The notes beneath the pieces were generated by a model. It did no database searches. It was not told where the DNA came from and saw only the letters and a program-made list of their open reading frames with translations. From Streptococcus sp. SN-1 (GTDB taxonomy: Bacteria > Bacillota > Bacilli > Lactobacillales > Streptococcaceae): 64,000 nucleotides of DNA. Every line of letters starts with the position of its first letter. Position 1 is the stretch's first letter. Positions 1 through 64,000 of the stretch are shown here, piece after piece. The stretch is from NCBI RefSeq assembly GCF_041154385.1, contig NZ_AP028929.1, positions 434,001 through 498,000 of the forward strand, in the 5' to 3' direction. The position numbers and the translations under genes are program-made.

Positions 1-105
1 ACAGAAGCTTCTAAATCATCTGTACTTCTAGGTGCTTTGACTGCTGTAACCGGTCTAGGTCTGATTGCGAAACGCCGCAAACGGGATGATGAAGAAGAAA
101 TGTAA
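1..105 (+). CDS. C-terminal end of an LPXTG surface protein (partial)
   Basis: The frame is open from base 1 to a TAA at 103-105 and encodes 34 residues: a short polar start (TEASKSS), a hydrophobic stretch, then a basic/acidic tail (AKRRKRDDEEEM). This is the membrane span and cytoplasmic tail of a sortase substrate; the LPXTG pentapeptide itself would lie just outside the window. The tail is nearly identical to that of the giant adhesin ending at 19951, which has the same residues after its LPNTG. The upstream gene is therefore probably a related surface protein, perhaps a second serine-rich repeat protein. What lies upstream cannot be seen. Confidence 0.85.
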   Translation, partial: TEASKSSVLLGALTAVTGLGLIAKRRKRDDEEEM

Positions 106-178
106 ACAATCTTTCTGTAGCAGACTTCTCTACGGATAGATGTTTGAAAAAGTGGATGGAACAGAAGTTTCGATCATA

Positions 179-238
179 AGAAAAAGTGAACAAAACTAGT
201 TTTCTGGAAATCAGAATTCAGTTTAGTTCACTTTTTTA
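179..238 (+). terminator. Rho-independent terminator after the upstream surface-protein gene
   Basis: An inverted repeat of about 17 bp pairs AAAAAGTGAAC near 181 with GTTCACTTTTT near 226-236, with one mismatch in the stem. It ends in a run of T and lies about 75 bp after the stop codon at 105. Confidence 0.8.
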
Positions 239-817
239 TTTTATGGAAAATTGAAACTACAACAGTACACAAAGGCTACTAAAACATTTCTAGAAATTAA
301 TAATCCTTTCCTGATCGGTTTGTTCATATCTTTTTTTCATCCACAATAAATAAGAAATCCTACAATTCCAATAATGAAAATGGAATATCTTATTCTTGCT
401 TTAAAGGTGACCTAAGGTTGCTATTTTTCAGCTATGTATGGTTCATCTATTCAATAAAAATATACAAACATCTTAGCGATAATGATATGAAATAAAATTA
501 ATTTTCCAGATTATGTATTTTCGAAAAAGAATTTGCACAAAATATAATATAATTAATATTATGTTGAAATCAACCTCAAACAAAATACTTATAAAATAAA
601 CTATTTTATAATAATCGTTAGGAAATCGCATCCAACACCTTGTAACAAAAATTTAATATTTCGGAATCTTGAAACATAAAACGCTTAAAAATTGGACTTT
701 ATATCTATGAAAACGTTTAAAATTGTCATTTTTCTAATATTTATAAAAAGTAGCATATTTACCTATAATATCTATACAAAATACTTTTTTTTTTAGGTAA
801 AAATGTTTTGAAACTTA
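239..817. other. AT-rich intergenic region upstream of the adhesin gene
   Basis: There are about 580 bp of very AT-rich DNA without a credible gene on either strand. The only features I can pick out are a direct repeat at 678-725 and poly-T/poly-A tracts. Together with the promoter at 818-846 this makes an unusually long leader region for a streptococcal gene, suggesting regulation. I see no RNA gene, insertion sequence or clear remnant of one. Confidence 0.6.
678..725 (+). promoter_or_regulatory. Direct repeat, possible operator or cre-like site
   Basis: Two near-identical copies of AAAACGYTTAAAATTG lie at 678-694 and 710-725, about 32 bp apart, close to three helical turns. The second copy with its flank (707-721) matches the catabolite-responsive element consensus WTGNAANCGNWNNCW except at the final C. 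Both are about 100-140 bp upstream of the -35 box at 818. A regulatory role is inferred from repetition and spacing only. Confidence 0.3.
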
Positions 818-846
818 TTGAATTACTTGCATCTAAAGTGTATAAT
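818..846 (+). promoter_or_regulatory. Promoter of the giant adhesin gene
   Basis: TTGAAT at 818-823 and a perfect TATAAT at 841-846 are separated by 17 bp. Transcription would start near 853, giving a leader of about 50 nt. A ribosome binding site (AAAGGA, about 890-895) precedes the ATG at 905. Confidence 0.8.
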
Positions 847-904
847 GTATATTGGTATTTTATTGCTAAATACACATAATTATAAGTGGAAAGGAATCTA
901 AAAT

Positions 905-3900
905 ATGTTTTTTAGACGCCAAGAAGGTGAATATAGAGAGACGGATCGTGTGACCCGTTTCAAGTTGATCAAGTCGGGTAAGCATTGGTTGCGTGCCTCG
1001 ACCTCTCAATTTGGTCTCTTTAAAGTCTTGCGTGGTGGTGTAGATGCAGCTCAGGTAACAACTGAAGTGATTGAAGAGCAATCAGCAAATACACTGACTG
1101 GACTGGATATCCTGAAAGGGATAGCCGCAGCAGGGACGGTACTTGGAGGAGCAGTTGCAACACAAACAACTGTTTATGCCAACGACGCTCTTGAAAAGAC
1201 AGTAGAGTCAAATCAAACACTTGCGAATACAGACACAGTAACTTTGGGAACAGTAAAAGATCAGGAGGGGGCTCAAGCCGACAGCTTATCAGTTTCTGTC
1301 AGCCAAAGCCAGTCCTTGTCTGAGGAAGCTTCCAAGAATGCAAGTAAGCATCTTTCAGAAAGTGAAAGCCAATCAGTAAGTACTTCAACAAGTGTAAGTA
1401 CATCGGCAAGCGCATCAGCCTCAACAAGTGCTGTAGCGTCTACATCAGCAAGTACATCGGCTGTAACAAGTGCTTCTCAATCACAAGCTGGAGTAACTTC
1501 TGAACTTGCAAAACCAGCAACATCAGAGACAGCTTCAAACAAAGAGACATCTGTTCGTAAGGAAGATGCAGCTAACGTGACAGCTGATGCGGCTCTTTCA
1601 AAAGTTATCACTGATAGCCTCGCATCTTTACAAGCAGTTGAAACTCGTTTGAGTCAAATCACATCAACGACTTCAAGTTTGGTGGATACAACGACAACAG
1701 CTGCCGTAGCGACTACAGTATCTGCTGAGAGCAACAAGAAAGCCCAAGAAGACCGCAAACGTCTATCTAAAATCTCAGCGACTATGGGTGAATACCTCGC
1801 TAAGTCTATCGGTCTGCCAAATACAGAAGCAGCAGTTGCTAAGGTGAATGCTGCTGTAACAGCTATCGAAGAAGCATTGAAAAATCCAAACGCTGACCTT
1901 ACAGCCGTTATCAAGCAAGCCACATCTGCGCAAAACTCAATCGTCAATGCTGTGCTTCGTGCCCACAATGGTAAACGTAGCCATCTCAATGGTAAGCAAA
2001 TGGCACGGGGAGTGCATTTGCTAGCTCGTAACCCACAGCTTGGAAGTAATGCTATTAACCATTTTGTAGAGGATCGTGGTAACGGGGAAAAGGTAACCTA
2101 CTTGACTTCTGGTGAGAGTGACAGTGTGAAGGCTCGTGTTGAACACGAGACCTTTATGAAAGCCACTCCTAAGTTTGATAGCAACGGGAAAGTAACGTCT
2201 ATCGTCTGGACAGTCATGACCAACCCTGCCCAAACAATGAATAGAACGCAAAATACGCAGTGGTTCCAGATTCCAACTGAAGTCAATATGCCGACTGAAA
2301 TCTATAGAACGACATATACTAGACGAGTGACAGGACAAGCGGATGCTGATTTTGCAAATCTGCCTGTATCTAACAATCCTGCAGAATTCCCTACTGAGTA
2401 TAAAAATAATGACAGAAATGGTTCTGTCGAAGTAATCCGTAATTTTGACAAAGTTTCTCTTAACAACGGAGACCAACAATTTAACTTGCTCAAAAAGGTT
2501 GCTGCCCACAGTACGCAGGGCTGGGGTGGAGTATATAAAACTCTCTGGGAACAACATGTTAAAGACAAGATTATCTGGAGCAATGACCCTAGAACGATAT
2601 ATAAGCATGTCTATGTAGGGGATCAGGGACGTGTCTCTGTCATGCGTTTTGAAACCACAGTTCCTACTAATGTTACAAATGCTCAGTTGAGAGATATGAC
2701 CTTCCTCTATGGTCAGGGGACACAAGCCACATCTTGGGCAGGTTCTGCAGCTCATAAGAACCCATTGAAATTGACAGTGCAGCAGGCCTATCCGTTTGCA
2801 GCACGTGATGGTGGAACATATATCGTAAATCAGGTTGAAGCACCTTACAATACATCTGAGTTTAACAAGGCTGGATTGAAATGGTGGTACTCAAATAATG
2901 ATCCAAACCAAGCCTATGTTGACCCTAACCAGTACTTAGTACATCCAGGTACCCAAGACTATTCTGGTAAAAAAGGACCAGATGGAACTAAGATAGACTT
3001 CTATCAGGGAAATAACCTTGTTGCAAAAAATCAAATTGGTCGTACTCCTGGAGTCTTTGAATACAACATCCGTCGTGTCTTCCCTAATAATGAAGGAACG
3101 GTAAATACACCAGTTAAGTTTGTTGTAAAACCAAAAACTCCAGAAATCACAACAACTTTACAAGAAAATGTATCGTCTCAAAACATCACGGTAGGAAATG
3201 CAACTCCAAACAAGAAGGTATATCTGTATAAAAATGGTGGCAATAGACCGGAGGATATACTAGAAACTACTGCTAATGGGCAAGGGGTTGCTACCTTCAA
3301 TAATGTTTCAATGGCAAATGGCGACACCTTTAGAGCCAAGGTGAAAATTGATAACCAAGCTTCTTATCAAGATAAGAATGGGGCAACGAAGAATTATGTA
3401 GAATCTGAGTTTAGTAATGCCGTCACAGCTCGCTTCACAGATACAGAAAAGCCAAAGATTACGAAAATCGTAGTCAATAAGGGTGCTAAGGTAGATGATA
3501 CAAATCCTCGTAAGATTCTCGTTTATCGTGAAGAAGAGATTGATGTCGATATCAAGTTGACGGATAACCTTAAACGACTAGATAAGATCAAAGTTCGTGA
3601 CAATGACGGGAATGCAACAGCTCCTAGTGGCAAATTTGAGACAAATGATATTGTTGACAATTCAAAACAAACAGTGATGAATTTCACAACAAATCAAAAC
3701 AGACTCGGTCAAGAAAATAATGCAACGGATACACAACCAAGTGTTGTAAAATTGACCGGTCATGTCGGAAAAGCCTATACAGGTAATTTAGGTTCATGGA
3801 CCCGTTATGTAGCAGGTTATGACCACGTTGGTTTGACAAATGATGATGGTACGAAAAATGATAGCAATGCTGCCAAAATCATAGTTGAATACCGTGCGCA

Positions 3901-6900
3901 AGCGGAGAAGTACGCACCAACAGCTGCTACTCAAAACGTAGATATTAAAGCAGATGGTCGTGTTCGTTTTGATAATCCTGAAACTTATATCACCAACCGT
4001 TCAAGTCTCCCAACTAACGGAACAACAGCTGGGACTAAGACAACCTATGCTTGGGCTGATGCAGAACCAACAAACTGGACAGCAGGTCAACATACACGTG
4101 ATATTATAGTCACTTACCCAGATGGTTCAACAGATAGAGTTACAGTACAGTTTAACGCTAGTGATAATATTGCACCAAACGTAACGGTTCAAGGAAAAAC
4201 TCTTTCTACAACTCGTCCTACTGAATCGGATGCACCGCTCTTTACAGTCTATCGTGGCGCTACCTTTAACCCAATCGTTAAAGCTTGGGATAACTCAGGT
4301 AAGTTGACTAAATTGCAGGTTAAAAATCTACCAGGTGGTGTGACATCAGGAAACTTTGCAGAGCAAAATGGTAAAACAGAAAGCAACCAGTATTCTGGAC
4401 GTCTGATTAATGGAACAGTAAATGATAATCAAGCGCTTGGTACTCACATAGCTGAAGTTGTCGTATCGGATGGAACAACTGAAGTAACTCGTTACATGAA
4501 GTACCGTATTGTTGATGTTGTTCCTAAAAACTTGGACACTAATGGTGAAGTCTATAAAAACATGGGTGATAAGCTTGGAGATGCCCACTACTATATTGGA
4601 ACGACAAGCAATGGTAACCTAGAGGATGATAAATACTTCCCAGGTGGAATGAACTTCGATAAGTGGAAAAATGCTCAAAGGGGAGATGCTACTAGAGAAG
4701 ACTTAATTAATACAAACCCTGGTAAATGGACTTACAATGCTATCGCTACCTTCCCTGATGATACAAAGGATGAAGCGAGTACAACTCGAACAACCTTTAC
4801 ACCGAGTGAACGAGAAGTTCGAGTTGGATTTGTATTAAAACCAAGTAGACCAGAGATTACTCCTCTCCTAAACGGTGATGTGACTGTTGCCCCTAAAACA
4901 TCTGAGACCACAGTTAATCGAATGGAAGTTACCTACACACCAACAGATTCTTCAACGAACAAGACCTTGACTGCTAGAAAAGCGTCAAATGGTACCTGGT
5001 CCTTGAATGAAACGCCATCGGGTGTGACAATTAATTCTTCAACTGGTGTCGTAAGTCTCCCAGAGAGAGTGACCAAGGATGGTTCAACGCTTAGTGCATT
5101 CACTTATACGTCGGACAATCGTGCCAGTGATGAATCCTCAACTCGTTTGGTAGTAGATAAAGAAGCTCCAGTTATCATAGCGACAAATGGTACTGCTACA
5201 ACAGGTGAGAACGTGGATATTCCATTGACAGTTGTGGATACGGGTGTTGGTCTTGCCGATACAAATGGTGTTGTGATTACAGGTCTTCCTGCAGGTTTGA
5301 GCTATTCAAATGGTAAAATCACAGGTACAACAACAGCTCCGGCGGGTAGTTATCCAGTAACAATCGTTGCTAAAGATAAACTAGGAAACTCAAATGCTAA
5401 GAATCCGACAAGGATTACCATCACTGTTCAAACTCAAGCAAGTAAGTACAATGTCACAACTAAAAACAATGGTAACTTCTATGCGGTTCAAGATGAAGCT
5501 GTTGCGAACTTAATTCCGAGAGACTTTGTCAATGGTACTATTCCAGAAACAGCTAAAGTCACATGGAAAACAGCACCAACGACAGGTGATGTTGGTTCAG
5601 GGAAAACAGCAGTCCTTACCATCACTTACCCAGATCGTTCAACAACAGACTTGAACTACACTTACCAAGTCTATCCAAAACTGGAAACTAAGACGAATAA
5701 CAATCAAACAGGTAACTTCCATGCCTTCAAGAACTATAACCGTATTGGTGGACATACTTCAGTTTATACAAATATGGGGGTTAACACAGGTTTCAACAAC
5801 CCTGATATTCCTATGAAATGGGAGTACTCATACCGCCTAAACAATGAGGGTGCTGAACGTAAGTCTACAGGAAACAATCCAACCTTTAGTTCAGTTTGGC
5901 ATACAGAAGATAAAGATCCTGAAAACCAAACACACAAGACAAGATACACATTGAATGCTACCTATCCAACTGGTCGTTTCGGTGCAGTATCTGCAGACAA
6001 TCCTGCCTTGACAACTTCAACGCAATGGGATTATGCCGTTTATGAGTATACTAAAGCAAAAGATGTGTTTGAAACAACCCAAGGAGATCTTGCTGGTCTG
6101 GGTTCAATAGTGGAAACACCAAAAGATGCTACAAAACCTACAGATGGTCGTACAGAGGTACCAGAGGGTACGACATTCGTGTGGCACAATGGAGAAAAAC
6201 CAGATAACACAACTGTTGCAAATCCTGGTTTTTCTATCCATCGAATAAGTATGACATTGCCGGGTGACTCAAGTAATACAGTGCATACACTTCCAGTAGA
6301 TAGAGAAGTGAAGGTTCTAGTGAAAGTTAATCCTAAGACACCGGTTATTGTAGAAAATACAATCTCTGAAAAAGGTGGTTTGCCAAATCAATCTATTCAG
6401 ATTGACAACGTTGTTCCAGGTGCAACAGTTAGCCTTACAATTGCTGGTAAAACAATCACTAAGACAGCTGGATCTAATGCTACAAGTGTAACCTTTGATG
6501 CTACTGACTTACAACCAGTCTATGCAGCTAATAATGGTCTTCTTCCTGTAGGAGATATCACTGTTAATCAGGCAGTTACACGTCGTGATCCTAGTGATAA
6601 TACAGATAAGGTCTTGACCTCTGCAACAGCAACGGGAACGATTGCTCGTGAAACAGTAGCTCCAGTAGCTCAGGATACAGTTGTAGAAGTCTGGGATGAA
6701 AAGACGAAAACATGGAAGGCTGTACCGAAGTCTACAGATGCAAGTGGTCTCGTGACACATACCTTCTATGCAGGTGATAAACTCCGCTTTACAACCAAGT
6801 TCACAGATAACAGTGATAAGATTGCGAATACTGTCGTAAGACAAGGTTCAAACACAGCATCAGCAACAGATAACGTCCTACATAGTACTTGGGGAACTGC

Positions 6901-9900
6901 TGCGCCAAATAATATCACAACAGTTACACCATCTACTGCAACATCACCAGCAACAGTTGTACAAGAAGGAACAGTTAGGGCTGATCTTCAACATACTGAA
7001 GGTCAACACGTTACTCGTGCCATTGTCGCAGAAGATGTAGTTGGAAACCGTTCTGAGGGAAGCCGCTTCCGTCTGAAACAAGGTAAATTGGCTGAGAAAT
7101 ACCCAGGTGTAGATCCAACGACTAAGTTTGTCGTTGCAGATGCAGCAAACTTGACGCCAGAAGAAAAAGTGCAAGTACTTGCAGCGATTAGGGCAGCTAA
7201 CCCACAAACAGATAGAAAAATTACAAACTACACTCAAAATGAAAATGGTTCTGTAACCATTACTTATGCAGATGGTACGACAAATACAGTTCAACCAAAC
7301 GTCAAGTATGGTGTAGAAAAAGTTTCTGATAGATTCTATGCTATTAGTGATGAAACATTGGCAGACTTGGATCCAAGAAAATTTGTACGTGGAGTAGGAA
7401 ATAAAGCCTTACCTGATAATACGCAAGTCACTTGGAAAACAGGAAGTGAGCCAACGTTTGATACGCTTGGAGAACGTACAGCAACCTTATTGGTAACACA
7501 TCCAGACGGAACAACGGATGAAATTCCTTATAACTACACAATTTATCCAAAAGTTGAGACGCATACAAATAACGGTTTGACAGGTGAGTTTGAAATCAAT
7601 AAAGGCTGGAACCACATGGGTGGCCATACTCAAGTTTATACAAACTTGAATGATCCTGCCTTCCCTTCAGGAACAAACTGGTCTTATCGTTACAACACAG
7701 AACAGGGTGCTACAGAAACAACGGCTAATAGACCAACCTTTAGTGCAATTTGGAATAATGATAAATTAGGTAAAGAAACTTATACTGTAAAAGCGACATA
7801 CGGTGTCAGTCGTTTTGGAACTATTACACCAGAAAACACAGAGCTTTCTAGTGAGGTTTCCTTTAACTACACTGTATTAGAATATACTGCTAAGCAGGTA
7901 TTTGAAACAACAGTTGGTGACACAGCCCCTCTTGCAAGCATTATTGCCAATGCCAAGGAAGCTGTTAAGCCAGTTGATGGAAGTCCAGAAGCTCTTGCTC
8001 CTACTGGATTTGCATGGAATACTAATCAAACTCCAGATGCAGCAGCGGTGGCGAATCCGGGTTATGTGACAAGAAATGTCAAGATGACTTTGAGAGATTC
8101 TAGTGGTAAAACAAGAGATATTAATATCCCTGTAACTATCAAAGTCAACCTAACAACACCACAAATTGCAGATGATCAAGTAACAAATACAGGTGGTCTT
8201 CCAAACCGTGGTATTACTGTGACAAATGTGACACCAGGTGCAACAGTAACCTTGAGAATAGGAAGTAAGGAAATTCCGAAGACAGTGCCAGCTGGTGCTA
8301 CAAGTGTCGCATTTGGAGCAGATGAATTAGCAGATAGTAACGGTCTGCTTCCAACAGGAAACGTAACGGTTACACAGACCAAGCAAGTTACAAATCCTAC
8401 AACAGGAGCAACAGAGGACTTTACAGCGTCAGCGACTACAACAATTACTAAGGAAACAGAAGCGCCTAATGTTGAATACAAAGTTCAAATTAAAAATGCA
8501 GCAGGTGAGTGGGAAGACGCGCCTAAGAAAGTTGTTCGAACAGGTAGACCAGAAGGTTATGAAATCTTTGCAGGTGATGAATATCGTGTAGTAGTAACTT
8601 CTACAGATAACAGTGGTAAGATCCGAAACCTTGAACTTTTTGATGGTAAAACTGGTCAATCAAACTTCTTGTCATCGAACAGGACTTCGGGTGGGGTTGC
8701 CAATAACATCACAGCAACTCCAACTGTAGCAACAAAAGATACTCCAGCGAAGCGTGAAATCACTGGTAAGTTTAATGAAAATGAGACTTGGTCTTCTACT
8801 AACGTTTGGACTCGTACTTTCCGTTCGAAAGATTTGAGTGAGAATGAGACGGAAACACCAGCATTTTTGGTTGTCCAAGGAAAACTGAATGAAAAATTCC
8901 CTGGTAAAGTGCCAGCAACAGTTCAAGTAAGCAATGCGACAACTCCATCAGCAGATGATAAAGAAAAGATTCTTGCAGCTGTGAAGGGATCTAATCCACA
9001 AGATGCAAACCGTATTAGAGACTATGCAATTAAAGGTGATGGTGCAGTAGTAGATGGTAAGGTAACAGTAATTATTACCTATAAAGATGGTACAACGAAT
9101 GAAGTGAAAGTACCGGTATCAGATTCTGATCGTAAGTCTGAACAAGCCTCTCAATCAGCAAGCACAAGTGCTGTAGCGTCTACATCAGCAAGCACAAGTG
9201 CTGTAGCGTCTACCTCAGCAAGCACAAGCGCCGTAGCGTCTACGTCAGCGTCAACCAGCGCAGTAGCGTCTACATCAGCGTCAACCAGCGCAGTAGCGTC
9301 TACCTCAGCAAGCACAAGCGCTGTAGCGTCTACCTCAGCGTCAACCAGCGCAGTAGCCTCTACGTCAGCAAGTACAAGTGCCGTAGCGTCTACCTCAGCC
9401 TCAACAAGTGCCGTAGCCTCTACGTCAGCAAGCACAAGTGCCGTAGCCTCTACCTCAGCATCAACAAGTGCTGTAGCCTCTACATCAGCAAGTACTAGCG
9501 CCGTAGCCTCTACATCAGCAAGCACAAGTGCTGTAGCCTCTACCTCAGCAAGCACAAGTACCGTAGCCTCTACGTCAGCGTCAACAAGTGCGGTAGCGTC
9601 TACCTCAGCAAGCACAAGCGCTGTAGCATCTACGTCAGCGTCAACAAGTGCCGTAGCCTCTACATCAGCAAGCACAAGCGCTGTAGCGTCTACATCAGCC
9701 TCAACAAGTGCCGTAGCGTCTACATCAGCAAGCACAAGTGCGGTAGCTTCTACATCAGCATCAACAAGTGCAGTAGCATCTACGTCAGCAAGTACAAGCG
9801 CCGTAGCGTCTACGTCAGCATCAACAAGTGCCGTAGCGTCTACATCAGCAAGCACAAGCGCCGTAGCCTCTACATCAGCATCAACAAGTGCGGTAGCCTC

Positions 9901-12900
9901 TACATCAGCAAGCACAAGCGCAGTAGCATCTACATCAGCATCAACAAGTGCAGTAGCATCTACGTCAGCAAGCACAAGCGCCGTAGCGTCTACATCAGCA
10001 AGCACAAGCGCCGTAGCGTCTACATCAGCGTCAACAAGTGCCGTAGCATCTACATCAGCAAGCACAAGTGCTGTAGCGTCTACATCAGCGTCAACAAGTG
10101 CCGTAGCGTCTACGTCAGCAAGCACAAGCGCCGTAGCGTCTACATCAGCAAGCACAAGTGCGGTAGCGTCTACGTCAGCAAGCACAAGCGCCGTAGCGTC
10201 TACCTCAGCGTCAACAAGCGCGGTAGCGTCTACATCAGCAAGCACAAGCGCCGTAGCATCTACATCAGCATCAACAAGTGCAGTAGCATCTACGTCAGCA
10301 AGCACAAGCGCCGTAGCGTCTACCTCAGCGTCAACAAGCGCGGTAGCGTCTACCTCAGCATCGACTAGCGCCGTAGCCTCTACCTCAGCAAGCACAAGTG
10401 CAGTAGCCTCTACCTCAGCATCAACAAGTGCCGTAGCGTCTACCTCAGCAAGCACAAGTGCGGTAGCGTCTACGTCAGCAAGCACAAGCGCAGTAGCGTC
10501 TACGTCAGCCAGCACAAGCGCCGTAGCGTCTACCTCAGCCAGCACAAGCGCCGTAGCCTCTACCTCAGCATCGACTAGCGCCGTAGCCTCTACCTCAGCA
10601 AGCACAAGTGCGGTAGCCTCTACATCAGCAAGTACTAGCGCCGTAGCGTCTACCTCAGCATCGACTAGCGCCGTAGCCTCTACGTCAGCGTCAACAAGTG
10701 CAGTAGCGTCTACCTCAGCATCAACAAGTGCGGTAGCGTCTACCTCAGCAAGCACAAGCGCAGTAGCGTCTACCTCAGCAAGTACTAGCGCTGTAGCGTC
10801 TACGTCAGCGTCAACAAGTGCCGTAGCGTCTACCTCAGCCTCAACAAGCGCAGTAGCGTCTACATCAGCCTCAACAAGCGCAGTAGCGTCTACCTCAGCG
10901 TCAACAAGTGCCGTAGCGTCTACCTCAGCAAGCACAAGCGCCGTAGCCTCTACATCAGCAAGCACAAGCGCTGTAGCATCTACGTCAGCAAGCACAAGCG
11001 CCGTAGCGTCTACATCAGCATCAACAAGTGCCGTAGCATCTACATCAGCATCGACTAGCGCCGTAGCGTCTACGTCAGCAAGCACAAGCGCGGTAGCGTC
11101 TACCTCAGCGTCAACAAGTGCAGTAGCATCTACATCAGCATCAACAAGCGCCGTAGCGTCTACGTCAGCGTCAACAAGTGCTGTAGCGTCTACGTCAGCA
11201 AGCACAAGCGCAGTAGCATCTACATCAGCATCGACTAGCGCCGTAGCGTCTACCTCAGCATCAACAAGTGCAGTAGCATCTACCTCAGCGTCAACAAGTG
11301 CCGTAGCGTCTACCTCAGCATCAACAAGTGCAGTAGCCTCTACCTCAGCAAGCACAAGCGCCGTAGCGTCTACGTCAGCGTCAACAAGTGCTGTAGCGTC
11401 TACGTCAGCAAGCACAAGCGCAGTAGCATCTACATCAGCATCGACTAGCGCCGTAGCGTCTACCTCAGCATCAACAAGTGCTGTAGCATCTACGTCAGCC
11501 AGCACAAGCGCCGTAGCGTCTACATCAGCAAGTACTAGCGCAGTAGCCTCTACCTCAGCAAGCACAAGTGCGGTAGCGTCTACCTCAGCAAGCACAAGTG
11601 CCGTAGCGTCTACATCAGCAAGTACTAGCGCAGTAGCCTCTACATCAGCAAGCACAAGTGCGGTAGCGTCTACATCAGCGTCAACAAGTGCAGTAGCATC
11701 TACGTCAGCCAGCACAAGTGCGGTAGCGTCTACATCAGCGTCAACAAGTGCGGTAGCGTCTACTTCAGCAAGCACAAGCGCAGTAGCATCTACGTCAGCA
11801 AGCACAAGTGCTGTAGCGTCTACCTCAGCATCAACTAGCGCGGTAGCATCTACGTCAGCAAGCACAAGTGCCGTAGCCTCTACCTCAGCAAGTACTAGCG
11901 CAGTAGCGTCTACCTCAGCGTCAACAAGTGCTGTAGCATCTACCTCAGCAAGCACAAGCGCGGTAGCATCTACATCAGCATCAACAAGCGCAGTAGCCTC
12001 TACCTCAGCAAGCACAAGCGCTGTAGCATCTACATCAGCATCAACAAGTGCCGTAGCGTCTACCTCAGCAAGCACTAGCGCAGTAGCCTCTACCTCAGCC
12101 TCAACAAGTGCGGTAGCGTCTACATCAGCATCAACAAGCGCCGTAGCATCTACGTCAGCCTCAACAAGCGCCGTAGCGTCTACATCAGCAAGCACAAGTG
12201 CCGTAGCGTCTACATCAGCAAGCACAAGCGCCGTAGCCTCTACATCAGCATCAACAAGTGCGGTAGCATCTACGTCAGCAAGTACAAGCGCCGTAGCATC
12301 TACATCAGCATCAACAAGTGCAGTAGCATCTACGTCAGCAAGCACAAGCGCCGTAGCGTCTACCTCAGCGTCAACAAGCGCGGTAGCGTCTACATCAGCG
12401 TCAACAAGTGCCGTAGCATCTACATCAGCAAGCACAAGTGCTGTAGCGTCTACATCAGCGTCAACAAGTGCCGTAGCGTCTACGTCAGCAAGCACAAGCG
12501 CCGTAGCGTCTACCTCAGCATCAACAAGTGCAGTAGCATCTACGTCAGCAAGTACAAGCGCCGTAGCGTCTACGTCAGCATCAACAAGTGCCGTAGCGTC
12601 TACATCAGCAAGCACAAGCGCCGTAGCCTCTACATCAGCATCAACAAGTGCGGTAGCATCTACATCAGCAAGCACAAGCGCAGTAGCATCTACATCAGCA
12701 AGCACAAGCGCAGTAGCATCTACGTCAGCAAGCACAAGCGCCGTAGCGTCTACATCAGCAAGCACAAGCGCCGTAGCGTCTACATCAGCAAGCACAAGTG
12801 CCGTAGCATCTACATCAGCAAGCACAAGTGCTGTAGCGTCTACATCAGCGTCAACAAGTGCCGTAGCGTCTACGTCAGCAAGCACAAGCGCCGTAGCGTC

Positions 12901-15900
12901 TACATCAGCAAGCACAAGTGCGGTAGCGTCTACGTCAGCAAGCACAAGCGCTGTAGCGTCTACATCAGCCTCAACAAGTGCCGTAGCGTCTACGTCAGCA
13001 AGCACAAGCGCCGTAGCGTCTACCTCAGCAAGTACTAGCGCAGTAGCCTCTACGTCAGCAAGTACAAGTGCCGTAGCGTCTACCTCAGCCTCAACAAGTG
13101 CCGTAGCGTCTACCTCAGCCTCAACAAGCGCAGTAGCGTCTACCTCAGCAAGCACAAGCGCAGTAGCCTCTACCTCAGCATCAACAAGTGCCGTAGCGTC
13201 TACCTCAGCGTCAACAAGTGCGGTAGCGTCTACCTCAGCATCAACAAGCGCAGTAGCGTCTACGTCAGCGTCAACAAGTGCGGTAGCGTCTACCTCAGCA
13301 AGCACAAGCGCTGTAGCATCTACGTCAGCGTCAACAAGTGCCGTAGCCTCTACATCAGCAAGCACAAGCGCTGTAGCGTCTACATCAGCCTCAACAAGTG
13401 CCGTAGCGTCTACGTCAGCAAGCACAAGCGCAGTAGCGTCTACCTCAGCGTCAACAAGTGCGGTAGCGTCTACTTCAGCGTCAACAAGTGCGGTAGCGTC
13501 TACGTCAGCATCAACAAGTGCTGTAGCCTCTACATCAGCAAGTACTAGCGCAGTAGCCTCTACCTCAGCATCAACAAGTGCCGTAGCGTCTACCTCAGCA
13601 TCAACAAGTGCCGTAGCGTCTACATCAGCGTCAACAAGTGCCGTAGCGTCTACGTCAGCATCAACAAGCGCAGTAGCCTCTACATCAGCAAGTACAAGCG
13701 CAGTAGCGTCTACATCAGCAAGTACAAGCGCCGTAGCGTCTACCTCAGCATCAACAAGTGCCGTAGCGTCTACATCAGCAAGCACAAGTGCCGTAGCATC
13801 TACCTCAGCGTCAACAAGCGCAGTAGCCTCTACCTCAGCAAGCACAAGTGCGGTAGCGTCTACATCAGCATCAACAAGTGCGGTAGCCTCTACATCAGCA
13901 AGTACTAGCGCTGTAGCCTCTACATCAGCAAGCACAAGCGCCGTAGCGTCTACCTCAGCGTCAACAAGTGCAGTAGCGTCTACCTCAGCATCAACAAGCG
14001 CTGTAGCATCTACGTCAGCAAGTACAAGCGCCGTAGCATCTACGTCAGCAAGTACAAGCGCAGTAGCGTCTACCTCAGCGTCAACAAGTGCTGTAGCGTC
14101 TACCTCAGCAAGCACAAGCGCAGTAGCCTCTACCTCAGCAAGCACAAGTGCAGTAGCCTCTACCTCAGCATCAACAAGTGCCGTAGCGTCTACCTCAGCA
14201 AGCACAAGTGCGGTAGCGTCTACGTCAGCAAGCACAAGCGCAGTAGCGTCTACGTCAGCCAGCACAAGCGCCGTAGCGTCTACCTCAGCCAGCACAAGCG
14301 CCGTAGCCTCTACCTCAGCATCGACTAGCGCCGTAGCCTCTACCTCAGCCAGCACAAGTGCGGTAGCGTCTACCTCAGCGTCAACAAGTGCTGTAGCGTC
14401 TACCTCAGCAAGCACAAGCGCAGTAGCCTCTACCTCAGCAAGCACAAGTGCAGTAGCCTCTACCTCAGCATCAACAAGTGCCGTAGCGTCTACCTCAGCA
14501 AGCACAAGTGCGGTAGCGTCTACGTCAGCAAGCACAAGCGCAGTAGCGTCTACGTCAGCCAGCACAAGCGCCGTAGCGTCTACCTCAGCCAGCACAAGCG
14601 CCGTAGCCTCTACCTCAGCATCGACTAGCGCCGTAGCCTCTACCTCAGCAAGCACAAGTGCGGTAGCGTCTACCTCAGCCAGCACAAGCGCCGTAGCGTC
14701 TACCTCAGCATCGACTAGCGCCGTAGCCTCTACGTCAGCGTCAACAAGTGCAGTAGCGTCTACCTCAGCATCAACAAGTGCGGTAGCGTCTACCTCAGCA
14801 AGCACAAGCGCAGTAGCGTCTACCTCAGCAAGTACTAGCGCTGTAGCGTCTACGTCAGCGTCAACAAGTGCCGTAGCGTCTACCTCAGCCTCAACAAGCG
14901 CAGTAGCGTCTACCTCAGCCTCAACAAGCGCAGTAGCGTCTACCTCAGCAAGCACAAGCGCAGTAGCCTCTACCTCAGCATCAACAAGTGCCGTAGCGTC
15001 TACCTCAGCGTCAACAAGTGCGGTAGCGTCTACCTCAGCATCAACAAGCGCAGTAGCGTCTACGTCAGCGTCAACAAGTGCGGTAGCGTCTACGTCAGCG
15101 TCAACAAGCGCAGTAGCCTCTACATCAGCGTCAACAAGTGCAGTAGCGTCTACCTCAGCATCAACTAGCGCGGTAGCCTCTACGTCAGCATCAACAAGTG
15201 CAGTAGCGTCTACCTCAGCATCAACAAGTGCGGTAGCATCTACCTCAGCAAGCACAAGCGCAGTAGCGTCTACCTCAGCAAGTACTAGCGCAGTAGCCTC
15301 TACCTCAGCATCAACAAGTGCCGTAGCGTCTACCTCAGCGTCAACAAGTGCGGTAGCGTCTACGTCAGCATCAACAAGTGCGGTAGCCTCTACATCAGCA
15401 AGTACTAGCGCTGTAGCGTCTACGTCAGCGTCAACAAGTGCGGTAGCGTCTACGTCAGCGTCAACAAGCGCAGTAGCCTCTACATCAGCGTCAACAAGTG
15501 CCGTAGCGTCTACCTCAGCATCAACTAGCGCGGTAGCCTCTACGTCAGCATCAACAAGTGCGGTAGCGTCTACGTCAGCAAGCACAAGCGCAGTAGCGTC
15601 TACCTCAGCAAGTACTAGCGCAGTAGCCTCTACCTCAGCAAGCACAAGTGCAGTAGCCTCTACCTCAGCATCAACAAGTGCCGTAGCGTCTACCTCAGCA
15701 AGCACAAGTGCGGTAGCGTCTACGTCAGCAAGCACAAGCGCAGTAGCGTCTACGTCAGCCAGCACAAGCGCCGTAGCGTCTACCTCAGCCAGCACAAGCG
15801 CCGTAGCCTCTACCTCAGCATCGACTAGCGCCGTAGCCTCTACCTCAGCCAGCACAAGTGCGGTAGCGTCTACCTCAGCGTCAACAAGTGCTGTAGCGTC

Positions 15901-18900
15901 TACCTCAGCAAGCACAAGCGCAGTAGCCTCTACCTCAGCAAGCACAAGTGCAGTAGCCTCTACCTCAGCATCAACAAGTGCCGTAGCGTCTACCTCAGCA
16001 AGCACAAGTGCGGTAGCGTCTACGTCAGCAAGCACAAGCGCAGTAGCGTCTACGTCAGCCAGCACAAGCGCCGTAGCGTCTACCTCAGCCAGCACAAGCG
16101 CCGTAGCCTCTACCTCAGCATCGACTAGCGCCGTAGCCTCTACCTCAGCAAGCACAAGTGCGGTAGCGTCTACCTCAGCCAGCACAAGCGCCGTAGCGTC
16201 TACCTCAGCATCGACTAGCGCCGTAGCCTCTACGTCAGCGTCAACAAGTGCAGTAGCGTCTACCTCAGCATCAACAAGTGCGGTAGCGTCTACCTCAGCA
16301 AGCACAAGCGCAGTAGCGTCTACCTCAGCAAGTACTAGCGCTGTAGCGTCTACGTCAGCGTCAACAAGTGCCGTAGCGTCTACCTCAGCCTCAACAAGCG
16401 CAGTAGCGTCTACCTCAGCAAGCACAAGCGCAGTAGCCTCTACCTCAGCATCAACAAGTGCCGTAGCGTCTACCTCAGCGTCAACAAGTGCGGTAGCGTC
16501 TACCTCAGCATCAACAAGCGCAGTAGCGTCTACGTCAGCGTCAACAAGTGCGGTAGCGTCTACGTCAGCGTCAACAAGCGCAGTAGCCTCTACATCAGCG
16601 TCAACAAGTGCAGTAGCGTCTACCTCAGCATCAACTAGCGCGGTAGCCTCTACGTCAGCATCAACAAGTGCAGTAGCGTCTACCTCAGCATCAACAAGTG
16701 CGGTAGCATCTACCTCAGCAAGCACAAGCGCAGTAGCGTCTACCTCAGCAAGTACTAGCGCAGTAGCCTCTACCTCAGCATCAACAAGTGCCGTAGCGTC
16801 TACCTCAGCGTCAACAAGTGCGGTAGCGTCTACGTCAGCATCAACAAGTGCGGTAGCCTCTACATCAGCAAGTACTAGCGCTGTAGCGTCTACGTCAGCG
16901 TCAACAAGTGCGGTAGCGTCTACGTCAGCGTCAACAAGCGCAGTAGCCTCTACATCAGCGTCAACAAGTGCCGTAGCGTCTACCTCAGCATCAACTAGCG
17001 CGGTAGCCTCTACGTCAGCATCAACAAGTGCGGTAGCGTCTACGTCAGCAAGCACAAGCGCAGTAGCGTCTACCTCAGCAAGTACTAGCGCAGTAGCCTC
17101 TACCTCAGCATCAACAAGTGCCGTAGCGTCTACCTCAGCGTCAACAAGTGCGGTAGCGTCTACTTCAGCGTCAACAAGTGCGGTAGCGTCTACGTCAGCA
17201 TCAACAAGTGCGGTAGCCTCTACATCAGCAAGTACTAGCGCAGTAGCCTCTACATCAGCAAGCACAAGCGCCGTAGCGTCTACCTCAGCGTCAACAAGTG
17301 CTGTAGCGTCTACGTCAGCGTCAACAAGTGCCGTAGCCTCTACGTCAGCAAGTACAAGTGCGGTAGCATCTACATCAGCAAGTACAAGTGCTGTAGCATC
17401 TACATCAGCAAGTACAAGTGCTGTAGCTTCTACATCAGCAAGCACAAGCGCCGTAGCTTCTACCTCAGCATCAACAAGTGCGGTAGCCTCTACCTCAGCA
17501 AGCACAAGTGCCGTAGCGTCTACATCAGCGTCAACTAGCGCCGTAGCGTCTACCTCAGCAAGCACAAGTGCGGTAGCGTCTACCTCAGCAAGTACAAGTG
17601 CTGTAGCTTCTACCTCAGCAAGCACAAGCGCTGTAGCTTCTACCTCAGCAAGCACAAGCGCAGTAGCGTCTACATCAGCATCAACTAGCGCCGTAGCGTC
17701 TACGTCAGCCTCAACAAGTGCAGTAGCGTCTACCTCAGCGTCAACAAGCGCCGTAGCGTCTACATCAGCATCAACAAGTGCCGTAGCCTCTACCTCAGCA
17801 AGTACTAGCGCTGTAGCATCTACCTCAGCGTCAACAAGTGCGGTAGCTTCTACATCAGCATCAACCAGTGCCGTAGCGTCTACCTCAGCAAGCACAAGCG
17901 CTGTAGCTTCTACATCAGCAAGTACTAGTGCTGTAGCATCTACCTCAGCGTCAACAAGTGCGGTAGCCTCTACTTCAGCGTCAACAAGTGCGGTAGCCTC
18001 TACATCAGCAAGCACAAGCGCCGTAGCGTCTACATCAGCAAGCACAAGCGCAGTAGCGTCTACATCAGCGTCAACAAGTACGTCAACTTCAACAGGTGTA
18101 AGTACATCAATTTCAACAAGTACAAGTACTTCAATAAACACACCAGCTGATAAGACAGTCGTATCTGATCCAAACGCTTTAACTCCAGAAGAGAAGAAAG
18201 TGATCGAAGACAAGGTCAAAGCTGTTAACCCAGGCTCTACAGTAGTAGTAACTAACAATGGTACTACTACCGTCACAACACCATCAGGTAAGACAGCGGT
18301 TATCCCAGGTGTAGACTTGACTAAGACAGAGAAATCTGTACCGACACCAAATGCTGGAAATGATATCGTTAAACCAGCTGATAAGACAGTCGTATCTGAT
18401 CCAAACGCTTTAACTCCAGAAGAGAAGAAAGTGATCGAAGACAAGGTCAAAGCTGTTAACCCAGGCTCTACAGTAGTAGTAACTAACAATGGTACTACTA
18501 CCGTCACAACACCATCAGGTAAGACAGCGGTTATCCCAGGTGTAGACTTGACTAAGACAGAGAAATCTGTACCGACACCAAATGCTGGAAATGACATCGT
18601 TAAACCAGCCGATAAGACAGTTGTATCTGATCCAAACGCTTTAACTCCAGAAGAGAAGAAAGTGATCGAAGATAAGGTCAAAGCTGTTAACCCAGGCTCT
18701 ACAGTAGTAGTAACTAACAATGGTACTACTACCGTCACAACACCGTCAGGTAAGACAGCGGTTATCCCAGGTGTAGACTTGACTAAGACAGAGAAATCTG
18801 TACCGACACCAAATGCAGGCAATGACATCGTTAAACCAGCCGATAAGACAGTTGTATCTGATCCAAACGCTTTAACTCCAGAAGAGAAGAAAGTGATCGA

Positions 18901-19951
18901 AGACAAGGTCAAAGCTGTTAACCCAGGTTCTACAGTAGTAGTAACTAACAATGGTACTACTACCGTCACAACACCATCAGGTAAGACAGCGGTTATTCCA
19001 GGTGTAGACTTGACTAAGACAGAGAAATCTGTACCGACACCAAATGCTGGAAATGACATCGTTAAACCAGCCGATAAGACAGTTGTATCTGATCCAAACG
19101 CTTTAACTCTAGAAGAGAAGAAAGTGATCGAAGACAAGGTCAAAGCCGTTAACCCAGGCTCTACAGTAGTAGTAACTAACAATGGTACTACTACCGTCAC
19201 AACACCATCAGGTAAGACAGCCGTTATTCCAGGTGTAGACTTGACTAAGACAGAAAAAGATGTAACGAAACCAAATGCAGGCAATGACATCGTTACACCA
19301 GCCGATAAGACAGTTGTATCTGATCCAAACGCTTTAACTCCAGAAGAGAAGAAAGTTATTGAAGATAAGGTCAAAGCAGTCAACCCAGGCTCTATAGTAG
19401 TGGTAACTAACAATGGTACTACTACCGTCACAACACCATCAGGTAAGACAGCCGTTATTCCAGGTGTAGACTTGACTAAGTCAGGAGACATTACAACTAG
19501 ACCAAATGAAGGCAATGACATCGTTACACCAGCCGATAAGACAGTTGTATCTAATCCAGATGCTTTAACTCCAGAAGAGAAGAAAGTGATCGAAGACAAG
19601 GTCAAAGCCGTTAACCCAGGTTCTACAGTAGTGGTAGATGACAAGGGTAACGCAACCGTCACAACACCATCAGGTAAGACAGCGGTGATTCCAGGTGCAG
19701 ATTTGACTAAGACAGAAGAAGATGTAATGAAACCAAGCACAGCACCTTCTGAGTCAGAATCAACACTTGCATCTACATCAGCAGACACATTATCTTCTGA
19801 AACACCATCAGAATCAGCAGGTAAGTCAAGACAGCAATTGCCAAATACAGGTACAGAAGCTTCCAAATCATCTGTACTCCTTGGAGCTTTGGCAGCTGTG
19901 ACTGGTTTAGGTCTGTTTGCGAAACGCCGTAAACGTGATGATGAGGAGTAA
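905..19951 (+). CDS. Giant serine-rich repeat glycoprotein adhesin (accessory-Sec substrate, LPNTG-anchored)
   Basis: A 6348-residue surface protein. The N-terminus has the long accessory-Sec signal peptide: a basic region with KSGKHW (23-28), a hydrophobic core (about 68-90) and likely cleavage after VYA (92). A short Ser-rich region (about 126-196) precedes a helical stretch and a unique region (about 360-760), probably the ligand-binding part; I do not recognise its fold. Ig/Rib/cadherin-like domains follow to about 1515, then two 622-residue copies (about 1516-2739), the decapeptide array (2751-5726), seven 77-residue repeats (about 5747-6285), LPNTG at 6312-6316, a membrane span and the tail AKRRKRDDEE. 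Family members are O-glycosylated on the Ser/Thr repeats, exported by SecA2/SecY2/Asp and anchored by sortase; every partner except sortase is encoded downstream. It is longer than PsrP of pneumococcus TIGR4 (4776 aa) and has a different repeat, so I assign no symbol. The start is fixed by the RBS and signal peptide. Confidence 0.95.
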   Translation: MFFRRQEGEYRETDRVTRFKLIKSGKHWLRASTSQFGLFKVLRGGVDAAQVTTEVIEEQSANTLTGLDILKGIAAAGTVLGGAVATQTTVYANDALEKTVESNQTLANTDTVTLGTVKDQEGAQADSLSVSVSQSQSLSEEASKNASKHLSESESQSVSTSTSVSTSASASASTSAVASTSASTSAVTSASQSQAGVTSELAKPATSETASNKETSVRKEDAANVTADAALSKVITDSLASLQAVETRLSQITSTTSSLVDTTTTAAVATTVSAESNKKAQEDRKRLSKISATMGEYLAKSIGLPNTEAAVAKVNAAVTAIEEALKNPNADLTAVIKQATSAQNSIVNAVLRAHNGKRSHLNGKQMARGVHLLARNPQLGSNAINHFVEDRGNGEKVTYLTSGESDSVKARVEHETFMKATPKFDSNGKVTSIVWTVMTNPAQTMNRTQNTQWFQIPTEVNMPTEIYRTTYTRRVTGQADADFANLPVSNNPAEFPTEYKNNDRNGSVEVIRNFDKVSLNNGDQQFNLLKKVAAHSTQGWGGVYKTLWEQHVKDKIIWSNDPRTIYKHVYVGDQGRVSVMRFETTVPTNVTNAQLRDMTFLYGQGTQATSWAGSAAHKNPLKLTVQQAYPFAARDGGTYIVNQVEAPYNTSEFNKAGLKWWYSNNDPNQAYVDPNQYLVHPGTQDYSGKKGPDGTKIDFYQGNNLVAKNQIGRTPGVFEYNIRRVFPNNEGTVNTPVKFVVKPKTPEITTTLQENVSSQNITVGNATPNKKVYLYKNGGNRPEDILETTANGQGVATFNNVSMANGDTFRAKVKIDNQASYQDKNGATKNYVESEFSNAVTARFTDTEKPKITKIVVNKGAKVDDTNPRKILVYREEEIDVDIKLTDNLKRLDKIKVRDNDGNATAPSGKFETNDIVDNSKQTVMNFTTNQNRLGQENNATDTQPSVVKLTGHVGKAYTGNLGSWTRYVAGYDHVGLTNDDGTKNDSNAAKIIVEYRAQAEKYAPTAATQNVDIKADGRVRFDNPETYITNRSSLPTNGTTAGTKTTYAWADAEPTNWTAGQHTRDIIVTYPDGSTDRVTVQFNASDNIAPNVTVQGKTLSTTRPTESDAPLFTVYRGATFNPIVKAWDNSGKLTKLQVKNLPGGVTSGNFAEQNGKTESNQYSGRLINGTVNDNQALGTHIAEVVVSDGTTEVTRYMKYRIVDVVPKNLDTNGEVYKNMGDKLGDAHYYIGTTSNGNLEDDKYFPGGMNFDKWKNAQRGDATREDLINTNPGKWTYNAIATFPDDTKDEASTTRTTFTPSEREVRVGFVLKPSRPEITPLLNGDVTVAPKTSETTVNRMEVTYTPTDSSTNKTLTARKASNGTWSLNETPSGVTINSSTGVVSLPERVTKDGSTLSAFTYTSDNRASDESSTRLVVDKEAPVIIATNGTATTGENVDIPLTVVDTGVGLADTNGVVITGLPAGLSYSNGKITGTTTAPAGSYPVTIVAKDKLGNSNAKNPTRITITVQTQASKYNVTTKNNGNFYAVQDEAVANLIPRDFVNGTIPETAKVTWKTAPTTGDVGSGKTAVLTITYPDRSTTDLNYTYQVYPKLETKTNNNQTGNFHAFKNYNRIGGHTSVYTNMGVNTGFNNPDIPMKWEYSYRLNNEGAERKSTGNNPTFSSVWHTEDKDPENQTHKTRYTLNATYPTGRFGAVSADNPALTTSTQWDYAVYEYTKAKDVFETTQGDLAGLGSIVETPKDATKPTDGRTEVPEGTTFVWHNGEKPDNTTVANPGFSIHRISMTLPGDSSNTVHTLPVDREVKVLVKVNPKTPVIVENTISEKGGLPNQSIQIDNVVPGATVSLTIAGKTITKTAGSNATSVTFDATDLQPVYAANNGLLPVGDITVNQAVTRRDPSDNTDKVLTSATATGTIARETVAPVAQDTVVEVWDEKTKTWKAVPKSTDASGLVTHTFYAGDKLRFTTKFTDNSDKIANTVVRQGSNTASATDNVLHSTWGTAAPNNITTVTPSTATSPATVVQEGTVRADLQHTEGQHVTRAIVAEDVVGNRSEGSRFRLKQGKLAEKYPGVDPTTKFVVADAANLTPEEKVQVLAAIRAANPQTDRKITNYTQNENGSVTITYADGTTNTVQPNVKYGVEKVSDRFYAISDETLADLDPRKFVRGVGNKALPDNTQVTWKTGSEPTFDTLGERTATLLVTHPDGTTDEIPYNYTIYPKVETHTNNGLTGEFEINKGWNHMGGHTQVYTNLNDPAFPSGTNWSYRYNTEQGATETTANRPTFSAIWNNDKLGKETYTVKATYGVSRFGTITPENTELSSEVSFNYTVLEYTAKQVFETTVGDTAPLASIIANAKEAVKPVDGSPEALAPTGFAWNTNQTPDAAAVANPGYVTRNVKMTLRDSSGKTRDINIPVTIKVNLTTPQIADDQVTNTGGLPNRGITVTNVTPGATVTLRIGSKEIPKTVPAGATSVAFGADELADSNGLLPTGNVTVTQTKQVTNPTTGATEDFTASATTTITKETEAPNVEYKVQIKNAAGEWEDAPKKVVRTGRPEGYEIFAGDEYRVVVTSTDNSGKIRNLELFDGKTGQSNFLSSNRTSGGVANNITATPTVATKDTPAKREITGKFNENETWSSTNVWTRTFRSKDLSENETETPAFLVVQGKLNEKFPGKVPATVQVSNATTPSADDKEKILAAVKGSNPQDANRIRDYAIKGDGAVVDGKVTVIITYKDGTTNEVKVPVSDSDRKSEQASQSASTSAVASTSASTSAVASTSASTSAVASTSASTSAVASTSASTSAVASTSASTSAVASTSASTSAVASTSASTSAVASTSASTSAVASTSASTSAVASTSASTSAVASTSASTSAVASTSASTSAVASTSASTSTVASTSASTSAVASTSASTSAVASTSASTSAVASTSASTSAVASTSASTSAVASTSASTSAVASTSASTSAVASTSASTSAVASTSASTSAVASTSASTSAVASTSASTSAVASTSASTSAVASTSASTSAVASTSASTSAVASTSASTSAVASTSASTSAVASTSASTSAVASTSASTSAVASTSASTSAVASTSASTSAVASTSASTSAVASTSASTSAVASTSASTSAVASTSASTSAVASTSASTSAVASTSASTSAVASTSASTSAVASTSASTSAVASTSASTSAVASTSASTSAVASTSASTSAVASTSASTSAVASTSASTSAVASTSASTSAVASTSASTSAVASTSASTSAVASTSASTSAVASTSASTSAVASTSASTSAVASTSASTSAVASTSASTSAVASTSASTSAVASTSASTSAVASTSASTSAVASTSASTSAVASTSASTSAVASTSASTSAVASTSASTSAVASTSASTSAVASTSASTSAVASTSASTSAVASTSASTSAVASTSASTSAVASTSASTSAVASTSASTSAVASTSASTSAVASTSASTSAVASTSASTSAVASTSASTSAVASTSASTSAVASTSASTSAVASTSASTSAVASTSASTSAVASTSASTSAVASTSASTSAVASTSASTSAVASTSASTSAVASTSASTSAVASTSASTSAVASTSASTSAVASTSASTSAVASTSASTSAVASTSASTSAVASTSASTSAVASTSASTSAVASTSASTSAVASTSASTSAVASTSASTSAVASTSASTSAVASTSASTSAVASTSASTSAVASTSASTSAVASTSASTSAVASTSASTSAVASTSASTSAVASTSASTSAVASTSASTSAVASTSASTSAVASTSASTSAVASTSASTSAVASTSASTSAVASTSASTSAVASTSASTSAVASTSASTSAVASTSASTSAVASTSASTSAVASTSASTSAVASTSASTSAVASTSASTSAVASTSASTSAVASTSASTSAVASTSASTSAVASTSASTSAVASTSASTSAVASTSASTSAVASTSASTSAVASTSASTSAVASTSASTSAVASTSASTSAVASTSASTSAVASTSASTSAVASTSASTSAVASTSASTSAVASTSASTSAVASTSASTSAVASTSASTSAVASTSASTSAVASTSASTSAVASTSASTSAVASTSASTSAVASTSASTSAVASTSASTSAVASTSASTSAVASTSASTSAVASTSASTSAVASTSASTSAVASTSASTSAVASTSASTSAVASTSASTSAVASTSASTSAVASTSASTSAVASTSASTSAVASTSASTSAVASTSASTSAVASTSASTSAVASTSASTSAVASTSASTSAVASTSASTSAVASTSASTSAVASTSASTSAVASTSASTSAVASTSASTSAVASTSASTSAVASTSASTSAVASTSASTSAVASTSASTSAVASTSASTSAVASTSASTSAVASTSASTSAVASTSASTSAVASTSASTSAVASTSASTSAVASTSASTSAVASTSASTSAVASTSASTSAVASTSASTSAVASTSASTSAVASTSASTSAVASTSASTSAVASTSASTSAVASTSASTSAVASTSASTSAVASTSASTSAVASTSASTSAVASTSASTSAVASTSASTSAVASTSASTSAVASTSASTSAVASTSASTSAVASTSASTSAVASTSASTSAVASTSASTSAVASTSASTSAVASTSASTSAVASTSASTSAVASTSASTSAVASTSASTSAVASTSASTSAVASTSASTSAVASTSASTSAVASTSASTSAVASTSASTSAVASTSASTSAVASTSASTSAVASTSASTSAVASTSASTSAVASTSASTSAVASTSASTSAVASTSASTSAVASTSASTSAVASTSASTSAVASTSASTSAVASTSASTSAVASTSASTSAVASTSASTSAVASTSASTSAVASTSASTSAVASTSASTSAVASTSASTSAVASTSASTSAVASTSASTSAVASTSASTSAVASTSASTSAVASTSASTSAVASTSASTSAVASTSASTSAVASTSASTSAVASTSASTSAVASTSASTSAVASTSASTSAVASTSASTSAVASTSASTSAVASTSASTSAVASTSASTSAVASTSASTSAVASTSASTSAVASTSASTSAVASTSASTSAVASTSASTSAVASTSASTSAVASTSASTSAVASTSASTSAVASTSASTSAVASTSASTSAVASTSASTSAVASTSASTSAVASTSASTSAVASTSASTSAVASTSASTSAVASTSASTSAVASTSASTSAVASTSASTSAVASTSASTSAVASTSASTSAVASTSASTSAVASTSASTSAVASTSASTSAVASTSASTSAVASTSASTSAVASTSASTSAVASTSASTSAVASTSASTSAVASTSASTSAVASTSASTSAVASTSASTSAVASTSASTSAVASTSASTSAVASTSASTSAVASTSASTSAVASTSASTSAVASTSASTSAVASTSASTSAVASTSASTSAVASTSASTSAVASTSASTSAVASTSASTSAVASTSASTSAVASTSASTSAVASTSASTSAVASTSASTSAVASTSASTSAVASTSASTSAVASTSASTSAVASTSASTSAVASTSASTSAVASTSASTSAVASTSASTSAVASTSASTSAVASTSASTSAVASTSASTSAVASTSASTSAVASTSASTSAVASTSASTSAVASTSASTSAVASTSASTSAVASTSASTSAVASTSASTSAVASTSASTSAVASTSASTSAVASTSASTSAVASTSASTSAVASTSASTSAVASTSASTSAVASTSASTSTSTSTGVSTSISTSTSTSINTPADKTVVSDPNALTPEEKKVIEDKVKAVNPGSTVVVTNNGTTTVTTPSGKTAVIPGVDLTKTEKSVPTPNAGNDIVKPADKTVVSDPNALTPEEKKVIEDKVKAVNPGSTVVVTNNGTTTVTTPSGKTAVIPGVDLTKTEKSVPTPNAGNDIVKPADKTVVSDPNALTPEEKKVIEDKVKAVNPGSTVVVTNNGTTTVTTPSGKTAVIPGVDLTKTEKSVPTPNAGNDIVKPADKTVVSDPNALTPEEKKVIEDKVKAVNPGSTVVVTNNGTTTVTTPSGKTAVIPGVDLTKTEKSVPTPNAGNDIVKPADKTVVSDPNALTLEEKKVIEDKVKAVNPGSTVVVTNNGTTTVTTPSGKTAVIPGVDLTKTEKDVTKPNAGNDIVTPADKTVVSDPNALTPEEKKVIEDKVKAVNPGSIVVVTNNGTTTVTTPSGKTAVIPGVDLTKSGDITTRPNEGNDIVTPADKTVVSNPDALTPEEKKVIEDKVKAVNPGSTVVVDDKGNATVTTPSGKTAVIPGADLTKTEEDVMKPSTAPSESESTLASTSADTLSSETPSESAGKSRQQLPNTGTEASKSSVLLGALAAVTGLGLFAKRRKRDDEE
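5440..9120 (+). repeat. Tandem duplication of a 622-residue block inside the adhesin
   Basis: Two consecutive diverged copies, about 5440-7305 and 7306-9120, share the same order of landmarks. Each starts near FYAVQDE or FYAISDE, followed by VTWKT, a YPK-ET-TNN segment, GGHT-VYTN, VFETT, GGLPN, APV/APN, a DNS-KI segment and the closing KL-EK-PG. Each ends in an LTPEEK-like module with DGTTN. The copies are clearly homologous but far from identical, so the duplication is old. Confidence 0.85.
9155..18079 (+). repeat. Decapeptide array SRR2, about 297 copies of SASTSAVAST
   Basis: Every 30 bases encode one decapeptide, with no phase slip over 8.9 kb; each 60-base row holds exactly two units. 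Almost all differences between units are synonymous. One unit near 9559 carries STV instead of SAV. The array is the expected O-glycosylation region and forms a long stalk. It ends in a short degenerate Ser/Thr stretch with GVSTSIST before the 77-residue repeats. The same motif appears once in the short Ser-rich region near 1420-1475, a likely seed of the array. Confidence 0.97.
14131..17100 (+). repeat. 1.5-kb segmental tandem duplication within the decapeptide array
   Basis: The synonymous-codon pattern of 14131-15630 recurs in 15631-17100. Rows match base for base at an offset of 1500 up to about 14910, then at 1470 from 14941 onward, because the second copy lacks one 30-bp unit. Within the first copy, 14101-14400 is also largely repeated at 14401-14700. 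Parts of the same block appear again at 10381-10600. Confidence 0.85.
18143..19759 (+). repeat. Seven 77-residue C-terminal repeats of the adhesin
   Basis: The period is 231 bp, with copies starting near 18143, 18374, 18605, 18836, 19067, 19298 and 19529. Each copy contains ADKTVVSDPNALTPEEKK, then VKAVNPGS, a TTTVTTPSGKTAVIPG segment and LTKTE. The first five are almost identical in DNA, and copies six and seven diverge (SNPDALT and VVDDKGNATV in the last). They probably form a wall-spanning or stalk region just before the LPNTG anchor. Confidence 0.92.
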
Positions 19952-19997
19952 TCGGATTAAAAATACATAGAAAGTATTATTATTTCGATTTATGAAG

Positions 19998-20034
19998 AAT
20001 CCCTTGGATGAAAAATCATCCAGGGGATTTTTTG
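19998..20034 (+). terminator. Terminator of the adhesin gene
   Basis: A 13-bp stem pairs AATCCCTTGGATG (19998-20010) with CATCCAGGGGATT (20017-20029) with one G-T wobble. The T run continues to 20033. It separates the adhesin transcript from the glycosyltransferase operon. Confidence 0.88.
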
Positions 20035-20075
20035 CGTTTTAAAAGTTAAGGGAAAGGGAAAAATAGCGTAAAAAA

Positions 20076-20100
20076 TGTTATAATAGTAAGAAAGGAGAAC
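20076..20100 (+). promoter_or_regulatory. Extended -10 promoter and RBS of the glycosyltransferase operon
   Basis: TGTTATAAT at 20076-20084 is a perfect extended -10 element; no good -35 box is visible. A strong AAAGGAG ribosome binding site at 20091-20097 serves the ATG at 20107. Confidence 0.75.
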
Positions 20101-20106
20101 GACTAC

Positions 20107-22191
20107 ATGACTGAAAAAATTACGGTAATAGTACCAGTTTATAATGTTGAAAATTACCTAGAAAAATGTTTGGATAGTTTAATTAATCAAACTTATAAAA
20201 ATCTTGAGATTATTGTAATCAATGATGGTTCTACAGATAATTCGGGTGAAATTTGTCAAGAGTATGCACAGAAAGATAATCGAATTATCTATATTGAAAA
20301 AGAAAATGGTGGTCAAGCGGAAGCAAGAAATATAGGATTGGACCGAATGACAGGATCTTATGTGACCTTTGTTGATTCAGATGACTGGGTTGAGTTAGAT
20401 TATGTAGAAACCCTATATAAAAAAATAACGGAGTATCAGGCTGATATTGCGGTTGGAAATTATTATTCTTTTAATGAAGCTGAGGGAATGTACTACTTTT
20501 ATATATTTGAAGATTCCTATTATGAGAAAGTTTATGACAATGTCTCTGTCTTTGAAAACTTGTATGAGTCTCAGTATATGAAGAGTTTCGCTTTGATATC
20601 TGTTTGGGGAAAACTTTATAAGTCAGACTTGGTTAAACAATTACGTTTTGATATAGGCAAGCTAGGAGAAGATGGTTATCTCAATCAAAAGATTTACTTA
20701 CTTGCTGAGAAGACTATTTATTTGAATAAAGGATTATATGCCTATCGCCAAAGAGAAGGAAGTAGTTCTAGAATTTGGACAGAAAAGTGGATGCATGCCT
20801 TAGTTGATGCTATGTCTGAGCGTATTACACTACTAGCTAATATGGGTTATCCACTTGAGAAGCACTTGGCAGTTTATCGTCAGATGTTGGAGGTCAGTCT
20901 CGCAAACGGTCAAGCTAGCGGCTTATCTGATACAGCAACATATAAAGAGTTTGAAATGAAAAAAACTCTTTTAAATCAGTTATCGATACAAGAGTCAAGC
21001 GAAAAGAAAGCCATTGTTCTTGCAGCAAATTATGCCTATGTCGAGCAGGTCCTGACGACTATTAAGTCTATTTGTTATCATAATCGTTCTATTCGGTTTT
21101 ATCTGATTAATAGTGATTTTCCTAATGAATGGTTGAAACAATTAAATAAACGATTAGAGAAGTTTGATTCAGAAATTATTAATTGCCGGGTCACGTCTGA
21201 GCAAATTTCGCGTTATAAAACGGATATTAGTTACACTGTTTTTCTGCGCTATTTTGTGGCTGATTTTGTGAAAGAAGATAAGGCTCTTTATTTAGACTGC
21301 GATTTAGTAGTAACGAAAAATCTAGATGACTTGTTTGCTACAGATTTACAGGACTATCCTTTGGCTGCTATTCGAGATTTTGGAGGCAGAGCCTATTTTG
21401 GTCGAGAAATCTTTAATGCAGGTGTTCTCTTGATTAATAATGCTCTTTGGAAGCAAGAGCATATAACTCAAAAGTTGATTGACTTAACCAATGAATGGCA
21501 TGATAAGGTGGATCAGGCTGATCAAAGCATTTTGAATATGCTTTTTGAAAACAGATGGTTGGAATTGGACTTTGATAATAATCATATTGTCATTCATGAA
21601 CGTTTCGCAAACTATAATTTTCCATATGGGCAGGAATATCCAGGAATTATCCACTATTTATCAGAGAGAAAGCCTTGGCATACACACGCTGGACAAACCT
21701 ATCGTGATGTTTGGTGGTATTACCATGATATGGAATGGACAGAGTTGGGGAAAAATCATCATTTACATTCTCTTAAAAAATTGCATCTTTATCCTCTAAA
21801 AGTTCCATTTTCTTGTTTGATTTATACAGCTTCAGACCAAATTGAGCAGTTGGAAACACTAATAGTGGCTTTACCAGAAGTGCAATTTAAGATTGCAGCA
21901 AGAGTAATCGTTAGTGAGAATCTTTCTAGGCTTGTTGTGTATCCAAACGTTACTATCTATTCTGGAACAGTGTCTTTAGAGGAATTGGATAGAGAATTGG
22001 TGGAAACTTGTCAGCTTCTTTTAGATATCAACTATGGTGAGAAGGAAGTAGAGATATTAGAACAATTTATTTCCCAAAGTAAACCAATTTTAGCCTTTGA
22101 GAATACTAAATCTTATGAAGCGAACCAAGAGATATATCAGACTGATCAAGTTTCAGAAATGATAGAGAGAATAAGAGAGTTAAATAGATGA
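20107..22191 (+). CDS. Fused GT2-GT8 glycosyltransferase with a GtfB-like C-terminal module
   Basis: A 694-residue protein with three parts. Residues 1 to about 290 are a GT2 domain (VIVPVYNVE near 8-16, NDGSTDNS, metal-binding DSDD at 90-93). About 299-560 are a GT8 domain with a DxD-type LDCD near 396 and a conserved GDQ-like region (DQADQS). About 567-685 match the C-terminal half of GtfB (DQIEQLE, LPEVQFKIAA, LLLDINYGE). It probably adds two successive sugars to the glycan started by GtfA/GtfB, in the cytoplasm. Donor and acceptor cannot be read from the sequence. It is the first gene of the operon, and its stop overlaps the next start (ATGA). Confidence 0.9.
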   Translation: MTEKITVIVPVYNVENYLEKCLDSLINQTYKNLEIIVINDGSTDNSGEICQEYAQKDNRIIYIEKENGGQAEARNIGLDRMTGSYVTFVDSDDWVELDYVETLYKKITEYQADIAVGNYYSFNEAEGMYYFYIFEDSYYEKVYDNVSVFENLYESQYMKSFALISVWGKLYKSDLVKQLRFDIGKLGEDGYLNQKIYLLAEKTIYLNKGLYAYRQREGSSSRIWTEKWMHALVDAMSERITLLANMGYPLEKHLAVYRQMLEVSLANGQASGLSDTATYKEFEMKKTLLNQLSIQESSEKKAIVLAANYAYVEQVLTTIKSICYHNRSIRFYLINSDFPNEWLKQLNKRLEKFDSEIINCRVTSEQISRYKTDISYTVFLRYFVADFVKEDKALYLDCDLVVTKNLDDLFATDLQDYPLAAIRDFGGRAYFGREIFNAGVLLINNALWKQEHITQKLIDLTNEWHDKVDQADQSILNMLFENRWLELDFDNNHIVIHERFANYNFPYGQEYPGIIHYLSERKPWHTHAGQTYRDVWWYYHDMEWTELGKNHHLHSLKKLHLYPLKVPFSCLIYTASDQIEQLETLIVALPEVQFKIAARVIVSENLSRLVVYPNVTIYSGTVSLEELDRELVETCQLLLDINYGEKEVEILEQFISQSKPILAFENTKSYEANQEIYQTDQVSEMIERIRELNR

Positions 22192-23066
22192 GAAAAAACA
22201 TTGTGCGAGGTGATGCACTAATCTTAACTGTAAGTGATCAGATTGAGCAGTTAGATTATCTCCTAGAAAACTTACCAGATATTTGTTTTCATATTGCCGC
22301 TCCTGTACAGTTTTCTGAAAAGATAAGAGTACTGGAGTCTAAATATAATGTCCGTCTCATGACAGTTACAACTGATCAGCAAATTGATTTTCTAGTGAGT
22401 ATGTGCGACATCCTATTAGATATCAATCATTTTCAAGAAGTTGATTCTATTGTTTCTAAATTTGTGCAGGCTGGTAAAATGGTCTTGGCTTTTGACAATA
22501 CAGTCCATGGAAATCAAGGACAGGAAGTTTTTGAAGCAAATAGACCTGATGGATTGGTTAGTAGGATTCGTGATAGTATAAATTCAATCCAAGTGGGAGT
22601 GAATAATCAAGAAAATATCATCCAAGATGGAAATTGGAATGTATTTCAAATTGATAGTAAAGCTAGTCTAATTGTGGGAAGCAATGTCATTTGTAGAAAT
22701 TTTGAGAATTTCCATGTTTCTTCAGGGAAGTTAATACTAAATGATGGTGTCTTCATCAATAATTCTTGTAGTTTTAACTGTATGGAAAGAATCGAAATCG
22801 GAAACGGAACAATGATGGGGGAAGGAGTTCGTTTTTACGACCACGACCATGTTTATACTGCTGAAAAAATTGAAAAATGGCAGTGGACCACAGCGCCAAT
22901 AAGAGTTGGAAGAGATTGCTGGATAGGAAGTAATGTCACGATTTTAAAAGGAGTGACTATTGGGGATGATACCGTTATTGGAGCAGGCTGTCTTATTCGC
23001 AATGATGTTCCAGCAAATAGTGTGGTTTATCAAGATAGAAATCTTATTATAAGAGAGCGTAATTAA
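22188..23066 (+). CDS. GtfB-like module fused to a hexapeptide-repeat sugar O-acetyltransferase
   Basis: A 292-residue protein. Residues about 9-125 are the GtfB-like module (SDQIEQLDYL, LPDICFHIAA, ILLDINHF) without a catalytic glycosyltransferase domain. Residues about 145-285 are a left-handed beta-helix of hexapeptide repeats (INNSCSFN, IGNGTMMGEGV, YDHDHVY, IGSNVTILKGV, IGDDTVIGAG), like maltose/galactoside acetyltransferases. The HDH motif supplies the likely catalytic histidine. It probably O-acetylates a sugar of the adhesin glycan, with the module tethering it to substrate or complex; that tethering role is inference. It overlaps the preceding gene by 4 bp and is therefore translationally coupled. 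Confidence 0.85.
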   Translation: MRKNIVRGDALILTVSDQIEQLDYLLENLPDICFHIAAPVQFSEKIRVLESKYNVRLMTVTTDQQIDFLVSMCDILLDINHFQEVDSIVSKFVQAGKMVLAFDNTVHGNQGQEVFEANRPDGLVSRIRDSINSIQVGVNNQENIIQDGNWNVFQIDSKASLIVGSNVICRNFENFHVSSGKLILNDGVFINNSCSFNCMERIEIGNGTMMGEGVRFYDHDHVYTAEKIEKWQWTTAPIRVGRDCWIGSNVTILKGVTIGDDTVIGAGCLIRNDVPANSVVYQDRNLIIRERN

Positions 23067-23095
23067 GAAAAATAAATATTTAAGGTAATAAATAA

Positions 23096-23977
23096 ATGAG
23101 GAATGAATTAATCAGTATTATCGTACCGATTTACAATGTAGAAAATTATTTACGGCAGTGTTTAGATAGTATTATGAGTCAGACTTATCAAAATTTTGAG
23201 TGTTTACTAATAAATGATGGGTCGCCAGATAATTCTGCTGATATTTGTAGAGAGTATGTCGAGAAGGATTCTCGTTTTCGTTATTTTGAAAAAGAAAATG
23301 GCGGAGTTTCTTCAGCTCGTAATCTAGGTATCGAATGTTCAAAAGGGCAATACATCACCTTTATTGATTCGGATGATTGGGTGGATTCTGATTATTTAGA
23401 AGTCCTTTACAATGCACTTATAGATGAGAATGCAGATATATCAGTTTCTACATATAAGAGATTTGAAATGGGAGACAATTGTTGGTATATACATTCATTT
23501 CAAAGAGGTTACGATAAAAAAGTATTTACAAATAAAAAGTTAATGGATGAGTTATTGTCTTTAGATGGTTTTGATAATTCTTATCGTTTTGTTAGTGGTA
23601 AATTGGTTCATAAAAACATGCTAGAAAATATTGCTTTTAATGTAGCCACTCCATATGGGGAGGATATGGAATTTTGGTTTAAAATATATATGGTATCTGA
23701 TAGAGTTGTTTATGTTAATAAGGAAACATATAATTATCGGACAGATGAGAGAATTTCAAAACATTTTACTTTAGATGCTGTTAGAAGTGATATCCAGCAA
23801 CGCTTGAACTTTATCGCACTCCTTTCATCAAGAGGGAAAGATACACAAGGATATGTAGATGAATGTTTGAAGAAACTTCATGAAAAGAAAAAATGGCTAA
23901 ACAACGTAGAATTAGACTCGACTGAAACCATGAGGTGGATTAATGAAACAATTTTCTTATTGCAAGGTACTAACTAA
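23096..23977 (+). CDS. GT2 family glycosyltransferase
   Basis: A 293-residue single-domain protein. The N-terminal GT-A fold has SIIVPIYNVENY (6-17), NDGSPDNS, KENGGVSSARN and the metal-binding DSDDW, followed by a variable C-terminal acceptor region. It is closely related to the GT2 domains of the larger fusion proteins downstream (29334 and 31199 genes). It starts 30 bp after the acetyltransferase gene with a modest RBS (TAAGG). It is probably a glycan-extending enzyme for the adhesin. Sugar specificity is unknown. Confidence 0.85.
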   Translation: MRNELISIIVPIYNVENYLRQCLDSIMSQTYQNFECLLINDGSPDNSADICREYVEKDSRFRYFEKENGGVSSARNLGIECSKGQYITFIDSDDWVDSDYLEVLYNALIDENADISVSTYKRFEMGDNCWYIHSFQRGYDKKVFTNKKLMDELLSLDGFDNSYRFVSGKLVHKNMLENIAFNVATPYGEDMEFWFKIYMVSDRVVYVNKETYNYRTDERISKHFTLDAVRSDIQQRLNFIALLSSRGKDTQGYVDECLKKLHEKKKWLNNVELDSTETMRWINETIFLLQGTN

Positions 23978-24088
23978 AACATAGACCTGAGACGTTTTCC
24001 TATATGAAGTAATTATGTTAGGATAAACACTTTGGTTTAATAGTCAATCTATATCGACAGTCAATAAATTATCAGAAAGTGAAGAATA

Positions 24089-26326
24089 ATGAAATTACAT
24101 ATTACCAATCTATATGGAATGGCTAGAGAAAGTACAGCAACCATTGCTCAAAATGCTGTTCAAAAAATTTCTACTCAACTAGGATTTAGAGAGTTAGGAA
24201 TTTATTTTTACCATGCATCAGCTGAAACTGTAGAAGAGAGAAGTAGAAGATTAGACGGGATTCTAGCCAGTGTTTCAATGGGAGATGTGGTCATTTTTCA
24301 AACACCTACTTGGAATGGTCTAGAGTTTGAAAGAGAATTTTTAACTAAGTTGAAAATTCTTAATGTAAAAATCATAGTATTTGTCCATGACGTGATTCCC
24401 CTGATGTTTAAAGCAAATGAATTTTTGATGCAGGATTATATCAATCTATACAACATGGCAGATAGTATCATCTTACCATCAGAAGCTATGAAAGAGAAAC
24501 TGCTTCAAAATGGCCTGAATGTTAAAAAAGTCATTTTTCAAAGAATGTGGGATCATCCTCATGATTTGGACTTACATGAACCTATATTTAAAAAAGAAGT
24601 TTATTTTGCAGGAAATTTAAGTCGTTTCCCAGAATTAAAAACTTGGGAGGGGACAGTTCCGCTAACTGTATTTTCAAATGAAGAACAGCTTTCTTTGTCG
24701 CATCAAGTTCATATTGCGGGCTGGAAAACTGATGAGGAAATGCTCTTAGAGTTATCAAAAGGTGGATTTGGGCTGGTTTGGACTACACATCAAAATGAGG
24801 AACAAAATATAGATTATTACAGTATGAATGTTTCTTATAAATTGAGTACTTATTTAGCGGCAGGTATTCCTGTCATTATTCCTGCTACCTTGTCTAACTC
24901 TGACTTTATAGTAGAACAAGGATTGGGATTTGTAGTTGATAACTTAGAGGAAGCCCCCCTTTTGGTAGAACAATTATCAGAGGAAGCCTATCTTCAAATG
25001 TGCAGTAGAGTACGTTATTTTTCCTTTTTACTAAGTCAAGGTTTTTTTGCAAAACAATTTTTATTGCAAGCAGTTTTTGAATTAGGAATTAGCCACAATC
25101 AACAATCACGAGCTATCCAACTATTGACAGTTACAAATAGTCAGGATTTAGAACAAATTGAATATCTAGTAGAACAGCTTCCTGAGTGTGATTTTAACAT
25201 TGCTGCTAGAACTCTTATGGGACCACGATTGACAAACTTGGCTGAGAAAGAAAATGTCTATCTATATCCGGCCTCAGATTCAGAACAGATTGAGAAACTA
25301 TTAGACAAGACTGATCTATATTTGGATATTAACTATGGTGGGGAAGTAGATGGAGTGTTTAATGGTTTATTAGAAAAAAATATTCCTAGCTTTGCCTTTT
25401 ATAAAACACAAAATGGAGAAAAAGGACAGTATCTCTTTTCTATCAAAAATGTTGATGCTATGGTAGCTGCAATTAGGAATTATGCTGAAACAAAACAATT
25501 GCCCAATAAATCATTTGATTTTGAAGTACAGACCATAGATGAAACACTTGATTATATTCTGGAGCATCAATCTTCAATAGCTCGATTTGGTGATGGCGAG
25601 GCTGCAATCATGCTAGGCCAATCTATTAATTACCAGAAATATGACCCTAATCTTGCCGAAGAATTGAAATTTATTTTTAATCAAGAGAGTAATCCTACAT
25701 TAGTTATTGGTTTACAAGAAGGTTTAAAAAACCGTTTCTCTTTTGTTCCAGATGCTCTAGCTTTTTGGAGACAATATTTAGAAGATTATGAGGAATTTTA
25801 TCTAGAGTATTGTAAAAATCCTTGGTACGGCTCAACTTTTATTTCCAGACCTTATATTGATTTTTTAGATAAATCAAAAGCAAAATCTCAATTTGAAAAG
25901 TTGAAAAAACTATGGGAAGGAAGAGATATCCTTATCGTAGAAGGATATACTTCTAGATCTGGGGTAGGAAATGATTTATTTGATGGCGCCAAGAGTATCA
26001 AGCGAATTATTTGCCCATCTCGCCATGCTTATGATAAGAAAAATGAGATAATGGAAGAAATACTGAACCATGCTGATGGACGTTTAGTTTTGTTAATGCT
26101 AGGTCCTACAGCTAAAGTTTTAGCTTATCAACTTGCTACCAAGGGTATGCAGGCCATTGATATTGGACATGTCGATTCTGAGTATGAGTGGATGCAGATG
26201 GGGGCTGAAAATAAGGTTTTATTACACAATAAACATACTGCAGAGTTTAATCTAGATACAGAAATAGAATTAGCAGATGATGAAGCATATTTGAGTCAGA
26301 TTGTTGTTGACTTGAGTACAAAATAG
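24089..26326 (+). CDS. Triple-fusion glycosyltransferase: Gtf3-like, GtfB-like module, DUF1792 (GT-D)
   Basis: A 745-residue protein. Residues 1 to about 335 resemble Gtf3/Nss, the GT-B enzyme that adds the second sugar (glucose in characterised systems): KLHITNLYG, FVHDVIPL, YFAGNLSRFP, SYKLSTYLAAGIPVI. About 345-460 are the GtfB-like module (DLEQIEYL, LPECDFNIAA, LYLDINYGG). About 470-725 are a DUF1792 domain, the GT-D fold known from dGT1, with RFGDGE near 498, FISRPYIDF and GPTAKVLAYQL. Characterised Gtf3 and dGT1 are separate enzymes, so the fusion would chain sugar additions. A 111-bp gap with no clear promoter precedes the gene. The start is supported by AAAGTGAAG upstream. Confidence 0.88.
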   Translation: MKLHITNLYGMARESTATIAQNAVQKISTQLGFRELGIYFYHASAETVEERSRRLDGILASVSMGDVVIFQTPTWNGLEFEREFLTKLKILNVKIIVFVHDVIPLMFKANEFLMQDYINLYNMADSIILPSEAMKEKLLQNGLNVKKVIFQRMWDHPHDLDLHEPIFKKEVYFAGNLSRFPELKTWEGTVPLTVFSNEEQLSLSHQVHIAGWKTDEEMLLELSKGGFGLVWTTHQNEEQNIDYYSMNVSYKLSTYLAAGIPVIIPATLSNSDFIVEQGLGFVVDNLEEAPLLVEQLSEEAYLQMCSRVRYFSFLLSQGFFAKQFLLQAVFELGISHNQQSRAIQLLTVTNSQDLEQIEYLVEQLPECDFNIAARTLMGPRLTNLAEKENVYLYPASDSEQIEKLLDKTDLYLDINYGGEVDGVFNGLLEKNIPSFAFYKTQNGEKGQYLFSIKNVDAMVAAIRNYAETKQLPNKSFDFEVQTIDETLDYILEHQSSIARFGDGEAAIMLGQSINYQKYDPNLAEELKFIFNQESNPTLVIGLQEGLKNRFSFVPDALAFWRQYLEDYEEFYLEYCKNPWYGSTFISRPYIDFLDKSKAKSQFEKLKKLWEGRDILIVEGYTSRSGVGNDLFDGAKSIKRIICPSRHAYDKKNEIMEEILNHADGRLVLLMLGPTAKVLAYQLATKGMQAIDIGHVDSEYEWMQMGAENKVLLHNKHTAEFNLDTEIELADDEAYLSQIVVDLSTK

Positions 26327-26352
26327 TATAAATCATAAATTTCGGAGGAGAA

Positions 26353-28410
26353 ATGACACCAGAAAGAATTGCAATCGTTTTGATTGCTGACCAAGCTTAT
26401 ACAGAACAATTAACTGTGACCATGAAATCTATCATGTATCACAATAAATCAGTTGATTTCTATATCATCAATCAAGGTATTATGCCAGATTGGTTTAGAA
26501 AAATGAGACGTATAGTGAGAAATTTGGGAGGGGAACTTTACAATATTCCCTTTGATATGGGATTGATTTCAAATGAGTGGAGAACGCAAAATCATATTAG
26601 TCCGATTGCCTATGCTAAGTATTTTATTCCTCGTCTTGTTGATAGGGAGAGAGTGCTTTATCTAGATACAGATATTATTGTTAATGGTAGCTTAACCTCT
26701 TTTTTCTTAACAGATTTAAAAGGCTTTCCAGTAGCTGCTGTACGTGATGTGGATGGTAGTTTTAATACTGGTGTTATGCTCATTGATAATCTACAATGGA
26801 AGGAATTGTCAGTTTCAGATAAATGCTTAGAATTATCTGAAGGCGAGAAAAGCGAACATTGGGAATTAGAACATTTTAATGGAGATCAGACAATATTGAA
26901 CTCTGTTTTTCAGGATAATTGGTTGGAGTTGGATAAGCGATTCAATGTTCAGGTTGGTCATGATATCGTAGCATTTTATAGTAACTGGCAAGAGCATTTT
27001 TGTATGAAGGATAGTCCTCTTATTATTCATTACACAACTTATAGAAAACCATGGAATAGTTCAACATCATACAGATATAGAGAAAAATGGTGGGATTTTT
27101 ATAATTTAGAACTTTTCCAAGTTTTAGCTCATCATCTAGGGGAATTTTCTTTACAAAAAGAAAAGCAGGGATTGGATTTCTTTACATTAACAGGAACAGA
27201 ACAATTTGAAGGAATTGAACATTTAGCAAGTAGTTTTCCAGAACATCGCTTTCATATAGCTGCTTATACAGAATTTGGATCGTGGTTAAGTGCTCTGGGC
27301 CAAAGAGATAATATTTATCTACATCCTCAGTGTGTCCCAGCTACTTTTGATCAATTATTAGAAAATATGGATGCTTATCTTAATATCAATCATGGGGATA
27401 TAAATGAGACAATTTTAGAAAGAATGAGTGAGATGAATAAGCCTATTTTTTCATTTTATGCTACTCATAAAGGGAATGTACCTCAATATCTTTTTCTAAG
27501 ACAGGAGTTAGAAAAAATGGAGGATGCGATCCGTTTATTCTCTGAAATTGGAGCCGATAAATTTCATCAAACATTTAAACAAGAAGAATTATTTGATATT
27601 TCAGTTATGTCTATAGATGAAACCTTGGATCAACTATTGGAAACGGAACAATCTCTTATTCGTTTTGGAGATGGAGAGATTCATATTATGAATGGTTATG
27701 ATATAGGATTCCAAGAGTATAATGAAGAGTTATCTAATAGTATGAAGGACATTTTATTGAATGCAAGTAATGAAGATATATTAATTTGTATGCCAGAAGT
27801 TTTTGAAGCTTTTACAGGAAATTTTCCTCAAGATCATAACTCTGAGGTATTCTGGAAGAGGGAATTAGATGCTTTTGCACCATTTTTTAGAGTATATTGC
27901 CAATCAAAAAAGTATGGTTCGGCTTTTATATCAAGGCCTTATATTTACAACAAAGATAGGAGTCGTGCTTTTGAACAATTTGAGAAAATGAAACAGTTAT
28001 TTGAAGGCAAAGACTTACTAATTGTAGAAGGAGCGACTTCACGGTCAGGTGTTGGAAATGATTTGTTTGATAAATCAAATTCAATTAAGCGTATTATTTG
28101 CCCCTCTCATAATGCTTTTTCGAAAATTCAGGAGATACGAGAAAAGATTTTAGAGCATGTAGAGGAACGTTTGATTTTATTAATGTTAGGCCCAACAGCT
28201 AAGGTCTTAGCTTATCAATTATCTCAATTAGGACATCGTGCTTTAGACCTTGGGCATATTGATTCGGAGTATGAATGGATGAAGATGGGAGCAGAAACTA
28301 GGGTGCAGTTACAACATAAGCATACTGCAGAATATTATTCTGATCAAGAAATTGAACTGATTGAAGATGAAGATTACAATCAGCAAGTTGTTGAAGATTT
28401 ATCTAAATAG
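26353..28410 (+). CDS. Fused GT8 glycosyltransferase, GtfB-like module and DUF1792 (GT-D)
   Basis: A 685-residue protein. Residues 1 to about 265 are GT8, with DxD in LDTDIIVNG near 104, FNTGVMLI, NGDQTILN and IHYTTYRKPW. About 275-400 are a diverged GtfB-like module (EQFEGIEHL, FHIAAYTEF, YLNINHGD). About 415-665 are DUF1792, with RFGDGEIHIM near 437 and VGNDLFDKSNS. The last two parts align along their length with those of the preceding gene. The two genes thus share a module-GT-D cassette behind different N-terminal enzymes. A GGAGGAG RBS lies 6 bp before the ATG. Confidence 0.88.
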   Translation: MTPERIAIVLIADQAYTEQLTVTMKSIMYHNKSVDFYIINQGIMPDWFRKMRRIVRNLGGELYNIPFDMGLISNEWRTQNHISPIAYAKYFIPRLVDRERVLYLDTDIIVNGSLTSFFLTDLKGFPVAAVRDVDGSFNTGVMLIDNLQWKELSVSDKCLELSEGEKSEHWELEHFNGDQTILNSVFQDNWLELDKRFNVQVGHDIVAFYSNWQEHFCMKDSPLIIHYTTYRKPWNSSTSYRYREKWWDFYNLELFQVLAHHLGEFSLQKEKQGLDFFTLTGTEQFEGIEHLASSFPEHRFHIAAYTEFGSWLSALGQRDNIYLHPQCVPATFDQLLENMDAYLNINHGDINETILERMSEMNKPIFSFYATHKGNVPQYLFLRQELEKMEDAIRLFSEIGADKFHQTFKQEELFDISVMSIDETLDQLLETEQSLIRFGDGEIHIMNGYDIGFQEYNEELSNSMKDILLNASNEDILICMPEVFEAFTGNFPQDHNSEVFWKRELDAFAPFFRVYCQSKKYGSAFISRPYIYNKDRSRAFEQFEKMKQLFEGKDLLIVEGATSRSGVGNDLFDKSNSIKRIICPSHNAFSKIQEIREKILEHVEERLILLMLGPTAKVLAYQLSQLGHRALDLGHIDSEYEWMKMGAETRVQLQHKHTAEYYSDQEIELIEDEDYNQQVVEDLSK

Positions 28411-28424
28411 TGAGGAAGGTATAT

Positions 28425-29330
28425 ATGAATTTTCCATTAATATCAATTATTATCCCTGTCTATAATGTTGAAGAATACATAGCACATTGTATTCATAATA
28501 TTTTATCGCAAACCTATAGTAATTTGGAAATTATTATTGTAAATGATGGTAGTTTAGACGATAGTATAAGAATTGCAAAAGAATTGACCAAAGACGATTC
28601 ACGTTTTATCTATATTGATAAGGAAAACGGTGGACAGTCGGATGCACGAAATGCAGGATTAGATATTGCCACAGGTGATTATATATTTTTCTGTGATCCG
28701 GATGACTTTATGTTTGAAAAAAGTATTGAAAACTTATACTATGCTAGTGTTTTGACAAATGCTGATATTGTTGTAGGGTCATTTTGCCGATTTGATGAAG
28801 GGATGTTTTATTTTTATCCATTCCCAAAAGAAGAACTATTGCATCCAGTGAGCTCTAAGGAAGCCATTATGGGAATGGATGATGAGGAAGATTATACTCT
28901 TCTTCGTTATTCGGCTGTATGGGGTAAGTTATTTAAAAAGAATTTGTTTGAGACAATCCGTTTTCCTAAAGGAAAATATGCAGAAGATCAATTTATCATG
29001 TGGAAATTATATCTTGCAAGTAAAGTGATTGTTCGTTATCAGTCAGATGTCTATGCCTATAGGATGAATTACAAGGGATTGACGCAAAATTATAGTCTAT
29101 CTCACTTGGATTTTATTGAGGCGATTGAGGAGCGTATTCATACCTTAATGGAGATGCCAGAATTAGATTATCCTATGGAATTAGCACTTAATCAGTATAA
29201 ATTTGCTTTGAAGAGAAATCTTTCTATGTTGGAAGGGAAAGGTTTTATTAAAGAAGAAGCGGAATTACGAGAAAAAGTGGAATATGCTGATAAAGGGGAG
29301 TATCTATTTTTAAAAAATATTAGAGAGTAA
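28425..29330 (+). CDS. GT2 family glycosyltransferase
   Basis: A 301-residue single GT2 domain (ISIIIPVYNVEEY, NDGSLDDS, KENGGQSDARN, and CDPDD in place of DSDD as the metal-binding motif). The frame extends upstream to a GTG at 28410, but the ATG at 28425 is the better start: GAGGAAGG (28412-28419) is correctly spaced and the product begins directly at the conserved MNFPLISIIIP. The second half (GKYAEDQFIMWKLYL, SHLDFIEAIEERI) is closely related to the first domains of the next two genes. Probable role: adhesin glycan extension. Confidence 0.83.
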   Translation: MNFPLISIIIPVYNVEEYIAHCIHNILSQTYSNLEIIIVNDGSLDDSIRIAKELTKDDSRFIYIDKENGGQSDARNAGLDIATGDYIFFCDPDDFMFEKSIENLYYASVLTNADIVVGSFCRFDEGMFYFYPFPKEELLHPVSSKEAIMGMDDEEDYTLLRYSAVWGKLFKKNLFETIRFPKGKYAEDQFIMWKLYLASKVIVRYQSDVYAYRMNYKGLTQNYSLSHLDFIEAIEERIHTLMEMPELDYPMELALNQYKFALKRNLSMLEGKGFIKEEAELREKVEYADKGEYLFLKNIRE

Positions 29331-29333
29331 GAT

Positions 29334-31160
29334 ATGGAAAATCAATTAATTAGTGTTATTGTACCAATATATAATGTTGAAAACTATCTTCGGCAATGTT
29401 TAGACAGTATTTTAGGACAAACTTTTACAAATTTTGAGGTACTTCTGGTAAATGACGGATCTCCTGATTCTTCAGGGGATATTTGTAGAGAGTATGTTGA
29501 AAAAGATAGTCGCTTTCATTATTTTAAAAAGGAGAATGGGGGATTATCTGATGCTCGTAATTACGGGATTGAGAGAGCTCGGGGAGAATATTTAACTTTT
29601 ATTGATTCGGATGATTTTGTAAATGAAAAACATCTTGAGAATTTGTTTTTGGCAAGTAGATTGACTAATGCCGATATCACGATAGGAGGATTCTCTCGTT
29701 TTGAGAATGGAACTTTCTGGCTATACCAGGATCGCTTTTCTAGTGATTCTCTGGTATCATTTACGAGTGCTCAAGCTATTCAACACCTAGATTCCATGTT
29801 TGATGTTCCCTTTTTAAATTTTTCTATCGTTTGTGGAAAATTATTTAAACGAGATTTGTTCAAGGAACTTCGTTTTCAGTACGGAAAGTATGCAGAGGAT
29901 CAATTTATTATATGGAAGTTGTATTTGAAGGCTCGTAGTATATACACCTTTAACGTCGATTCGTATGTATATCGTATTAATAATACTGGAATGTCGAGTG
30001 TATTTTCTTTAAAACATTTAGATTATATTGATGCATTAGAAGAAAGAATAAAATTTACTAAGGATATTGATGGTATCGATATCGGTCTTTCTTTTAATAT
30101 GTATCGTTATGTTCTAAAGAGAAATCTAGACCAGTTAGAGGAGCATCAATTTCTAGATGAGGCATCTCAGATCCGTAGAAAATTAGAGTTAGCGGAACGA
30201 GAGGAGTACCCGTTTTTATTTGAGGAATCTTATAGTGATATGGGAGGTTCTGAGGAATTAATTAGTATTATCGTTCCTATTTATAATTCTGGACGGTATT
30301 TACGTCAGTGTTTGGATAGTATTATTAATCAAAGTTATAAAAATTTTGAAGTTCTTCTTATTAATGATGGATCAGTGGACGATTCTGCAATGATTTGTAA
30401 AGAATATGTAGAAAAAGATTCTCGAATTCGCTATTTCGAAAACGAGAATGGTGGTGTTTCTTCGGCTCGTAATTTTGGAATCAAGCATTCGAGGGGTGAG
30501 TACATTACATTTATTGATTCAGACGATTGGGTTGAACCGAATTATTTAGAGATTTTTTACAAGACAATAAAAGAGAAGGACGCAGATATAATAGTTGCAA
30601 ATTATTGTACTTTCCGTGAAAATGACGCAATGTTTTTATTTCATGTTGCTGAAACAAATGAAGCTCTTGTATTTCAACCTGATGATGCTTTTTTTAACTA
30701 TATGTTTTCAACCTTTGGTACAGATATTTCGTGGGGAAGTGCTTGCAGTAAATTATTTAAAAAATCCCTATTTGAACGCCTTTATTTTTCAGAAGACATA
30801 TCTTGGGCAGAAGATTTTGATTTAATGTATAAATTGTTTTTAGTTTCGAAATGTATTGTCTATCTTTATAAAGCTCCATATTGTTATCGTGATCATGGTG
30901 ATAGTGCCTCTAAAGTCCCAGGGGAAGAACCTATTCGTCAAAGCTTGAAAGTTTCAGAAGATCGTTTATTAAATCTTGCTTTGGCTGGAATTGACTTAAC
31001 GCAAGCTAGAGAGCATCATATCGGTTTATTACAGTGGATGAAGTATAATATGGGGACAGTATGGAATATGTCCGATACAGTCACCTATAAAAAAATAGAG
31101 AATCAATTGTGGTTGTTAAATATAGTTAAACAAAAAGAAAAGAATATAGATGAATATTAA
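29334..31160 (+). CDS. Tandem GT2-GT2 glycosyltransferase
   Basis: A 608-residue protein with two complete GT2 domains joined near residue 300. Domain 1 has SVIVPIYNVENY, KENGGLSDARN, DSDDF and GKYAEDQFIIWKLYL. Domain 2 starts at ELISIIVPIYNSGRY and has NDGSVDDS, NGGVSSARN, DSDDW. Different acceptor regions suggest two different linkages. Only 3 bp separate it from the preceding gene. It is paralogous to the first two thirds of the next gene (see the repeat entry). Confidence 0.87.
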   Translation: MENQLISVIVPIYNVENYLRQCLDSILGQTFTNFEVLLVNDGSPDSSGDICREYVEKDSRFHYFKKENGGLSDARNYGIERARGEYLTFIDSDDFVNEKHLENLFLASRLTNADITIGGFSRFENGTFWLYQDRFSSDSLVSFTSAQAIQHLDSMFDVPFLNFSIVCGKLFKRDLFKELRFQYGKYAEDQFIIWKLYLKARSIYTFNVDSYVYRINNTGMSSVFSLKHLDYIDALEERIKFTKDIDGIDIGLSFNMYRYVLKRNLDQLEEHQFLDEASQIRRKLELAEREEYPFLFEESYSDMGGSEELISIIVPIYNSGRYLRQCLDSIINQSYKNFEVLLINDGSVDDSAMICKEYVEKDSRIRYFENENGGVSSARNFGIKHSRGEYITFIDSDDWVEPNYLEIFYKTIKEKDADIIVANYCTFRENDAMFLFHVAETNEALVFQPDDAFFNYMFSTFGTDISWGSACSKLFKKSLFERLYFSEDISWAEDFDLMYKLFLVSKCIVYLYKAPYCYRDHGDSASKVPGEEPIRQSLKVSEDRLLNLALAGIDLTQAREHHIGLLQWMKYNMGTVWNMSDTVTYKKIENQLWLLNIVKQKEKNIDEY

Positions 31161-33000
31161 TAGTTTTAAAGAGGAATAGCAAGAAAGCGAGATATGAATT
31201 GAAAACAGAAATAATATCAATCATTATACCAGTGTATAATGTAGAGAATTATCTAAGATCGTGTTTGGATAGTGTCCTATCACAAACTTATAAGGATTTT
31301 GAAGTTCTGATGGTAAATGATGGCTCAACAGATGGCTCAGGAGCTATCTGTCAAGATTTTGTAGAACGTGACAGCCGCTTCCACTATTTTGAAAAGGAAA
31401 ATGGGGGATTGTCTGATGCTAGAAACTATGGACTTGATAGAGCTAAGGGACATTATATCACTTTTCTAGATTCGGATGATTTTCTCTTTGAAGATTATTT
31501 AGAGAATTTATACTACGCTAGTCGGTTAAGTGACTCAGATATCACAATAGGAGGGTATTGTCGATTTGGTGACTCGAATTTTTACTTCTATAATGATCGT
31601 TTTAAGAGTGATTCATTGGTAGCATTTAAAGATTTTCAAGCTATTCAATATCTAGATTCAATGCTTGATGTTACATTTATAACCTTTTCTACCGCTTGGG
31701 GAAAATTATTTAAACGAGAGTTATTCAGTGAGCTCCGCTTTCCCTACGGGAAATACGCAGAGGATCAATTTTTAATCTGGAGATTGTATATGAAAGCTGA
31801 TAAAATTTATGTTTTTAATGGAGCTTCCTATGTTTATCGTATGAATCCTTCAGGATTGTCTAATATTTTCACTCTCAAGCATTTAGATTATATTGATGCT
31901 CTTGAAGAGAGAATAAAAGATACAAAAGATATTGAAGGTATAGAGATTCAGAATTCCTTTAATATGTATCGCTATGTGTTACAGAGAATATTAGGGCAAT
32001 TAGAAGAACATGATTATATTGATGAGGCAAAGGAAGTACGTAAAAAATTAGAGTTGGCTGAACAAGGACAATATCCATTTTTGTCAGATGAAGTTAAAGA
32101 GATTGAAGTAGAAAATGATGGAGAACTAATTAGCATTATCATTCCTATTTATAATACTGATCAGTATTTACGTCAGTGTTTGGATAGTATTATTAATCAA
32201 AGTTATAAAAATTTTGAAGTTCTTCTTATTAATGATGGTTCAGTGGACGATTCTGCAACGATTTGTAAAGAATATGTAGAAAAAGATTCTCGAATTCGCT
32301 ATTTCGAAAAAGAGAATGGCGGAGTATCTTCAGCACGAAATTTAGGATTGAAAAATGCAAAAGGTAATTATATTACTTTTGTAGATTCAGATGATTGGGT
32401 TGAAGAAAATTATCTAGAAGTACTGTATAATGCTCTTAAAGAAAATAAGGTGGATGTTGCCATTTCAACTCATAAAGATTTTAATATGGATGATGATTTG
32501 TACTATTTACCATTTTATTCGGAAGAACAATTACATATTTTGGATATTGGAAAAGTAGCTAGAGATGAATTCTTAGAACTTTTTCCAGAACTATCTTCTG
32601 TTAGTCATGACTTTAGTTGTGTTGCTTCTAAATTGTTCAAGGCAGATTTAGTAAAGAACCTGTTGTTTGATGAGTCTGTTAATTACGGGGAAGATTTAGA
32701 TTTCTTTTTTAGTATGTATTTAAAAGTTTCCTCTGTTTTTTATGTGAACAAACCCACTTATATTTATAGGCAACATCAACAGAGCGCCTCGAATAATTGC
32801 TTAGAATCACATGCTATTTCTGAAATCAGAATATATGAGAAAATATTAAAAAAAATTATGGAATTGCATATTCCAAATTATCACTATATAGAGAGATTTA
32901 AAATGATTTTATATTTTAGATTGGGACAATTTCCTAACTCTCAAATGTTGAAATCTTATGAGTCCTCTGTTTTAGAAAAAATAGGTACTGTAACGTACTC
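29334..33000 (+). repeat. Gene-scale tandem duplication of a GT2-GT2 unit
   Basis: The GT2-GT2 gene at 29334-31160 and the first two domains of the next gene line up with a period of about 1.87 kb. A stretch of about 150 bp starting at 30301 recurs at 32169 with only about three differences, implying recent duplication or gene conversion. The flanking parts are more diverged. Confidence 0.75.
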
Positions 33001-33871
33001 TCAACCTTTGATTAGTATTATAGTACCAATTTATAAAGTAGAAACTTATCTTCGAATGTGTTTAAATAGCATTGAACATCAAACCTATTCAAATATAGAA
33101 GTTTTATTGATAAATGATGGCTCACCAGATGCATCCGGAGAGATTTGTCAAGAATATGTTACCAGAGACAGCAGATTTCACTATTTTGAAAAAGAAAACG
33201 GAGGCCTATCTGATGCACGAAATTATGGCATAGCTCGTGCAAAAGGGAAATTTCTTACTTTTATAGATTCAGATGATTGGGTTGAACCAACATATATTGA
33301 AGATATGTATCAAGTCGCTCTAGATAATGATTCTGAAATCGTTGTTTCAAACTATAACCGATTTGATGTTAAAGAAAACCATTATTTAATACATGTAGGG
33401 GATGACTATTATGAAGAGAACTATGAAGGGGAAGAATTGATTAATGAACTCCCTTTGTTGGAACGACGCGATTATGCTTTTACAACGAGTTGGGGTATTC
33501 TTTTTAGTCAAAACCTATTTAATAATATTGCGTTTCCAAAAGGGAAAATTATTGAAGATAGTCGAACCAATTATAAATTGTTCGCAAAATCTTCACGTAG
33601 TACCTATATTCATAAAGCACTATATAATTATCGCATTGGTGGCGAGAGTATAAGTAGCCAAGTGAATGAAAAAATTCTAGTAGATGTCTTGGAGTGTGTA
33701 TTAGAACGATTGGCTATCTATACCATAAAGGGATGGAATAGTTTTGACGAAAAGGAAAACACTTTAGGATATATAAGACAGGGTTGGGAAGCAGCAAAAG
33801 AAGCTGGTTTACAAGACACTGAAATTTTTAGGAGATATACGGAAATACTAGATCTTATAGATAATAATTAA
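31199..33871 (+). CDS. Triple GT2-GT2-GT2 glycosyltransferase
   Basis: An 890-residue protein with three GT2 domains: about 1-290 (DSDDF), about 310-580 (SIIIPIYNTDQY, DSDDW) and about 600-890 (SIIVPIYKVETY, NDGSPDAS, DSDDW). The only in-frame start near the conserved N-terminus is TTG at 31199, giving (M)KTEIISIIIP. An ATG at 31194 is out of frame and reads ATG-AAT-TGA. This suggests a small insertion at the original start, or TTG initiation coupled to the two-codon ORF. It is the last gene before the secY2 promoter. Probable role: glycan extension. Confidence 0.85.
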   Translation: MKTEIISIIIPVYNVENYLRSCLDSVLSQTYKDFEVLMVNDGSTDGSGAICQDFVERDSRFHYFEKENGGLSDARNYGLDRAKGHYITFLDSDDFLFEDYLENLYYASRLSDSDITIGGYCRFGDSNFYFYNDRFKSDSLVAFKDFQAIQYLDSMLDVTFITFSTAWGKLFKRELFSELRFPYGKYAEDQFLIWRLYMKADKIYVFNGASYVYRMNPSGLSNIFTLKHLDYIDALEERIKDTKDIEGIEIQNSFNMYRYVLQRILGQLEEHDYIDEAKEVRKKLELAEQGQYPFLSDEVKEIEVENDGELISIIIPIYNTDQYLRQCLDSIINQSYKNFEVLLINDGSVDDSATICKEYVEKDSRIRYFEKENGGVSSARNLGLKNAKGNYITFVDSDDWVEENYLEVLYNALKENKVDVAISTHKDFNMDDDLYYLPFYSEEQLHILDIGKVARDEFLELFPELSSVSHDFSCVASKLFKADLVKNLLFDESVNYGEDLDFFFSMYLKVSSVFYVNKPTYIYRQHQQSASNNCLESHAISEIRIYEKILKKIMELHIPNYHYIERFKMILYFRLGQFPNSQMLKSYESSVLEKIGTVTYSQPLISIIVPIYKVETYLRMCLNSIEHQTYSNIEVLLINDGSPDASGEICQEYVTRDSRFHYFEKENGGLSDARNYGIARAKGKFLTFIDSDDWVEPTYIEDMYQVALDNDSEIVVSNYNRFDVKENHYLIHVGDDYYEENYEGEELINELPLLERRDYAFTTSWGILFSQNLFNNIAFPKGKIIEDSRTNYKLFAKSSRSTYIHKALYNYRIGGESISSQVNEKILVDVLECVLERLAIYTIKGWNSFDEKENTLGYIRQGWEAAKEAGLQDTEIFRRYTEILDLIDNN

Positions 33872-33966
33872 AAGAATTAGGGATGTCCATTGAGCTGATA
33901 GTGTATAAAATAATCTATTTGATTCACTAAAGTATCCCTTCTCCGTCATTTCGCTAAGGGAGTTAG

Positions 33967-33990
33967 AAGCAGATTTATTCTGCTTTTTTT
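33967..33990 (+). terminator. Terminator after the glycosyltransferase operon
   Basis: A short hairpin pairs AAGCAGA (33967-33973) with TCTGCTT (33979-33985) and is followed by T to 33990. The T run abuts the secY2 promoter, so the same short stretch ends one transcript and starts the next. The stem is short and may be leaky. Confidence 0.6.
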
Positions 33991-33998
33991 GTTATAAT
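33990..33998 (+). promoter_or_regulatory. Extended -10 promoter of the secY2-asp operon
   Basis: TGTTATAAT at 33990-33998 is a perfect extended -10 element, the same nine bases as the glycosyltransferase-operon promoter at 20076. The secY2 ATG is about 110 bp downstream with a TAGGA RBS. Confidence 0.65.
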
Positions 33999-34107
33999 GG
34001 TAATGTGAAAAATCAATAAAAAAATCTCAAAATACCTAATGGTATATTGATTATAAATTATTCAGTAGAAATAGACTAGAAACGAGTTTTAGAGAGTAGG
34101 ACCAAAC

Positions 34108-35325
34108 ATGAAAAGTATTTTTTCATCTATCACAGTTAAAAAAGGGCTAGCAACATTATTTTTTATATTCATATTTATAGCAGGAAGTAGATTGACCCTC
34201 CCTTTTGTAGATATGAATAATAGGGAATTTTTAGGAGGGACTGCTGCTTACTTAGCTTTTTCCACAGCAATGACAGGTGGAAATTTGAGAAGTTTATCCT
34301 TGTTTTCAGTAGGATTATCTCCCTGGATGTCTTCGATGATTTTATGGCAGATGCTTTCTTTTTCAAAAAAATTAAATCTGACATCTGGAGCTATTGAAAT
34401 ACAAAATAGAAGGCAGATGTATTTAACCTTGTTTATTGCTTTGATTCAGGCATTAGCTATTTCGTTAAATCTCCCAATTCAGTCCAATGTACCTAAAATG
34501 TTGGTTATCGTCCTTAATACCTGCCTTTTGATAGCGGGTGCTTTTTTCTTGGTGTGGTTATCAGACATCAATGCAACTGTAGGTATCGGTGGACCTATGA
34601 TTATTTTATTGATTGGAATGATTTTAAACATTCCTCAAGATTTGATTGAAACATTTCGAACTGTTCCCATCCCTTTTTTTGTTTTAATTGGTTTGATTGT
34701 TATGGGAATTGTTTTTACTTATCTAGTAGCTCTCCTGTATCGTGCTCGTTATCGTATAGCAGTTCATAAGATTGGCCTACATAATCGTTTTAAGAGATAT
34801 TCATATTTTGAGATTATGCTTAATCCTGCTGGAGGGATGCCTTTTATGTATGTAATGACTTTTTTGAGTTTACCAACGTATGTATTGTTGTTGTTACAGA
34901 CGATTTTTCCGAGCAATCTAATTTTCACTGAAATTTCATCTCAGTATACAATGGGTAAACCATTGTGGATTTATATGTATATGATTATTCTTTTTATTTT
35001 TAGTATAGCCTTTGCTTTTGTAAATATGAGTGGGGAACAAATTTCAGATCGAATGAAGAAATCAGGAGAATATATTTATGGAGTCTATCCAGGTGAAGAA
35101 ACGAGTCGTTTCATCAATCGATTGGTTCTTAGGTTTTCTCTTATTGGTGCTGTGTTTAATGTAGTGATGGCGGGAGGGCCTATGCTATTTGTATTGGTTG
35201 ATGAGAAACTACTTAGATTGGCAATGATTCCTGGTTTGTTTATGATGTTCGGAGGTATGATTTTTACAGTCAGAGATGAAGTGAAAGCTCTGAGATTAAA
35301 CGAAACTTATAAACCATTGATTTAG
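34108..35325 (+). CDS. secY2: SecY2, accessory Sec translocon channel
   Basis: A 405-residue multi-spanning membrane protein of the SecY family, shorter than the housekeeping SecY as expected for SecY2. The N-terminus has a short cytoplasmic stretch then a transmembrane segment, followed by the channel region ([20 protein letters not shown]) and about ten membrane segments. It forms the channel dedicated to glycosylated serine-rich repeat adhesins, driven by SecA2. It opens the export operon and is followed 9 bp later by asp1. Gene order secY2-asp1-asp2-asp3-secA2-gtfA-gtfB-asp4-asp5 is the standard one. Confidence 0.95.
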
Positions 35326-35334
35326 GAGGGTGTC

Positions 35335-36915
35335 ATGTATTATTTTATTCCAGCTTGGTATGGTTCAGAACGTCAGTGGCATGCGGATATAATTCCTTGG
35401 TACCATTCACAATTTCGCTTCGAATTTGATGATACCTTTAATCAAATTCGTCTCTTTCAAAGACAAGGCATATCATCTCGCTTATTAGTGTTATCTTATC
35501 AACCACATTTACGTTATTTTTTACATAGACATGGTGTTTTAGAGACAGATGTCTACTCTGTTTTTGATGATATGCAAGATTTCTATGGACTGCACACTCA
35601 AGTTCTTCATATTGGAGATATAGAGTGGGATAGTGATTGCCAATTTCTTTATAGTCCCTTTGCTATTATCGTGCAAAAAAAAGGTAAAAAATATGCTCAG
35701 GTAGAGCATGGTGTTGAGGGCTTTATTAGTGAGATTCGGTATTTTGATCCAAATGTTCAGATTAGCAAGCGCTATATCATGGATGACAGAGGATTTGTAT
35801 CCAGTGTAATCTATTTTGAGGATGGACAAGCTATTTATCAAGACTATCTGGATCCTAAAGGAATTTGGCGATTTAGGGAATATATTCAAGAGGAAGGTAG
35901 AATAGAGATTAATCCGATTTTTGCCTATCGATTTAAATTGCTTAACTATCGAAATATGGAGCATTTGGTGACAGAATTTTTTGATAAATATTTGAAAAAA
36001 AATCAGAAAAAGCAAGATATTTTTATCATTCCGTCGCATCCTTACCATGATCAGTTTATCTTTGATCATATTCCAAGTACTAATCCTAAAATTTTGAGTC
36101 TCTTTATCAATCGTAATTCACAGAATGCCTTTAGAGAGTTATCAGTATCGGTTGATCGAGCTAGCTTAGTCTTAGTGGATAGAGAGGATAGTTTACAACT
36201 TTTGCAGGAACTATATCCTGAACTTTCTAATAAATTTTATCATCTCTCTCCTTTTGATACACGTTTACGTCTGGGGCGAAGTCAAACAAGAAAAGAGTCT
36301 ATTATTTACTATCAACTTTATTTCAACGAAGAAATTGATAGGGAAGCATTGACTCAAGTTTTGTTATTTATTGCTGAAACTAAAAATACAGAAATCATTT
36401 TCGGAGCTTTCTCAGCTAGCCAGAAACAAATGGATGATGTGGAGTCTCTTGTTCATGAAATTATTCAAGAGAAAATTCATACTGATAGTTTAGAAAAAGG
36501 AATAGACTATGGAGATGCGGAAAATCCTTTAGAAGAAAATCAAGAGCAGGAACTACGTTTTCAATTTGTCAATATGAATGATGAGTTGGATTTGATTAAG
36601 ACATTAGAGTTTGTTCGTTTGATTGTGGATCTTAATAAACAACCTCATCTCTATACTCAAATAGCAGGTATTAGTGCAGGAATTCCTCAGATTAATCGGG
36701 TTGAAACCGTTTATGTAGAACATTTGAAAAATGGCTATTTACTTTCAGATGTGACAGAGTTTTCAACGGCTGCACATTACTATATAGATAGATTGAAAGA
36801 ATGGAACCAGGCCTTGATTTACTCTATTGATAAAATCAAGGAACATACTGGTCACCGTTTCTTAGATAAATTGCATCACTGGATTGAGGAGGTTACTAAT
36901 GTCAAAGGACTATAA
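35335..36915 (+). CDS. asp1: Asp1, accessory Sec system protein
   Basis: A 526-residue soluble protein of the usual Asp1 length, beginning MYYFIPAWYGSERQWH as in the family. Asp1 has a glycosyltransferase-like fold without known activity. It works with Asp2 and Asp3 in a cytoplasmic complex that binds the preprotein and SecA2. A strong AGGAGGG RBS precedes the ATG. Its 3' end overlaps asp2 by 17 bp. Confidence 0.94.
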   Translation: MYYFIPAWYGSERQWHADIIPWYHSQFRFEFDDTFNQIRLFQRQGISSRLLVLSYQPHLRYFLHRHGVLETDVYSVFDDMQDFYGLHTQVLHIGDIEWDSDCQFLYSPFAIIVQKKGKKYAQVEHGVEGFISEIRYFDPNVQISKRYIMDDRGFVSSVIYFEDGQAIYQDYLDPKGIWRFREYIQEEGRIEINPIFAYRFKLLNYRNMEHLVTEFFDKYLKKNQKKQDIFIIPSHPYHDQFIFDHIPSTNPKILSLFINRNSQNAFRELSVSVDRASLVLVDREDSLQLLQELYPELSNKFYHLSPFDTRLRLGRSQTRKESIIYYQLYFNEEIDREALTQVLLFIAETKNTEIIFGAFSASQKQMDDVESLVHEIIQEKIHTDSLEKGIDYGDAENPLEENQEQELRFQFVNMNDELDLIKTLEFVRLIVDLNKQPHLYTQIAGISAGIPQINRVETVYVEHLKNGYLLSDVTEFSTAAHYYIDRLKEWNQALIYSIDKIKEHTGHRFLDKLHHWIEEVTNVKGL

Positions 36916-38434
36916 AATCCTACAGATAGGGATTGATAATTGGGCTCATCATTACGATATTCCTGAAAATATGGATTGGTATTATTTCTGTCCCAACTCA
37001 CCGCTAGCTCTTTGTAAAATGATGGAAATGAATAGCATCACAAACTTTCATGCAATTTTGGTAGAGGATGGTCAGTATATAAGGGATTTATTGCCATTTA
37101 TTCACCATATAGAACCCTATACTTTACTTTATAGTCAAGATTTTAAAACGACCGATTTGGCAATTATTGATTTATTAAAGAAACGGTGCGCTCAAGCTAT
37201 AGACTTCTCAGATCCTCAGCAATTAGTGAATGATTTATCCACCTCTCTTTTTGGTGGAGGTTACGGCGATAAATTATTTCCATCAACGATACAAATTCGT
37301 TCAAGTTTTCGAGGGACTATCTCTTATCAGGGATTCGACAATGTAAATTTGGAAGGGAATTTTGGAGATAGTTTCCAACAAATAGCTTACTGGCCAGATA
37401 ATTTTATAGTTTATAAAAATTTCCCTATAGAATTATGGTTGGAATTTGAAAAGCAAGGAAACTGTGAATTTCGTTTTGTTATCCGTAAGATATGGGCTGG
37501 AGCTGTTGATGATTTTTTTGAAGAAAAAATCTATAATGAAAGTGAATTAAAAAAAGCAATAGTCGTAGATAATGAAGAGATTGATGTTTTTTTATCTGTA
37601 TCAATCGAGGCACGTGGTTGTGGAAGTTTGACGCTAGGGAATTTGCACCAACGTTGGAGTCGCAGACAGTTTGGTAAATTTTTCCTAGGAGGAAATATTT
37701 TACATGACAAAAATCGTGACGAAATAAACTACTTCTTTCATCCAGGGGATTTCAAACCACCTTTGGCGGTCTACTTTGCTGGGTATCGTCCTGCCGAGGG
37801 ATTTGAAGGATATTTTATGATGAAAAATTTAGGCTGTCCTTTCCTTTTGTTTTCTGATCCTCGTTTGGAGGGTGGAGCCTTTTACTTAGGTAGTGAAGAA
37901 TTAGAGAATAAGATTAAGGAAACCATTCAATATTATTTGGATTATCTTGGTTTGACATCTAAAGATTTAATTTTATCAGGCTTATCAATGGGAACTTTTC
38001 CATCGCTCTACTATGGAGCCGCTTTTGAACCGCGTGCAGTTATTGTTGGGAAGCCACTAGCTAACATTGGGACTATTGCAAGACGTGGGCGTTTAGAGGC
38101 TCCAGGGGTATTTAATACCAGTTTTGATGTTTTGAAGCATCAGACTGGTGGAGTTAGTTATCAGCATATGGATGATTTGGATCAGCGTTTTTGGAATACA
38201 TTTAAAAAGGCTGATTTTACACAGACAACTTTTGGGCTCTCCTACATGAAAGATGAAGATATGGACAGCAGAGCCTACGATCAGTTAGTAGAACATCTTT
38301 GCTATACAGGAGCCAAAATCTTATCCAAGGGAACATCTGGTCGACACAATGATGATACTGCTACAAATGTGGCTTGGTTTCTACATTTTTATAGTATGGT
38401 ATTGGGCTCGGAGTTTGGAAGAGGTGACAAATGA
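36899..38434 (+). CDS. asp2: Asp2, accessory Sec protein and glycan O-acetyltransferase
   Basis: A 511-residue protein with an alpha/beta-hydrolase-type C-terminal half. The nucleophile elbow GLSMG lies at 361-365 (Ser363), and a likely catalytic His is in GRHND (483). Characterised Asp2 is needed for export and also acetylates GlcNAc on the adhesin. The frame is open upstream to 36884, but ATG 36899 (MSKDYKILQIG) is preferred because GGAGG at 36887-36891 is correctly spaced. It overlaps asp1 by 17 bp and asp3 by 4 bp. With the hexapeptide enzyme at 22188 the locus would encode two different acetyltransferases. Confidence 0.93.
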   Translation: MSKDYKILQIGIDNWAHHYDIPENMDWYYFCPNSPLALCKMMEMNSITNFHAILVEDGQYIRDLLPFIHHIEPYTLLYSQDFKTTDLAIIDLLKKRCAQAIDFSDPQQLVNDLSTSLFGGGYGDKLFPSTIQIRSSFRGTISYQGFDNVNLEGNFGDSFQQIAYWPDNFIVYKNFPIELWLEFEKQGNCEFRFVIRKIWAGAVDDFFEEKIYNESELKKAIVVDNEEIDVFLSVSIEARGCGSLTLGNLHQRWSRRQFGKFFLGGNILHDKNRDEINYFFHPGDFKPPLAVYFAGYRPAEGFEGYFMMKNLGCPFLLFSDPRLEGGAFYLGSEELENKIKETIQYYLDYLGLTSKDLILSGLSMGTFPSLYYGAAFEPRAVIVGKPLANIGTIARRGRLEAPGVFNTSFDVLKHQTGGVSYQHMDDLDQRFWNTFKKADFTQTTFGLSYMKDEDMDSRAYDQLVEHLCYTGAKILSKGTSGRHNDDTATNVAWFLHFYSMVLGSEFGRGDK

Positions 38435-38871
38435 TTATCAATCAAAGAGAAAATATTCCTTGGGGAGAGGTTAAGGGAACATTTATGTATGGTAGCAAAG
38501 TGACTTATCATGAGGATAAACATATTAGTCTATATAATCCCTTGGTACCATCAGGAGAAATCTTAAAAACATGGTTTTCCAGTGTGAACTATCAAGCCTT
38601 TAGAACTCAACCCAGTCTTCCCTTACTTAAAAGAAAACAGGATTATCAATTATGTATGAATTTTGAATGCCATCCTATAAATGGAGTCTATATAAAGATT
38701 GTCTTTTTTGATAGATATGGGGATGTGATTGAAGAGAAAATTGAAAAAATGAAAGTCTTTGATTTTACCTATCCTGATGATACCTATACCTACCAAGTCT
38801 CCCTTCTAAGTGCTGGTTTTGAGTCCTTAGATTTTTATTCTTTTTCTATTAAGGAGATGAATCGTGTTTAA
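38431..38871 (+). CDS. asp3: Asp3, accessory Sec system protein
   Basis: A 146-residue protein, slightly short for Asp3, identified by position and by conserved patches ([20 protein letters not shown] at the N-terminus). Asp3 is a beta-sandwich protein that joins Asp1 and Asp2 and binds the serine-rich repeat preprotein. It overlaps asp2 by 4 bp (ATGA) and secA2 by 8 bp, so all are translationally coupled. Confidence 0.92.
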
Positions 38872-41236
38872 AGGTTTATATCAAGATTTCCAACTTCGGA
38901 AAGTCAAAAGGATTTTAAGAAAGATTAATGTCCTTAAAGGAAAGATGGAGTCTCTATCAGACCAAGAACTAGCGGCAAAAACAGTGGAGTTTCGCCAACG
39001 TCTTGCTAAAGGAGAGACGGTAGATGATCTTCTAGTGGAAGCTTTTGCAGTTGTTCGTGAAGCGGATAAGCGAGTACTGGGAATGTTTCCCTATGATGTC
39101 CAAGTCATGGGAGGGATCGTTATTCATCAGGGAAATGTTGCTGAGATGAATACTGGTGAGGGAAAAACCTTGACAGCCACTATGCCTGTCTATCTCAATG
39201 CCCTGACAGGGAAAGGCACCATGCTGATTACCACCAATGACTATCTAGCCAAACGTGATGCCGAAGAGATGGGACAAGTTTATCACTTCTTAGGCTTGAC
39301 AATTGGGGTACCTTTACCAGATGATTCTAAAGATGAGCTAAGCGTGGAAGAGAAGAAAAAGATTTATGAATCTGATATCATTTATACGACTAATGGAGGT
39401 TTAGGGTTCGATTATTTGGGTGACAATCTTGCCTCCAATGAAAAGGGAAAATTTTTACGTCCTTTTGATTATGTCATTATTGACGAGATTGATGATATCT
39501 TATTGGATAGCGCTCAGACACCTCTTATTATTGCAGGTGCCCCTCGGGTTCAGTCTAATCACTACGGTATTATTGATACGCTGGTAACGACTTTGGTAGA
39601 AGGGGAGGACTATATCTTTAAAGAGGAGAAGGATGAGGTCTGGCTCACTACCAAGGGAGCTAAAGCTGCTGAAAGCTTTTTAGGAATAGATCATTTTTAC
39701 AATGGAGAACATGCAGTTTTTGCTCGCCATTTAGTTTATGCAATCCGAGCCCATAAGCTTTATACAAAAGATAAAGACTATGTCATTCGTGGTAATGAAA
39801 TGGTATTAGTAGATAAGGGAACGGGGCGTTTAATGGAGATGACCAAACTACAGGGAGGTCTCCATCAGGCTATTGAGGCAAAGGAACATGTCAAATTATC
39901 TCCAGAAACACGGGCCATGGCCTCTATCACCTATCAGAGCCTTTTTAAGATGTTTAATAAGATCTCTGGTATGACAGGTACAGGTAAAGTTGCAGAAAAA
40001 GAGCTTCTGGAAACTTACAATATGTCTGTAGTGCGCATTCCAACCAATCGTCCTAGACAACGGATTGACTATCCAGATAATCTATATATCACTTTACCTG
40101 AAAAAGTGTATGCGTCTTTGGAATACATCAAAGAATACCATGTTAAGGGAAATCCCCTACTCGTTTTTGTAGGTTCAGTTGAAATGTCTCAACTTTATTC
40201 GTCACTCTTGCTCAGAGAGGGAATTGCCCATAATGTTTTAAATGCTAATAATGCGGCGCGTGAGGCTCAGATTATCTCCGAGTCAGGTCAAATGGGAGCT
40301 GTTACAGTGGCAACTTCTATGGCAGGACGTGGTACGGATATCAAACTTGGTAAGGGAGTCGCAGAACTCGGTGGCTTAATTGTTATTGGAACTGAGCGGA
40401 TGGAAAGTCAGCGGATCGACCTGCAAATTCGTGGCCGTTCTGGCCGTCAGGGAGATCCTGGTATGAGTAAGTTTTTTGTATCCTTGGAGGACGATGTTAT
40501 CAAGAAATTTGGTCCATCTTGGGTTCACAAGAAGTATAAAGATTATCAAGTTCAAGATATGACTCAACCGGAAGTATTGAAAGGTCGTAAATACCGAAGG
40601 CTAGTCGAAAAGGCTCAGCATGCCAGTGATAGTGCTGGACGTTCGGCACGTCGTCAGACTCTAGAATATGCTGAGAGTATGAATATTCAACGGGATATGA
40701 TCTATAAAGAAAGAAATCGTCTAATAGATGGTTCTCGTGACTTAGAGGATGTTGTTGAGAAAATCATTGCTAGCTACATAGAGCAAGTGACTTCTTCAGA
40801 ATATGAAAACCGAGAGTTACTCTTCCACTTTATCGTTACCAATATTAGTTTTCATATTAAAGAGGTTCCAGATAATATAGATGTGACTGACAAAACTGCA
40901 GTTCGTAGCTTTATGAAGCAGGTGATTGATAGAGAACTTTCTGAAAAGAAAGAATTGCTTGAGCAACATGGTTTGTATGAACAGTTTTTACGACTTTCTA
41001 TGCTCAAGGCTATTGATGACAACTGGGTAGAGCAGGTAGACTATCTACAACAGTTATCTATGGCTATCGGTGGTCAATCTAATAGTCAGAAAAATCCAAT
41101 CGTAGAGTACTATCAAGAAGCCTATGCAGGCTTTGAAACCATGAAAGAACAAATTCGTGCGGATATGGTGCGTAATCTCCTGATGGGCTTGGTTGAAGTC
41201 ACTCCTAAGGGTGAGATTATGACCCATTTCCCATAA
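38864..41236 (+). CDS. secA2: SecA2, accessory Sec motor ATPase
   Basis: A 790-residue SecA-family ATPase. Walker A GEGKT is at 98-102, Walker B is in VIIDEIDD, and [12 protein letters not shown] and [13 protein letters not shown] form the later motor motifs. It ends without the Cys-rich zinc-binding tail of housekeeping SecA, as usual for SecA2. It powers export of the adhesin through SecY2. The start is a GTG at 38864 with AAGGAG 8 bp upstream. The nearby ATG belongs to the end of asp3 in another frame. Confidence 0.95.
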
Positions 41237-41249
41237 AAAAGAGGAAAAT

Positions 41250-42761
41250 ATGACAATTTACAATATAAATTTAGGACTTGGCTGGGCTAGTAGCGGTGTT
41301 GAATACGCCCAAGCTTATCGTGCTGGTGTTTTTCGGAAATTAAATCTGTCCTCTAAGTTTATCTTTACAGATATGATTTTAGCCGATAATATTCAGCACT
41401 TAACAGCCAATATTGGTTTTGATGATGATCAAGTTATCTGGCTTTATAACCATTTTACAGATATTAAGATTGCACCTACTAGCGTGACAGTGGATGATGT
41501 CCTGGCTATTTTCGGCGGTGTGGAAAGTCGTAGAGAAAAGAATGGTAAGGTCTTGCGTGTCTTCTTTTCTGACCAAGATAAGTTTGTAACCTGTTATTTG
41601 GTTGATGAGGACAAGGACTTGGTTCAACATGCCGAGTATGTCTTTAAAGGAAAACTGATTCGTAAGGATTACTTTTCTTATACGCGTTATTGTAGCGAAT
41701 ACTTTGCTCCCAAGGATAATGTTGCAGTCCTATACCAAAGAACTTTCTATAATGAAGACGGAACTCCGGCCTATGATATCTTGATGAATCAAGGGAAGGA
41801 AGAAGTTTATCGTTTCAAGGATAAGATTTTCTATGGGAAGCAAGCCTTTATGCGTGCCTTTATGAAATCCTTGAATTTGAACAAGTCTGATTTGGTCATT
41901 CTCGATAGGGAGACAGGCATTGGACAGGTTGTTTTTGAGGAAGCACAAGCAGCGCATTTAGCGGTAGTTGTTCATGCGGAGCATTATAGTGAAAATGCTA
42001 CAAACGAGGACTATATCCTTTGGAACAACTACTATGACTATCAGTTTACCAATGCGGATAAGGTCGATTTCTTTATCGTATCAACTGACAGACAGAGAGA
42101 AGTTCTGCAAGAGCAATTTGCCAAATACACCCAGCATCGTCCAAAGATTGTTACTATTCCTGTAGGAAGTATTGATGCATTAACTGAGTCAAGTCAGGGA
42201 CGTAAGCCATTTTCATTGATTACGGCTTCGCGTCTTGCCAAAGAAAAACACATTGACTGGTTGGTCAAGGCGGTCATTGAGGCTCGTAAGGAAATACCTG
42301 AATTGACCTTTGATATTTATGGTAGCGGTGGAGAAGATTCTCTGCTTAGAGACATTATTACAACTCATCAGGCGGAGGACTATATCCAACTCAAGGGGCA
42401 TGCGGAACTTTCGCAGATTTATAGCCAGTATGAGGTCTATTTGACGGCTTCTACCAGTGAAGGATTTGGTTTGACCTTGATGGAAGCTATTGGTTCAGGT
42501 CTACCTCTAATTGGTTTTGATGTGCCTTATGGTAATCAGACCTTTATAGAAGATGGGAAAAATGGTTATTTAATTCCAAGTTCATCTGACCATGTAGAAG
42601 ATCAAATCAAGCAAGCTTTTTCAACTAAGATTTGTCAATTGTATCAAGAAAATCGTTTGGAAGCTATGCGTGCCCATTCTTACCAAATTGCAGAAGGCTT
42701 CTTAACCGAAGAAATTTTAGAAAAGTGGAAGAAAACAGTAGAGGAGGTGCTCCATGATTGA
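41250..42761 (+). CDS. gtfA: GtfA, catalytic subunit of the adhesin O-GlcNAc transferase
   Basis: A 503-residue GT4/GT-B enzyme of the usual length. It starts TIYNINLGLGWASSGVEYAQ, has an N-terminal beta-rich add-on domain and a C-terminal donor-binding half (TASRLAKEKHIDWLVKA, EGFGLTLMEAIGSGLPLIGF). With GtfB it transfers GlcNAc from UDP-GlcNAc to Ser/Thr of the repeat regions in the cytoplasm, the first glycosylation step. It follows secA2 by 13 bp and overlaps gtfB by 8 bp. Confidence 0.95.
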   Translation: MTIYNINLGLGWASSGVEYAQAYRAGVFRKLNLSSKFIFTDMILADNIQHLTANIGFDDDQVIWLYNHFTDIKIAPTSVTVDDVLAIFGGVESRREKNGKVLRVFFSDQDKFVTCYLVDEDKDLVQHAEYVFKGKLIRKDYFSYTRYCSEYFAPKDNVAVLYQRTFYNEDGTPAYDILMNQGKEEVYRFKDKIFYGKQAFMRAFMKSLNLNKSDLVILDRETGIGQVVFEEAQAAHLAVVVHAEHYSENATNEDYILWNNYYDYQFTNADKVDFFIVSTDRQREVLQEQFAKYTQHRPKIVTIPVGSIDALTESSQGRKPFSLITASRLAKEKHIDWLVKAVIEARKEIPELTFDIYGSGGEDSLLRDIITTHQAEDYIQLKGHAELSQIYSQYEVYLTASTSEGFGLTLMEAIGSGLPLIGFDVPYGNQTFIEDGKNGYLIPSSSDHVEDQIKQAFSTKICQLYQENRLEAMRAHSYQIAEGFLTEEILEKWKKTVEEVLHD

Positions 42762-44091
42762 ACTTTATGATCGTTATAGTCAGGAAAGTCGAGATTTACA
42801 TGAAAGTCTCGTGGCTACTGGTCTTTCTCATCTTGGAGTGATCATCGATGCAGACGGTTTTCTGCCTGATGGTCTGGTCTCTCCTTTTACTTATTATCTA
42901 GGATATGAAAAGGGAAAACCTCTTTATTTTAACCAAGTTCCTGTTCCAGCTTTTTGGGAAATCTCAGGAGATAATCAGTCTGCTCGTATTGAAGATATGA
43001 CACAGGAGAGAGCCGTCATTCATTATGCTGATGGTTTGCAGGCCCGCTTGGTTAAACAGGTAGATTGGAAAGACTTGGAAGGTCGAGTACGTCAGATTGA
43101 CCACTACAATCGCTTCGGAGCTTGTTTTGCTACAACGACCTATAGCGTAGATAGCGAGCCGATTATGACGGTTTACAAAGATGTCAATGATCAACAAGTT
43201 TTACTTGAAAATCAAGTGACGGGTGATATCTTATTGACTTTGCCTGGTCAATCCATGCGTTACTTTGCAAATAAGGTTGAATTTATCACCTTCTTTTTGC
43301 AAGATTTGGAAATAGATACAAGTCAGCTTATCTTTAATACCCTAGCGACTCCTTTCTTGGTTTCTTTCCATCATCCAGATAAATCTGGCTCAGATATCCT
43401 GGTTTGGCAGGAACCTCTCTATGATGCTATTCCAGGCAATATGCAGTTGATTTTGGAAAGAGCTGATGTGCGTACTAAGAAAATCATCATTCCCAATAAG
43501 GCGACTTATGAACGTGCTTTAGAGTTGACTGACGAGAAATACCATGATCAGTTTGTGCACTTGGGTTACCATTACCAGTTTAAACGCGATAATTTCCTAA
43601 GACGAGATGCCTTAATCTTGACTAATTCAGATCAGATTGAGCAGGTAGAAGCAATCGTAGAAGCCTTGCCTGACGTCACTTTCCGTATCGCAGCGGTGAC
43701 AGAGATGTCTTCTAAGGTCTTAGACATGCTTCGTTATCCTAATGTGGTCCTTTACCAGAATGCTAGTCCGCAGAAGATTCAGGAGCTGTATCAACTGTCG
43801 GATATTTACTTGGATATAAACCACAGCAATGAGTTGTTGCAGGCGGTGCGTCAGGCCTTTGAGCATAATGTGTTGATTCTTGGATTTCATCAGACGGTGC
43901 ACAATAGACTTTATATCGCTCCAGAACATCTATTTGAAAGTAGTGAAGTTTCTGCTTTGGTTGAGACCATTAAATTGGCTCTTTCAGATGTTGAACAAAT
44001 GAATCAGGCACTCGGCAAACAAGGCCAACATGCAAATTATGTTGACTTGGTGCGATATCAGGAAACCATGCAAACTGTTTTAGGAGGCTAA
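42754..44091 (+). CDS. gtfB: GtfB, adhesin-binding co-subunit of the O-GlcNAc transferase
   Basis: A 445-residue protein of normal GtfB length. The N-terminal half is a beta-rich domain that binds the substrate polypeptide. The C-terminal half (from about residue 280: LILTNSDQIEQVEAIVEAL, FRIAAVTEMS, IYLDINHSNE) is a degenerate Rossmann fold without catalytic activity in known structures. This half is the module copied into four upstream glycosylation genes. GtfB partners GtfA and helps it recognise the repeats. Confidence 0.95.
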   Translation: MIELYDRYSQESRDLHESLVATGLSHLGVIIDADGFLPDGLVSPFTYYLGYEKGKPLYFNQVPVPAFWEISGDNQSARIEDMTQERAVIHYADGLQARLVKQVDWKDLEGRVRQIDHYNRFGACFATTTYSVDSEPIMTVYKDVNDQQVLLENQVTGDILLTLPGQSMRYFANKVEFITFFLQDLEIDTSQLIFNTLATPFLVSFHHPDKSGSDILVWQEPLYDAIPGNMQLILERADVRTKKIIIPNKATYERALELTDEKYHDQFVHLGYHYQFKRDNFLRRDALILTNSDQIEQVEAIVEALPDVTFRIAAVTEMSSKVLDMLRYPNVVLYQNASPQKIQELYQLSDIYLDINHSNELLQAVRQAFEHNVLILGFHQTVHNRLYIAPEHLFESSEVSALVETIKLALSDVEQMNQALGKQGQHANYVDLVRYQETMQTVLGG

Positions 44092-44092
44092 C

Positions 44093-44272
44093 ATGTCAGA
44101 GGAAGATTTATTTTATAAAGACGTTGAAGGTCGCATGGAAGAGTTGAAACAAAAACCTATCAAGAAAGAAAAAGAAACCCGAGGGGAAAAGATTAGTAAG
44201 ACTTTTTCACTTTTACTGGGTTTAATGATTCTGATCGGTTTGCTCTTTACTTTGCTGGGAATTTTGAGGTAG
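44093..44272 (+). CDS. asp4: Asp4, small accessory Sec membrane protein
   Basis: A 59-residue protein: an acidic/basic N-terminal half (MSEEDLFYKDVEGRMEELKQ) and one C-terminal membrane segment (FSLLLGLMILIGLLFTLLG). Length, topology and position after gtfB fit Asp4, the SecE-like partner of SecY2. An AGGAGG site at 44083-44088 serves the ATG at 44093. Confidence 0.9.
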   Translation: MSEEDLFYKDVEGRMEELKQKPIKKEKETRGEKISKTFSLLLGLMILIGLLFTLLGILR

Positions 44273-44276
44273 GCCT

Positions 44277-44501
44277 ATGATTGAAATACTGATTGTTTTA
44301 GCTATTGTCCTATCTATTGCTTTGATTGTATTGGTAACCATCCAACCCCGTCAAAATCAACTATTTTCCATGGATGCGACTAGTAATATTGGTAAGCCGA
44401 GTTACTGGCAGAGTAACACCTTGGTAAAGGTGCTCACTTTATTGGTGAGTTTGGCCCTATTCGTTTTACTATTAACCTTCATGGTGATAACTTACAAATA
44501 A
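44277..44501 (+). CDS. asp5: Asp5, SecG-like accessory Sec membrane protein
   Basis: A 74-residue protein with two membrane segments around a polar loop (QPRQNQLFSMDATSNIGK), the layout of SecG. It is the last gene of the operon, 4 bp after asp4. It likely completes the SecY2-Asp4-Asp5 channel. Confidence 0.9.
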   Translation: MIEILIVLAIVLSIALIVLVTIQPRQNQLFSMDATSNIGKPSYWQSNTLVKVLTLLVSLALFVLLLTFMVITYK

Positions 44502-44554
44502 AAGAAAACTTCAGATATTCACTTTTTGTGATTTGTCTGAAGTTTTCTTTTTTA
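44501..44554. terminator. Bidirectional terminator between asp5 and the convergent gene
   Basis: A perfect 15-bp stem pairs AAAGAAAACTTCAGA (44501-44515) with TCTGAAGTTTTCTTT (44536-44550). T runs on the plus strand and A runs at the other end let it stop transcription from both sides. Confidence 0.9.
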
Positions 44555-45505
44555 CTGTCCATATTTTTTGTAAAAATTAACTTTCACTTGGATGAAGGTT
44601 TTGGCTTCGCGTAGGAGTTGGAGGAGCGTGGCACGAGTTTCAAATTCTTCTCTTGTCTTGGGCAGACTGCGGTTGCGAAAGACTTCTAGATAGCGTTCAA
44701 TTTCATCTAGTAAATCAGAAGCAGGATTGGTCTGGCTCAGTTGCCCTGCAATTTTTGAAAAGAGCTGGGCCAAAATCAGACTTTCACTGGCAGCTAGGTG
44801 ACAGGTGTTGATTTGCTGGGCCATATTTCGTAGGATACGACTTTGTCGCTGTCTCATCTCAAAGTAGTGGATATGGTAGTCAGTTTGGTGAAAGAAGTGG
44901 TCAGAGTGATCCAAGTAGACCAGTCTGAGGGCTTCTTCCAAAAGGGTGTCCAATTCTTCCACCAGCTGTGCTCGGTTGCGTCCATCCCCTCTGGATAAAT
45001 AATATTTGAAGCGTTGGAGGATATCTTTTAACTTTTCTTCCACCAGTGTGTGGTAGTGCTGGATTTCCTCTTCTCGTGAAGGCATGTAGAGATTGACCAG
45101 TAGGGCAAATCCTGTACCGATAGCAAAGAGAAGGAATTCGTTGACTAGGAGGTCTGGAGAGGTTGACTTTTGCACCAAGAGATGGCTAACCAAAACCGTG
45201 CTTGGTGTGATGCCAATTTCCCAGCCCATCTTGTAGGCCAGAGGAACGTATAGGGCTAGATAGAGGCCGAGGCTCCAGATATGAAATCCGCTCAAGTGAA
45301 AAGCCAAAACACCAATAGCCAGAGCTAGAAGCATAGAAAAAAGACGATTGCGAGCTAGTTTTAAAGTACTTCTACGTGTATCAGATAGGCTCAAGAGAGC
45401 GATGATTCCGGCCGAAACTGCTGAGGAAAGATTGAGAAAATAAGCAATAAGGCAGGCAAGACAGGTAGCTAAGATGAGCTTGGTCGTACGTTGGCTAATA
45501 GACAT
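44552..45505 (-). CDS. Aromatic-acid-exporter (ArAE/FUSC-like) family membrane protein
   Basis: A 317-residue protein. The N-terminal half (about 1-145) has several membrane segments (LILATCLACLIAYFL, AGIIALLSLSDTRRSTLKLA, LLFAIGTGFALLVNLYMPSREE). A soluble, mostly helical C-terminal half follows, as in the Gram-positive ArAE_1 family (PF06081 with its C-terminal domain). The family is presumed to export aromatic or other small molecules; the substrate is unknown. It reads toward asp5 and shares its terminator. Confidence 0.8.
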   Translation of the reverse strand: MSISQRTTKLILATCLACLIAYFLNLSSAVSAGIIALLSLSDTRRSTLKLARNRLFSMLLALAIGVLAFHLSGFHIWSLGLYLALYVPLAYKMGWEIGITPSTVLVSHLLVQKSTSPDLLVNEFLLFAIGTGFALLVNLYMPSREEEIQHYHTLVEEKLKDILQRFKYYLSRGDGRNRAQLVEELDTLLEEALRLVYLDHSDHFFHQTDYHIHYFEMRQRQSRILRNMAQQINTCHLAASESLILAQLFSKIAGQLSQTNPASDLLDEIERYLEVFRNRSLPKTREEFETRATLLQLLREAKTFIQVKVNFYKKYGQ

Positions 45506-45536
45506 AAGAATTTCCTAATAGGTTAGAATAAAAGCG

Positions 45537-45566
45537 TAAAAGACAAGACCTGAGCAGGCTTGCCTT
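45537..45566 (-). terminator. Terminator of sstT (minus strand)
   Basis: Read on the minus strand, AAGGCAAG-CCTG pairs with CAGG-(T)-CTTGTCTT around a 2-base loop, and the stem is followed by TTTTA. It lies just after the sstT stop codon. Confidence 0.7.
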
Positions 45567-45572
45567 TATGAG

Positions 45573-46778
45573 TTATTTTTTACGGGCTGCTGCGTATTCG
45601 GCAACGGCAGTAAAGAGGACATCTGTAGAAGAGTTGAGGGCTGTTTCACATGAGTCTTGGATGACACCAATCACAAATCCAACCCCGACAACTTGCATGG
45701 CAATATCGTTAGAAATACCGAAAAGGCTACAAGCAACTGGGATAAGAAGGAGAGATCCTCCGGCAATACCAGAAGCACCACAGGCTGAGATAGCTGCTAC
45801 CACACTAAGGACAAAGGCTGTTGCAAAGTCAACAGGAATTCCAAGAGTATTTACTGCAGCAAGGGTCAAAACGTTAATAGTAATCGCTGCTCCGGCCATG
45901 TTGATAGTAGAACCAAGTGGGATAGAAACAGAGTAGGTATCTGGATCTAGTCCAAGGTCATGGCAAAGTTTCATGTTGACAGGGATGTTAGCCGCAGAAC
46001 TACGAGTGAAGAAGGCTGTCACACCGCTGACACGCAAACATTTCCAAACGAGAGGATAAGGGTTTCTCTTCATAAAGAGGAAGGCAATCAATGGATTGAC
46101 TACCAGAGCCACAAAGAACATAGTTGTTACCAAGAGGGCAAGCAAGATTCCATAGTTGGCTAGGCTTCCGATTCCTTTATCAGAGATGGTTTTAAAGACA
46201 AGGCCAAGAATTCCAAATGGAGCTAGGTTGATGATCCATTCGACAATCTTAGAAGTTACATCAGCCATGGTTTTTAGCAATTCTTTACTATTTTTGCTGG
46301 CTTCTCTCATAGCAATCCCGAAAACAACTGCCCATGACAGGATACCGATGTAGTTGGCAGTAATGAGGGCATTGACTGGATTGTCAACCAGTTTGAGCAA
46401 GAGGTTGCTGAGGACCTGTCCAATCCCATCTGGTGGAGCAATATCGGTATTAGCGCTATTTAGGGTAATTTCAACAGGTACAATGAAACTTGCTAGTACA
46501 GCGATAAGGGCAGCGGCAAAGGTTCCCACCAAGTAAAGGAAGATAACGGTTTTCATATTGCTATCTTGTCCCTTTTGATGTTGGGAAAGGGCATTAGCAA
46601 CGAGGGCAAAGACCAGAATGGGTGCGATGGCTTTGAGGCCACCAACAAAGAGATCTCCTAGTAGGCCAATTCCTGAAACAGTAGGAATTGTCAGTCCAAG
46701 GATTCCTCCAACAAGCATGCCAATCAAGATACGTTTGATTAGGCTTGCCTTATTCCAAGCATGAATAAATTTTTTCAT
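45573..46778 (-). CDS. sstT: Serine/threonine:Na+ symporter SstT
   Basis: A 401-residue dicarboxylate/amino acid:cation symporter of the SstT type, with about eight membrane segments. Family signatures are visible ([53 protein letters not shown]). It imports serine and threonine with sodium at the cytoplasmic membrane. It has its own promoter (46809-46837) and terminator. A GGAGATTGTT RBS lies directly upstream. Confidence 0.94.
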
Positions 46779-46808
46779 AACAATCTCCTTTGTTGTGTAA
46801 TGTTTATG

Positions 46809-46837
46809 ATTATAGTATAAATATGAACTAAAATCAA
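46809..46837 (-). promoter_or_regulatory. Promoter of sstT
   Basis: Read on the minus strand, TTGATT (46837-46832) and a perfect TATAAT (46814-46809) are separated by 17 bp, about 30 bp before the start codon. Confidence 0.8.
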
Positions 46838-46883
46838 GAATTTTCTGTCTATTTTTGAAATTATTTTTGAATATTTATGGAGA

Positions 46884-46911
46884 ATGACACTTTATGAAAG
46901 TATGGTATAAT
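46884..46911 (+). promoter_or_regulatory. Promoter of mscS
   Basis: ATGACA (46884-46889), a 16-bp spacer and TATAAT (46906-46911), with the extended -10 TGG just upstream. An AAAGGAG RBS and the ATG at 46930 follow directly. Confidence 0.75.
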
Positions 46912-46929
46912 AAATGAAAGGAGTTTTCT

Positions 46930-47496
46930 ATGCAAGAATTTATTCAAACCTACCTCAATAAGCTTGATATAACAGCGATTATCGAGAATATCTTAACCAA
47001 GTTAATTTCTCTGTTATTCCTATTTTTGCTATTCTACATAGCTAAGAAAATGCTCCATACTATGGTGCAGAGAATTGTCAAACCTTCTCTAAAAATGTCT
47101 CACCACGATGTCGGGCGTCAGAAAACCATCTCACGTCTGTTAGAAAATGTGTTTAATTATACTCTTTATTTCTTTTTACTTTATTGTATCTTGTCTATTT
47201 TAGGCTTACCTGTTTCTAGTTTGCTGGCTGGAGCTGGGATCGCTGGGGTGGCTATTGGGATGGGAGCCCAAGGATTTCTGTCTGATGTCATCAATGGATT
47301 TTTCATCCTCTTTGAACGTCAACTGGATGTGGGAGATGAGGTTGTTCTGACAAATGGGCCTATTACTGTATCGGGCAAGGTCGTCAGCGTTGGCATTCGA
47401 ACAACGCAACTCAGAGGAGAAGACCAGGTTCTACACTTCGTTCCCAATCGGAATATCACCGTCGTTAGCAATTTCTCTCGTACAGACCAGGCCTGA
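46930..47496 (+). CDS. MscS-family mechanosensitive channel, short form
   Basis: A 188-residue protein with membrane segments at about 20-50 and 73-98 and the pore helix (AGAGIAGVAIGMGAQGFLSD), followed by the beta domain (GDEVVL, GKVVSVGIRTTQLR, VPNRNI). It ends at SNFSRTDQA, where typical MscS proteins of about 270-290 residues continue with a C-terminal alpha/beta domain. Either this lineage has a genuinely short channel or the gene has lost its 3' end. The bases after the stop do not look like the missing domain in another frame. The corA promoter follows immediately. Confidence 0.85.
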   Translation: MQEFIQTYLNKLDITAIIENILTKLISLLFLFLLFYIAKKMLHTMVQRIVKPSLKMSHHDVGRQKTISRLLENVFNYTLYFFLLYCILSILGLPVSSLLAGAGIAGVAIGMGAQGFLSDVINGFFILFERQLDVGDEVVLTNGPITVSGKVVSVGIRTTQLRGEDQVLHFVPNRNITVVSNFSRTDQA

Positions 47497-47521
47497 AATT
47501 TTAGTAGATTTATGGTACAAT
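47493..47521 (+). promoter_or_regulatory. Promoter of corA
   Basis: CTGAAA (47493-47498), a 17-bp spacer and TACAAT (47516-47521), with extended -10 TGG at 47513-47515. It overlaps the end of mscS. AAAGGAG at 47536-47542 then serves the ATG at 47548. Confidence 0.6.
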
Positions 47522-47547
47522 GGGAAGAGTTTGGTAAAGGAGAGAAG

Positions 47548-48456
47548 ATGTTTTTAGAAAAACAGTTGGGCAATGGTTGTACCTGGATTAACCTAGATTT
47601 GGACAAGTTGAAAAAACTAGAGGACCTTTCTGAAATCTACGGTTTGGACAAGGAAACCATTGAGTACGCACTGGATAGGAATGAGCGTGCCCACATGGAT
47701 TATCACCGCGAAAATGGGACTGTGACCTTTATCTACAATGTCTTGAACTTGAAAAAGGATAAGGCCTACTACGAAGCCTTTCCCATGACCTTTATCGTGG
47801 AACATCGTCGCCTGATTACCATTAGTAATACCAAGAACGCCTATGTCATTGAACAGATGACCCGTTATCTGGAGAGTCATGACACGCTTTCGATTTACAA
47901 GTTTCTCTTTGCCAGTCTGGAAATCATCAGCAATGCCTACTACCCTGTCATCGAGCAGATGGACAAGAGTAAGGATGAGGTCAATGGGCTCTTGCGCCAG
48001 CGGACGACTAAGAAAAACCTCTTTGCACTTTCCGACTTGGAAACTGGTATGGTTTATCTTACTGCGGCTGCCAAGCAAAATCGCATGTTGCTGGAACATA
48101 TTCAAGGGCATGCCCTCTATCGCAGTTTTAACGAGATTGAGAGAGAGCAGTTTGATGATGCCATGATTGAGGCTCATCAGCTGGTGTCCATGACAGACTT
48201 GATTTCTCAAGTCCTCCAACAACTATCAGCATCTTACAACAACATCCTAAACAATAATCTGAATGATAATTTGACAACCTTGACCATCATTTCAGTCTTG
48301 CTAGCGGTTTTGGCAGTCGTGACAGGCTTTTTCGGAATGAATGTTCCCCTACCTTTAACAGATGAACCCCATGCTTGGCTCTACATCAGTTTGGCTAGTG
48401 CAGGCTTGTGGATTATCCTGTCATTACTACTAAGGAAAATTGCGAAAAAAAGTTAA
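47548..48456 (+). CDS. corA: CorA-family magnesium transporter
   Basis: A 302-residue protein: a soluble N-terminal funnel domain and two C-terminal membrane segments with the signature GMN (about 263-265, in FFGMNVPLP) after the first. It moves Mg2+ across the membrane. The frame extends to 47512, but that stretch contains the promoter -10 region and the RBS, so ATG 47548 (MFLEKQLGNG) is chosen. It is followed 14 bp later by yqeG. Confidence 0.9.
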   Translation: MFLEKQLGNGCTWINLDLDKLKKLEDLSEIYGLDKETIEYALDRNERAHMDYHRENGTVTFIYNVLNLKKDKAYYEAFPMTFIVEHRRLITISNTKNAYVIEQMTRYLESHDTLSIYKFLFASLEIISNAYYPVIEQMDKSKDEVNGLLRQRTTKKNLFALSDLETGMVYLTAAAKQNRMLLEHIQGHALYRSFNEIEREQFDDAMIEAHQLVSMTDLISQVLQQLSASYNNILNNNLNDNLTTLTIISVLLAVLAVVTGFFGMNVPLPLTDEPHAWLYISLASAGLWIILSLLLRKIAKKS

Positions 48457-48470
48457 GAAAAGGAGCCAGA

Positions 48471-48998
48471 ATGGCGATTGAAAATTACATGCCAGATTTT
48501 GCTGTGGAAGCAGTCTATGATCTGACAGTTCCAAGCCTGCAGGCGCAGGGAATCAAGGCTGTTTTGGTCGATTTGGACAATACCCTCATTGCTTGGAACA
48601 ACCCTGACGGGACGCCAGAGATGAAGCAATGGCTACATGATCTTCGGGACGCGGGCATTCGCATTATCGTAGTCTCAAATAATACCAAAAAACGAGTTCA
48701 ACGCGCAGTTGAGAAATTTGGGATTGATTACGTTTATTGGGCTCTGAAGCCCTTCACATTTGGGATTGACCGTGCCATGAAGGAATTCCACTATGAGAAA
48801 AGTGAAGTGGCCATGGTCGGCGACCAGCTCATGACAGATATTCGAGCAGCCCACCGTGCTGGCATTCGCTCGATTTTAGTCAAACCCTTGGTCCAACATG
48901 ACTCGATCAAAACGCAGATTAACCGAGCCCGTGAGCGCCGTGTCATGCGAAAGATCACTGAAAAGTACGGACCGATTACATATAAAAAAGGAATTTAA
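48471..48998 (+). CDS. yqeG: YqeG family HAD phosphatase
   Basis: A 175-residue HAD-superfamily protein. Motif I is DLDNT, in AVLVDLDNTLIAW, motif II is in IIVVSNN and motif III is in VAMVGDQLMTD. The family (HAD-IIIA) hydrolyses phosphate esters; its natural substrate is not settled. ATG 48471 (MAIENYMPDF) is used because AAAAGGAG lies just upstream. The longer frame to 48408 overlaps corA. It is usually linked to yqeH as here, 2 bp apart. Confidence 0.9.
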   Translation: MAIENYMPDFAVEAVYDLTVPSLQAQGIKAVLVDLDNTLIAWNNPDGTPEMKQWLHDLRDAGIRIIVVSNNTKKRVQRAVEKFGIDYVYWALKPFTFGIDRAMKEFHYEKSEVAMVGDQLMTDIRAAHRAGIRSILVKPLVQHDSIKTQINRARERRVMRKITEKYGPITYKKGI

Positions 48999-49000
48999 CT

Positions 49001-50107
49001 ATGGAAGAAATTCTCTGTATTGGTTGTGGAGCAACCATTCAGACGACAGACAAGGCTGGTCTTGGGTTTACCCCCCAGTCGGCACTTGAAAAAGGTTTGG
49101 AGACAGGCGAAGTCTATTGCCAACGCTGTTTCCGTCTCCGCCACTACAATGAAATCACGGATGTCCAGTTGACGGATGATGATTTCCTCAAGCTCTTGCA
49201 CGAGGTGGGAGACAGTGATGCCTTAGTGGTCAATGTCATTGATATCTTTGATTTTAATGGCTCTGTCATCCCAGGTTTGCCACGTTTTGTCTCGGGCAAT
49301 GATGTCCTCTTGGTGGGAAATAAAAAAGATATCTTGCCCAAGTCTGTTAAACCAGGCAAGATTAGCCAGTGGCTCATGGAACGTGCCCACGAAGAAGGGC
49401 TTCGTCCTGTGGATGTCGTCCTAACTTCGGCACAAAACAAACATGCCATTAAGGAAGTCATTGACAAAATCGAGCACTACCGTAAGGGCCGTGATGTCTA
49501 TGTCGTTGGCGTGACAAACGTTGGAAAATCAACTCTTATCAATGCTATTATCCAAGAAATCACGGGTGACCAGAATGTCATTACGACGTCACGCTTCCCA
49601 GGGACGACCTTGGACAAGATTGAGATTCCGCTTGACGACGGATCTTATATCTACGATACACCGGGGATTATCCACCGTCACCAGATGGCTCACTACTTGA
49701 CGGCCAAAAACCTCAAGTATGTCAGCCCTAAAAAGGAAATCAAGCCCAAAACCTATCAGCTTAATCCTGAACAAACTCTGTTTTTAGGTGGTTTGGGCCG
49801 TTTTGACTTCATTGCAGGTGAGAAGCAAGGTTTCACAGCCTTCTTTGACAATGAACTCAAACTCCACCGTACCAAGCTAGAAGGCGCTAGTGCCTTTTAC
49901 GATAAGCACGTCGGAACTCTTCTGACACCACCAAATAGCAAGGAAAAAGAAGATTTTCCAAAATTGGTCCAACATGTCTTTAATATCAAGGAAAAGACAG
50001 ACCTAGTCATCTCTGGACTCGGCTGGATCCGTGTAATAGGCACTGCCAAAGTCGCCGTCTGGGCACCAGAAGGCGTCGCAGTCGTCGCACGAAAAGCGAT
50101 TATTTAA
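49001..50107 (+). CDS. yqeH: YqeH, circularly permuted ribosome-assembly GTPase
   Basis: A 368-residue protein. An N-terminal zinc finger (CIGCG and CQRCF) is followed by a GTPase domain in permuted order: NKKD (G4) comes before GVTNVGKST (G1), then the G2 threonine region and DTPG (G3). A C-terminal RNA/protein-binding domain follows. It acts in 30S subunit assembly. It sits in the conserved yqeG-yqeH-yhbY-nadD-yqeK-rsfS block. Confidence 0.95.
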   Translation: MEEILCIGCGATIQTTDKAGLGFTPQSALEKGLETGEVYCQRCFRLRHYNEITDVQLTDDDFLKLLHEVGDSDALVVNVIDIFDFNGSVIPGLPRFVSGNDVLLVGNKKDILPKSVKPGKISQWLMERAHEEGLRPVDVVLTSAQNKHAIKEVIDKIEHYRKGRDVYVVGVTNVGKSTLINAIIQEITGDQNVITTSRFPGTTLDKIEIPLDDGSYIYDTPGIIHRHQMAHYLTAKNLKYVSPKKEIKPKTYQLNPEQTLFLGGLGRFDFIAGEKQGFTAFFDNELKLHRTKLEGASAFYDKHVGTLLTPPNSKEKEDFPKLVQHVFNIKEKTDLVISGLGWIRVIGTAKVAVWAPEGVAVVARKAII

Positions 50108-50145
50108 AATAAAATCACTGAGCGAACAAAGTGAGCTCATACAAA

Positions 50146-50299
50146 GATAGTTATTGCCGTGGTGTCTTGCCAATCGATAGATTGGCAAGGGACACAATTG
50201 AGACCAAGGCTCAATTGTGAGGTCAGGAAATCCATTTTTCAAAGATGAGATCTTTGGAAAATTAGTTCCGACCGTCCCTCACCACCTAAAATAACTATC
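50146..50299. ncRNA. Candidate structured RNA or MITE-like element between yqeH and yhbY
   Basis: The 154 bases fold into one nested structure. The outer stem is GATAGTTATT (50146-50155) with AATAACTATC (50290-50299), then GTGGTG (50159-50164) with CACCAC (50280-50285). Inside are a perfect 10-bp hairpin (50166-50175 with 50180-50189, loop GATA), a second perfect 10-bp hairpin (50193-50202 with 50210-50219) and a third arm (50221-50229 with 50266-50273). The third arm is capped by TTTTTCAAAGAT pairing with ATCTTTGGAAAA. Nearly every base is paired, far beyond chance. No U run follows on either strand, so it is not a simple terminator. It could be a 5' leader RNA of yhbY-nadD, a processed RNA, or a small non-autonomous mobile element with 20-bp inverted ends. 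I do not recognise it as BOX or RUP. Confidence 0.5.
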
Positions 50300-50319
50300 A
50301 AAAAAACAAGGAAGAAATT

Positions 50320-50631
50320 ATGTCATTAACATCAAAACAACGTGCCTTCCTCAACAGCCAGGCACACACCCTCAAACCCATCATCCAAATTGGAAAAAAT
50401 GGTCTCAACGACCAAATCAAAACCAGCGTTCGTCAGGCACTTGACGCCCGCGAATTGATTAAGGTAACTCTCTTGCAAAATACAGATGAAAATATCCACG
50501 AAGTCGCTGAAATCTTGGAAGAAGAAATCGGTGTGGATACAGTCCAAAAAATCGGACGCATCTTGATTTTGTTTAAACAGTCTAGCAAGAAAGAGAATCG
50601 CAAGATTTCTAAAAAAGTCAAAGAAATCTAG
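50320..50631 (+). CDS. yhbY: YhbY-family RNA-binding ribosome-assembly protein
   Basis: A 103-residue CRM-domain protein: LTSKQRAFLNSQAH at the start, IQIGKNGLND with the conserved GxxG-type loop, and a basic C-terminus. Family members bind pre-50S ribosomal particles. Its position between yqeH and nadD is the conserved one. The GGAAG RBS lies directly after the structured element. Confidence 0.92.
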   Translation: MSLTSKQRAFLNSQAHTLKPIIQIGKNGLNDQIKTSVRQALDARELIKVTLLQNTDENIHEVAEILEEEIGVDTVQKIGRILILFKQSSKKENRKISKKVKEI

Positions 50632-50682
50632 GAAACCTACTCCAAATAACTGTTTTTACAGAGAAATAAAGGAGACTAGCCT

Positions 50683-51312
50683 ATGGCAATCGAATTATTG
50701 ACTCCCTTTACTAAGGTAGAGTTGGAGCCAGAAATCAAGGAGAAAAAACGCAAACAAGTCGGGATTTTAGGGGGGAATTTTAACCCTGTTCACAATGCCC
50801 ATCTGATCGTTGCGGACCAAGTACGCCAGCAGTTAGGACTGGATCAAGTCTTGCTCATGCCTGAGTACCAACCTCCTCACGTAGATAAAAAGGAAACCAT
50901 CCCTGAGCACCATCGTCTCAAGATGCTTGAATTGGCGATTGAGGGGATTGAAGGACTAGCCATTGAAACCATCGAGTTGGAGCGTAAGGGTATTTCCTAC
51001 ACCTACGACACCATGAAAATCTTGACAGAGCAACATCCTGACACGGATTATTACTTTATTATCGGAGCTGATATGGTGGACTATCTGCCTAAGTGGTATC
51101 GAATTGATGAGCTGGTAGACATGGTTCAGTTTGTGGGGGTTCAGCGCCCACGCTACAAGGCAGGGACTTCCTATCCCGTTATCTGGGTGGATGTGCCTCT
51201 CATGGATATCTCATCCAGCATGGTGCGTGATTTTATTGCCCAAGGTCGGAAACCCAACTTTCTCCTGCCTCAGCCTGTGCTAAACTACATCGAGAAGGAG
51301 GGACTCTACTGA
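50683..51312 (+). CDS. nadD: Nicotinate-nucleotide adenylyltransferase NadD
   Basis: A 209-residue nucleotidyltransferase. [12 protein letters not shown] (about 30-41) contains the HxxH-type motif that binds ATP, and the C-terminal SSSMVRDFI is the second conserved motif. It converts nicotinate mononucleotide and ATP to deamido-NAD. The N-terminal 25 residues before the core are typical of streptococcal NadD. The stop overlaps the yqeK ATG by one base. AAAGGAG precedes the start. Confidence 0.95.
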
Positions 51313-51905
51313 TGGCCTATCAAGACTATATCAACTGCTCCCGTGAGGCTTTGTTGGAAAAAATGGCAGAGCTTCTACCCGAAAAACGCTTAACCCATTG
51401 CTTGGGTGTGGAGCGTGCAGCCATAGAGCTGGCTCAGCGATTTGGAGTTGATACCGAGAAAGCAGGTCTTGCAGGTCTTCTCCATGATTATGCTAAGAAG
51501 CTGTCAGATCAGGAATTTCTTGAATTAATTGACCGTTATCAGCTAGATTCCGACCTCAAAAACTGGGGCAATAATGTCTGGCATGGCATGGTCGGCATCT
51601 ACAAGATTCAGGAAGATTTGGATTTGCATGATTCTGAAATTCTACGAGCTATTGAAATCCATACAGTTGGGGCTGGTCAGATGACCTATCTTGATAAGAT
51701 AATCTATGTCGCAGACTATATCGAGCACAATCGTGTCTTTCCAGGAGTGGATGTGGCACGTGAGATTGCAAGTCTATCGCTTGATAAGGCAGTGGCCTAC
51801 GAAACAGCTCGTACCGTGGAGCATCTAGCTCATCAGGGATTCCCTATCTATCCCCAAACCCTTGAAACCTATAACGCCTTTGTGCACTATTTGGAAGAGG
51901 ACTAA
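51312..51905 (+). CDS. yqeK: YqeK, HD-domain nucleotide hydrolase
   Basis: A 197-residue HD-domain protein: H in RLTHCLGVE, the HD pair in LLHDYAKKL, and a later H and D in WHGMVG and [10 protein letters not shown]. Related YqeK proteins cleave diadenosine tetraphosphate symmetrically. It overlaps nadD by 1 bp, the usual arrangement. Confidence 0.93.
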
Positions 51906-52406
51906 ATGAAGACGGCTTTTATAATCATTGATGTTCAGAATATTTTAGTGGAAACCGGTTTTCAGACAAATAGTCTATTGGAAAAAATTTCTTATTTACA
52001 AAACCAGGCTAGAAGTAAGAATATCGAAATTATCTATGTTCAACATATTGAGAATCCTGAAGCCCAAACATCAGAAGATTGGCAGTTATCTGCGCTTTTA
52101 AATCGAAAACCTGATGAAAAGGTCATTCAGAAGAAGTATAATAGTATTTTCAAAGAAACTGGCTTAAAAGAATACTTGGATAAACAGGGGATTGAAAAAT
52201 TAGTTTTATGTGGTATGCAGACAGAATATTGTGTGGATACCTCTGTCAAGGTTGCCTTTGAATATGGCTATCAGCTTATTATTCCAGAAGGTGCTGTCAC
52301 AACCTTTGATGGGGATGACATTCCAGCAGAAACGATAAATGAATTTTATGAGGACATTTGGGAGGATCGCTTTGCAGATGTCCTAGATTATAAAAATATT
52401 TTTTGA
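51906..52406 (+). CDS. Isochorismatase-family cysteine hydrolase
   Basis: A 166-residue protein with the family triad: Asp9 (IIIDVQN), Lys in VIQKKYNS (76/77) and Cys109 (GMQTEYCVDTS). Members hydrolyse amides or vinyl ethers such as nicotinamide; the substrate here is unknown. Placement among NAD-related genes (nadD) makes a nicotinamidase-like role possible but unproven. It starts right at the yqeK stop. It is more AT-rich than its neighbours, a possible later addition to the block. Confidence 0.85.
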   Translation: MKTAFIIIDVQNILVETGFQTNSLLEKISYLQNQARSKNIEIIYVQHIENPEAQTSEDWQLSALLNRKPDEKVIQKKYNSIFKETGLKEYLDKQGIEKLVLCGMQTEYCVDTSVKVAFEYGYQLIIPEGAVTTFDGDDIPAETINEFYEDIWEDRFADVLDYKNIF

Positions 52407-52417
52407 AAGAGGACTAA

Positions 52418-52771
<354 letters not shown>

Positions 52772-52777
52772 GAGATA

Positions 52778-52812
52778 AACTCAGTTGTAGTCAACTGGGT
52801 TTCTTTGCTTAT
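52778..52812 (+). terminator. Probable terminator after rsfS
   Basis: A 10-bp stem pairs AACTCAGTTG (52778-52787) with CAACTGGGTT (52792-52801) with one wobble pair. The following T tract is interrupted (TCTTTGCTT), so termination is probably partial. Confidence 0.6.
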
Positions 52813-52849
52813 TATTAGAAGAAAATGGATAGAAAGGTGAGGGCTACTG

Positions 52850-53623
52850 GTGTTTACCATGGAGCTCTTAGTATCATGTTTTATGGCAACTTATGAAACC
52901 TTTGCGGCGATCTATGATGCGGTCATGGACGATAGTTTATATGATAAATGGACGGATTTTTCCCTGCGTCACTTGCCTAAGACAAAGGAGAGAAAGAAAC
53001 TCTTGGAACTGGCTTGTGGGACAGGAATTCAATCTGTGCGCTTCTCTCAAGCTGGTTTTGATGTAACTGGACTTGACTTGAGTGGGGATATGTTGAAAAT
53101 TGCGGAAAATAGAGCAACTTCCTCCAAGCAAAAGATTGCCTTTATAGAAGGCAATATGCTGGATTTGTCCAAGGCAGGTCAATACGACTTTGTCACGTGT
53201 TATTCGGACTCTATCTGCTATATGCAGGATGAGGTGGAAGTAGGGGACGTTTTTAAAGAAGTCTATAATTCCCTCAACGAAGATGGTGTATTTATCTTTG
53301 ACGTGCACTCGACCTACCAGACAGATGAAGTATTCCCGGGTTATTCCTACCATGAAAATGCGGAAGATTTTGCTATGCTCTGGGATACCTATGAGGATGA
53401 AGCGCCTCACTCCATCGTCCATGAGCTGACTTTCTTTATCAAGGAGGCGGACGGTTCCTTTAGTCGCCACGATGAAGTGCATGAGGAGCGGACCTATGAA
53501 GTCTTGACCTATGATATTTTGCTGGAACAGGCTGGTTTCAAGTCTTTTAAACTCTATGCGGACTTTGAGGACAAGGAGCCAACAGAAACCAGCACCCGTT
53601 GGTTTTTTGTGGCGCAGAAGTAG
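52850..53623 (+). CDS. Class I SAM-dependent methyltransferase
   Basis: A 257-residue protein. The SAM-binding motif is LLELACGTGIQS, with VTGLDLSGDML and FDVHS as later motifs. The methylated substrate is unknown. The start is uncertain. GTG 52850 has a well-spaced GAGGG and gives an odd hydrophobic lead (MFTMELLVSCF). ATG 52883 (MATYETFAAIYDAVM) is where orthologues appear to begin but has no RBS. It is the usual partner of the next gene, tmcAL, with 9 bp between them. Confidence 0.85.
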   Translation: MFTMELLVSCFMATYETFAAIYDAVMDDSLYDKWTDFSLRHLPKTKERKKLLELACGTGIQSVRFSQAGFDVTGLDLSGDMLKIAENRATSSKQKIAFIEGNMLDLSKAGQYDFVTCYSDSICYMQDEVEVGDVFKEVYNSLNEDGVFIFDVHSTYQTDEVFPGYSYHENAEDFAMLWDTYEDEAPHSIVHELTFFIKEADGSFSRHDEVHEERTYEVLTYDILLEQAGFKSFKLYADFEDKEPTETSTRWFFVAQK

Positions 53624-53632
53624 GAGAAGTCT

Positions 53633-54730
53633 ATGACTATCACAGGTATTATCGTGGAGTTTAATCCTTTTCATAATGGGCATAAATACCTGCTGGAACA
53701 GGTTGAGGGGCTGAAAATCGTGGCTATGTCTGGGAATTTCATGCAGCGTGGAGAACCAGCCATTGTAGATAAGTGGACTCGGGCCCAGATGGCACTGGAA
53801 AATGGAGCAGATTTGGTAGTAGAGTTGCCTTTTTTAGTCAGTGTTCAGGCAGCAGATTTCTTTGGTCAAGGAGCTGTGGATATCTTGGCTCGTTTGGGGA
53901 TTGATACTCTAGCTTTTGGAACAGAGGAAGTTCTGGACTACCAGAAAATTGCTGACTTATACACAGAGCAAGGTACTAAGATGGAGAAATTTGTGGAAAA
54001 TCTGCCAGATTCTCTCTCTTATCCTCAGAAAACTCAAGCCATGTGGAAGGAATTTGCAGGTCTTGATTTTTCTGGCAATACGCCCAATCATGTTCTTGCG
54101 CTTGCTTATGCTAAGGCAGTAGCGGGACGCAACATCAAACTCCAGCCGATTCAGCGTCAGGGGGCAGGTTATCATTCTGTGGACAAGAATGTGGCCTTTG
54201 CTTCGGCGACAGCCCTCCGTCAGCATCAGTTAGACCAAGATTTTTTAAAACGCTTTATGCCTTCTGTTGCCCTCTTTGAGCAGGCTAGTAAGGTGAGCTG
54301 GGAAGATTATTTTCCCTTGCTGCGCTATCAAATCTTGTCCAATCCAGACCTAACTACCATCTATCAGGTCAATCAAGAAATGGCTGTGCGCATCAAGGAT
54401 GCTATCAAGACAGCTCAGTCTGTAGAAGAATTGGCCGAGGCTGTTGCGACCAAGCGGTATACTAAGGCGCGTGTTAGACGCCTCTTGACCTATATTTTGG
54501 TTCAAGTTAGAGAAAGTGACTTGCCAGAAGGCATCCATGTCCTTGGCTTTACCGAAAAAGGCAGACAACATCTCAAGTCTCTGAAAGGGCAGGTCAATCT
54601 AGTCAGCCGAATTGGTAAAGAATCTTGGGATGCTATGACCCAAAAGGTAGACCAGATTTACCAACTGGGAAATCCAAGTATAGCAGAGCAGAATTTTGGA
54701 AGAGTGCCGATAAGAATAGAAAAGAACTAA
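53633..54730 (+). CDS. tmcAL: TmcAL, tRNA(Met) cytidine acetate ligase
   Basis: A 365-residue nucleotidyltransferase-family protein (formerly YlbM). The HxGH-like motif FNPFHNGH is near residues 10-17, and [10 protein letters not shown] and [14 protein letters not shown] are family signatures. TmcAL makes N4-acetylcytidine in elongator tRNA-Met using acetate and ATP. A TAGGAGAAG RBS lies just upstream. The length is slightly short of the roughly 400 residues seen in Bacillus. Confidence 0.9.
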
Positions 54731-54753
54731 GTCTACTGAAAGGTGGACTTTTT
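54729..54753 (+). terminator. Terminator after tmcAL
   Basis: AAGTCTACT (54729-54737) pairs with AGGTGGACTT (about 54741-54750) with wobble pairs and is followed by TTT. The stem overlaps the stop codon. Confidence 0.65.
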
Positions 54754-54802
54754 GAGATTTTTTACGAATAAATAGATAGAAAAGAAAATCTTGTACAAGT
54801 TC

Positions 54803-54831
54803 CTGACAATTTCTTTCTTTTCGTGTATAAT
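54803..54831 (+). promoter_or_regulatory. Promoter of the yefM-yoeB toxin-antitoxin operon
   Basis: CTGACA (54803-54808), a 17-bp spacer and a perfect TATAAT (54826-54831). In this family YefM, alone and with YoeB, represses its own promoter. I see no BOX element here, unlike pneumococcal copies. Confidence 0.75.
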
Positions 54832-54861
54832 AGTGGAAAAGAGGTAAAACGAGGTATGGTT

Positions 54862-55116
54862 ATGGAAGCAGTTCTTTACTCAACATTCCGAAATCATTTA
54901 AAAGACTACATGAAAAAGGTAAATGATGAATTTGAGCCTTTGACGGTGGTCAATAAAAATCCAAACGAGGACATTGTAGTTCTTTCAAAGAGCGAGTGGG
55001 ATAGTATTCAAGAAACTCTGAGAATCGCTCAAAACAAGGAACTATCTGATAAGGTTTTGCGAGGAATGGCTCAAGTCCGTGCTGGAAGCACTCAAGTCCA
55101 TGTTATTGAGGAGTGA
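54862..55116 (+). CDS. yefM: YefM-family antitoxin
   Basis: An 84-residue Phd/YefM antitoxin: MEAVLYSTFRNHLKDYM at the DNA-binding N-terminus and an acidic C-terminal half that wraps the toxin. It neutralises YoeB and represses the operon. The frame is open to 54823, but that overlaps the promoter. ATG 54862 has GAGG at a good distance, whereas ATG 54856 is only 1 bp from it. The toxin gene follows 3 bp later. Confidence 0.93.
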   Translation: MEAVLYSTFRNHLKDYMKKVNDEFEPLTVVNKNPNEDIVVLSKSEWDSIQETLRIAQNKELSDKVLRGMAQVRAGSTQVHVIEE

Positions 55117-55119
55117 GGA

Positions 55120-55374
55120 ATGCTGCTCAAGTTTACAGAAGATGCCTGGGCAGATTATTGCTACTGGCAAACTCAGGACAAGAAAACGTTAAAAAGAATC
55201 AATAACCTAATCAAGGATATTCAACGTGATCCCTTTACAGGAATAGGTAAGCCAGAACCACTCAAGTATGACTACCAAGGAGCCTGGTCACGTCGTATCG
55301 ACGCAGAAAATCGCTTGATTTATATGATGGATGGAGATAGCGTGGCTTTCTTGTCCTTTAAAGATCATTACTAA
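55120..55374 (+). CDS. yoeB: YoeB/Txe-family mRNA interferase toxin
   Basis: An 84-residue RelE-superfamily ribosome-dependent RNase. LLKFTEDAWADYCYWQ, GIGKPEPLKYDYQGAWSRRI and the C-terminal SFKDHY (catalytic His and Tyr) are intact. It cleaves mRNA in the ribosomal A site unless bound by YefM. It is complete, so the pair is probably functional. Confidence 0.94.
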   Translation: MLLKFTEDAWADYCYWQTQDKKTLKRINNLIKDIQRDPFTGIGKPEPLKYDYQGAWSRRIDAENRLIYMMDGDSVAFLSFKDHY

Positions 55375-55400
55375 GTCTACTGCGAAGTAGGCTTTTTATT
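55374..55400 (+). terminator. Terminator of yefM-yoeB
   Basis: AGTCTACT (55374-55381) and AGTAGGCT (55386-55393) form an 8-bp stem with one wobble and a GCGA loop, followed by TTTTATTTTTT. Confidence 0.8.
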
Positions 55401-55544
55401 TTTTAAATTTTTATTAGTAAGTTTAAGATAAAGTTTTTTGGAAAATGACAGAAGCCCTAGTACAAAAGACAAAAACTCAGTAAAGAAATTTAGTATATGA
55501 ACTTCGATCTTTACCCTTGAATACGCTTTATAACTCGTATTTTG

Positions 55545-55553
55545 TGGTATAAT
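55545..55553 (+). promoter_or_regulatory. Extended -10 promoter of the hsd operon
   Basis: TGGTATAAT at 55545-55553 lies 37 bp before the hsdM ATG. The nearest -35-like box (TTGAAT, 55517) is too far away, so this is an extended -10 promoter. GGGGAAG serves as RBS. Confidence 0.65.
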
Positions 55554-55589
55554 GAAGAGAATTGTTAATAATAAAAACAGGGGAAGTAA

Positions 55590-57698
55590 ATGTCTAATTT
55601 CAAAGAAAAATTACCACTATTCCAAGCAAATGACATCCAAATTTCTAATGATGTCAATACGGTTTGGTCTATCGCTAACACTCTTAGAGGAGCTTATCGA
55701 GCAGATAAGTATCGCGATGTCATTATTCCAATGTTTGTCCTGACTCGTTTAGAAGCTGCCTTGCTGCCAACCAAGGATCAGGTGGTAGCACAATACAAAG
55801 CAAATCCCAATACACCTGAGAAAGTGTTGGAGAAACTTTCAGGCTATCGTTACTACAATGTTAGTCCTTTTACGTTGGAAAATCTTCAAAACGATCCAAA
55901 TGCAATCGAGGAGAATTTTCTAGCCTATCTGGATGGCTATTCCTGTCGTGTCAAGGACATCATTGAAAACCTAAAATTTAAAGAACAAGTCCGTACCCTG
56001 GCCCAGAGTGGTCGCCTTTTCACGGTTATTAAAAAGTTCTCTCAAATTGATTTGTCTCCAAGTTCAGTCGACTCTATGCGTATGGGATACATGTTTGAGG
56101 ATATCATCCGCCGATTTTCTGAAAATGAGGAAGCGGGGTCTCACTATACCCCTCGTGAAGTTATTGCTCTGATGGTCAATCTCCTCTTGATTGAGGCAGA
56201 CGAAGAACTTTTTGTTGATAAAAAAGAGTTGAAAATACTAGACATGGCGGCTGGAACTGGGGGAATGCTGGCTACGGCTAAAAGCTATATCCGTCAGTTG
56301 AATACAGGAGCCACTGTCCGACTCTTTGGTCAGGAAGTTTTGCCTGAAACCTTTGGGATTGGTCGTGCAGATATGCTAATTCGTCAGGAAGATTCTGACT
56401 ATTTTGTGAAGGTGGATACCTTAAAAGATCCAGATCCTTTCCCAGATACTAAGATGAGCTTTGTCATCGCTAACCCTCCCTTCGGTCAAGCTTGGGGTGG
56501 TAAGGATGCGGATGATGGGGTTGAGGATGCAGTTAAGAAAGATCAGCAACTCTTTGATAAAACAGAAGGTCGTCAAGGTCGTTTTGTTGCGACTCCAGGA
56601 ACTGGCGATGCCCAACTGCTTTTCCATCTTCATGCTCTTGCAAAATTAGAAGAAAACGGTCGAGCTGCTATCATTTCAAATGGGTCTCCTCTATTTTCTG
56701 GTGGTACTTCATCTGGGGAGAGTCAGATTCGTCGTTATATCCTAGAGAATGACTTGCTAGAAGCTATAGTCGCCCTTCCAGGTCAATTTTTCTATAATAC
56801 AGGAATTGGGATTTATATCTGGATTTATAATAAAAACAAGTCTCCTGAGCGCCAGAACAAGGTTCAGTTTATCGATGCGACGGAGGAGTTTGTTCCTCTA
56901 CGTAAATCTCTAGGTCAAAAACGCCGTGAGTTGTCCCAAGATAATATCCGTCAGATCCTTCGCTGGTACGATGATTTTCAAGAAAATGACCATGTAAAAA
57001 TCTTTGACAATCAAGAGTTTCTCTATCGAGAGTTTACAGTTATGCAACCTCTGCAACGTCGTGGCCAGATAAGCGAAGAAACAATTGAGAAAGCGAAAAG
57101 TGTTCCTTTCCTAGCTAAACTATTTGATGAATACAAGTACCAAGAATTGCTAGAGATGGAACCACGTTCAGCCAAGGATGAGAAAAAATTACAGGACTTT
57201 GTAGCTGGCAAGACCAAGCAAGAAGCTATCCTGACAGCTCTTGCTAAGGGAAGCTCTGACAAGACCTATCCTAACTTTGAGAACTTTGTCCAAGTCATCA
57301 AGGACTTGCTGGGAGAGTTTAAGCTTACGCCTGCTAATATCAATGCGCTAGCCTTAGCTATGAGTGAAATGGACAAGACAGCAGAGGTTATCCGAACCAA
57401 GAGGAAAGATAAGGCAAATGAGATTGCCGATGGGATTGTCTATGATAAGACAACCAAGGACAGTGAAATCGTTAAGCTGACAGAGGATGTGGAAACCTAC
57501 TTTGCGCGTGAGGTTTATCCTCATGTACCTGACGCCCACTACTGGTTTGATGAGGAAAAAGGCTATGGAGCTGAGATTCCTTTTACCCGTTATTTCTATC
57601 ACTACCAAGCACCAGAAAGTGCTGAGAAGTTATTGGCAGAGTTCTATGACTTAGAAGCAGAACTACAGACTCTCTTGGAGGAACTCAAACATGACTAG
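55590..57698 (+). CDS. hsdM: Type I restriction-modification DNA methyltransferase subunit HsdM
   Basis: A 702-residue N6-adenine methyltransferase. An N-terminal helical HsdM_N domain is followed by the SAM-binding motif (LDMAAGTGGM, about 218-227) and the catalytic NPPF (295-298). A long C-terminal helical part follows, making it larger than the classic roughly 520-residue HsdM. It works with HsdS to methylate host DNA and with HsdR to cut unmodified DNA. It overlaps hsdS by 8 bp. Confidence 0.95.
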   Translation: MSNFKEKLPLFQANDIQISNDVNTVWSIANTLRGAYRADKYRDVIIPMFVLTRLEAALLPTKDQVVAQYKANPNTPEKVLEKLSGYRYYNVSPFTLENLQNDPNAIEENFLAYLDGYSCRVKDIIENLKFKEQVRTLAQSGRLFTVIKKFSQIDLSPSSVDSMRMGYMFEDIIRRFSENEEAGSHYTPREVIALMVNLLLIEADEELFVDKKELKILDMAAGTGGMLATAKSYIRQLNTGATVRLFGQEVLPETFGIGRADMLIRQEDSDYFVKVDTLKDPDPFPDTKMSFVIANPPFGQAWGGKDADDGVEDAVKKDQQLFDKTEGRQGRFVATPGTGDAQLLFHLHALAKLEENGRAAIISNGSPLFSGGTSSGESQIRRYILENDLLEAIVALPGQFFYNTGIGIYIWIYNKNKSPERQNKVQFIDATEEFVPLRKSLGQKRRELSQDNIRQILRWYDDFQENDHVKIFDNQEFLYREFTVMQPLQRRGQISEETIEKAKSVPFLAKLFDEYKYQELLEMEPRSAKDEKKLQDFVAGKTKQEAILTALAKGSSDKTYPNFENFVQVIKDLLGEFKLTPANINALALAMSEMDKTAEVIRTKRKDKANEIADGIVYDKTTKDSEIVKLTEDVETYFAREVYPHVPDAHYWFDEEKGYGAEIPFTRYFYHYQAPESAEKLLAEFYDLEAELQTLLEELKHD

Positions 57699-58947
57699 GA
57701 TGAAAGAGAGTGGTATCGACTGGATCGGACAGATACCAGAAGAGTGGGAAGTAGTGAGACTTCAAGATATAGGGAACTATAGAAAAGGTCCATTTGGAAG
57801 TGCGATTACTATTGATATGTTTATCGAAAAAAGTCCTTGCTCATATAAAGTTTACGAGCAGAAAAATGCAATAAGAGGCAATTGTGAAATAGGTGAAGCT
57901 TATATTCCTAAAAGTGTTTATAATAATCTGAAAAATTTTTCAGTATATCCTCTGGATATTATAGTTAGTTGTGCTGGAACAATTGGAAAATGCTATATTT
58001 TACCTGAAGACTGTGAACAAGGAATTATTAATCAGGCTCTAATGAGAGTGAGAGTAAATAAAAGCGTTAATTTAGAGTATTTTCTTTATATTTTCGATAT
58101 TGTTTTATCGTATGCTGCTATCAAATATAGTAACGGAAGTGCAATTAAGAACATACCTCCATTTAATGTTCTTAATAAACTAAGAGTAACTTTGCCTTCA
58201 AATATTGAGCAACATCAAATTGTAAATTATCTTGATAAGAAAACTGCTCAGTTGGATAAGGTAAAAAGTTTACTAGAGGAGCAAATTCAAAAACTCAAAG
58301 ACTACCGTGCTAGCTTGATTTATGAGACTGTCACAAAAGGATTGGATAAAAACGTCCCCATGAAATATTCAGGTATCGACTGGATCGGACAGGTGCCTGA
58401 AGGGTGGGGAGTGAGTCGCCTAAAATATTATTTTGATATATATGCTGGAGGGGATATAGACGAAAGAAATACAGTTGAGGAATACACAGAAAGTCATCCT
58501 TATCCCGTTCTTTCTAATTCTCTCGAAAATGACGGTGTGTTGGGGTACACTAATAAATATCGATTTAAAAATAATTGTGTCACTGTGACTGGTAGGGGAG
58601 ATGTTGGAAAAGCAGTGTATAGGAATATTAAATTTTATCCTGTTGTTCGCTTATTGGTTTGTGTTCCAAAAAGTCAGGTGGATTGTAGATTTGTAACGTA
58701 TTGGATAAATTCAGCTATAATTGAGAAAAATCAAACAGCAGTTTCACAATTAACAATTCAAATGTTAGGGGAACTTATCTTTACAAATGTACCATATGTA
58801 GAACAGAAAAAAATCGCTGATTTCTTAGACGAAAAAACGGTTCAAATTGATAAATTAATTCAAATCAAGAACCAACAAATTAAAAATATTAACAAACAAC
58901 GACAAACTCTTATTTATGATTATGTAACAGGAAAGAGGAGAGTTTAG
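57691..58947 (+). CDS. hsdS: Type I restriction-modification specificity subunit HsdS
   Basis: A 418-residue protein with two target-recognition domains (about 15-175 and 230-380), each followed by a helical spacer (KKTAQLDKVKSLLEEQI, then EKTVQIDKLIQIKNQQI). Each half opens with the same motif (SGIDWIGQIPEEW and SGIDWIGQVPEGW). It sets the recognition sequence, which cannot be deduced here. Start at 57691 overlaps hsdM; an internal ATG at 57700 is the alternative. The variable halves are more AT-rich than the conserved parts, as usual for exchanged recognition domains. Confidence 0.93.
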   Translation: MTRMKESGIDWIGQIPEEWEVVRLQDIGNYRKGPFGSAITIDMFIEKSPCSYKVYEQKNAIRGNCEIGEAYIPKSVYNNLKNFSVYPLDIIVSCAGTIGKCYILPEDCEQGIINQALMRVRVNKSVNLEYFLYIFDIVLSYAAIKYSNGSAIKNIPPFNVLNKLRVTLPSNIEQHQIVNYLDKKTAQLDKVKSLLEEQIQKLKDYRASLIYETVTKGLDKNVPMKYSGIDWIGQVPEGWGVSRLKYYFDIYAGGDIDERNTVEEYTESHPYPVLSNSLENDGVLGYTNKYRFKNNCVTVTGRGDVGKAVYRNIKFYPVVRLLVCVPKSQVDCRFVTYWINSAIIEKNQTAVSQLTIQMLGELIFTNVPYVEQKKIADFLDEKTVQIDKLIQIKNQQIKNINKQRQTLIYDYVTGKRRV

Positions 58948-59000
58948 AAGTGTAACTTGTATCTGGTTGAAACAAGTGAATGATAGGATGGTCCTAAAAT

Positions 59001-61742
59001 ATGAAAGAAAATTATAGTCTATCTGTATCTCAAATAAAGAAATCGATTAAGGAAAATTCTTTAATCTTATTTGTTGGTGCGGGGATATCTGCTAATTCAA
59101 ATTTACCTACTTGGAAAGAATTGATTCAATCATTTAAAAAAGAATTGGATTTGCCAGATGGCGATTCGGATGATTATTTACGAGTTGCTCAGTATTATTA
59201 TGATACATTTGGGAAAAATCAGTATACAAAAAAGATAGAGGAAATTTTTTTTAGTAAGGGAACAAGTAAACCAAACGAGTTACATACACTAATAGAGAAA
59301 ATAGCTCCGAAACATATTATTACGACAAACTATGATTCTCTACTGGAAGATCAGTTTGAAAATGGCTTGTTAAAGTACAATGTCGTCGCTGAGGATAAAG
59401 ATATTCCATATACAAGTTCTGAAAGATATTTAATTAAAATGCATGGTGACTTCAGCAAAAAAAATATTGTTTTGAAAGAAGATGATTATTTAGACTATGC
59501 GTTAAATTTTCCAATGGTTTCTACTTTAATTCAGTCGTTGATAATGAACCATACCTTATTGTTCGTAGGCTATTCTTTAGGTGATTCGACTTTTAATTCT
59601 ATATTTCGATTGATTCAAAACACATTTAAATTAGATGCTAAATTCGCCTATTTTTATACACCTGAAGAACCTTCGATGATTATTAGAGAGTATTATAAAA
59701 AACAAGGCATTATCATTGTTTCTAACGAAACTTCTTCAGTTGAAGAAACGGACAATCAGAACAAAAAGTATATTAGTACAAAGAGATTTTTAGAGACTCT
59801 TTCTGAAAATAGGAATAACACGGTAAAGAATGCTGAAGATTTATGGAATCAACTTGCTTTTTTAGATAGGCTTAGTTTTATCGATTCGAAAGATTTTTCG
59901 ACATACTCCACTTTAAAGAGAAGAGCTTTAAACAGGGATGATAGCTATAGCTGGTTTGAAAATGATAGCTTAAGATTTGAACTTGAGGATCATGAAGAGT
60001 TACGAAATATGGTCACTAACAAATCTCTCTTAAAACATTTTTTTGATATTGAATTAGAAGAAACAAGAGAATTCAAAGCAAATAGATTTTTAATGGAGGC
60101 GTTCGAGTTATATGAGGAAAGACAATATGCTTTCGCAAAAGCAAAGTTTAGAGAGTTAGCGAATATAGCATTTCGCCAGAAAGACTATTTTAATTTTCTT
60201 GTGTGTGAATTTAATTTTCAACACATCCCCATAAATTTTTTTGAAGAAGCACCTAATTATGCTGAATCATTATATAGTGGAGAACTAAATGAACTCACGG
60301 AACAAATCATTAACTCGGTTACAGGTGATGAGAAAAAAATTATAGAATTTTTTAGAGATTCAATCCTTAACTTCAATTTTTTATACAGAAAATTAGAAAC
60401 GATTAATGAATTATTCGATAAAATTCGTGAAGAGCATGAAAACTATAGGAGGGGAGGACAGTCTTTTAATAACCATCTCTATAATGCTGAATTTGAAGTG
60501 AAAAATCTTTATAACTTTATAAAACTAAACTGTTTGTGTGTTGAACATTATAAGATGTTTAAATCAATCATTAATAGATACTTAGAAATGTTATTACTCA
60601 GTTATGATAATTCATATGTAAATCATGAAAAATTTATTTCTGAAGGGACAGCATCAATAATTAGGGAACTTGATTTGGACGATGTTCAATTGATTCTTCC
60701 TAGTATCGATTTTAAAGTAGTAGATTTATATTTTAGAAATTACTCATTTAGTAAAATTAAAGTTACTGTAGAAGCAGAAGAATTTTTATTTAACAGAATA
60801 ACTTATCTGCAAGAAAAGGTTAAATCTCATGTAGATACTCATTTCCATGAACTTAGAAATATGCTAAATTTTCTGCCTTTTATTGATGATGTAGACGTAT
60901 CAAGAATAATAAATATTTTAGACTCTCAAACACTATACTTTAATTTAGCTAAAGAAATTAAGGGTCTCATTAGAGTTGTCCGTGATAATAAAGGCGCTAT
61001 TAATGATGATTTGTTGAAATCTAAGATAGTTGATATTGTTAATAAACATTTAAATATAATTTTGAAAAATAATTTTTCTTTATATCATTCATCGTATCCT
61101 TTATATTCTCAGTTATTAGAATACTGCTCAACTGAAGAAGAAACTGCAAGAGTAGTGCTTGAAAAGCTCAATATAGATATTCTAAAAATTAAATATCAAA
61201 ATGATGATGTTGAAAATATTATGGAGTATTCTGATTTGTTACGTCATTTATTTAACAATCTTGAAGAGGATACTAAAAAAGATGTTCTAGAAATCCTAAG
61301 TGCTTATGAGGACTCAGAAAATATCTTTTATTACAAAGTAATTGAACTGATGTTTTCAAAAGTGTATGATTTTCCTAAGCTACAAAACAAAATCTATCAA
61401 CACTTAATTAAAAGAATTAATGAGGGGCATGAAGATGGCATAATAACAATACCAGATCCAAGAGAACAGTCAGTAGGTGATTTATACAATCTAAGCAGAG
61501 AGGGATATTTTTCAGAGTTTGACATTTTAAAAGATATCAAAGAAAATATTCGAGGACTCTACCCTGAAGTAGACTGGACTTGGTACGATGATAGAAGTGA
61601 TGAGGTAATTCATCGTTTATTAGAGTACAGAACTCCAATTAATATTAAAACTTATTTTTCAAAAAATGAAGAAGATAATAAATTGATTGATGAGTATATA
61701 ATCAGAACTCTCAATGAAGAAAAAATTACGTTTAAGAAATGA
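59001..61742 (+). CDS. SIR2-domain protein inserted in the type I restriction operon (putative antiphage NADase)
   Basis: A 913-residue protein. Residues about 10-250 are a SIR2-like domain: VGAGIS (25-30), TTNYD (108-112, catalytic Asn110), HG (His148) and GYSLGDSTF (190-198). This is the pattern of defence SIR2 domains such as ThsA and DSR proteins that cleave NAD+ in infected cells. From about 280 to 913 the protein is polar and mostly helical with no domain I recognise; it may sense phage or regulate the enzyme. It lies 53 bp after hsdS and 34 bp before hsdR in the same direction, so it is probably co-transcribed. It is clearly more AT-rich than hsdM and hsdR, consistent with separate acquisition. 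Activity and role are inferred. Confidence 0.82.
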   Translation: MKENYSLSVSQIKKSIKENSLILFVGAGISANSNLPTWKELIQSFKKELDLPDGDSDDYLRVAQYYYDTFGKNQYTKKIEEIFFSKGTSKPNELHTLIEKIAPKHIITTNYDSLLEDQFENGLLKYNVVAEDKDIPYTSSERYLIKMHGDFSKKNIVLKEDDYLDYALNFPMVSTLIQSLIMNHTLLFVGYSLGDSTFNSIFRLIQNTFKLDAKFAYFYTPEEPSMIIREYYKKQGIIIVSNETSSVEETDNQNKKYISTKRFLETLSENRNNTVKNAEDLWNQLAFLDRLSFIDSKDFSTYSTLKRRALNRDDSYSWFENDSLRFELEDHEELRNMVTNKSLLKHFFDIELEETREFKANRFLMEAFELYEERQYAFAKAKFRELANIAFRQKDYFNFLVCEFNFQHIPINFFEEAPNYAESLYSGELNELTEQIINSVTGDEKKIIEFFRDSILNFNFLYRKLETINELFDKIREEHENYRRGGQSFNNHLYNAEFEVKNLYNFIKLNCLCVEHYKMFKSIINRYLEMLLLSYDNSYVNHEKFISEGTASIIRELDLDDVQLILPSIDFKVVDLYFRNYSFSKIKVTVEAEEFLFNRITYLQEKVKSHVDTHFHELRNMLNFLPFIDDVDVSRIINILDSQTLYFNLAKEIKGLIRVVRDNKGAINDDLLKSKIVDIVNKHLNIILKNNFSLYHSSYPLYSQLLEYCSTEEETARVVLEKLNIDILKIKYQNDDVENIMEYSDLLRHLFNNLEEDTKKDVLEILSAYEDSENIFYYKVIELMFSKVYDFPKLQNKIYQHLIKRINEGHEDGIITIPDPREQSVGDLYNLSREGYFSEFDILKDIKENIRGLYPEVDWTWYDDRSDEVIHRLLEYRTPINIKTYFSKNEEDNKLIDEYIIRTLNEEKITFKK

Positions 61743-61776
61743 ACTGAACCAACGAAATGTTAGAAAGTGAGAAACT

Positions 61777-64000
61777 ATGGCAAATTTGGGCTTGAAGGAG
61801 CGCTATGATTTCCAGCAGTGGATTATCAAAGATTTGAGAGATAAGAATGACTATATTCAGCGGGACGCTACTTGCTACGATCCTAGATTAGCCATGGATG
61901 TGGAACTCCTGTGGGATTTTCTGATGGAGACCCAAGAGGAGACCATGGACTATCTCCTTAAAAAGCTTAGCAAGGAGACAATAGTCAATCTGATTAATAA
62001 AGAAATCGTCAAGGGTGGCTTTTTATTCGCTTTGAAAGAAGGAGTTTTTATTGAAAATAAACAACTTCGTCTTCTTTATCGTAAACCTGCTACTAGTTTT
62101 AATGAAAAAGCTGTTCAGCAATACCAAGCCAATTGTCTGTCTGTTATGGAAGAAGTGGTTTATGAGGAGAGCGACCGCATTGACCTTGTTATCTTTATCA
62201 ATGGATTAGCACTATTTGCTATCGAACTTAAGTTTAATCCCAGTGGTCAGTCTGTTCAGGATGCCATCAAGCAGCTCAAGAGGCGCAATCCTAAGAACCG
62301 TCTTTTCCGTTTTGAACAGGGAGTCTTGGCTTCCTTTGCGGTGGATACCCTAGAAGTCTATATGACGACGCAATTGAAAGGACAAGAAACCTATTTTCTA
62401 CCTTTTAATGTGGGGAAAGGGGAAGGTATTGAGATGGGAAGTGGCAACCCTCACAACCCTGATGGTGCCGATACAGACTATTTGTGGCTTGATGTCTTGA
62501 CCAAGGATAGTATTCTCCAGTTAATAGAGAGTTTTATCTTTTTTGAGATGGATAAGCATAAAAAGAAGACCCTGATTTTCCCGAGATACCATCAGCGAAG
62601 AGCAGTTAGCCGTCTCCTAGAAGACATGAAAGTCAACCATACTGACAGTAATTATCTGATTCAGCATTCGGCTGGTTCAGGTAAAACCAATACCATTGCC
62701 TGGTTGGCTCATAGTTTAGTTTCTCTTCATGATGATCAGAATCAAAACATCGTGGATACTGTATTAATCGTTACAGACCGTATCGTAGTTGATCGTCAGT
62801 TACAAGAAGCAGTCAAGGAAATTTCCCACAAGCCTGGAGTGGTCAAGGTAATGGGCGACAAAGAAACCTCCAGTGACTTAGCGGATGCGATTGCAGGAAA
62901 TACAAAAATCATAGCTACGACTATTCATAAGTTTGCCCAGATTAACCAATCCAACTGGATGTCTGTAGGGAACACTGCGAAAAAGAAATTTGCCATCCTG
63001 ATTGATGAAGCCCACAGTTCAACGACAGGATCCTATATGAGTTCGGTTAGTCAAGTCTTGACAGAAACAGATACAGAAGATGGAACTATCGATGAGATTC
63101 AAGAAGTAAGTGTTGCGGATGCTATCGAGCAGGAGATTGCTCGGACAGGTAAGCAGGACAATGTCTCAATCATTGCCTTCACCGCAACTCCAAAGGCGAC
63201 AACTCTACAGCTATTTGGTACAACACAAGCAGATGGTTCTAAAGCTCCTTTTGATGTTTATAGTATGAAGCAAGCTATTGAGGAAGGTTTTATTCTAGAT
63301 GTTTTAGATAACTATACGACTTATAAGACCTATTACAAGCTCAATAAAGCAGTCGAAGAAGATCCTGAGCTAAAAACGACTCTTGCTAAGCGTAAGATTG
63401 CAAAGTTTGTAGAATTATCTGATGAAAATATCAATCAAAAGGTTGAAATTATCATGGATCACTTTATCAGTCATGATATTATGGCTGAATTGGGTGGTCA
63501 AGGTAAGGCTATGATTGTGACTTCGGGTCGTGAGGTAGCAGTTAAGTATCAATTGGCCTTTCAAAAGTATTTCAAAGACCACAGTATCACTAGTATTGGA
63601 ACACTGATTGCCTTTTCTGGCAAGGTTGATTACCAAGGTGGTGAATATACTGAGTCGCAAATGAATCAGGTCAAGGAAGATTATTTGAAAGATCATTTTG
63701 ATACGGAAGACTACCAAATCCTGATTGTGGCAAATAAGTATCAGACAGGGTTTGACCAACCCAAACTGGTTGCTATGTATGTAGATAAAAAGTTGCGAAG
63801 TGTTGCTGCGGTGCAAACATTGTCTCGTTTGAATCGTATCTATAGAGGATACAACAAGAAGACCTTTATCCTTGATTTTAAAAATACTTATGACGATATT
63901 CGCTCAGCTTTTTCTCCCTACTACCGTGAGACTATTTTAGCAGATACAGTCACACCTAGTGATGTCTTGACCTTGGATCGGAAAATTGATGAGTATGGTA
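61777..64000 (+). CDS. hsdR: Type I restriction endonuclease subunit HsdR (3' end outside window)
   Basis: 741 codons are visible from ATG 61777 and the frame stays open to the window end. The N-terminal nuclease domain has the PD-(D/E)xK pattern (acidic residue in RIDLVIF, then ELK at 150-152). The motor domain has Walker A AGSGKT (299-304), DEAH (410-413) and later helicase motifs (IIAFTATPKAT, VANKYQTGFDQP, QTLSRLNRIYRG). HsdR translocates DNA with ATP and cuts unmethylated DNA as part of the HsdR-HsdM-HsdS complex. It follows the SIR2 gene by 34 bp. Its base composition matches hsdM rather than the SIR2 gene. Confidence 0.95.
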   Translation, partial: MANLGLKERYDFQQWIIKDLRDKNDYIQRDATCYDPRLAMDVELLWDFLMETQEETMDYLLKKLSKETIVNLINKEIVKGGFLFALKEGVFIENKQLRLLYRKPATSFNEKAVQQYQANCLSVMEEVVYEESDRIDLVIFINGLALFAIELKFNPSGQSVQDAIKQLKRRNPKNRLFRFEQGVLASFAVDTLEVYMTTQLKGQETYFLPFNVGKGEGIEMGSGNPHNPDGADTDYLWLDVLTKDSILQLIESFIFFEMDKHKKKTLIFPRYHQRRAVSRLLEDMKVNHTDSNYLIQHSAGSGKTNTIAWLAHSLVSLHDDQNQNIVDTVLIVTDRIVVDRQLQEAVKEISHKPGVVKVMGDKETSSDLADAIAGNTKIIATTIHKFAQINQSNWMSVGNTAKKKFAILIDEAHSSTTGSYMSSVSQVLTETDTEDGTIDEIQEVSVADAIEQEIARTGKQDNVSIIAFTATPKATTLQLFGTTQADGSKAPFDVYSMKQAIEEGFILDVLDNYTTYKTYYKLNKAVEEDPELKTTLAKRKIAKFVELSDENINQKVEIIMDHFISHDIMAELGGQGKAMIVTSGREVAVKYQLAFQKYFKDHSITSIGTLIAFSGKVDYQGGEYTESQMNQVKEDYLKDHFDTEDYQILIVANKYQTGFDQPKLVAMYVDKKLRSVAAVQTLSRLNRIYRGYNKKTFILDFKNTYDDIRSAFSPYYRETILADTVTPSDVLTLDRKIDEYG

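Follow-up and report, generated by a model that had tools for sequence, protein, structure and literature searches.

A gene of 913 codons between hsdS and hsdR of a type I restriction operon, termed SIR2X here, probably encodes an autonomous abortive-infection protein of the DSR2 type that is carried in an exchangeable cassette. DSR2 (defence-associated sirtuin 2) is a single-gene, phage-activated NADase. This reading is built at the level of sequence, on homology to DSR2, the catalytic residues, the slot that the gene occupies and the relics of hsd genes around its relatives; it extends to NADase activity, a phage-protein trigger, co-transcription and exchange of the cassette by homologous recombination, all of which we infer. 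The window is the whole stretch of DNA analysed, 64,000 nucleotides of a 2.11-Mb Streptococcus genome. The rny product of the host is 99.8% identical to its S. mitis 321A counterpart, which suggests a mitis-group species. The genome contains a single match to SIR2X. A second SIR2_2 gene of the same genome (G000:C1:1194197-1194526, L127) has a 1062-aa open frame. The features of the operon are as follows.

55373..55394, + strand: terminator-like hairpin downstream of yoeB and upstream of the hsd operon, a consensus match only
55545..55553, + strand: extended -10-like site TGGTATAAT ahead of hsdM, a putative promoter
55590..57698, + strand: hsdM, 702 aa, N6 methylase subunit (Pfam HsdM_N, N6_Mtase)
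57691..58947, + strand: hsdS, 418 aa, specificity subunit (Pfam Methylase_S)
59001..61742, + strand: SIR2X, 913 aa, candidate DSR2-like NADase and cargo of the slot (ORF, Pfam, structure and profile comparison)
59001..59819, + strand: N-terminal SIR2 domain, residues 1-273
59328-59330 and 59442-59444, + strand: codons of N110 and H148
59820..61739, + strand: helical C-terminal part, residues 274-913, homologous by alignment to the middle domain and C-terminal solenoid of DSR2 (hhalign of the C-terminal parts alone; VIA-align rows 8k98_C, 8ygo_A, 8ygk_A, 8yln_A)
61777..64000, + strand: hsdR, of which the window covers the first 741 codons; total length 990 aa, completed from the genome (ORF, Pfam, genome)

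The genes hsdM, hsdS and hsdR are intact and co-directional with SIR2X, which starts 53 bp past the hsdS stop and ends 34 bp ahead of the hsdR ATG, in agreement with the preliminary description of a co-directional, tightly spaced gene in a type I operon. The GC content of SIR2X is 0.285, compared with 0.424 for hsdM, 0.331 for hsdS and 0.391 for hsdR. The AT-richness noted earlier is thereby supported, the composition of SIR2X looks foreign and its GC content indeed lies below that of hsdM and hsdR, but hsdS is likewise AT-rich. On the + strand of 55300-62000, two terminator-like sites are present (55373-55394, and 56383-56399 inside hsdM) and none lies between hsdS and hsdR. The count of all terminator-like sites (4, against 3.4 in shuffles) and that of promoter-like sites (26, against 25.3) are at chance level, so we only infer co-transcription, in which SIR2X is probably transcribed from the hsdM promoter. 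Immediately upstream of hsdM, a YefM/YoeB-type toxin-antitoxin pair is located at 54823-55374 of the window; relatives have or lack the pair at this site.

The SIR2X frame begins with ATG and contains no internal stop (59001-61742, + strand). Pfam SIR2_2 matches residues 104-237 with an E-value of 1.2e-24, and beyond it no further Pfam family is found at E ≤ 0.1. Residues N110 and H148 align to N133 and H171 of DSR2, which are reported to be catalytic (PMC11087589), and both are unchanged in all 169 aligned homologues of 880-960 aa; the ORF and these alignments confirm the earlier description of a 913-aa protein with an intact SIR2 pair. Among solved proteins, the SIR2 part is closest to the NADases of the defence systems DSR2, ThsA and KomC, and SIR2X is predicted to possess NADase activity. 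The best PADLOC model by E-value is ThsA (E 8e-37), which covers residues 8-218 only. Membership in Thoeris as a ThsA, as suggested by PADLOC, appears unlikely because the likeness to ThsA models and structures ends with the SIR2 part (residues up to approximately 284).

The approximately 630 C-terminal residues had been described as matching no known domain. They have no Pfam match, but the structure prediction and remote-homology search proposed at that time, now performed, find a relative in DSR2. Both the predicted fold (Foldseek, VIA) and profile-profile comparison match this part of SIR2X from end to end with the middle and C-terminal domains of DSR2, and hhalign of the C-terminal parts alone gives a probability of 98.1 and an E-value of 1.1e-13, with controls scoring far lower. 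In a plain profile search against the PDB, the same stretch obtains 5.0 bits (E 56), which is by itself not significant. As judged by these comparisons, the C-terminal part is a homologue of the DSR2 type; in DSR2, the C-terminal solenoid region is the sensor region. The PADLOC Dsr2 model gives no SIR2X hit at E ≤ 0.1, and the protein of genome G747, a full-length match to solved DSR2, is likewise uncalled at E ≤ 1e-5. In a tree of the SIR2 domain, the SIR2X family forms its own clade (98/96) adjoining DSR2 and four order-level rows, which group weakly (85/59) in a tree for which the program warns of a long branch among the outgroup rows; ThsA-like proteins from related genomes form another clade. 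The family thus appears to be a sister clade of DSR2.

Identity between SIR2X and DSR2 is approximately 30% in the SIR2 domain and only 12-14% past it. This low C-terminal identity and the separate clade would also suit a protein that is shaped like DSR2 but acts otherwise, through another NAD+-consuming reaction or on a trigger such as plasmid or stress signals. The invariance of the catalytic pair and the nature of the closest solved SIR2 relatives, all defence NADases, argue against such a role, which we consider unlikely.

Confinement of the family to this one strain, which would have counted against the original proposal, is not observed. At E ≤ 1e-20, 16 of 284 Streptococcus genomes match SIR2X, seven with a full-length relative and the rest with only ThsA-sized proteins, and searches of the order and class add G535, G587 and G839, the copy in G839 containing a stop. 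A search of 5.8 billion proteins returns matches for 1415 of 7993 scored candidates, with S. salivarius and other streptococci among the matches listed, so close homologues are numerous. Among the ten genomes with the full-length family, the gene lies between hsdS and hsdR in two (the window and G226), in three it occupies this chromosomal site amid hsd scraps (G014, G103, G240), and in one it is near a distant type I operon (G535). In the remaining four (G161, G274, G587, G839), the flanks read, some of which end at contig ends, contain no hsd gene that was recognised; for distant genomes, the search for neighbouring hsd genes used blastp against the window's own Hsd proteins (E ≤ 1e-4), and divergent ones could therefore be missed. 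A phage or plasmid origin is rejected: matches occur in 4 of 50,697 phage records and in 306 of 72,556 plasmid records, but coverage of the query never reaches 80%, and those listed cover the SIR2 part only. Viral contigs yield three loci (residues 9-250, 28%), and a viral structure library yields no match to SIR2X at E ≤ 0.001.

Two SIR2X relatives (L025, 9589-12372; L120, 9750-12542) are located a few kb downstream of ribosomal-protein-like genes, and L025 looks by eye like an integrated element. At L046, distant hsdM- and hsdR-like genes are followed, approximately 3 kb downstream, by a gene for a DSR2-like protein of 988 aa.

The three genomes with hsd scraps share the order tmcAL-yefM-yoeB-SIR2X-rny. 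On the 5' side of SIR2X, the yoeB-hsdM spacer is retained to just before hsdM and is followed by the final ~90 bp of hsdS together with the spacer between hsdS and SIR2X; on the 3' side, the first ~155-210 bp of hsdR are followed by the spacer after hsdR. These relics were identified by blastn with a query that included 40-60 bp of SIR2X and by local alignments, each compared with 100 mononucleotide shuffles, in which the hsdS tail scores 160, 160 and 129 (shuffle maxima 53-59) and the hsdR head 145, 145 and 124 (shuffle maxima 35-49). The alignments indicate that the ancestor had hsdM-hsdS-SIR2X-hsdR and that deletions on either side of an intact SIR2X removed hsdM and the greater part of both hsdS and hsdR. 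The SIR2X genes of G103 and G014 are identical, so the three relic genomes provide two distinct sequences. Between G103 and G240, SIR2X differs at 4.1% of bases (dN 0.029, dS 0.099, ratio 0.29) with no length change, and the flanks differ at 12-12.5% with additional gaps. SIR2X thus looks constrained at full length after the loss of hsd, an appearance to which recombination could contribute. The extended -10-like site ahead of hsdM also survives in the hsd-deleted loci, where its distance to the start of SIR2X is 169-171 bp.

The opposite loss is observed in G226, where HsdM (99% identical) and HsdR (98%) are full length and SIR2X has a premature in-frame stop. From these sequences, SIR2X appears capable of persisting once the surrounding restriction system is lost. 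The hsd-deleted genomes keep another type I system at a distance of approximately 20 kb or more, which could conceivably help in trans. In the window's genome, a second type I hsd locus lies ~20-30 kb downstream (G000:C1:519567 and 527300), with counterparts in G014, G103, G226 and G240.

The tmcAL-rny site holds eight loci including the window, with five kinds of cargo between hsdS and hsdR. Alignment to the window defines the borders of the exchanged segments.

57748-57753, + strand: break in hsdS, at the first recognition domain, in all seven other loci
58800..58947, + strand: left slot edge, the conserved hsdS 3' end, 80-90% identical to six other-cargo loci; similarity stops at the hsdS stop
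61755..61776, + strand: right slot edge, where similarity to the six other-cargo loci resumes at 61755-61762

The six other-cargo loci share the hsdS tail to 58946-58947 and resume 15-22 bp before the hsdR start, with the right edge coinciding within 8 bp in 6/6. Cargo and recognition domains (TRDs) vary separately. G226 and G158 have TRD2 in common (0.99) and G226 and G104 have TRD1 in common (0.97), each pair with different cargo; G158 and G104 share their cargo (97-99.5%) but not their TRDs (0.29, 0.26), and the window and G226 share the cargo type but not the TRDs (0.19, 0.11). The domain bounds were set by hand, and G206, with its fragmentary hsdS, was left out of this comparison. Cargo type therefore shows no tie to HsdS specificity, and the separate exchange of the two speaks against cargo tuned to one HsdS. 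The genomes represent one per species, so exchange at the strain level is seen only through species. Among rny-upstream sites (best 30 of 233 genomes), five carry hsdR, 24 are without hsd and one is cut by a contig end.

The preliminary description proposed a two-layer defence, in which NAD+ depletion serves as a backup triggered when restriction fails. It stands in a weak form only, as a SIR2 NADase-type defence protein that is co-directional in a type I operon with no terminator-like site between. The backup itself finds no support, in view of the genomes that lost hsd and kept SIR2X, the reverse case of G226, the four of ten family genomes without hsd in the flanks read and the lack of correspondence between cargo type and HsdS specificity, although the other type I system of the hsd-deleted genomes leaves it some room. 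A specific version would follow PrrC/EcoprrI, in which the Hsd complex would keep SIR2X silent and a phage anti-restriction protein would free it. PrrC is a proven hsd-linked effector that is silenced by its restriction-modification enzyme and activated by the phage anti-restriction peptide Stp, as reported in PMC2610378, and the position of SIR2X within the operon, the distant family member of G535 near a type I operon and the chance that another type I enzyme acts in trans fit such gating. However, SIR2X persists without its cognate Hsd proteins or any hsd in the flanks read, the same cargo type stands beside unrelated HsdS recognition domains, and SIR2X appears to bring a DSR2-type sensor of its own. 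The hsd relics led to the rejection of PrrC-like control as the leading reading, and we regard it as improbable. Since a locus may lose one and retain the other, restriction and the NADase are better described as neighbours than as a circuit.

HsdR relatives are present in 20 of 284 Streptococcus genomes. Fifteen loci are close (HsdR at least 76% identical, one of them, G046, with a broken hsdR) and five are distant (HsdR ~40% identical). The survey of such operons for SIR2 genes, as suggested earlier, finds SIR2X in two of the close loci. Their hsdS-hsdR interval is never empty (15/15 occupied) and holds six kinds of cargo: SIR2X (2), a DUF6731-like pair (6), a Kiwa-like pair (3), a pair of 213 and 349 aa (2), a PDC-M67A-type gene (1) and a PDC-S42-type gene (1). 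The cargo models were run on representatives and the rest assigned by blastp clusters, with the 180-aa cargo of G254 outside the scan. A Fic gene is also present in 7/15 close loci, none of them at the tmcAL-rny site, and the three scanned match SoFic/PDC-S04 models. Slot GC, computed for 8 of the 14 loci other than the window, is 0.27-0.31 in the six same-site loci measured and 0.34-0.37 in the two others measured; AT-richness is therefore a property of the slot cargo rather than of SIR2X.

The Kiwa-like KwaA/KwaB pair lies between hsdS and hsdR at L072, L075 and L077, in three Streptococcus genomes. The DUF6731-like pair (~283 aa and ~160 aa; L069, L073, L078, L079, L080, L081) is a candidate two-gene system; its DUF6731 match in the scanned representative is weak (24.4 bits against a cut-off of 27), and no defence model matches in the Pfam/PADLOC scan of that representative. 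At L070 and L071, the 213-aa protein is of the PDC-M39A type and the 349-aa protein has no Pfam or PADLOC match. Two loci are damaged: at L074 (G206), hsdS is reduced to fragments and hsdM, the PDC-S42-type cargo and hsdR are open, and at L081 (G046), hsdR is broken but the frames of the Fic gene and of the slot cargo are open. In the distant hsd family, four of five loci (L082, L083, L084, L086) hold a conserved 380-aa protein with a HEPN_Swt1 match below the cut-off, and one (G043) has no gene there.

The hsdS-hsdR position thus looks like a slot whose gene content differs from strain to strain and includes several defence-like genes. That it is merely an insertion-tolerant gap into which genes drift by chance, with a neighbourhood devoid of functional meaning, would suit the AT-rich, varied cargo and the six slots whose genes have no defence match, but the full occupancy, the coincident right edges and the repeated defence-type cargo (Kiwa-like, PDC models) make it very unlikely.

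In the preferred reading of SIR2X as an autonomous DSR2-type protein, the slot cargo would probably be transcribed from the hsdM promoter, and resting SIR2X would form an inactive oligomer, on the model of DSR2. A late-made phage protein would bind the C-terminal part, for which the analogue in B. subtilis DSR2 is the tail tube protein, and the SIR2 domains would then hydrolyse NAD+, shutting the cell down before phage can be released. A distinct sensor domain of the DSR2 type would account for activation in the absence of HsdR. The conserved hsdS 3' and hsdR 5' sequences may provide the arms through which strains undergo homologous recombination, by which cargo would be swapped independently of the HsdS recognition domains; the swapping itself is seen as a pattern.

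More tentatively, and with somewhat less than even confidence, the operon may be viewed as a defence locus with three cartridges, namely two HsdS recognition domains and the cargo slot, parted by conserved stretches (hsdM end, hsdS centre, hsdS tail and hsdR start) and each exchangeable alone by recombination in naturally transformable streptococci. One fragment could then renew the cut specificity, the backing abortive-infection protein, or both, and on hsd loss the cargo could remain as an independent system joined to the former hsdM promoter; in this view, SIR2X represents a new clade, sister to DSR2, with its sensor part in an arms race of its own. A family annotated merely as "SIR2 family protein" gains a testable mechanism, DSR2-type sensing. 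The slot is a mapped position for seeking and testing genes not yet linked to defence, such as the DUF6731-like pair (6/15) and the 213- and 349-aa pair (2), and the hsd relics show that defence cargo can outlive its carrier restriction operon.

Compared with known systems, SIR2X is closest to DSR2 of B. subtilis (PDB 8wkx, 8wks, 8wyb), which is likewise a single gene with an N-terminal SIR2 domain bearing the Asn/His pair, a middle domain and a C-terminal helical solenoid; the two proteins are colinear from end to end. The two differ in size (1005 aa for DSR2, 913 aa for SIR2X), clade and the embedding of SIR2X in a type I operon; tail-tube sensing is a property of DSR2 that may extend to SIR2X. 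Thoeris ThsA, the best PADLOC model, shares the SIR2 NADase domain only: its C-terminal domain is reported to be SLOG (PMC11087589), whereas that of SIR2X matches DSR2. The anticodon nucleases PrrC and RloC resemble SIR2X as suicide-type effectors beside hsd genes, and rloC of G. kaustophilus is described as adjoining an hsdR relic (PMC2610378), but the enzymes differ, and PrrC is silenced by its restriction-modification enzyme, whereas SIR2X is kept without cognate hsd. SIR2/HerA pairs are reported next to restriction-modification genes in S. thermophilus (PMC11514479). Literature searches, with preprints outside their scope, found no paper combining SIR2, hsdR, hsdS and type I restriction-modification, and those for hsdS and hsdR with Streptococcus yielded only unrelated titles.

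Defences embedded in type I operons, including between hsdS and hsdR, are already known. DarTG2 is reported at this position in E. coli (PMC12255303), and TgvAB of V. cholerae VPI-2 is reported to protect without the need for HsdR restriction activity (PMC11411939). SIR2X could be among the "guilt-by-embedding" candidates of the Payne et al. preprint, as cited in PMC12255303, PMC11411939 and PMC12988326. The present case differs in that the cargo is a DSR2-like sirtuin and in that 15 loci with six kinds of cargo, mapped edges and cargo-outliving relics are described. As far as literature searches reach, three points appear to be new: that a sister clade of DSR2 serves as cargo, that it survives the loss of hsd and that three parts are exchanged independently.
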